A stretch of DNA of 24,981 nt, taken from the IMG/VR virus record IMGVR_UViG_3300033145_000775, positions 1 to 24,981 of that record; one strand, 5' to 3'. Shown here piece after piece: positions 1 to 24,981 of this stretch. The translations under genes and the position numbers were made by a program. Origin of the DNA: a virus. Within the stretch, counting starts at the first letter, position 1, and the number at the start of each line of letters is the position of its first letter. The notes under the pieces were generated by a model. That model worked only from the letters and a program-made list of their open reading frames with translations, made no database searches and was not told where the DNA came from.

Positions 1-57
1 GCCAAACGCAAGGTTTTCCAAATTAACCAAGGGGGGGTTAAATCAATAATTGAATAA
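1..57 (+). CDS. 3' end of an upstream gene (partial, unidentified)
   Basis: The first frame is open from the window edge to a TAA at 55-57 and encodes only 18 residues, ending in GGVKSIIE. It would overlap the TTG start of the next gene by 8 bases, as is common in this tightly packed operon. The peptide is too short to assign a family. Frames 2 and 3 have stops at 47-49 and 24-26, so if a gene enters from the left it is most likely this one. Confidence 0.3.
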   Translation, partial: AKRKVFQINQGGVKSIIE

Positions 58-1237
58 CATAGTGAAGTCCCTAAAGCCTTTGATAGTGCCAATAGATAGC
101 GTAAGACCAGACCCTCAAAATGCCAGGAAGCATCCAGAGAGGAATCTGGAGACTATTAAGAAATCGCTCAACACTTATGGTCAACGCAAGCCGATAGTGG
201 TTAATCACAACGACATCATAGAGGCAGGGAATGGACTATGGCAGGCTGCTAAGGAACTTGGCTGGGCGGAGATAGCAGTGGTCAAGGTACAAGATGATGA
301 GGATTACGCAAAGGCTTATGGGATTATGGACAACCAGAGTGCCCTGCTTGCCGATTGGGATTTGCCCACGCTGAAGGATTTGCTAGAAGAACTTGACACC
401 GGAGCCTTTGATATGGAAGCCACAGGGTTTGATGAGAGCGAAATAGAAGACCTGATGACCCAGTGCCATGTGCCAGAAGAAGGTTTAACCGATGATGATG
501 CCGTACCAGAGCCCACAGAATCAAAATCTGTGAAGGGTGACCTCTGGAGTCTAGGGAATCATCGGCTCTTATGTGGTGACGCTACTGTTATAACGGATGT
601 GGAGAGGTTGATGGGTGGGGAGAAGGCGGACATGGTGTTTACCGACCCGCCTTATGGGATAGATTACAGTGGTGGTAGGACACAGGTAGTAAAGCACAAA
701 ACTTACGGTAAAATTCAAGGGGATGCGGAGCAGGATATTAGCTACTTTATAGAAGCTATTTTATCAATAGATGCTTCTGATAAATGGGTGTGTTGCTCAC
801 CCGTAAATTTACCACCTGCTTTACGGCCTTTTGACACAATAGGTGGTGTGAATGCCATTGTTGTTTGGGATAAGGGGCGTCCAGGTCTGGGGTATCAATG
901 GATACGACGCCAATGTGAATTTATTTTGTTTTCAACTAAACGACAAAAACATAAAGAAGACAAGAGTGAATTGGATTTATGGTCTATCAGTGTTGATGCA
1001 GGCAAAGATTATCAACATGGGACACAAAAACCAGTTGCACTCGCTGAACGAGCTATAAATTATTCCAGCAAAGTTAAAGATATTGTCCTTGACCCCTATG
1101 GTGGCTCTGGCTTCACACTAATAGCCTGCGAGAAGCTAGACCGCAGGTGCTGCATGATAGAAATAGCCCCCCATTATTGCGATGTAATCATAGAGAGGTG
1201 GCAAAACTACACGGGCAAGAAGGCAGTTAAATTATGA
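50..1237 (+). CDS. ParB-like N-terminal domain fused to a DNA methyltransferase
   Basis: This 395-residue protein most likely methylates adenine (N6) or cytosine (N4) in phage or host DNA. Residues about 10-95 form a ParB/Srx-like domain with the NARKHP segment and an EAGNGLWQAA stretch matching the GxxRxxA-type box. The C-terminal half is a beta-class methyltransferase: catalytic motif IV is TDPPYGI (D199-Y202) and the SAM-binding motif I, DPYGGSG, follows at 348-354 near the C terminus. DPPY favours adenine but does not prove it. The TTG at 50 directly follows an in-frame stop at 47-49 and lies 12 bases after a G-rich SD; GTG at 62 is an alternative. The stop overlaps the TerS start (ATGA). 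This fusion is common beside terminase genes in phages, where it may protect packaged DNA. The stretch from about 690 to 1080 looks more AT-rich than its surroundings. Confidence 0.9.
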   Translation: MNNIVKSLKPLIVPIDSVRPDPQNARKHPERNLETIKKSLNTYGQRKPIVVNHNDIIEAGNGLWQAAKELGWAEIAVVKVQDDEDYAKAYGIMDNQSALLADWDLPTLKDLLEELDTGAFDMEATGFDESEIEDLMTQCHVPEEGLTDDDAVPEPTESKSVKGDLWSLGNHRLLCGDATVITDVERLMGGEKADMVFTDPPYGIDYSGGRTQVVKHKTYGKIQGDAEQDISYFIEAILSIDASDKWVCCSPVNLPPALRPFDTIGGVNAIVVWDKGRPGLGYQWIRRQCEFILFSTKRQKHKEDKSELDLWSISVDAGKDYQHGTQKPVALAERAINYSSKVKDIVLDPYGGSGFTLIACEKLDRRCCMIEIAPHYCDVIIERWQNYTGKKAVKL

Positions 1238-1707
1238 AGCCAGGGCCGAAAACGAAACCGACAAAGCTGAAGCAGCTTGAGGGCGATATACATAAAGAGC
1301 GATGGAATCCGAATGAGCCACAGCCGAAGGTATCTAGGCCACGATGTCCTCAGAATTTAAGTGATGAGGCGCGGAAGGAATGGCGCAGGATAGTACCTGA
1401 GCTCGAGGCCCTGGGATTATTGACCACGATTGATAGGGCTGCTTTGGCTGCCTATTGTGCTGCGTGGGGGAGGTTCATTGAGGCGGAGAAGGTAATTAAA
1501 GAGAAGGGGTCACTTTATAAAACGGCTAATGGGAATGTGATAATCTCGCCTATGCTGTCGGTAGCTAATAGAGCTATGGAGCAGATGCGAGTATTCGGTG
1601 CTGAATTTGGGCTTACGCCTAGTTCGAGGACTAGGATTAGCGCAACACCACAGGAAAGTGACGACCCACTTGATAGGCTACTGGGTACTACAGGGCGGCG
1701 TAATTAA
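1234..1707 (+). CDS. terS: Terminase small subunit, P27 family
   Basis: This 157-residue protein matches the P27-type phage terminase small subunit: a basic N terminus (MKPGPKTKPTKLKQLEGD), then an alpha-helical core with the LSDEARKEWRRIVPELEALG stretch, the AALAAYCAAWGRF helix, and a C-terminal helix containing SVANRAMEQMRVF followed by GLTPSSRTR. TerS recognises the packaging site and stimulates the TerL ATPase. The length is usual for the family. Its ATG overlaps the stop of the methyltransferase gene, and TerL begins 2 bases after its stop, so the three are translationally linked. Confidence 0.93.
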   Translation: MKPGPKTKPTKLKQLEGDIHKERWNPNEPQPKVSRPRCPQNLSDEARKEWRRIVPELEALGLLTTIDRAALAAYCAAWGRFIEAEKVIKEKGSLYKTANGNVIISPMLSVANRAMEQMRVFGAEFGLTPSSRTRISATPQESDDPLDRLLGTTGRRN

Positions 1708-1709
1708 AG

Positions 1710-4286
1710 ATGGCTAGATATAACAAAGAATTGGCCGATAGAGCTGTCTTTTTTATACAGCATCTCAAGCATACAAAGGGGGAGTGGGCAGGGCAACCTT
1801 TCGTCTTGTTGCCCTGGCAGGAGAAGATAATTAGGGATGTCTTCGGCACTGTAAAGGACGATGGCTACAGGCAATACAACACTGTCTATATTGAGGTGCC
1901 AAAGAAAAATGGGAAGGCATTAGCTCTTGATACACCTTTACCGACACCCAGAGGGTGGACAACTATAGGGGATGTGAATGTGGGTGATATTCTTTTTGAT
2001 GAAGATGGCAACGAGTGTAGTGTTGTTGCTGTTACGGATGTTATGTATGGTCGGCCATGTTATGAGGTGATATTCGCAGATGGTGAGCGGATAATAGCAG
2101 ATGAGCAGCACCAATGGCTAACGAAGACATATATTCCATGGTTGAAAACAGGCATACACACAACCTTAGAGATAAAGAACACATTGGGGTATCAAAATGG
2201 GCGGAACCACAAAATAAGATTGCCCAAATCCATCAAATTAGAAGATAAAGAATTACCAATTCCCCCTTATGTTTTAGGGGTATGGCTTGGTGATGGCTCT
2301 TCTCGGTCGGCCAGTTTTACTTGTAGTTATAATGATTATCAAATAGTCGAAGAAGTAAATAGATGTGGGATTGAGACTAGAGAGTATAAGTCAAGCAATG
2401 AGAATAGTGGGCAGTTTGGTTTAGGTAATGGGGATAGAACGCAGAAAGCTAGGAATAAATCCATCCAGGCTGATATGCGCAAGCTAGGTTTATTACATAA
2501 AAAGCATATTCCCCAAGATTATTTAAGGGCATCAGTGTCGCAGAGGTTGGAGTTGTTACAGGGACTGATGGACACTGATGGATATATATCAAAAGCAGGA
2601 CAATGCGAGTTCACGACAACAAGTGAAGAATTGAGAGATGGTGTACTGGAATTATTGGCTTCGTTAGGGCTGAAGCGAACCTCAAAAACAGCTATCGCAA
2701 AATTAAACGGGAAAGATTGTGGACTTAAATACAGGATACAGTTTTATGCTTATGATGATGTTCCTGTATTTAAGCTAAAGAGGAAGATAGTTAGGCAGAA
2801 GCCAAGACCTCTACGGAAAACACGCAATGCATACAAGAAAATAATTGCTGTTAATCCTACTAAGTCAGTACCAGTAAAATGCATACAGGTAGATTCGCCG
2901 TCTGGTTTATTTCTGGCTGGCAAATCAATGGTGCCAACACATAATAGCGAATTAGCAGCCGCCGTAGCCCTGTATCTGTTATTTGGTGATGGGGAGCCTG
3001 GGGCAGAAGTATATGGTGCTGCCGCCGATAGATTCCAAGCTAGTATCGTATACAATGTGGCTGCTCAGATGGCGAGGCAGGAGCCAGCACTTACTAAGCG
3101 GTCACGGGTACTCGATAGTATTAAGCGGATAGTGGTATATAGCTCTAATAGCTTCTACCAGGTGCTTTCAGCAGAGGCCTTTACGAAGCATGGGCTGAAT
3201 GTACATGGATGTATATTCGATGAGCTACATACCCAGCCCAACAGGGAGCTATTTGATGTACTCACTAAGGGGAGTGGGGATGCCAGAAGACAACCGCTGT
3301 ACTTCCTGATAACCACTGCCGGAATAGACCGCAACAGCATTTGCTGGGAGGTTCACGAGAAGGCCAGACAGATATTGAATGGGACACGGGAAGACCCGAC
3401 ATTCTACCCGGTTCTATATGGGCTTGATGATGATGAGGATTGGGGGGATGAGGTTAACTGGTATAAGGTCAATCCGTCACTGGATGCGATTATTGATATT
3501 GAGAAAGTAAGAGCTCATTACCATGAAGCGAAGCAGAGCAAAACCGAGGAGAATGTCTTTCGGCAGTTACGATTAAACCAGTGGGTGAAACAGTCTGTGC
3601 GCTGGATGCAACTTGATAAATGGGACGCCAGTGATGGCAAGGTGGATACAGAGAAGCTGAAAGGACAGCCCTGCTATGCCGGTCTTGACCTATCTTCTAC
3701 CACCGATTTGACGGCATTATGTTTAGTATTCCCACAAGCCGATGGGACTTATGATATTTTGGCACACTTCTGGATACCGGAAGAGACCATGCGAGAGCGT
3801 GAACGGCGAGACAGAGTACCCTATACCAACTGGGTAGAGCAGGGTTATGTTACCGCTACGCCGGGCAATGTCATAGATTATGGCTTTGTTCAACAGACAT
3901 TAGAAGGCTATGCCAGCGAATATGATATCAAGGAAGTAGCTTTTGACCGATGGGGAGCGACCAAACTGTCACAGGATTTGACTAATGCTGGCTTCACCAT
4001 GGTGGAGTTCGGGCAAGGGTATAAATCTATGTCGGCACCGACTAAGGAACTGGAGACTTTGGTGCTGGGACGGCGGTTAAGACATGGTGGCAATCCAGTG
4101 TTGCGTTGGAATATAGATAATCTGGTAGTGAAGCAGGACCCTGCGGGGAATATAAAACCTGATAAACAAAAGTCCACGCAGAAAATAGATGGTGCTGTGG
4201 CTTTAATTATGGCACTAGACAGGGCCACAAGGCATTCAGAAGCAGAAACATCAATCTATGAAACCGAAGGATTAATGATTATTTAG
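1710..4286 (+). CDS. terL: Terminase large subunit (HK97-type ATPase/nuclease) interrupted by an intein
   Basis: TerL is the motor that pumps DNA into the prohead and cuts it. The reading frame has 858 codons, but residues 70-412 are an intein, so the spliced protein would have about 515 residues, typical for this family. The Walker A loop, PKKNGK-SEL, is split exactly between Lys69 and Ser413. Walker B is CIFDELH (D504, E505), followed by the coupling motif LITTAG. The RNase-H-like nuclease domain supplies acidic residues at D660 (GLDLSS), D746 (AFDRWG) and D828 (KIDGAV). It begins 2 bases after terS and ends 9 bases before the portal gene. Because the intein disrupts the P-loop, the unspliced precursor should lack ATPase activity. 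Confidence 0.95.
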   Translation: MARYNKELADRAVFFIQHLKHTKGEWAGQPFVLLPWQEKIIRDVFGTVKDDGYRQYNTVYIEVPKKNGKALALDTPLPTPRGWTTIGDVNVGDILFDEDGNECSVVAVTDVMYGRPCYEVIFADGERIIADEQHQWLTKTYIPWLKTGIHTTLEIKNTLGYQNGRNHKIRLPKSIKLEDKELPIPPYVLGVWLGDGSSRSASFTCSYNDYQIVEEVNRCGIETREYKSSNENSGQFGLGNGDRTQKARNKSIQADMRKLGLLHKKHIPQDYLRASVSQRLELLQGLMDTDGYISKAGQCEFTTTSEELRDGVLELLASLGLKRTSKTAIAKLNGKDCGLKYRIQFYAYDDVPVFKLKRKIVRQKPRPLRKTRNAYKKIIAVNPTKSVPVKCIQVDSPSGLFLAGKSMVPTHNSELAAAVALYLLFGDGEPGAEVYGAAADRFQASIVYNVAAQMARQEPALTKRSRVLDSIKRIVVYSSNSFYQVLSAEAFTKHGLNVHGCIFDELHTQPNRELFDVLTKGSGDARRQPLYFLITTAGIDRNSICWEVHEKARQILNGTREDPTFYPVLYGLDDDEDWGDEVNWYKVNPSLDAIIDIEKVRAHYHEAKQSKTEENVFRQLRLNQWVKQSVRWMQLDKWDASDGKVDTEKLKGQPCYAGLDLSSTTDLTALCLVFPQADGTYDILAHFWIPEETMRERERRDRVPYTNWVEQGYVTATPGNVIDYGFVQQTLEGYASEYDIKEVAFDRWGATKLSQDLTNAGFTMVEFGQGYKSMSAPTKELETLVLGRRLRHGGNPVLRWNIDNLVVKQDPAGNIKPDKQKSTQKIDGAVALIMALDRATRHSEAETSIYETEGLMII
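1917..2945 (+). other. Intein with LAGLIDADG homing endonuclease, class 3-like, inside TerL Walker A
   Basis: The in-frame insertion covers TerL residues 70-412 (343 residues). It starts with Ala70 instead of the usual Cys or Ser (ALALDTPLPTPRGW, block A) and ends VPTHN followed by Ser413 as the +1 residue. Block B is ADEQHQWLT with H134 and W136; block F is VKCIQVDSPSGLF with C391; block G has T410 just before His-Asn. Trp in block B, Cys in block F and Thr in block G, with no N-terminal nucleophile, is the signature of class 3 inteins, which use the block F Cys to form the branched intermediate. Two endonuclease motifs are visible: LGVWLGDGS (189-197) and LLQGLMDTDGYI (282-293). Its DNA looks more AT-rich than the flanking TerL DNA, suggesting separate ancestry. 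Confidence 0.93.
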
Positions 4287-4295
4287 GAGCAGCAT

Positions 4296-6272
4296 ATGCC
4301 CAATCCGTTGATGAGGATTTTACAAAGGATTAATAAGCGATACTCAGTGGCTGATTTAGATGACGATATGGATTTAGTGGCGATAGGTAGGGCGGCAGCT
4401 ACTGGGGTAATGGTTACTGAAGGCACTGCACTTTATTCTACTGCTGTGTGGGCATGTGTCCGTCTATTAGCAGAGACAACAGCCTCTTTGCCGCTACCTG
4501 TTTACAGGCGACTTAAACCAAGGGGCAAGGAGCGTGCTTCTGACCATCACCTGTATGACATATTACATAATGCTCCCAATCCTGAAATGAGCTCCTTTAG
4601 TTTCCGCGAGGCTTTACAGGGGCATCTAGCAACATGGGGTAATGCCTATGCTGAGATAGAGTGGGCAGGGAATGGCCAGGTGAAGGCGTTGTGGCCTCTG
4701 CGCCCTGATAAGATGCGAGTGGCACGGCAGGATGGGGAAATCAAATATGTCTACATGCTACCTGATGGCACTCAGGTAGTGTTGTCAGCCTGGCGGATAT
4801 TCCATATACCTGGTTTTGGGTATGATGGTTTGGTGGGCTATTCGCCTATAAGAATGGCAAGGGAAGCAATAGGCTTATCGCTGGCGACTGAGGAGTTCGG
4901 GGCCAGGTTCTTTGGTAATGGGGCTCAACCAGGTGGTGCTCTAAGGCATCCAGGGAGATTAGACAAACCTGCGCGAGAGAATCTGCGCAAATCGTGGGAA
5001 CAAGCGCATAAAGGTTTATCTAATCAACACCGTATAGCTGTTCTTGAAGAAGGTATGGATTATAAACAGATTGGCATACCCCCGGAGGATGCGCAATTCC
5101 TTCAAACGAGACAGTTCCAGGTGAATGAGATAGCGAGGTTTTACCATATTCCTCCCCATATGATAGGGGACTTGGATCGTGCGACCTACAGTAACATTGA
5201 GCAACAGAGCATAGAGTTTGTGGTCTATACCATGCGCCCCTGGCTAACCCGGTGGGAGCAGACGATAACCCGCAAGTTACTTATTGGGGATGATAGCACA
5301 AAATACTTCGCCGAGTTCTTAATTGAAGGACTATTGCGTGGTGATTCGCAATCTCGTGCTCAGTATTATAAAGAGCTGTTTTATATGGGGTCGTTAAGCC
5401 CCAATGATATTCGAGAAAAAGAGAATATGAACCCTATTGATGGTGGGGATGAGTACTATGTGCCACTGAATATGGTACCAGTTAGTATGGCGGAGGCCAT
5501 AAAATTACCTGAAGCGAAGGGTAGAAATCCGATAACAGAGAAGCGCGGGAATAAACGAGGGGCTTTGATAAGACATCGGACTGCTGCCTCTTATCGGAGG
5601 GTATTCGCTGATGCCGGTAAAAGGATAGTGGAAAGGGAAAAGAATAATATCTTGAGAGCTGCCAAGAAGCATTTGTCTTCACGAGACTCACTGAGCTTTG
5701 AAGAGTGGCTGAATGATTTTTATCGGGACTTCCCAGAATATATTACCAAGCAGATAAAGTCGGCTATGTTTAGTTTGGCTGAGGCTATACAGCCACTTGC
5801 TGCTGAAGAGATAGGGGCTGATTCACGAGATATTAAACAATTTCTCCAGGAGTATATAGCTGCCTTTAACGCACGCTATACTGGCTCATCTAGAGGACAG
5901 ATTAGATTCCTACTCAGAGAAGCAGCAGACGCTAACACTGATCCGATAGAGGCGATAGAGGGAAGACTGGATGAATGGGAACAGAGGCGCCCCAATAAGG
6001 TTGCTATGAATGAGACGGTACAGCTTTCTAACGCAGTGGCCAGAACAGTATTTGCTGGTGGAGGCATCAGGGAGGTTGTTTGGATGGCTGTTGGCTCAGA
6101 TATTTGCCCGTTCTGCGAGGAAATGGATGGTAAGGTAGTGGGGATAGAACAGGAGTTCGTGTCGGCTGATACCACACTGGAGGCAGAGGGTAAGAGTGAT
6201 ATGCAGATAAACCGTCCTGCATCTCACCCCCCGTTGCATAATGGATGTGAATGCCAGATATCCTCTGGCTAA
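4296..6272 (+). CDS. Portal protein fused to a MuF-type head morphogenesis domain
   Basis: This 658-residue protein combines two head functions. Residues about 1-400 match the HK97-family portal: the STAVWACVRLLAETTASLPL segment, then HDILHNAPNPEM-like sequence (seen as YDILHNAPN), WGNAYAEI, and FQVNEIARFYHIPPHMIGD. The portal is the dodecameric ring through which DNA enters and to which the tail attaches. The C-terminal part matches the MuF head-morphogenesis domain: CPFCEEMDGKVV near residue 604 and HPPLHNGCEC near the end, a Cys/His set likely to bind metal. Portal-MuF fusions are known, since the two genes are normally neighbours. The ATG follows a GGAG SD at 4287-4290. A hairpin terminator lies 29 bases after the stop. 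Confidence 0.93.
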   Translation: MPNPLMRILQRINKRYSVADLDDDMDLVAIGRAAATGVMVTEGTALYSTAVWACVRLLAETTASLPLPVYRRLKPRGKERASDHHLYDILHNAPNPEMSSFSFREALQGHLATWGNAYAEIEWAGNGQVKALWPLRPDKMRVARQDGEIKYVYMLPDGTQVVLSAWRIFHIPGFGYDGLVGYSPIRMAREAIGLSLATEEFGARFFGNGAQPGGALRHPGRLDKPARENLRKSWEQAHKGLSNQHRIAVLEEGMDYKQIGIPPEDAQFLQTRQFQVNEIARFYHIPPHMIGDLDRATYSNIEQQSIEFVVYTMRPWLTRWEQTITRKLLIGDDSTKYFAEFLIEGLLRGDSQSRAQYYKELFYMGSLSPNDIREKENMNPIDGGDEYYVPLNMVPVSMAEAIKLPEAKGRNPITEKRGNKRGALIRHRTAASYRRVFADAGKRIVEREKNNILRAAKKHLSSRDSLSFEEWLNDFYRDFPEYITKQIKSAMFSLAEAIQPLAAEEIGADSRDIKQFLQEYIAAFNARYTGSSRGQIRFLLREAADANTDPIEAIEGRLDEWEQRRPNKVAMNETVQLSNAVARTVFAGGGIREVVWMAVGSDICPFCEEMDGKVVGIEQEFVSADTTLEAEGKSDMQINRPASHPPLHNGCECQISSG

Positions 6273-6300
6273 ATCCTAGTAGCAATCGAATATGAAGATA

Positions 6301-6326
6301 AAGGCGCTCATTGTGAGCGCCTTTTT
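6301..6326 (+). terminator. Rho-independent terminator-like hairpin between portal and protease genes
   Basis: A perfect 10-bp stem (6301-6310 with 6314-6323, AAGGCGCTCA arm) closes a TTG triloop, and the 3' arm runs into five T residues at 6322-6326. It sits inside the head operon, 14 bases before the protease ATG, so it may attenuate transcription into the protease and capsid genes rather than end the transcript. Confidence 0.75.
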
Positions 6327-6340
6327 CATTGGAGGACATT

Positions 6341-7240
6341 ATGCCACAGCCAAAACCCAAAGATGGTGAAACAAAAGATGAGTTTTTACAGCGCTGTATG
6401 GGCAATAAAGTCATGAATGATGAGTACCCCGATGAGAAGCAGCGCTATGCCGTCTGCAACAGTATATGGGCAAAGGAGAAAAAGGATATGAATAAACAGA
6501 CCGTAGCCCCTCAAATTGATGGGACACTCGAAAAGAGGACATTTACATTTGCGGAATTGCGAGTAGAGGATGGAGACAAGCCCAAGATTACAGGGCATGC
6601 TGCTGTATTCAATAAACTCTCGGAGAATCTTGGCGGTTTTCGTGAGCGCATAGCTCCTGGTGCCTTTGAGAAAACGATAGAGAAATCAGATGTCCGGGCA
6701 TTGATAAACCATGATTCCAACTTGGTGCTTGGGCGCAACAAAAGCGGGACTCTGCGTCTTGAAGAGGATAAAAGAGGATTAGCCATAGAGATTGACCCGC
6801 CTGACACCAGCTATGCCAGAGACCTCATTGAGTCGCTGAAACGCGGGGATATAGACCAGATGTCCTTTGGCTTCGTTGCTACCAAGGATAGCTGGGAGCA
6901 TGTAGAAGGCAAAGAGAGTATCCGCACCTTGTTAGAGGTGGAGTTGTTTGATGTCTCCCCTGTAACCTACCCCGCATATCCCCAGACCGATGTGAAGGTT
7001 AGGTCATTATTTACCGAAGCTGGCCTGGACTATGACGCCCTTAGCGGTGTCCTGATGAGAGCGAAACAGAATATTCCTTTAACTGGGGCGGATTATCAAC
7101 TGCTCCAGAGTTCAATAGACATTCTCAACAACTACCTACCAGGTGAAACTGAGGGCTTGGACAGTCAGGGTGCTCACGATGATGGGCATGTTGATTGTTT
7201 GATGAATCTAAGGCGGAGACTGGAATTGGTAGCTAACTAA
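6341..7240 (+). CDS. Prohead maturation protease, HK97 type (peptidase family S78)
   Basis: This protease cleaves the delta domain from the major capsid protein during head maturation. The ATG at 6341 is chosen because GGAGG at 6331-6335 lies 5 bases upstream; a TTG at 6329 would add 4 residues. From this start the protein has 299 residues. A 45-residue N-terminal extension has a DEFLQRCMG ... YAVCNSIW pattern that is often found ahead of phage proteases. The protease core follows: ITGHAAVFN, IAPGAFEKTI, INHDSN with the likely catalytic His124, DQMSFGF with the likely catalytic Ser175, and the family's FDVSPVTYPAYP motif. A second in-frame ATG at 6488, preceded by GGAG, could give a form without the extension. 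It lies directly upstream of its capsid substrate. Confidence 0.95.
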   Translation: MPQPKPKDGETKDEFLQRCMGNKVMNDEYPDEKQRYAVCNSIWAKEKKDMNKQTVAPQIDGTLEKRTFTFAELRVEDGDKPKITGHAAVFNKLSENLGGFRERIAPGAFEKTIEKSDVRALINHDSNLVLGRNKSGTLRLEEDKRGLAIEIDPPDTSYARDLIESLKRGDIDQMSFGFVATKDSWEHVEGKESIRTLLEVELFDVSPVTYPAYPQTDVKVRSLFTEAGLDYDALSGVLMRAKQNIPLTGADYQLLQSSIDILNNYLPGETEGLDSQGAHDDGHVDCLMNLRRRLELVAN

Positions 7241-7261
7241 TTTTAGGAGGTAAAAACCAAA

Positions 7262-8566
7262 ATGGAAAAGATACTTGAAATGCGCCAAAAGCGTTCTGTG
7301 CTTATCGAGGAGGCAAGAGCCATACTAGATAAAGCCGAGGAAGAGGAACGCAACCTCACGGAGGAGGAACAGGAAAAGTATGATGGTCTTATAGCTCGTG
7401 CTCAGGAAGCCAAAGGGCGTGAGGATCGGTATGTGGAACTACATGGCTTGGGCGATGAGCTGAGGCACCTCGAGGTTCACAAACCGGAACCAGAATCGGC
7501 GTCTCCAGTAGGTGGGCCATTCCGCAGTCTTGGCGAACAGCTAATGGCTGTAGTTCATTCCTCACAACCCGGTGCGAGCATAGACTCACGCCTGTTAGAG
7601 GTTCGTGCTGCCAGTGGCTTGAGCGAAGGCATCCCGGCTGATGGTGGCTTCCTGGTACAGTCTGATTTCGCTACTGAGCTTCTCAAGAGAACATATCTGA
7701 CCGGTATACTGGCAAATCGTTGTCGGAAAATACCCCTGAGTGCAAATTCCAATGGCATAAAAATCAATGCGGTAGATGAAACAAGCCGTGCTGATGGCTC
7801 GCGCTGGGGTGGTGTCCTGGCATATTGGGCAGCAGAGGCGGGAACTGTCACTGCGAAGCAGCCTAAATTCCGTCAGATTAACCTGGAGCTTAACAAGCTC
7901 ATGGGGCTTTGCTATGGCACAGATGAACTTATCCAGGATGCGGCTGCCCTTGAGTCGGTAATTATGCAGGCGTTCTCCGAGGAGTTCGGCTTCAAGCTGG
8001 ACGATGCCATAGTCAATGGCGATGGCGCCGGCAAACCGCTGGGCATTATGAGCTCGCCCTGTAAGGTCTCTGTATCTAAGGAAACTGGGCAATCTGCCGC
8101 CACTGTTGTCACCGAGAATATCCTTAAAATGTGGAAGCGCCTGTGGGCTAGAAGCCGTGCTAACTCTGTCTGGCTCATTAACCAGGATATTGAGGACCAA
8201 CTAGAGCTGCTCTCGGTTGCTATCGGTACTGGTGGCGAATTAGCTCGCCTGTATGATCCACCTGGAAGCCCGACAAATAACACTGCTTTCGGGAAGATTA
8301 AGGGCAGGCCAGTTATGCCTATTGAACAGTGCCAGACACTGGGTACCAGCGGCGACATAATTCTTGCTGACCTCAGCCAGTATGTCCTGGTTGATAAGAG
8401 TGCGATGCAGTCCGCCAGCTCTATCCATGTGAAGTTCATAAATGATGAGACCACCTTCCGATTCATCTACAGGGTAGATGGTCAGCCAATCTGGAACTCG
8501 CCTCTTACCCCTTATAAGGGCAGCAACACTCTTAGCCCGTTTGTGGTACTGGCGACTCGAAGCTAA
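7262..8566 (+). CDS. Major capsid protein, HK97 fold
   Basis: This 434-residue protein matches the HK97-like major capsid family. Residues 1 to about 80 form a charged coiled coil (MRQKRSVLIEEARAILDK, then Glu-rich), the delta domain that acts as an internal scaffold and is removed by the upstream protease. The shell-forming part begins near residue 115 with GIPADGGFLVQSDFATELL and contains WAAEAGTVTAKQPKFRQI, LIQDAAALESVI and DAIVNGDGAGKPLGIM, all hallmarks of the fold. The cleavage site is not certain from sequence but probably lies between residues 80 and 115. A strong AGGAGG SD precedes the ATG by about 9 bases. A G/C-rich hairpin follows 6 bases after the stop. Confidence 0.96.
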   Translation: MEKILEMRQKRSVLIEEARAILDKAEEEERNLTEEEQEKYDGLIARAQEAKGREDRYVELHGLGDELRHLEVHKPEPESASPVGGPFRSLGEQLMAVVHSSQPGASIDSRLLEVRAASGLSEGIPADGGFLVQSDFATELLKRTYLTGILANRCRKIPLSANSNGIKINAVDETSRADGSRWGGVLAYWAAEAGTVTAKQPKFRQINLELNKLMGLCYGTDELIQDAAALESVIMQAFSEEFGFKLDDAIVNGDGAGKPLGIMSSPCKVSVSKETGQSAATVVTENILKMWKRLWARSRANSVWLINQDIEDQLELLSVAIGTGGELARLYDPPGSPTNNTAFGKIKGRPVMPIEQCQTLGTSGDIILADLSQYVLVDKSAMQSASSIHVKFINDETTFRFIYRVDGQPIWNSPLTPYKGSNTLSPFVVLATRS

Positions 8567-8572
8567 GTAAAG

Positions 8573-8595
8573 GAGGGGGAGGCTTACTCCCCCTC
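8573..8595 (+). other. G/C-rich hairpin just after the capsid gene
   Basis: A 9-bp perfect stem (8573-8581 with 8587-8595, GAGGGGGAG arm) encloses the 5-base loop GCTTA. No T-run follows, so it is not a classical terminator; it may protect the capsid mRNA end or mark a processing site. Confidence 0.55.
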
Positions 8596-8622
8596 TAACT
8601 AAAAATATGGAGGTTGAAAGAA

Positions 8623-9090
8623 ATGCAACTTGGACAGTTACACGCAATACCAGCACTAGCCCCACAGGATATTACAAGCACAACTACCGCCAGTGACATT
8701 ATTGATGCTGGCGAAGGGCATGAAATTGAGTTTGATGTCTATTTTGGGGTTATCACTGGCGATACCGCAACTCTGACGCTGGAGGAATGCGATGACATTA
8801 GCGCATCTAACAGTTCAGCTATAGCCTTTAACTACCAGAAATCCAGTGCTACTGGCACGGATAGCATGGGGGCTGTGGCTGCGGCTACAACTTCGGGCAT
8901 CACCATCGCTGCCACCGATGACAACAAGATGGTTCGGGTTTATGTTGATCCGAGTGCCCTGTCGTCTGGCTATCCCTATGTCAGGGTTAATGTCGCACCG
9001 GGTGGCTCGATGTCTGCTTGCTTGGTTAGTGTTGTCGCCGTTGTCAGGCCGAGATACCCGCAGGAACAGCCGGCCAGTATGGTTGACTAA
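8623..9090 (+). CDS. Probable virion structural protein, beta-rich (head-associated)
   Basis: I do not recognise a named family. The 155-residue product begins MQLGQLHAIPALAPQDITS and then is rich in Thr, Ser, Ala, Gly and Val in alternating patterns typical of beta-sandwich virion proteins. The ATG at 8623 is preferred because GGAGG at 8609-8613 gives 9-base spacing; the TTG at 8614 would abut the SD. Its place directly after the capsid gene suggests a head decoration or stabilising protein, by position only. Two hairpins follow it before the next gene. Confidence 0.75.
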   Translation: MQLGQLHAIPALAPQDITSTTTASDIIDAGEGHEIEFDVYFGVITGDTATLTLEECDDISASNSSAIAFNYQKSSATGTDSMGAVAAATTSGITIAATDDNKMVRVYVDPSALSSGYPYVRVNVAPGGSMSACLVSVVAVVRPRYPQEQPASMVD

Positions 9091-9104
9091 ACTCATAGGC
9101 TTTT

Positions 9105-9147
9105 GGCGAGTGAGCCTTTAATCACTCGCCAGGGCGGAACCACCGCC
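9105..9147 (+). other. Two tandem hairpins in an intergenic gap
   Basis: The first has a 9-bp perfect stem (9105-9113 with 9122-9130, GGCGAGTGA arm) and an 8-base loop; the second is a short GGCGG/CCGCC stem (9133-9137 with 9143-9147). There is no T-tract. They lie in the 89-base gap between two structural genes and may tune mRNA stability. Confidence 0.45.
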
Positions 9148-9179
9148 TATAAACGAGAATAATCGTATGGAGGAAAGTA

Positions 9180-9773
9180 ATGCCAGTAACAAAAGTAAAG
9201 TCAAAGTGGTCTTCAGGCAATCTTATATTCCATGAAGACCCGAATAATCGTGGCGGTCAAATCATCTTTGGTGAAGATGGTGATGGTCTTGATGTTAAAT
9301 TCCGGGGGGATACCTCTGGTGCTTACATGCTATGGGATGAGAGCGCCGACAAACTGCTATTTGATAAAGCAGATGTACAGTTGGGTGATAGCGATGAACT
9401 GAGGTTCGGAGACCTGGCTGCCGGCGATGTTGTAGTAACCTTTGACGGCACTAATTTCAAGATTACACCTGCTGCTGCCAGTCAAGCTGCTTTGTTTGGG
9501 GGCGATTCCAATCTGCTGAACATAACCCACAAAGGCACACTGACTGTAGGTAAGGATGACACTGGCCACGATGTGAAGTTCTTCGGGGCCACTGCCGGTA
9601 ATTATTTCTTGTGGGATGAGTCTGCCAACAAGTTAATCATTCTTGGTACTGCTGATCTTGGTTCTTCCTGTGAGGCAGATGCCTATTCAGTCGGCGGGAC
9701 TGCTGGTGCTGACTTTGATGGAGCGGTTACCAATATAACCGTTGTTAAGGGAATAGTAACAGCAGCCAGCTAA
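9180..9773 (+). CDS. Repeat-containing virion structural protein (LWDESA repeats)
   Basis: This 197-residue protein carries two diverged copies of a unit of about 30 residues, at 31-60 and 124-153, each with the pattern DVKFxGxTxGxYxLWDESAxKL. The C terminus, GAVTNITVVKGIVTAAS, resembles ends of phage fibre or surface proteins. The alternating hydrophobic pattern suggests beta structure. It lies in the accessory block between the capsid and head-tail connector genes, so it is probably a capsid-surface or fibre protein, but no function can be assigned. The ATG follows a GGAGG SD at 9170-9174. Confidence 0.75.
   Translation: MPVTKVKSKWSSGNLIFHEDPNNRGGQIIFGEDGDGLDVKFRGDTSGAYMLWDESADKLLFDKADVQLGDSDELRFGDLAAGDVVVTFDGTNFKITPAAASQAALFGGDSNLLNITHKGTLTVGKDDTGHDVKFFGATAGNYFLWDESANKLIILGTADLGSSCEADAYSVGGTAGADFDGAVTNITVVKGIVTAAS
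9270..9359 (+). repeat. Internal protein repeat, copy 1 of 2
   Basis: Encodes residues 31-60 of the repeat-containing structural protein. The second copy is at 9549-9638. The protein similarity is clear (DVKF, LWDESA) while the DNA has diverged, so the duplication is old or arose by domain recombination. Confidence 0.7.
9549..9638 (+). repeat. Internal protein repeat, copy 2 of 2
   Basis: Encodes residues 124-153 of the same protein, with the same DVKFxGxTxG and LWDESA core as the first copy at 9270-9359. Confidence 0.7.
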
Positions 9774-9791
9774 AGCAAGGAGGTTTAGAGG

Positions 9792-9980
9792 ATGCGTAAG
9801 ATTAGTTTATCTAAGCTCAAGGAGCGTGAAGCTGATTTAGAAAAGGCTCACAAGAATATATCCGAACAGATTGAAGCACTATTAGATCAGCGAATACAGA
9901 TTAAAGGGGCTATTCTCGAAAACCGCCACATGCAAAAGCAGTTAGAGGATAAAAAGGAGCAGGAGAAGGGGGAGGACTAA
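9792..9980 (+). CDS. Small coiled-coil protein (62 residues)
   Basis: The protein is highly charged and almost entirely predicted helix, with heptad-like hydrophobic spacing through SLSKLKEREADLEKAHKNI and IEALLDQRIQIKGAI. No family is recognised. A strong AAGGAGG SD at 9777-9783 supports translation. Its stop codon lies in the loop of a 10-bp hairpin (9962-9993). It sits within the virion-accessory block, so it may be an assembly factor or structural peptide; this is positional inference only. Confidence 0.7.
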   Translation: MRKISLSKLKEREADLEKAHKNISEQIEALLDQRIQIKGAILENRHMQKQLEDKKEQEKGED

Positions 9981-9993
9981 TTTCCCCTTCTCC
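9962..9993 (+). other. Hairpin spanning the stop codon of the coiled-coil gene
   Basis: A perfect 10-bp stem (9962-9971 with 9984-9993, GGAGAAGGGG arm) has a 12-base loop that contains the TAA at 9978-9980. No T-run follows. It lies 24 bases before the next start codon. Confidence 0.5.
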
Positions 9994-10017
9994 CTCCGCT
10001 TTATAGCGAGGTGATTT

Positions 10018-10494
10018 ATGGAAAGATTAAGTGAGGTAATTCTTCACCCTTTTGGTAAGGGCGATTTGACTTCGGATGGTGAGCAATTTAGTGACCTTTA
10101 CACCACTACAGGTGATGATTATGAAGCAGTAGAGACAGTCAAAGTAGATTTGCCATTAGAAAAGGGCAGAGAATCAGAGCCGATTGTGGAGGTAGAGTTC
10201 GGTCTTACCTGCGCTATTCAGTCCAGTGGCGCATCTGAAAGCGTCCTGTTCAAATGGCAGGCGAGTGAAGATAACTCCACATGGGTTGACCTTCATAGCG
10301 AGGTGACTTATGCCGCCGATGCTTCAGCGCTTGCTGAGTATACCCGTTCAGGTCGCTTTAAGACGGAAACCAATTTCAACCAATGTCCGTTCTGGTTGCG
10401 ACTGGTTATTAAATCGGGTGGAGCCGGTGGAGAAACAGCAAAGGGTAAGACCAAGAATTCAAGCTATGTTAAAGCAATCTATAGCGATAATTGA
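10018..10494 (+). CDS. Probable virion structural protein, beta-sandwich-like
   Basis: This 158-residue protein is not a family I recognise. The middle, from VEVEFGLTCAIQ through VLFKWQASEDNSTWVDL, has the alternating pattern and Trp placement common in phage beta-sandwich domains that decorate virions. The C terminus is basic and hydrophilic (AKGKTKNSSYVK). It is preceded by GAGGTG and followed 8 bases later by the LamG-like gene, so the pair is probably co-translated and may form one surface structure. Confidence 0.7.
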   Translation: MERLSEVILHPFGKGDLTSDGEQFSDLYTTTGDDYEAVETVKVDLPLEKGRESEPIVEVEFGLTCAIQSSGASESVLFKWQASEDNSTWVDLHSEVTYAADASALAEYTRSGRFKTETNFNQCPFWLRLVIKSGGAGGETAKGKTKNSSYVKAIYSDN

Positions 10495-10502
10495 GGTGAC
10501 TG

Positions 10503-11177
10503 ATGCAATCCACTATTGAGAGGATAGGCAATCCAGAAGGCTTTATATACGACCCGTCATTGGTCTTATATCTCCCACTTCACCAACTTGACGGCAGCTC
10601 CTTTATGTCCAAAGATGCTTATGGCCATCTATGCACTGTAACTGGTGCTTCGTGGAGACCTGACGGGCATTATTTTGATGGGACTGATGATTACATTGAT
10701 TGCGGGAATGGCGCAAGTTTGAATCCTACAGACGAAGTTACTGTTATAGCATGGCTAAACCCGAATTTTAGTTCTGCTACTTTTTATGGGATAGTAAGTA
10801 AATTTCAGGGCACTCCTGCAGGATGGCAACTTTACTGGAATACTGCACAATATCTTTATTTTTATGTCAATGATGACCAGGCTGTTAATACAGTGAAAGA
10901 TGTTTTGGTGAATGATACTTGGCAACATGTAGCAGTTACCTTAAAGAGTGATTCCACTTCTAAAAGTAAGATTTATGTTAACGCCGTTGATAAAACCAAT
11001 ACTGTTTCCTCCCGAACACTACAAGCAAATGACATTAATGTCGTAATCGGGGTAGCATCAAGCACTAAGAACAACCCTTTTAATGGCCTCATCGGCGAAG
11101 TCGCAGTCTACAACCGTGCTCTAACCCCATTGGAAGTCCAGCATAACTATCTAGCGACTAAGTGGAGATACAGATGA
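10503..11177 (+). CDS. LamG/concanavalin A-like lectin-fold virion protein
   Basis: The 224-residue protein is almost wholly a LamG-like jelly-roll domain: YLPLHQLDGSSF near the N terminus, HYFDGTDDYIDCG, VTVIAWLNP, the TWQHVAVTLKSDS segment that closely matches the family's WHHVA motif, then FNGLIGEVAVYNRAL and LATKWRY at the end. Such domains usually bind carbohydrate, so in a virion it may stick particles to cell-surface sugars or polysaccharide. It lies between capsid and connector genes rather than among tail fibres, which suggests a capsid decoration. The stop overlaps the next start (ATGA). Confidence 0.85.
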   Translation: MQSTIERIGNPEGFIYDPSLVLYLPLHQLDGSSFMSKDAYGHLCTVTGASWRPDGHYFDGTDDYIDCGNGASLNPTDEVTVIAWLNPNFSSATFYGIVSKFQGTPAGWQLYWNTAQYLYFYVNDDQAVNTVKDVLVNDTWQHVAVTLKSDSTSKSKIYVNAVDKTNTVSSRTLQANDINVVIGVASSTKNNPFNGLIGEVAVYNRALTPLEVQHNYLATKWRYR

Positions 11178-11329
11178 AAAAGCTCTATGGAAAGAAACCG
11201 AAGAACAGGCAAATCAGGCAGTCCTTTCTTAGTGTGCCTGATAAGTTGAACACCAAGCAGAAGCGGGCAGTAGCTAAACTGAAGTCCTTGCTGGGCTATA
11301 CGGAGGGCAATGATGTTAAAACTCCTTGA
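11174..11329 (+). CDS. Small basic protein of 51 residues, unknown
   Basis: The ATG at 11174 overlaps the TGA of the LamG-like gene and the frame runs to TGA at 11327-11329. The product begins MKKLYGKKPKNRQIRQ, is rich in Lys and Arg, and ends GYTEGNDVKTP. Start/stop coupling on both sides supports it as a real gene despite its size. The charge suggests nucleic acid or phosphate binding, but no family is recognised. Confidence 0.6.
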   Translation: MKKLYGKKPKNRQIRQSFLSVPDKLNTKQKRAVAKLKSLLGYTEGNDVKTP

Positions 11330-11522
11330 GGTACATGGCAACCCTGACAGTGAAGGAAACAAAGAGGAATTAGCCACTATGGATGTTACCGCCTTGACTG
11401 AGGAGGAGCAGGAGGAGGCTTTGCTGGCAGCTAAAGACCTATATGGAGATGTACTTTACCGATGGCATAGTTGTGGCCACGATGAAGGTTTACCTTGCTC
11501 TATTAAGGAGATAAAGGAATGA
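11313..11522 (+). CDS. Small acidic protein, unknown
   Basis: The product has 69 residues from ATG 11313 (GGAGG at 11302-11306, 6 bases upstream); an adjacent ATG at 11310 would add one Met. It starts MLKLLEVHGNPDSEGN, has a Glu-rich helix (LTEEEQEEALLAAKDLYGD), then WHSCGHDEGLPCS, a His/Cys cluster that could bind metal. It overlaps the preceding small gene by 17 bases and the connector gene by an ATGA. No family is recognised. Confidence 0.6.
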   Translation: MLKLLEVHGNPDSEGNKEELATMDVTALTEEEQEEALLAAKDLYGDVLYRWHSCGHDEGLPCSIKEIKE

Positions 11523-12373
11523 ACTGTTATGCTTCGCTGGTAGAAATAAAGAGGCAATTAGCTTCTGACGCCGATGCCAGTGGCTTTACCACGAATTACG
11601 ATACCCTGCTACTCGCGATATTAGAGGCTGGTAGCCGGCTCATAGACGCTTACTGTGCGCGCCATTTTTACACCAAAGAGGAAACCAGATACTTCGATGG
11701 TGCTGGGGGGTTACTGTTACTGGATGATGTCTTGAGTATTTCGAGCTTCAAGATAGATGATGACGATGACGGCACCTATGAAGAGACACTAACAGCTACC
11801 ACCGATTATCTACTCTATCCCCTGAATGGATATCCTAAGCTGAGGGCGGAAATCTCCACCGATACTGATAGAGACTATAGCGATTTCGCCAAAGGAATGA
11901 AGAACGGCGTGGAGATAGTGGGGGTGTGGGGTTATGGGGATGGTGAGAGTGCTACCCCTTATGAAGATAGTGGGGATAGTGTTCAGGATGACAGTGGCAT
12001 CAATAGCACTGTAACCACCGTCACAGTAACTGATGCGGACAACTTCGCACCCGGGCAGACGATACGCATTGAGAGTGAGCAGTGCTACATTCAAAGCTAT
12101 AACACCACTGCGAACACGCTAACCGTCAAGCGTGGCGTGAACGGCACTACGGCAGCTAGTCATGATAAGGATACCACTATTTATATCTACCAGTACCCCG
12201 ATTTAATCAAGCAGGCGTGTATTATCCAGGCGATGAGATGGTACAAGCGCAAGGAATCAGCATTCCAGGATGTGGTGGGGAATGCTGAATTGGGTCAGAC
12301 AATAGTTTATAAGAGCCTAGACCCCGATGTCAGGTTGATAATCAATAGCCTGCGCAAGGTGGTAATTGTTTAA
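11519..12373 (+). CDS. Head-tail connector (adaptor, HK97 gp6-like) with an inserted beta domain
   Basis: The 284-residue protein begins like phage gp6-type adaptors: YASLVEIKRQLASD, then LLLAILEAGSRLIDAYCARHF, the helical pattern that docks under the portal ring. The family's final helix (YPDLIKQACIIQAMRWYKRKES) is also present. Between them, from about residue 150 to 235, lies a Thr-rich segment including DNFAPGQTIRIESEQCYI and LTVKRGVNGTTAASH that is longer than in a minimal adaptor and looks like an extra small beta domain. Its ATG overlaps the preceding stop, and its stop overlaps the gp10-like gene. Confidence 0.83.
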   Translation: MNCYASLVEIKRQLASDADASGFTTNYDTLLLAILEAGSRLIDAYCARHFYTKEETRYFDGAGGLLLLDDVLSISSFKIDDDDDGTYEETLTATTDYLLYPLNGYPKLRAEISTDTDRDYSDFAKGMKNGVEIVGVWGYGDGESATPYEDSGDSVQDDSGINSTVTTVTVTDADNFAPGQTIRIESEQCYIQSYNTTANTLTVKRGVNGTTAASHDKDTTIYIYQYPDLIKQACIIQAMRWYKRKESAFQDVVGNAELGQTIVYKSLDPDVRLIINSLRKVVIV

Positions 12374-12792
12374 TGAGGGCATCTATAGAAACAAAAGGGC
12401 TAAAGGAACTCAAACAGAAGGCGGGGGATAGGCGTACGATTGGCGACCCACTTCGGGCTGCACTCAAGAAGGCAGCGCAGTTAGTGGAGAGAAGGGCGAG
12501 GAAACTGGCTAAGGGCTCGCTAAAAGGCACTATAAGCCATGCTGTTGATATATCCACGATACCCGAATGGGCGAAGGTATCTTCTAGCGCAAGAATAGCG
12601 CCTTGGGTGGAATTCGGGCATAAGCAACAGGTAGGGCAATTTGTGCCGGGGATTGAGAAGAGACTGGTGGCCGAAAGGGTAAAAGGGCGCTTCTTCTTGT
12701 GGGGGGCTTTCAAGGATATGAGGAGACAGATTAATAGTGTCATGAATAAATTCAATAGAGAGTTCGACAAGAAGTTTGATAGGAAGGTTTAA
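12373..12792 (+). CDS. HK97 gp10-like head-tail joining / tail completion protein
   Basis: This 139-residue, strongly basic protein matches the gp10-like family: RAALKKAAQLVERRARKLAK helix, then a beta segment ending SSSARIAPWVEFGHKQQ, where the WVEFG is the typical family motif, and a C-terminal helix with MRRQINSVMNKFNREF. The family works in joining the head connector to the tail. The start shares its first base with the connector stop, and its own stop overlaps the next ATG, consistent with translational coupling across the connector genes. Confidence 0.85.
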   Translation: MRASIETKGLKELKQKAGDRRTIGDPLRAALKKAAQLVERRARKLAKGSLKGTISHAVDISTIPEWAKVSSSARIAPWVEFGHKQQVGQFVPGIEKRLVAERVKGRFFLWGAFKDMRRQINSVMNKFNREFDKKFDRKV

Positions 12793-13202
12793 TGAGTATA
12801 GAGACCATCGGGACCGGATTGAAAGCACGGTTACAGACCATTTCAGGATTGACAGCCTTTGCTCCCAATGAATTACCGGAATCTATTAATCAGTTCCCCA
12901 CTGCCCTTATTCTACAGGATGCTACCCAGTATGATGCTGCCTTTAGTAGTGCCGATTTTGATACAAGATTCAGAATCATAATCTTATTCTCTAAGGCGGA
13001 TCAGCCAACGACACTGGATAAAATTATCCCCTATACCGAACCCACCGGCACGGAATCAGTTAGGGCAGCCATCAATGGGGATAAGACGCTAGGGGGTGCT
13101 GCCGACAGTTTGATTGTCCAGACCAATAGCGGTATGGGGACTACCCAGTGGGGGAAGTATACCTACATATCAACCGAGTTTGAGGTATTGGTCTATGGAT
13201 GA
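12792..13202 (+). CDS. Tail terminator / tail completion protein
   Basis: The protein has 136 residues, the usual size for a siphovirus tail terminator that caps the tube and docks to the head. It begins SIETIGTGLKARLQTISGL, a common opening for this group, followed by FPTALIL, DTRFRIIILFSKAD and, at the end, YTYISTEFEVLVYG. Sequence conservation in this family is weak, so the call depends largely on its place between the gp10-like gene and the tail tube genes. The ATG shares a base with the preceding stop. Confidence 0.7.
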   Translation: MSIETIGTGLKARLQTISGLTAFAPNELPESINQFPTALILQDATQYDAAFSSADFDTRFRIIILFSKADQPTTLDKIIPYTEPTGTESVRAAINGDKTLGGAADSLIVQTNSGMGTTQWGKYTYISTEFEVLVYG

Positions 13203-13437
13203 GTTAAAACAAGGTGAAAACTATTATGTGGCTCGCGTCAGGCTGATGCTCAACTACGGCAAACTGATAGTAGAGCCAGGGGCTAAAGTGATTCTGGGTC
13301 CCGATGATAAGAAAACAGGGATAAATATCGGCAGGCTGATAGAGACGGGGGCTATTGCCCCTTGTGAGTTTCGAGAGCAGGCAACTATTGTCAAAGGGAG
13401 AAAGCCAAAGAGGAGGAATGAAAAATGGCTCGATTAG
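13195..13437 (+). CDS. Small basic protein between tail terminator and tail tube, unknown
   Basis: The ATG at 13195 lies inside the end of the terminator gene, an 8-base overlap, and gives an 80-residue product beginning MDELKQGENYYVARVRLML. It contains KLIVEPGAKVILGPDDKKTG and ends in a Lys/Arg-rich tail (KGRKPKRRNEKWLD). The frame is open further upstream but there it only shadows the terminator gene. No family is recognised. It overlaps the first tail tube gene by 13 bases. Confidence 0.6.
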   Translation: MDELKQGENYYVARVRLMLNYGKLIVEPGAKVILGPDDKKTGINIGRLIETGAIAPCEFREQATIVKGRKPKRRNEKWLD

Positions 13438-13799
13438 CAGGAACAGGTGGAAATGTAAAGTATGGAGCCGGCCCAACTACAGTCGCGGGCATAAAATCGT
13501 GGACTCTTGACTATGTATACAACACTGCCGAAGGTACTGGCTTTGATAGCAGTGGGCACAAAGAGTTCAAGCCCACACTGGATGAATGGAGCGGTAGTTT
13601 CGAGGGTTCTAAGGATGGTGCTCCAATCAGCATTGGGACCGAGGTTGCCCTGGAATTAGAGGAGAGTGCTACTGCTGGTCAGGAGTGGACAGGGCAGGCC
13701 ATTATCACGGCTGTCCATTCCTCGGTAACAGTGGAGGGGCTAGTAACATACAGTTACGACTTCCAGGGGACTGGTGCGTTAACAGTAGCTTCAGCGTAA
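13425..13799 (+). CDS. Tail tube protein, short copy
   Basis: This 124-residue protein begins MARLAGTGGNV and contains IKSWTLDYV, FDSSGHKEFKPTLDEWSGSFEG, and ends GLVTYSYDFQGTG. The pattern and length fit a small phage tail tube protein, which stacks in rings to form the DNA conduit. Position between tail terminator and tail chaperone supports this. A paralogue follows 10 bases downstream, and from the VAGIKSW motif onward both align without gaps over 105 residues, about 70% identical by eye. An AAAGAGGAGG-type SD lies before the ATG. Confidence 0.82.
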   Translation: MARLAGTGGNVKYGAGPTTVAGIKSWTLDYVYNTAEGTGFDSSGHKEFKPTLDEWSGSFEGSKDGAPISIGTEVALELEESATAGQEWTGQAIITAVHSSVTVEGLVTYSYDFQGTGALTVASA

Positions 13800-13809
13800 G
13801 GAGGATAAT

Positions 13810-14619
13810 ATGGCAAGAATAGCAGGTTATGGTGGGAATGTTTTAGTAGGCACTCAACTGGTAGAGGACTGTGAGGATGCCTGGGATGAGTTGGTAGATG
13901 CTGATGTAACCGCCTCAGCTGATACAAGCGATTATAAGGTCGGGAGTGCTAGTGCAAAGTTTGTTTGTGGCGACCTCCTGGCCAATGGTGACATTATAGC
14001 TACAGAGGCTATAAGCTCTCTGGATTTATCCTCATATACTCAGTTGCTATTTTGGGCCAAGTCCTCTGTCGCTATTAACACCGCCGGGGACTTACAGATA
14101 CTTCTGGATGACACAGCGCAGTGTGCCTCTCCGGTAGTTACACTTGACATTCCAATTCTGTCAGCGAATACATGGAAGTTCTGTAAGGCAACAGGGACAT
14201 TCACCGGCGCCACAGCCATTATATCTGTTGGAGTAAAGCTCACCGCAAATGACCCTGGTGCTTTTACCTTGCGGCTTGATGAGATAAGAGCTGCTAAACA
14301 GGTTGCCGGTATCAAGTCCTGGACATTGGACTATGTGATGAATGTACTTGAGACTACTGGCTTTGATTCTAGCGGACATAAGACATTTATTCCATCGGTT
14401 GATGAATGGTCGGGTTCATTCGAGGGATACAAAGATGGGGCTCCACTGGCTATCGGTTCATCAGTAGGGCTTGAACTACAGGAAAGTTCTACATCCACGC
14501 AACAGTGGCGCGGCACAGCCATCATTACAGCAGTTCATCCTGCTACCGCCATTGACGGATTAGTAACATACTCTTATGACTTCCAAGGGACTCGCAAGCT
14601 AGAGATACCGACAGCCTAA
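13810..14619 (+). CDS. Tail tube protein paralogue with an inserted domain
   Basis: This 269-residue protein is a second tail tube protein. Its first 16 residues (MARIAGYGGNVLVGTQ) and residues 165-269 (from VAGIKSWTLDYV) match the 124-residue copy upstream, while residues about 17-164 are extra. The insert begins VEDCEDAWDELVD, contains DLSSYTQLLFWAKSS and a strand-rich stretch ending DPGAFTLRLDEI, the look of a carbohydrate-binding or jelly-roll module. Since it enters an N-terminal loop, it would likely project from the tube surface. A GGAGG SD lies 7 bases upstream. The gene shares a base with the tail chaperone ATG. Confidence 0.8.
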   Translation: MARIAGYGGNVLVGTQLVEDCEDAWDELVDADVTASADTSDYKVGSASAKFVCGDLLANGDIIATEAISSLDLSSYTQLLFWAKSSVAINTAGDLQILLDDTAQCASPVVTLDIPILSANTWKFCKATGTFTGATAIISVGVKLTANDPGAFTLRLDEIRAAKQVAGIKSWTLDYVMNVLETTGFDSSGHKTFIPSVDEWSGSFEGYKDGAPLAIGSSVGLELQESSTSTQQWRGTAIITAVHPATAIDGLVTYSYDFQGTRKLEIPTA

Positions 14620-15176
14620 TGAGGAATAATCGGCTGGATGAAATTATAACTCTCGTAGTACGCGAGACTGGGTGGAGCCTGGAATATGTCCAGCAGATGC
14701 CATTCGCTATCCTGTGTAAGCTCGTTGAGGAATTGGACTATCAGAAGAAACTGGATGACTACAAGACGGCATCCTACTTTGCGATGGTGATTGCTACTTA
14801 CTTGAACGCTCATACAAAAGACAGGAAGTTCAAGATTAAGGATTTCATTGGTGACCCACCACAGAGAAGAAAAGAAGGAGGGATTAGTTTGGCTCATAAA
14901 ACAGGAGCAACAATTGTTAAGTTGGGGGATGGCCAAGAGTATGAGTTCGTTCCCCTTAATGCCAATATGATGGCAGAGGTTGAAGAACACTTTGATATGT
15001 CATTTGACAAGATGTTCGGCGGTGACCAAAGGAGAACGAAATATACCCGATACCTATTATGGACCATACTCAAAGCAAAGTACCCTGACATTACTGAAGA
15101 ACAGGTTGGGGAGATCTTAACGGCAAAGGTTATCGCTGAGGCATTTCCAAAAATATTCGAACATATAATGGAGTAA
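14619..15176 (+). CDS. Probable tail assembly chaperone in one reading frame
   Basis: The gene lies exactly where siphoviruses encode the tail assembly chaperones, between tail tube and tape measure, and encodes 185 residues. The N-terminal part (about 1-85) has TGWSLEYVQQMPFAILCKLV, reminiscent of the T domain of GT-type chaperones. The C-terminal part (about 91-185) has IVKLGDGQEYEFVPLN and LLWTILKAKYPDITEEQVGE, similar to the G-like domain. Many phages make these by a programmed frameshift; here both parts share one frame. An in-frame TTG at 14889 with a strong SD could produce the C-terminal part alone. The family call is mainly by position and pattern. Confidence 0.65.
   Translation: MRNNRLDEIITLVVRETGWSLEYVQQMPFAILCKLVEELDYQKKLDDYKTASYFAMVIATYLNAHTKDRKFKIKDFIGDPPQRRKEGGISLAHKTGATIVKLGDGQEYEFVPLNANMMAEVEEHFDMSFDKMFGGDQRRTKYTRYLLWTILKAKYPDITEEQVGEILTAKVIAEAFPKIFEHIME
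14875..14891 (+). promoter_or_regulatory. Strong internal SD with in-frame TTG inside the tail chaperone gene
   Basis: AAGGAGGG at 14875-14882 is followed 6 bases later by TTG at 14889-14891 in the reading frame of the chaperone. Initiation here would yield a 95-residue protein (MAHKTGATIVKLG...) equal to the C-terminal domain. Such a perfect SD inside a gene is unusual, but whether it is used cannot be seen from sequence. Confidence 0.55.
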
Positions 15177-15179
15177 TAG

Positions 15180-16526
15180 ATGGGTGCTACTTCTAAATTA
15201 GAAATCCTGATTAAAGCTAACGATAAGGCGTCTGCCAAGATGAAGGGTGTCGGTAAGTCTGCCAATGCTATGGGAGCTAATCTCGCCAAGGTAGGCGGGA
15301 TAATGACTGGCGTTGGTATTGGGATGATAGCCACGCTCGGCAAGTTTGCAAACAGCTTCAGTAAAGCAGGTGATGAAGTGCAAAAGATGGCGAAACGGAC
15401 TGGCTTTAGCACGGAAGCCCTGTCCGAACTTCGTCATGTTGCTAAAATCACTGGCACTGAATTGGGTTCAATAGAGAAGGCTACCAAAAGAATGAGCAAG
15501 TCCATCATTGATGCCGATAGGGGGCTTGAGACCTATAAGCGCTCATTTGATGAGCTAGGATTGGAAATAAGCACCCTCCGGGCAATGAAGCCAGAGGAGC
15601 AGTTCTGGACAATCGCCAATGCCATTAGTGCTCTTGAAGACCAAACACTGAAGGCATCTCTCGCGCAGGAGATATTCGGGAGGGCGGGGCCAGAGTTGCT
15701 ACCAATGTTTGCCGAGACAGCAGAAGGGATAGATGCTCTGAGACAGGAAGCCCACGACCTTAATTTAGTGTTTGACCAAGAGGCAGCAGACTCCGCCGCG
15801 GCCTTTGAGGATGCCAAGACAAAGCTGGTAGGTGCTTTACAGGGGATAGGATTTGCTATAGCTGAAGACCTTATGCCTCTCCTGACTGATTTGGTTACTA
15901 AACTAACAGACGGCCTGAAACCTGTGCTGGCGTGGCTTGATGAACACCCTAATTTTTCAAAGGGCTTGCTAATAGCCGCTGCAGCTATTTTGGGTACAGG
16001 GGGTCTTCTGATAGGCATCAGACTGCTTACTGCTGCCTTTGGCCCACTTATAGCGAGCCTTGTTTCTGTGTGGGCTTTGCTGCCGGGTGGATTTGTTAGG
16101 CTTGCAGTTGCTATGGGGGCAATAGCAGGCATAATGGCTGGATTGGGCAAAGCCTTTGGGATAGGGCCTATGGCAGGCTTATTCCCTAAGAAAAAGATAA
16201 TGAAATATGAACCCGGTATGGGGCCTCCGCCCCCAGGATATACCTACGGGGAAGTTGATGAGAAGCCATCTGGTTTAGCTCCTGGTCAAACCTATGGTTA
16301 CGGCATAGGAGGTGAGATACCCTCATTTGCCACCGGCGGTATAGTCCCTGGCCCTATAGGGCAACCCAGATTAGTTGAGGCTCATGGTGGCGAATATATC
16401 GGCCATATGGCAGGTAATGTTTATATTACCGTACAGGGTTCAGTAGTCACAGAGAGAGATTTAGCAGAGACTTTAAGGCGTGCTTTTATCAAAGTAAAGG
16501 CTAGGAATACAACGACAGGTTTATGA
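15180..16526 (+). CDS. Tail tape measure protein (short)
   Basis: The 448-residue protein has the hallmarks of a tape measure: a helical N terminus (LEILIKANDKASAKMKGVG), the RTGFSTEALSELRHVAKITG segment widely shared in this family, IFGRAGPELLPMF, then hydrophobic stretches around residues 262-320 (LLIAAAAILGTGGLLIGI and later Ala/Gly-rich helices). The C terminus has a Pro/Gly-rich linker and TGGIVPGPIGQPRLVEAHGG, typical of tape measures. It sets tail length and helps DNA ejection. At the known rule of about 0.15 nm per residue, the tail would be near 65-70 nm. It starts 3 bases after the chaperone stop. Confidence 0.92.
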   Translation: MGATSKLEILIKANDKASAKMKGVGKSANAMGANLAKVGGIMTGVGIGMIATLGKFANSFSKAGDEVQKMAKRTGFSTEALSELRHVAKITGTELGSIEKATKRMSKSIIDADRGLETYKRSFDELGLEISTLRAMKPEEQFWTIANAISALEDQTLKASLAQEIFGRAGPELLPMFAETAEGIDALRQEAHDLNLVFDQEAADSAAAFEDAKTKLVGALQGIGFAIAEDLMPLLTDLVTKLTDGLKPVLAWLDEHPNFSKGLLIAAAAILGTGGLLIGIRLLTAAFGPLIASLVSVWALLPGGFVRLAVAMGAIAGIMAGLGKAFGIGPMAGLFPKKKIMKYEPGMGPPPPGYTYGEVDEKPSGLAPGQTYGYGIGGEIPSFATGGIVPGPIGQPRLVEAHGGEYIGHMAGNVYITVQGSVVTERDLAETLRRAFIKVKARNTTTGL

Positions 16527-16527
16527 T

Positions 16528-17718
16528 ATGGCGACAGCAGCTACTATAACAGTGAGAATAGCATTCTCCAGCGACCCATTCGATGCCAGCCCTACTTGGA
16601 CTGATGTAACGAATGATGCCTATGAATTTGAAATAAGGCGTGGCCGACAGTATGAACTAGACCGGATAGAGTGTGGGCTGGCCACTGTATTCCTGGAAAA
16701 TCTCTCAGGTGATTATTGGCCTAACAATACAGGGGGGGCTTATTACCCGAATGTCCTGCCAGGCAAGCGGATAAATATCCGAGCTACCTATGGTGGCACA
16801 ACCTACGACCTCTATACTGGGTTTATTGAAGCATGGCAACCTGACTGGCTGGGATTGGCAGGCTATGGACCAATTATAAGGCTAGACTGTGCTGACCTAT
16901 TAAAAAACCTCTCTCGGCTTGAATTAAATGATGGCACCGGTTACTCCCAAGAGGCCAGCGGGACGCGAGTAGGAAATGTATTGGATGACCTCGGGTGGCC
17001 GGCTGGAGCGCGGGATTTAGACGCAGGGCAGAGTACTATGATAGCCACCGGAGCCCTTGTCAATGAGAATGCTTTGGCTCATCTCCTCACAGTACAACAG
17101 TCAGAGTTAGGGATAGTATTTATAGCTGGTGATGGGGATGTTCAATTCCAGGACCGTCATGCCCGGCTGAAATCTCCATATACCACTAGCCAGGCTACCT
17201 TCGGCGATGATACAGGGGAGAGTCCATACCGAGCCATTGAGCCGAGTTATGATGATGATTTTATTTACAATGATGTTCGAATGACAAGAAGTGGGGGGAC
17301 AGAGCAGACGGCCAGCGATGCCACAAGCCAAACGACCTTTGGTAAGCGTAGTCTAGTAAGAACTGGCTTGTTGATGGCCGATGATAATGAGGCACTATCA
17401 CAAGCTCAGTTCCAGTTAAGTCGGTATAAAGATGCTGCACTTCGCAGTAGGGAATTAGTGTTGTATCCCGACCATGCCCCGGCTGACCTCTTCTCCAAAG
17501 TACTTGGTTATGATATCAGCACCAGAATAACAGTACGGCTTAATCAGGCGAATATAGATACTGATTACCATATTGAGGGCATCGCGCATCATTACAGTGC
17601 CCGAACAGGATTATGGGAGACTAGGTGGCAGTTGAGTGATGCGGATAGCCAGGTATATTGGGCATTAGGGGTTGCTGGGTTTTCTGAGCTTGGTGAGACG
17701 ACAAGACTAGCATATTGA
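16528..17718 (+). CDS. Minor tail protein, probably distal tail / baseplate hub
   Basis: This 396-residue protein follows the tape measure by 1 base, the place for distal tail or hub proteins. It begins ATITVRIAFSSDPFDASPTW, then VTNDAYEFEIRRGRQYELD and LENLSGDYWPNN, a pattern found in phage minor tail proteins. GKRINIRATYGG and DLYTGFIEAWQPDW suggest a beta-barrel like those of hub domains. The C-terminal half includes DDFIYNDVRMTRSGG and TDYHIEGIAHHYSARTG. No enzymatic motif is visible, so I do not call a tail lysin. Confidence 0.75.
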   Translation: MATAATITVRIAFSSDPFDASPTWTDVTNDAYEFEIRRGRQYELDRIECGLATVFLENLSGDYWPNNTGGAYYPNVLPGKRINIRATYGGTTYDLYTGFIEAWQPDWLGLAGYGPIIRLDCADLLKNLSRLELNDGTGYSQEASGTRVGNVLDDLGWPAGARDLDAGQSTMIATGALVNENALAHLLTVQQSELGIVFIAGDGDVQFQDRHARLKSPYTTSQATFGDDTGESPYRAIEPSYDDDFIYNDVRMTRSGGTEQTASDATSQTTFGKRSLVRTGLLMADDNEALSQAQFQLSRYKDAALRSRELVLYPDHAPADLFSKVLGYDISTRITVRLNQANIDTDYHIEGIAHHYSARTGLWETRWQLSDADSQVYWALGVAGFSELGETTRLAY

Positions 17719-17725
17719 GGTGATT

Positions 17726-18151
17726 ATGATAACAGCAAATCTATTTTTCAATCGCACAGACATGAGGAAGGCGCCGATACCCAATTGGGACGCTTGGCGA
17801 TTAACTGCTTTACTTCCTAAATTAGCCCTACATCGAATCAAGGAGCAAGGCTACGACAAGACCAGCCCCCCGTTGAAGGCATTTGTCAATCACGGCAACT
17901 GGCTTGTCCAGTGTGAATGTGGCGGCGCCGAGAAGGTGTGGGAGGAAGGCTGGATGATGTGTATGTCTTGTCTGAATGCTGCTCATGGTCATAAATACCG
18001 CCGAACTGTATTCCCCAAAGCCAGAAAGCGCATTGAGGCTCTACTTATGATGAGACCGGTATCAAACAGAAACTGGTATCCTGGAGAGACTATTTCCACG
18101 CTTGAGGGCGAGAATGAGCAACACAAAGCAGAGCTATTGGAGGTGTGCTGA
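17726..18151 (+). CDS. Phage protein with zinc-ribbon-like Cys motif, unknown
   Basis: The product has 141 residues from ATG 17726, chosen because GAGGTG at 17717-17722 lies just upstream; a GTG at 17720 would add 2 residues. The middle has QCECGG followed 13 residues later by CMSC, a spacing suited to one zinc ion. The N terminus (FFNRTDMRKAPIPNWDAWR) and C terminus are without recognised domains. It sits between a hub-like gene and a tail-tip gene, so it may be a virion-associated or assembly protein, but the function is unknown. Confidence 0.65.
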   Translation: MITANLFFNRTDMRKAPIPNWDAWRLTALLPKLALHRIKEQGYDKTSPPLKAFVNHGNWLVQCECGGAEKVWEEGWMMCMSCLNAAHGHKYRRTVFPKARKRIEALLMMRPVSNRNWYPGETISTLEGENEQHKAELLEVC

Positions 18152-18576
18152 TGGCTTGGACAGCACCAACAACGAGAAGCACAGGCGACCTGATAACCGC
18201 CAGCAATTGGAATACAGACCTAGTAGATAACCTGACTTATCTAAAGACTGAGACGGATACAAAAGCCACCCTAACTATAGCTGAAACCCAAGTATTTAAT
18301 GGCACTGCCCCCACTTCTTTCACGGATTTGGATTTATCTGGGACAATTGGCAGTAATGAAGCTTTAGTTCTATTACATATTTCTTGCGCAACCTCTTCAA
18401 CCAATGTCTTAGTTCACAGAAATGGCACTTCTTTAGTTTCAAACTATTATGGAGTTACGGGTGCTGCAGAAAACCGTGTTTGGCTCTGGGTGCCTACTGA
18501 TACTGCTGGTATAATTGAATGGAGGGCAGGCGTAGCTGAAACAACGACAATTACTCTTGTTGCTTATATAAAGTGA
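18151..18576 (+). CDS. Tail-tip or fibre-like structural protein
   Basis: The 141-residue product starts MAWTAPTTRSTGDLITASNW and continues NTDLVDNLTYLK, an opening often found in phage tail-end proteins. The rest is Thr-rich beta structure ending TTTITLVAYIK, similar to a small receptor-contacting domain. The ATG at 18151 is preferred because GGAGG at 18139-18143 lies 7 bases upstream and the codon shares a base with the preceding stop; GTG at 18145 would add two residues. As the last virion gene before the lysis-like cassette, it may contact the host surface. Confidence 0.7.
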   Translation: MAWTAPTTRSTGDLITASNWNTDLVDNLTYLKTETDTKATLTIAETQVFNGTAPTSFTDLDLSGTIGSNEALVLLHISCATSSTNVLVHRNGTSLVSNYYGVTGAAENRVWLWVPTDTAGIIEWRAGVAETTTITLVAYIK

Positions 18577-18592
18577 TGAAATTACGAGCAGT

Positions 18593-18688
18593 ATGTCTTT
18601 TATCGTTCCTGTTAATTGGTATTATAGGATAGCCACTAATTTAGGAACTCCCGATAAACATGATTGGGAAGAATGGCTATTACACTAA
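18593..18688 (+). CDS. Possible 31-residue peptide gene, or gene remnant
   Basis: In the 143-base gap after the fibre-like gene, an ATG at 18593 opens a frame to TAA at 18686-18688. The peptide, starting MSFIVPVNWYYRIATNLG and ending DWEEWLLH, has a protein-like composition but no clear SD. A different 18-residue hydrophobic frame starts at 18576 and overlaps it. They may be genuine tiny genes or the remains of one frameshifted gene. The evidence is weak. Confidence 0.25.
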   Translation: MSFIVPVNWYYRIATNLGTPDKHDWEEWLLH

Positions 18689-18719
18689 TGAGCAGGAAAT
18701 GAAGGAGGAGTGACAAATA

Positions 18720-18977
18720 GTGAAGATTAAGTGGAGCTTTCGCTCGATTTGGCATTATGTTATCGGCGGTTTCGCTGGGTTTACTTGGGTCTGGTCGCCT
18801 TCTCTCCCCCCGACTATACTTGGCGGATTTATTGCCTACGAAGTAAAACAGGATAGAGATTTAGAAAAGACGGACAGGAAAGACCCCGACAGCCACCTTG
18901 ATATATATGAAGCAGTCTTTGCCCTTCCCTTCGGTGTTGGGCTAGGAGTGGGATTAAGATTTCTAGGAGTAATTTAA
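18720..18977 (+). CDS. Small membrane protein, holin candidate 1
   Basis: This 85-residue protein starts at GTG 18720 with GGAGGAG about 10 bases upstream. It has a basic N terminus (KIKWSFRSIWHY), a hydrophobic Gly/Trp/Pro-rich segment at about 13-40 and a second at about 64-85 (VFALPFGVGLGVGLRFLGVI), separated by a charged loop (KQDRDLEKTDRKDPDSH). Two membrane segments, small size and location after tail genes fit a holin or another lysis-cassette membrane protein. No family is recognised. Confidence 0.6.
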   Translation: MKIKWSFRSIWHYVIGGFAGFTWVWSPSLPPTILGGFIAYEVKQDRDLEKTDRKDPDSHLDIYEAVFALPFGVGLGVGLRFLGVI

Positions 18978-18989
18978 GGAGAAACGAAG

Positions 18990-19154
18990 ATGGAAAAATG
19001 GATTAGACCAGTTATTACTATCATAGCGGTAAGCGGTCTCACTGTAGGCTTTTTCCTCGGTCGTATCCCGTCTGAAGCTTATGTGCCTCTTATGGCAATC
19101 ACAATCACATACTGGTTTAGAGCTAGGGACGAAGCTAAAAGAATACAGGGATAA
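18990..19154 (+). CDS. Small membrane protein, holin candidate 2 (54 residues)
   Basis: The ATG at 18990 follows AAGGAG at 18976-18981, 8 bases upstream. The product begins MEKWIRPVITIIAVSGLTVG and has membrane segments at about 6-23 and 31-43, with a charged tail (FRARDEAKRIQG). Charged tails of this kind are common in small phage holins and tail-end membrane proteins. It is one of three consecutive small membrane protein genes before the late terminator. Function is inferred from size, topology and position only. Confidence 0.6.
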   Translation: MEKWIRPVITIIAVSGLTVGFFLGRIPSEAYVPLMAITITYWFRARDEAKRIQG

Positions 19155-19178
19155 CGATGTAAAGCGAGGGGCACTGAC

Positions 19179-19511
19179 ATGAGCGATATTATCATTACTC
19201 CACAGGACAGAGCTAAATATGGAGATAAGAGCGAGCATGATTTGCTTATTATCACAGCCACTAGGCAGGATAGCATTATAGACCAAGTCAAGAGTGTCAC
19301 AAAGCAAGTTAAGGAGCAGAATGGCCGTGTGTTTAAACTCCATGACAAGATAAACGCTTTGCCCTGTGGCGTTCATACTGAACGCATTGATAACCTCGAA
19401 GGCAGTAAGGCAGTAGCCGTGTCTCGTATTGAAAAGATAAAGGTAGGGATTATCTGTTCGTCAGTTACCGCAGTTGTAGTGTGGCTGACAACCATTCTTC
19501 CGATACCATAA
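19179..19511 (+). CDS. XhlA-like membrane protein, holin/lysis accessory candidate
   Basis: The 110-residue protein has a hydrophilic N terminus, a helical coiled-coil-like stretch (IIDQVKSVTKQVKEQNGRVF and later ERIDNLEGSKAVAVSRIEK) and one C-terminal membrane segment at about 88-107 (VGIICSSVTAVVVWLTTI). This layout resembles XhlA-type haemolysin/holin partners. The ATG at 19179 has only a weak SD. It is the last rightward gene before the strong terminator at 19570-19597. No endolysin gene lies beside it. Confidence 0.55.
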   Translation: MSDIIITPQDRAKYGDKSEHDLLIITATRQDSIIDQVKSVTKQVKEQNGRVFKLHDKINALPCGVHTERIDNLEGSKAVAVSRIEKIKVGIICSSVTAVVVWLTTILPIP

Positions 19512-19569
19512 GGCACTGAGGCTTGAATCAGGGTGTTTTATTACAATATTAGTAGGTTGCTATTACTAC

Positions 19570-19597
19570 GGGGGGCGAAAGCCCCCCTCATTTTTTG
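19570..19597 (+). terminator. Strong Rho-independent terminator of the late operon
   Basis: A 7-bp all-G/C stem (19570-19576 with 19581-19587) closed by a GAAA tetraloop is followed, after CA context bases, by a run of six T residues (19592-19597). It lies 58 bases after the last late gene and points away from the leftward integrase gene, so it ends rightward late transcription. No equal T-run exists for the opposite strand. Confidence 0.9.
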
Positions 19598-19728
19598 TTT
19601 TATGGCATAATATCAAGTTATACTCACCTTATTTCAACCCCATCCTATCCACCGGCCTTCCAGGCAACTTCTAACCGGCAACCTATAGTGAAAGGTAATT
19701 GTCTATTACAATGATATATCAATTATCA
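19598..19728. other. Non-coding stretch beside the integrase, candidate attP region
   Basis: This 131-base AT-rich gap lies between the late terminator and the integrase stop. It contains the perfect 10-base palindrome TGATATATCA (19712-19721) and a short inverted repeat ATTGT/ACAAT nearby. Large serine integrases usually act on an attP near their own gene, and this and the 59-base gap upstream of the integrase are the only such gaps. The core cannot be fixed from one sequence, so the assignment is inference. Confidence 0.35.
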
Positions 19729-21243
19729 CTAGCACACATTCATCAATCGGGTAAAGGAAAACTTAGCGTCATAGTGCAGACATGCCGATGTTTGTTCAAT
19801 GGGGCTAAGTTTTAGTGAAGGAGCCACATCTATAATCAGCTTTTCCTTAGTTGCTCGCACTTTGATACCCAATACTTTTAAGGCTCTCTGTTTGCCCTCA
19901 AAGGAGAGATTATCAATATTGTTTTTTAGGGGTTCGGTTATTTCGTCTAACGCAATAATTGCTGTGCTTAGTTGGTATTGCTTGCTCATTATAGCTTCCA
20001 GGTCAGCAAGCCTTTTTGTGTCAGCTTCCCACTCTTCTTTCAGGTCTGCCAATTCATCTAGCAGGGCATCCTCGTTGAAATCATCCTTATACCTGAACAG
20101 CTTGGTGAACCTTCGCTTCTGTCCCGGGTAAGTCTTTAGTTTCCGTTTTAACTTCTCAGCTTCTGTAGGGACACTATCATCCGTTTTGCACTGTTCAGCT
20201 AATTTCCCCCTTATCATTTCAGGATCAGTTAGCATCTTCTTAACCTCATCCCAAACTATGCTTTCTATTTTATCAGCGCGCATATACCTTGATTTACAGA
20301 TAGCCCCCCTGCTTGTTGTGGGATATGTCCCCCGGCACCTGTAATATCGCCATCTCCTGTTCAAGAATGCCCCGGTGCAGGGAGTTCCACATTCACCGCA
20401 GAATATCCGCCCTCTTAATAGATATGGTTGTATCACCCTGCTCTTATTGAGATTTGACTTGCGCTTCAGTATATCGTTTACCAAGGCAAACACTTCTGGT
20501 TTTATGATAGGCGGTGATACATCGGGCAAGAGATGCCCTGAGTAATAGGTTAAGCCGATATAGGCTGTATTCTTTAATATGCGCCTTATTGTGAGGGGGT
20601 GCCATAAATGCCCTTGCTTGGTAGGGATACGCTGCTCATTGAGTGTTGTGGCAATTCTGAAGCTACTGTGTCCTTCTGCGGTCCAGTCAAATAGCTTGGT
20701 TACAATCTTGGCTTCGTATTCGTTGATGGTTCTAATCTTTTTATCCGGGTTCCAATCATAGCCATAAATACCGGCGCCAGTCCCTTGCGGAAACTTGCCC
20801 TGCTTCACTAGTTCCATTTTGCCCCGCATGGTGCGTTCTTTAATTTTCTCAGTTTCTAACTTGGCAGCGTATCCTCTTATATGAGTTATCAGCTTTCCCA
20901 TATCTGAGCTGTCAACCTCTTCGGTTACCAGGACAAGGCGTACACCATACCGCTCTAGTTCCTCTTGGATGATGATATTGTGGATAGGGTCTCTTGAGAG
21001 TCTGTCCAGGGTATAGCAGATGAGTGCTGAGATTTTACCAGAACGGACTAACTCACGGGCATGGTTCAGTGTGGGACGATCTAATTTTAAGCCTGAGTAT
21101 GACTCTCTGAGGCGGTATTCCGGGGGTGCTTTATAACCGAGCTCACCAGCTTTCTTGAGGCAAAACTCTAGCTGGGTATCAAGGCTGGTCCCTTCCTCTT
21201 GCCCTTCGGTGCTGACACGGCAATATATGGCTGCTTTGGTCAT
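19729..21243 (-). CDS. int: Large serine recombinase (phage integrase)
   Basis: This 504-residue enzyme integrates and excises the phage genome by a Ser-mediated double-strand exchange. The resolvase domain comes first: AAIYCRVSTEGQ with the catalytic Ser11, then SYSGLKLDRPTL and TLDRLSRDP with the conserved Arg residues. The recombinase domain follows (GAGIYGYDW, GLTYYSG), then a zinc ribbon with C282, C285, C303 and C316 (FCGECG, YYRCRG), and a coiled-coil region in the C-terminal part (KLKRKLKTYPGQ and LADLKEEWEADTKRL). Length is normal for the family. The start is set by the domain edge; no good SD is visible, so translation may be weak. It is the last gene of the leftward lysogeny module. 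Confidence 0.96.
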   Translation of the reverse strand: MTKAAIYCRVSTEGQEEGTSLDTQLEFCLKKAGELGYKAPPEYRLRESYSGLKLDRPTLNHARELVRSGKISALICYTLDRLSRDPIHNIIIQEELERYGVRLVLVTEEVDSSDMGKLITHIRGYAAKLETEKIKERTMRGKMELVKQGKFPQGTGAGIYGYDWNPDKKIRTINEYEAKIVTKLFDWTAEGHSSFRIATTLNEQRIPTKQGHLWHPLTIRRILKNTAYIGLTYYSGHLLPDVSPPIIKPEVFALVNDILKRKSNLNKSRVIQPYLLRGRIFCGECGTPCTGAFLNRRWRYYRCRGTYPTTSRGAICKSRYMRADKIESIVWDEVKKMLTDPEMIRGKLAEQCKTDDSVPTEAEKLKRKLKTYPGQKRRFTKLFRYKDDFNEDALLDELADLKEEWEADTKRLADLEAIMSKQYQLSTAIIALDEITEPLKNNIDNLSFEGKQRALKVLGIKVRATKEKLIIDVAPSLKLSPIEQTSACLHYDAKFSFTRLMNVC

Positions 21244-21302
21244 CGCTCGTTTAGGTAGTCTTGCCCCCTTTTAATTTGGTAGGAATATTTAACCATTAAA
21301 GT

Positions 21303-21845
21303 TTAGTAATGCTCCAATTCCCAATCATCAATTTCTATGTCCAGCACCTCATTTCCATTTACCAATTTTATAGTCCAATTAGTATCTTTCTTACCTACTC
21401 TAATGCCAGAGCCATTGACCATACCATAGTAATCGTTGCCACCGCTACACTCAACAATATAGAATATCTCGTAGTAATCAATGTCTAAATCGCCGGTGTT
21501 TTCAATCTCTATGTATATTTCTACAAGGTCACTCCATTCTTCAGAATAATCCCAATAATCTTGGCTCCAATTCTTTATTCTGCATAAAGCAGATATTTCT
21601 AGCTCTGGCTCAGGTTCGGGCTTTTGTGGCGGTGTAGGTTCTGGCTTCGGTTCTGATGGTGGCAGTATAGTCTCTAGCGTCGGTTCAGGTGTAGGGCTAT
21701 AAGATTCCTCGTAATATGCATCCCAGCTGGCATAGCCCTCCGGCGGGGGGAAGGGTTCGGGTTTGGAGGGCTGGTTTAATTCAATACAACTAGTCAGAGG
21801 TATTAGAAGAAGCGGCGCTAATAGCAGCAATATCCATCTTCTCAC
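21303..21845 (-). CDS. Prophage lipoprotein, candidate superinfection-exclusion protein
   Basis: The 180-residue protein has a lipoprotein signal: MRRW, a hydrophobic core of leucines, and the lipobox LTSC with Cys20 as the lipid-carrying residue. A Pro/Glu-rich linker follows (about 24-85, PEPTPPQKPEPEP), then a C-terminal domain of about 95 residues with VEIYIEIENTGDLDIDYYEI, resembling a small Ig-like fold. It would be anchored on the outside of the cytoplasmic membrane. The start is GTG 21845, overlapping the repressor stop by GTGA, with AAGGAGG upstream, so it is coupled to repressor translation and likely made in the lysogen. Lipoproteins at this position in other temperate phages (e.g. 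Ltp of phage TP-J34) block DNA entry of related phages. That role is inferred by position. Confidence 0.8.
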   Translation of the reverse strand: MRRWILLLLAPLLLIPLTSCIELNQPSKPEPFPPPEGYASWDAYYEESYSPTPEPTLETILPPSEPKPEPTPPQKPEPEPELEISALCRIKNWSQDYWDYSEEWSDLVEIYIEIENTGDLDIDYYEIFYIVECSGGNDYYGMVNGSGIRVGKKDTNWTIKLVNGNEVLDIEIDDWELEHY

Positions 21846-22483
21846 TTCAACCTCCTTATTACTTCAATAACCGGGGCTACTACCTGGCAGTCTTCAAACT
21901 TGTATTTACCATCGTTATTCTCCAGCCATAACTCATTGGCTACTTTTCTCAAGCGGGCTATATGGAGGTTGCCTTTAATGAGACAAGCGACTATATCTCC
22001 ATTGTCTATCGAGGCGTTTCTGTCAACGATGATAACATCTCCGTCCTGTATCTTTGGCTCTAGGCATATACCTCGCACTATATAGCCCTCTATGCCCGTT
22101 CTGGTGGCTCTGGCGGAAGCTCTATACACATACTCCACCGGCTCCGCTGAATCCCCAGCATGGAAAGGAAACGAGGTGTATACCGGTATACTTTGGGGAG
22201 TAGCTAGTTTGAGGCGGTCAAGGATTTCCTCTGGGGTTTCCTTGTGCTGATATGCTGACTCGGCTTCCTTAATATACCCAGCAGCTTGATATAGCACTTC
22301 TGGGCGGATATTGAAGGCACGGGCAAGTTTGAGGAAGGTATCAGCGGAGGGCTTGGCTACCTTGCCACATTCAAGGTTAGCCAGATAACCCCTGTCTAGC
22401 TTTGAGCGTTCAGCTAGTTCTTTTTGAGTCCAGTCCCGCTCCGCCCTTAACTGTTTTAGTTTAGTTCCTAGTCTGTTTTCCAT
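21842..22483 (-). CDS. CI-like repressor with HTH_3 and degenerate S24 peptidase domains
   Basis: The 213-residue protein begins with an XRE-type HTH at about 5-62 (KLKQLRAERDWTQKELAERS, then LANLECGKVAKPSADTF) and ends with a LexA/CI-like domain (about 98-213: IPVYTSFPFHAGD, LEPKIQDGDVIIVDR, IDNGDIVACLI, LENNDGKYKF). The usual GDSM-P motif reads GICLEP, so the catalytic Ser position is Cys140, and the catalytic Lys in VKRL-type motifs reads IARL, with Ala176. The Ala-Gly pair often cut in this family is present at 109-110. By this alignment the protein keeps the fold but probably not self-cleavage. It would hold the lytic genes silent from the divergent operator region. Confidence 0.9.
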   Translation of the reverse strand: MENRLGTKLKQLRAERDWTQKELAERSKLDRGYLANLECGKVAKPSADTFLKLARAFNIRPEVLYQAAGYIKEAESAYQHKETPEEILDRLKLATPQSIPVYTSFPFHAGDSAEPVEYVYRASARATRTGIEGYIVRGICLEPKIQDGDVIIVDRNASIDNGDIVACLIKGNLHIARLRKVANELWLENNDGKYKFEDCQVVAPVIEVIRRLK

Positions 22484-22492
22484 CGTGCTCTT

Positions 22493-22520
22493 ATTTTAGC
22501 AGTATTAGCAAGGTTGTCAA
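22493..22520 (-). promoter_or_regulatory. Leftward promoter for repressor and lipoprotein genes
   Basis: On the minus strand TTGACA (22520-22515) and TAAAAT (22498-22493) are separated by 16 bases. TGC directly before TAAAAT gives an extended -10. The -10 lies about 10 bases from the repressor start, so the mRNA leader would be very short. The placement fits a repressor-maintenance promoter. Confidence 0.65.
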
Positions 22521-22597
22521 GGAAAACCAGCACAATTACAAAAATTCCCTCAAAATCGGTGCTAAAAGACTTGACAAGGCGATATTCAGTATGCTAA
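22496..22597. promoter_or_regulatory. Four TGCTAA sites, candidate operator half-sites
   Basis: TGCTAA occurs twice on the minus strand (22496-22501 and 22505-22510) and twice on the plus strand (22560-22565 and 22592-22597). Two of them overlap the -10 elements of the two divergent promoters. This fits repressor/Cro binding sites, although those two could also just be extended -10 sequences. Confidence 0.4.
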
Positions 22598-22600
22598 TCT
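22571..22600 (+). promoter_or_regulatory. Rightward early promoter
   Basis: TTGACA at 22571-22576 and TAATCT at 22595-22600 are 18 bases apart, with TGC ahead of the -10. The Cro-like gene starts 19 bases downstream with AAGGAG 6 bases before its ATG. This is probably the lytic promoter that the repressor controls. Confidence 0.7.
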
Positions 22601-22618
22601 ATCCGCAAGGAGTGCGGA

Positions 22619-22960
22619 ATGAACAGCAATAATCAATTTGTTGATCAACTCACAGGAATCCAAAACAGGTATGAGTATACCGACCAAGAAATGGCTGACC
22701 TTATCGGCTGCTCCCGGCAGCTTTATCAGAAGACACGGACAGGCAAAATCCCACTAGGCAACAAAATCCTAAGAGGTGCAGTAAAGGCGTTCCCTGAGCT
22801 ATATGTGTATGCCTATATTTTTTTAACTGATGGTGCGGATATAAAAACGGAGATAGCGGATACTCCCGCAACCCCACACCAGACGCCTTGTAGCGGGCAA
22901 CAGGGCGGTTTTATGCGCCGACTAGTAGATTGGGTCATTAAAGGGGGGCTGAAATGGTAA
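22619..22960 (+). CDS. Cro-like HTH regulator
   Basis: This 113-residue protein is the first gene rightward of the operator region. Residues about 15-58 form a helix-turn-helix: YTDQEMADLIGCSRQLYQKT, then GKIPLGNKILRGAVKAFPEL. The rest is a hydrophilic linker and a short basic C terminus (FMRRLVDWVIKGGLKW). Position opposite the repressor indicates a Cro-type regulator or an early transcription factor. The ATG has AAGGAG 6 bases upstream. Its end overlaps the next gene by 7 bases. Confidence 0.8.
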   Translation: MNSNNQFVDQLTGIQNRYEYTDQEMADLIGCSRQLYQKTRTGKIPLGNKILRGAVKAFPELYVYAYIFLTDGADIKTEIADTPATPHQTPCSGQQGGFMRRLVDWVIKGGLKW

Positions 22961-23295
22961 TAGCAGAGTCAAGTGTCACTCTAGCCGAAGGTATTTTAAG
23001 GGCTTTAAGGCATGGGCGCCAGAATGCTATCACCGGCAAGGAATTAGCCTCCCGTCTGGGGGAGAGAGACGACAGGCGGGTCCGGCTTGTCATCCGAGAT
23101 TTGATTGCCGCTGGGCATCCTATCGCTTCTGCGGTCAATAAGCCATATGGCTACTTTATCGCTAATAGTCCCGATGAAGTTACTGAATATATGAATGTGC
23201 TGCGTTCAAGATTAGTTGAAGATGCCTACCGGCGGAGAGACTTCAAGAGAGCAACCAAAGCTCTAACGAATCCAGGGCAATTAAGCCTGCTGTAA
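22954..23295 (+). CDS. Winged-helix-like phage protein
   Basis: The 113-residue protein has a helix-turn-helix pattern in its middle (ITGKELASRLGERDDRRVRL, then VIRDLIAAGHPIASAVN) followed by GYFIANSPDEVTEYMNVL, which fits a winged helix with its wing. Proteins with this layout occur in early regions of temperate phages; their role is not well defined. The C terminus is basic (YRRRDFKRATKAL). Its ATG overlaps the Cro-like gene by 7 bases, so both are probably translated together. Confidence 0.72.
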   Translation: MVIAESSVTLAEGILRALRHGRQNAITGKELASRLGERDDRRVRLVIRDLIAAGHPIASAVNKPYGYFIANSPDEVTEYMNVLRSRLVEDAYRRRDFKRATKALTNPGQLSLL

Positions 23296-23314
23296 AAAAT
23301 CTGGGGAGGTAACT

Positions 23315-23512
23315 ATGAAACCCTCAAGGAGACGAACACTACAGGTAAAAACCACGCAATGCCAGTGCTGCAAGCTGGCAGACCAGAGGGCACTACGGAA
23401 GGGCAGGGATTACTGCAGGTCTAATCGTGCCACTATCAGCAACGGCCACTGTGAGGACTTCCAGACCAGTAGATTTAAGAGGAATAAGAAGCAGGAGAAG
23501 GTGGAAGCATGA
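23315..23512 (+). CDS. Small Cys-rich basic protein, unknown
   Basis: The 65-residue product has TTQCQCCKLADQ, then DYCRSNR and GHCEDF, giving five Cys residues able to bind zinc. The N terminus is strongly basic (KPSRRRTLQVK). GGGGAGG lies 7 bases before the ATG. It overlaps the next gene's ATG by a few bases. No family is recognised; the composition fits a small regulator or nucleic-acid-binding protein. Confidence 0.6.
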   Translation: MKPSRRRTLQVKTTQCQCCKLADQRALRKGRDYCRSNRATISNGHCEDFQTSRFKRNKKQEKVEA

Positions 23513-23712
23513 CCATTCGGATTATTGCCTATGCTGCCCTGATAAGTTTAGCCCTAGCTTTCCTCTGGCACCTCAGCAACATTTGGCAATATGGGGAACA
23601 CCTTATTGACGAACCTAACCAAACCATCCTGATGAGCGAAACAGCCCTTATATTGGGCATCTTCATATTCGGAATTTACTGCCTACGAAAGGATTACAAG
23701 AATGAGAACTGA
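23509..23712 (+). CDS. Small two-span membrane protein, unknown
   Basis: The product has 67 residues with membrane segments at about 4-22 (RIIAYAALISLALAFLWHL) and 43-60 (SETALILGIFIFGIYCL), and a polar loop between. The C terminus is charged (RKDYKNEN). It overlaps the preceding gene by an ATGA and the next by 11 bases. In the early region such a protein could act on the host membrane or in immunity, but nothing specific can be read. Confidence 0.6.
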   Translation: MTIRIIAYAALISLALAFLWHLSNIWQYGEHLIDEPNQTILMSETALILGIFIFGIYCLRKDYKNEN

Positions 23713-23896
23713 AAGCATGAAAGGGCAAGAGTGCTTATATGGCAAATTCCTTGACAGACCTACACCTAATATCTGCCAAGAAGGCTGCTGCCAGGATTGC
23801 CAGATATATCTCGATTTCACGGAAGGCAATCATCTGAAAAGTGCCCCTGATTTAATCCGAGAAGCCAATGAGCTTATAAAGAGAGGGGAATTATAG
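23702..23896 (+). CDS. Small Cys-rich protein, unknown
   Basis: The 64-residue protein has Cys residues in QECLYG, NICQEGCCQDCQ, five in total, clustered in the first half, and a helical C-terminal tail (APDLIREANELIKRGEL). The cluster may bind zinc or an iron-sulphur centre. Its start overlaps the membrane protein gene by 11 bases; ATG 23717 is an alternative start. No family is recognised. Confidence 0.55.
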   Translation: MRTESMKGQECLYGKFLDRPTPNICQEGCCQDCQIYLDFTEGNHLKSAPDLIREANELIKRGEL

Positions 23897-23910
23897 GGAT
23901 GGAGGTTGAG

Positions 23911-24072
23911 GTGAACATTACATACAACCCAAACCCACCAGCATGGCAAAAGGAAGCCGAGAGGGAGCTGTGGGCAAAACTATTTGAGGGGATATTACCG
24001 GTAAAGGAGCAATCAGATGGAACAGGTATTAGTAGCAAAGGGCAAGGCAAAGCAGGTTTTCAAGCAGATTAA
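23911..24072 (+). CDS. Possible small early protein (53 residues)
   Basis: A GTG at 23911 lies 5 bases after GGAGG (23901-23905) and opens a frame to TAA at 24070-24072. The product starts MNITYNPNPPAWQKEAEREL, with a helical, Trp-containing core, and ends in a Gly-rich tail. An ATG at 23899 would add 4 residues. It overlaps the next gene by 56 bases, more than the other overlaps here, so the call is only moderate. Confidence 0.45.
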   Translation: MNITYNPNPPAWQKEAERELWAKLFEGILPVKEQSDGTGISSKGQGKAGFQAD

Positions 24073-24295
24073 GCTGATGGCAGAGAAGCGGGGGGATGTG
24101 GAGCTGGGTTCATTAGTACGCCAATCGCTCAAGGTACAGGGTGAGTGCCCGAAATGTGGGGTAAGCTGGCGGGCGGTTGAGGATATGCTCCACGATGGTA
24201 TAAACAGCGACAACTATCAGACGGCCCTGGTTATCACCGCTAATTGTGATATATGCCGAATGAGGTTCAGTGAAGAATTGAAGAGGTTGCGATAA
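24017..24295 (+). CDS. Small zinc-ribbon-like protein
   Basis: The 92-residue protein has a basic N-terminal helix (KGKAKQVFKQIKLMAEKRG), then ECPKCGVSW and NCDICRMRF, two CxxC knuckles 28 residues apart that would form a zinc ribbon. The N-terminal charge suggests DNA or RNA binding. GGAG lies 6-7 bases before the ATG. It belongs to a run of small Cys-rich early genes. No specific family is recognised. Confidence 0.65.
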   Translation: MEQVLVAKGKAKQVFKQIKLMAEKRGDVELGSLVRQSLKVQGECPKCGVSWRAVEDMLHDGINSDNYQTALVITANCDICRMRFSEELKRLR

Positions 24296-24310
24296 ACACT
24301 ACCGGGGGGA
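24295..24310 (+). repeat. 16-bp direct repeat upstream of the Cys/Pro-rich gene (copy 1)
   Basis: AACACTACCGGGGGGA is found here and again at 24551-24566. Each copy lies 6-7 bases before a GTG codon and carries the G-rich part that may serve as SD. This suggests a duplicated translation leader. Confidence 0.7.
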
Positions 24311-24316
24311 ATCGAA

Positions 24317-24571
24317 GTGAAACTTATAGACTATTTTAAGTTGAAGGCTGAAGAAGATAAGAATTGTCCTCATTGTATTATCGGGCAAACCTCAGATGGG
24401 TTAGGGGTTTTTTGGTGCGAGAGGGGGAAAGAGGTAGTTGGAATGAACAGCCTGAGTCCACCCCCTCTCCCTAATCCACCCCTTCTCCCTTCTGCGACAG
24501 CTGAGCCTTGCCTTCTAGAAGATTGGGCTATCTGTCCATTAAACCCCAATAACACTACCGGGGGGAGCTGA
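24317..24571 (+). CDS. Small Cys-containing protein with Pro-rich tail
   Basis: The 84-residue product starts at GTG 24317. The first half has NCPHCIIG and later VFWCERG, the second half has PCLLEDWAICPL, giving five Cys. Between them is a Pro-rich segment (LSPPPLPNPPLLPS) that looks like a linker. A 16-base element upstream of the start is repeated at the end of this gene. No family is recognised. Confidence 0.55.
   Translation: MKLIDYFKLKAEEDKNCPHCIIGQTSDGLGVFWCERGKEVVGMNSLSPPPLPNPPLLPSATAEPCLLEDWAICPLNPNNTTGGS
24551..24566 (+). repeat. 16-bp direct repeat (copy 2)
   Basis: An exact copy of 24295-24310. It overlaps the end of the Cys/Pro-rich gene, and its G-run starts the 10-bp inverted repeat 24561-24570/24609-24618. 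Confidence 0.7.
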
Positions 24572-24573
24572 AA

Positions 24574-24633
24574 GTGAATAAAGCTGTAGTGACCACGGTT
24601 ATAAACATCAGCTCCCCCTGGGGAGGTAAGTGA
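24574..24633 (+). CDS. Possible 19-residue leader peptide
   Basis: GTG 24574 lies 7 bases after the second 16-bp repeat and runs to TGA 24631-24633, which shares a base with the next ATG. The peptide is MNKAVVTTVINISSPWGGK. It could couple translation to the next gene, but the evidence is only the SD-like G-run and the stop/start overlap. Confidence 0.3.
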   Translation: MNKAVVTTVINISSPWGGK

Positions 24634-24830
24634 TGGGCAGAAGAAAGCGGTTACATCGGCAAGCGGTGATAAACGGGAGTAAGTCTCTATTCAGGAATAT
24701 GCCGTTTGTCTCTGAGCGAGTGCCTGAACCAAAGAGAGCAAGACCCGCCACCCTTGCGGAATTTAACAGGATTAAGCGGTTGGTGAGAAAGCCAGGGAAG
24801 GGAGAGAACAATGTTGCCCAAATACGATGA
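24633..24830 (+). CDS. Small strongly basic protein, unknown
   Basis: The 65-residue protein starts MGRRKRLHRQAVINGSKSL and continues with PEPKRARPATLAEFNRIKRL, very rich in Arg and Lys. The ATG at 24633 is chosen because GGAGG at 24622-24626 lies 6 bases upstream. It is likely to bind nucleic acid by charge, but there is no recognised fold. It overlaps the next gene by 20 bases. Confidence 0.6.
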   Translation: MGRRKRLHRQAVINGSKSLFRNMPFVSERVPEPKRARPATLAEFNRIKRLVRKPGKGENNVAQIR

Positions 24831-24981
24831 GCCTATAGTTAAAGCGTTGTTGTTGTGGCTCTCCATACTCACTTTTGTTATATTTCTCGGCTTGTTTTTA
24901 TCCGGTGGGGAGATAGGAATATATGAATCTAACTCAGTTATACGATTGATTGAATTGATAGGCTATTCGGCAATTTTAGGG
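24811..24981 (+). CDS. Membrane protein, partial at right edge
   Basis: ATG 24811 opens a frame to the window end (57 codons seen). The product starts MLPKYDEPIVKALLLWLSIL and has a clear membrane segment at about 11-31, then a polar stretch, and a second hydrophobic stretch starting near residue 44. GGGAGAG lies just before the start. It is cut off by the window edge, so its full length and family are unknown. Confidence 0.55.
   Translation, partial: MLPKYDEPIVKALLLWLSILTFVIFLGLFLSGGEIGIYESNSVIRLIELIGYSAILG

Follow-up and report, generated by a model that had tools for sequence, protein, structure and literature searches.

A tandem pair of predicted tail-tube paralogs, one carrying a CBM-like module, in siphophages linked to Dehalococcoidia

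RESULTS

Two adjacent tube genes in the late region

The DNA analyzed in this work is a virus record of 24,981 bases, referred to here as the window. It carries a standard siphophage late region, in which genes for terminase, portal, protease, capsid, adaptor, and tail terminator are followed by two tube genes, a tail protein gene, and the tape measure gene. All features listed below are on the plus strand, and the two tube genes, designated A and B, were found at the position expected for such genes, between the terminator (12792) and the chaperone/tape measure genes (15180).

12792..13202, +, tail terminator gene, upstream of gene A (PHROG 17840, E 4e-26)
13411..13416, +, ribosome site of A, AGGAGG (anti-Shine-Dalgarno duplex, -11.9 kcal/mol)
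13425..13799, +, gene A, predicted plain tail-tube (major tail) protein, 124 amino acids (PHROG 1407, structure model)
13515..13586, +, residues 31 to 54 of A, comprising the end of beta2, the beta2-beta3 (stacking) loop, and the start of beta3 (A-B matching within a genome)
13798..13804, +, ribosome site of B, AAGGAGG (anti-Shine-Dalgarno duplex, -11.1 kcal/mol), overlapping the stop codon of A
13810..14619, +, gene B, predicted decorated tail-tube paralog, 269 amino acids (identity to A, PHROG 1407, structure model)
13858..14298, +, insert module of B, residues 17 to 163, a predicted CBM-like beta-sandwich in the beta1-beta2 loop, absent from A
14335..14406, +, residues 176 to 199 of B, the counterpart of A 31 to 54 (A-B matching within a genome)
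14619..15176, +, tail protein (PHROG 2115 tail protein, E 2e-7), between the tube genes and the tape measure gene
15180..16526, +, tape measure protein, 448 amino acids (TIGR01760, E 2e-6, just under the cut-off)

Judging from its position, the product of 14619..15176 is probably the tail assembly chaperone. Elsewhere in the window, the left end (50-1237, +) encodes a fusion of a ParB-N domain with an N6/N4 DNA methylase, and the large terminase gene is interrupted by an intein-like insert (1710-4286, +) with LAGLIDADG homing endonuclease matches (PF14528 and PF05204). A Laminin-G/ConA-like lectin protein (10503-11177, +; PF13385, E 1.5e-26) is encoded between the capsid and tail genes, and it is possible that this putative surface binder represents a second decoration of the same phage.

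When A and B were compared by BLASTP, 72 of 105 residues were identical (69%) and 86 of 105 positive in an ungapped alignment (E 1e-52), and 10 of the first 14 residues matched, in agreement with a preliminary description of this DNA in which near 70% identity over 105 ungapped residues and similar N termini had been noted. The extra stretch of some 145 residues reported there after residue 16 was also found, in B only, and spans about 147 residues (B 17 to 163). At this E value, chance similarity was rejected. So was an assembly artefact, since the tandem pair recurs in 65 sequence-distinct related loci and in two bacterial genomes. Nor is B a frameshift product of the type known from SPP1 and the 936 phages, because it is a separate gene, 10 bases from A, with its own start codon and its own AAGGAGG site; likewise, a fused duplicate of the T5 type was dismissed, as A ends in a stop codon and B has a new start.

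Both proteins matched the major tail protein family PHROG 1407 (E 1.7e-13 for A and 3.2e-10 for B). The match of A to PF06199 fell just under the cut-off (E 7e-5), the gathering score of Pfam Phage_tail_2 was missed (23.2 bits for A versus 23.8 required; 13.8 for B), and a sequence search of the PDB yielded only R4C for A (E 0.007) and no match for B; the tube assignment is carried by evidence other than the Pfam gathering score. AlphaFold2 models were built from alignments of relatives, giving a pLDDT of 76.5 and a pTM of 0.65 for A, which is only moderate, and 88.1 and 0.82 for B. Among solved tubes, that of the marine siphophage R4C (8gtb) was the best match of both models (A, Z 9.7, rmsd 5.7, 114 residues aligned; B core, Z 11.0, rmsd 3.2, 117 aligned). 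These sequence and model data indicated that A and B are tail-tube paralogs with a predicted tube core in each, so that the tail-tube fold which the preliminary description expected was recovered for both proteins.

A CBM-like module in the beta1-beta2 loop of B

In the predicted structure of B, the insert forms a separate beta-sandwich between strands beta1 and beta2. Its fold matched CBM30, CBM11, CBM4, CBM22, CBM16, and the HFTV1 turret (8qpg) with Z scores of 10 to 13.7, and the CBM30, 11, 4, and 22 structures aligned over 130 to 149 residues (Z 10 to 12.6). In the HFTV1 turret, the matching domain is galactose-binding-like and has been proposed as a glycan-binding module (PMC12494034). 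The insert alone gave no match in Pfam (up to E 0.5) or NCBIfam. Thus, the sugar-binding-like character suggested earlier holds at the level of the modeled fold, whereas membership of a carbohydrate-binding module family by sequence was not borne out; the insert is CBM-like in its predicted fold, which does not in itself prove sugar binding. In solved tubes, the beta1-beta2 loop lies on the outer side, where it touches the external Ig domain (lambda) or the sheath (T6SS) (PMC8718954). Since the module sits in this loop, it would project outward from the tube, a placement that follows from homology to solved tubes rather than from a computed ring; the outside location proposed in the preliminary description is upheld to that extent.

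The module is found in other proteins as well. It is inserted independently in the tube family PF18906 (L071, by Pfam, and the related L069 and L072 to L074), and further carriers are a beta-helix spike (L058) and an archaellin-like protein of a Dehalococcoidia-class genome (L153:1156-2295, minus strand; PF01917, E 3e-19). Moreover, a module-bearing protein adjoins a plain paralog in two other protein families (L055:4719-6081 and L061:4584-6137, the latter family being PHROG 8123, of unknown function), so the pattern of plain and decorated pairs recurs beyond tube genes. The module has the appearance of a mobile domain that decorates filament and virion surfaces within the same ecological group.

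The tandem pair is conserved among relatives

Scans of viral contigs revealed plain-plus-decorated tandem pairs in 65 sequence-distinct related loci, always with the plain gene first. What had been taken for a peculiarity of a single genome is therefore a conserved trait of the whole phage group, dozens of whose members stem from uncultured microbes. The same scans yielded plain-plus-plain pairs at 7 loci, which shows that the duplication also occurs in the absence of the insert and that the insert is not required for keeping the duplicate. In four of the plain second copies (L059, L065, L075, and L085), the tyrosine at position 12, a hallmark of B, is kept, indicating that B also occurs in a form lacking the insert. 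At L095, where both flanks are present, there is only one tube gene, a plain one, so B is dispensable in some relatives.

Two pairs reside in Dehalococcoidia-class genomes, as relatives of the window phage. One of them (L150), at 1.03 Mb of a single-contig 1.5-Mb genome, matches a locus on a viral contig (L025) without any difference across 3,801 bases, and the genome contig scan led to one Dehalococcoidia contig. When relatives were sought among isolated phages, tblastn of B against 50,697 phage records returned one match only, the distant phage DSL-LC06, which has the same gene order and one tube gene.

A third short gene with weak tube similarity (77% probability in profile comparison) directly follows B in most relatives, including L015:993-1376, L033:4427-4822, L043:6164-6490, and others. 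It was not detected in the window, where the tail protein gene at 14619 comes directly after B. Open reading frames resembling homing endonucleases (LAGLIDADG-like or HNH-like, as judged by eye) occur between the tube genes or next to them at L031:4541-4996, L040:2137-2799 (minus strand), and L095:2015-2482.

Ribosome sites of A and B are as strong as that of the capsid gene

Anti-Shine-Dalgarno pairing energies of A and B (-11.9 and -11.1 kcal/mol) were close to that of the capsid gene (-11.5 kcal/mol), and the other window genes tested ranged from -1.9 to -9.3 kcal/mol. Across 44 pairs, the medians of A and B were equal, and a ribosome site of capsid strength precedes B in nearly all genomes. 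A site this strong suggests that B may be made in large amounts.

A and B are matched within genomes in one segment only

Over residues 31 to 50 of 42 complete pairs, the identity between A and B of the same genome was 0.74, versus 0.46 for A and B of different genomes and 0.48 among A orthologs. In a nearest-relative test, residues 31 to 54 exhibited an own-pair excess in 33 of 39 informative genomes (p 7e-6) and residues 63 to 85 none (p 0.98), p values that are optimistic because the genomes are not fully independent. Trees point the same way, although each comprises few columns and many unresolved forks: A and B sorted by type over residues 63 to 124 (9 label changes versus 27.6 when shuffled), whereas the labels were mixed over residues 23 to 62 (25 versus 27.4). 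The pair therefore exhibits concerted evolution that is confined to a segment. In solved tubes, strands beta2 and beta3 line the lumen barrel, and the loop between them forms the largest ring-ring contact (PMC8718954).

Gene conversion between neighboring repeats could by itself produce such matching, which would then be uninformative about co-assembly. Identical tracts within the segment (107 nt in L053 and 51 nt in L029) speak for it, and in these two loci the matching stems from recent conversion, a process that does not require the proteins to touch; homing endonucleases separating or adjoining the copies in L031, L040, and L095 also fit. However, synonymous codons over residues 31 to 54, pooled across all pairs, were near random (0.40 versus 0.352 expected), and the synonymous excess was larger in residues 86 to 124, where protein matching is weak. 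We consider it unlikely, albeit a serious contender, that conversion is the whole explanation; an ancient conversion event with purifying selection thereafter is a possible source of the matching. The better reading of these alignments appears to be that selection favors A/B matching, whether or not conversion, occasional or old, contributes as well; the two are not fully separable.

Residues that distinguish A from B occur in beta1 (10 and 12), the insertion loop (16 to 18), beta4 (73, 75, 77, and 79), and beta5.1 (87, 89, and 91), and beta2-beta3 is free of them. The alternation of these positions suggests that they occupy one sheet face, presumably the outer one, beside the insert. An argument from lumen- versus core-facing alternation of the co-varying sites was dropped, as the signal was weak in beta3 (0.41 versus 0.24) and no difference was seen in beta2.

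DISCUSSION

We think it probable, with room for doubt, that one noncontractile tube contains both A and B as subunits and that B displays its module outward. In this arrangement, A would be the plain subunit, and B a paralog with an outer face specialized for holding, in its beta1-beta2 loop, a glycan-binding-like module. The tube wall would be built from both, and the lumen-lining and ring-stacking part, kept matched in each genome, would allow them to polymerize together round the same tape measure. The projecting modules would probably attach the phage to the host surface through many weak contacts. Counting for the mixed tube are the tube fold of both proteins, the CBM-like insert, the 65 tandem loci, the segment-wise matching, the type-specific residues next to the insert, the equally strong ribosome sites, and the presence of the module in PF18906; counting against it are the single gene at L095, the plain-plus-plain pairs, the conversion in L053 and L029, and the only moderate model of A. 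A stricter version, with the tube as an obligate heteromer (for instance, rings in which three A and three B alternate, so that exactly half of the subunits display the module at fixed spacing), is offered tentatively and seems rather doubtful to us.

Two further arrangements were weighed against the mixed tube. B could be a minor, position-specific tube-like protein, acting in the first or last ring or as a baseplate or neck adaptor, rather than a co-major subunit. Tube-fold paralogs are indeed common at tube ends, such as T4 gp48 and gp54 (PMC8718954) and the trimeric connectors (PMC12494034), and a locus that manages with a single gene (L095) agrees with a minor role. Against such a role stand the ribosome site of B, which matches that of the capsid gene in strength in nearly every genome, the high identity of its core to A, and the stacking loop and lumen strands that it shares with A in a genome-specific manner, and we regard the minor role as improbable. 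It is far less probable still that A and B build separate tubes as alternative tails, or that B replaces A in some virions only: nothing direct favors this beyond the fact that either core could in principle self-polymerize, while the two genes lie 10 bases apart in one apparent operon with equal ribosome sites, and the window holds one tape measure gene.

If the mixed tube is correct, these phages would supply a natural test case for tubes that are heteromeric by design. The division of the subunits into one face, for stacking and lumen, that is matched within genomes and another that is specific to the type leads to direct predictions for structure determination and mutagenesis. A hypothesis of surface binding would also follow for the phages that are linked to Dehalococcoidia, bacteria generally described as devoid of a peptidoglycan wall and surrounded by an S-layer-like envelope.

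The literature searched described no separate-gene pair of plain and decorated tube proteins, which is weak evidence of absence as subscription papers lay largely outside the search; within that scope, it is new for a separate, dedicated paralog to carry an insertion in an N-terminal loop and for such a pair to be retained and matched in its polymerizing part. Regarding the arrangement, which the preliminary description had called unusual, the insertion site and the separate gene remain so, but internal decoration itself is already known from JBD30 and YSD1. There, JBD30 gp44 and YSD1_22 likewise bear a decoration domain inside the tube protein, yet each is a single tube gene with another insertion point and all subunits decorated. 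T5 pb6 shares the duplicated tube domain, but its duplicates are fused in one chain that forms trimeric rings and carries a C-terminal Ig domain (PMC8718954); an obligate A/B heteromer would be its unfused, two-gene counterpart. A two-paralog ring of tube-like fold is represented, by its entry title only, by the Bacteroides T6SS Hcp2-Hcp3 heterohexamer (PDB 9vne), which belongs to a secretion system rather than a phage. In actinobacteriophage clusters (e.g., Damascus), the annotation of major tail protein is likewise given to more than one gene, although the proteins concerned are much larger and neither a duplicated origin nor a mixed tube has been demonstrated for them.

The closest parallels are found in tubes diversified by frameshifting. 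SPP1 produces two major tail proteins, gp17.1 and gp17.1*, in a 3:1 ratio by translational frameshift of one gene (PMC8718954), and thus combines plain and decorated subunits in one tube, with a decoration thought to bind host surface glycans; unlike the insert of B, this is a C-terminal FN3 domain made by the frameshift (PMC8718954). In the 936 lactococcal phages, a fraction of the tube subunits likewise carries a CBM, as the major tail protein is accompanied by TpeX, for which binding to host cells has been shown (PMC6669499), but TpeX is a frameshift product with a C-terminal extension, and its host is Gram-positive (PMC6669499). The tandem genes described here would then represent, besides frameshifting, a second genetic route by which plain and decorated subunits come to share a tail tube.
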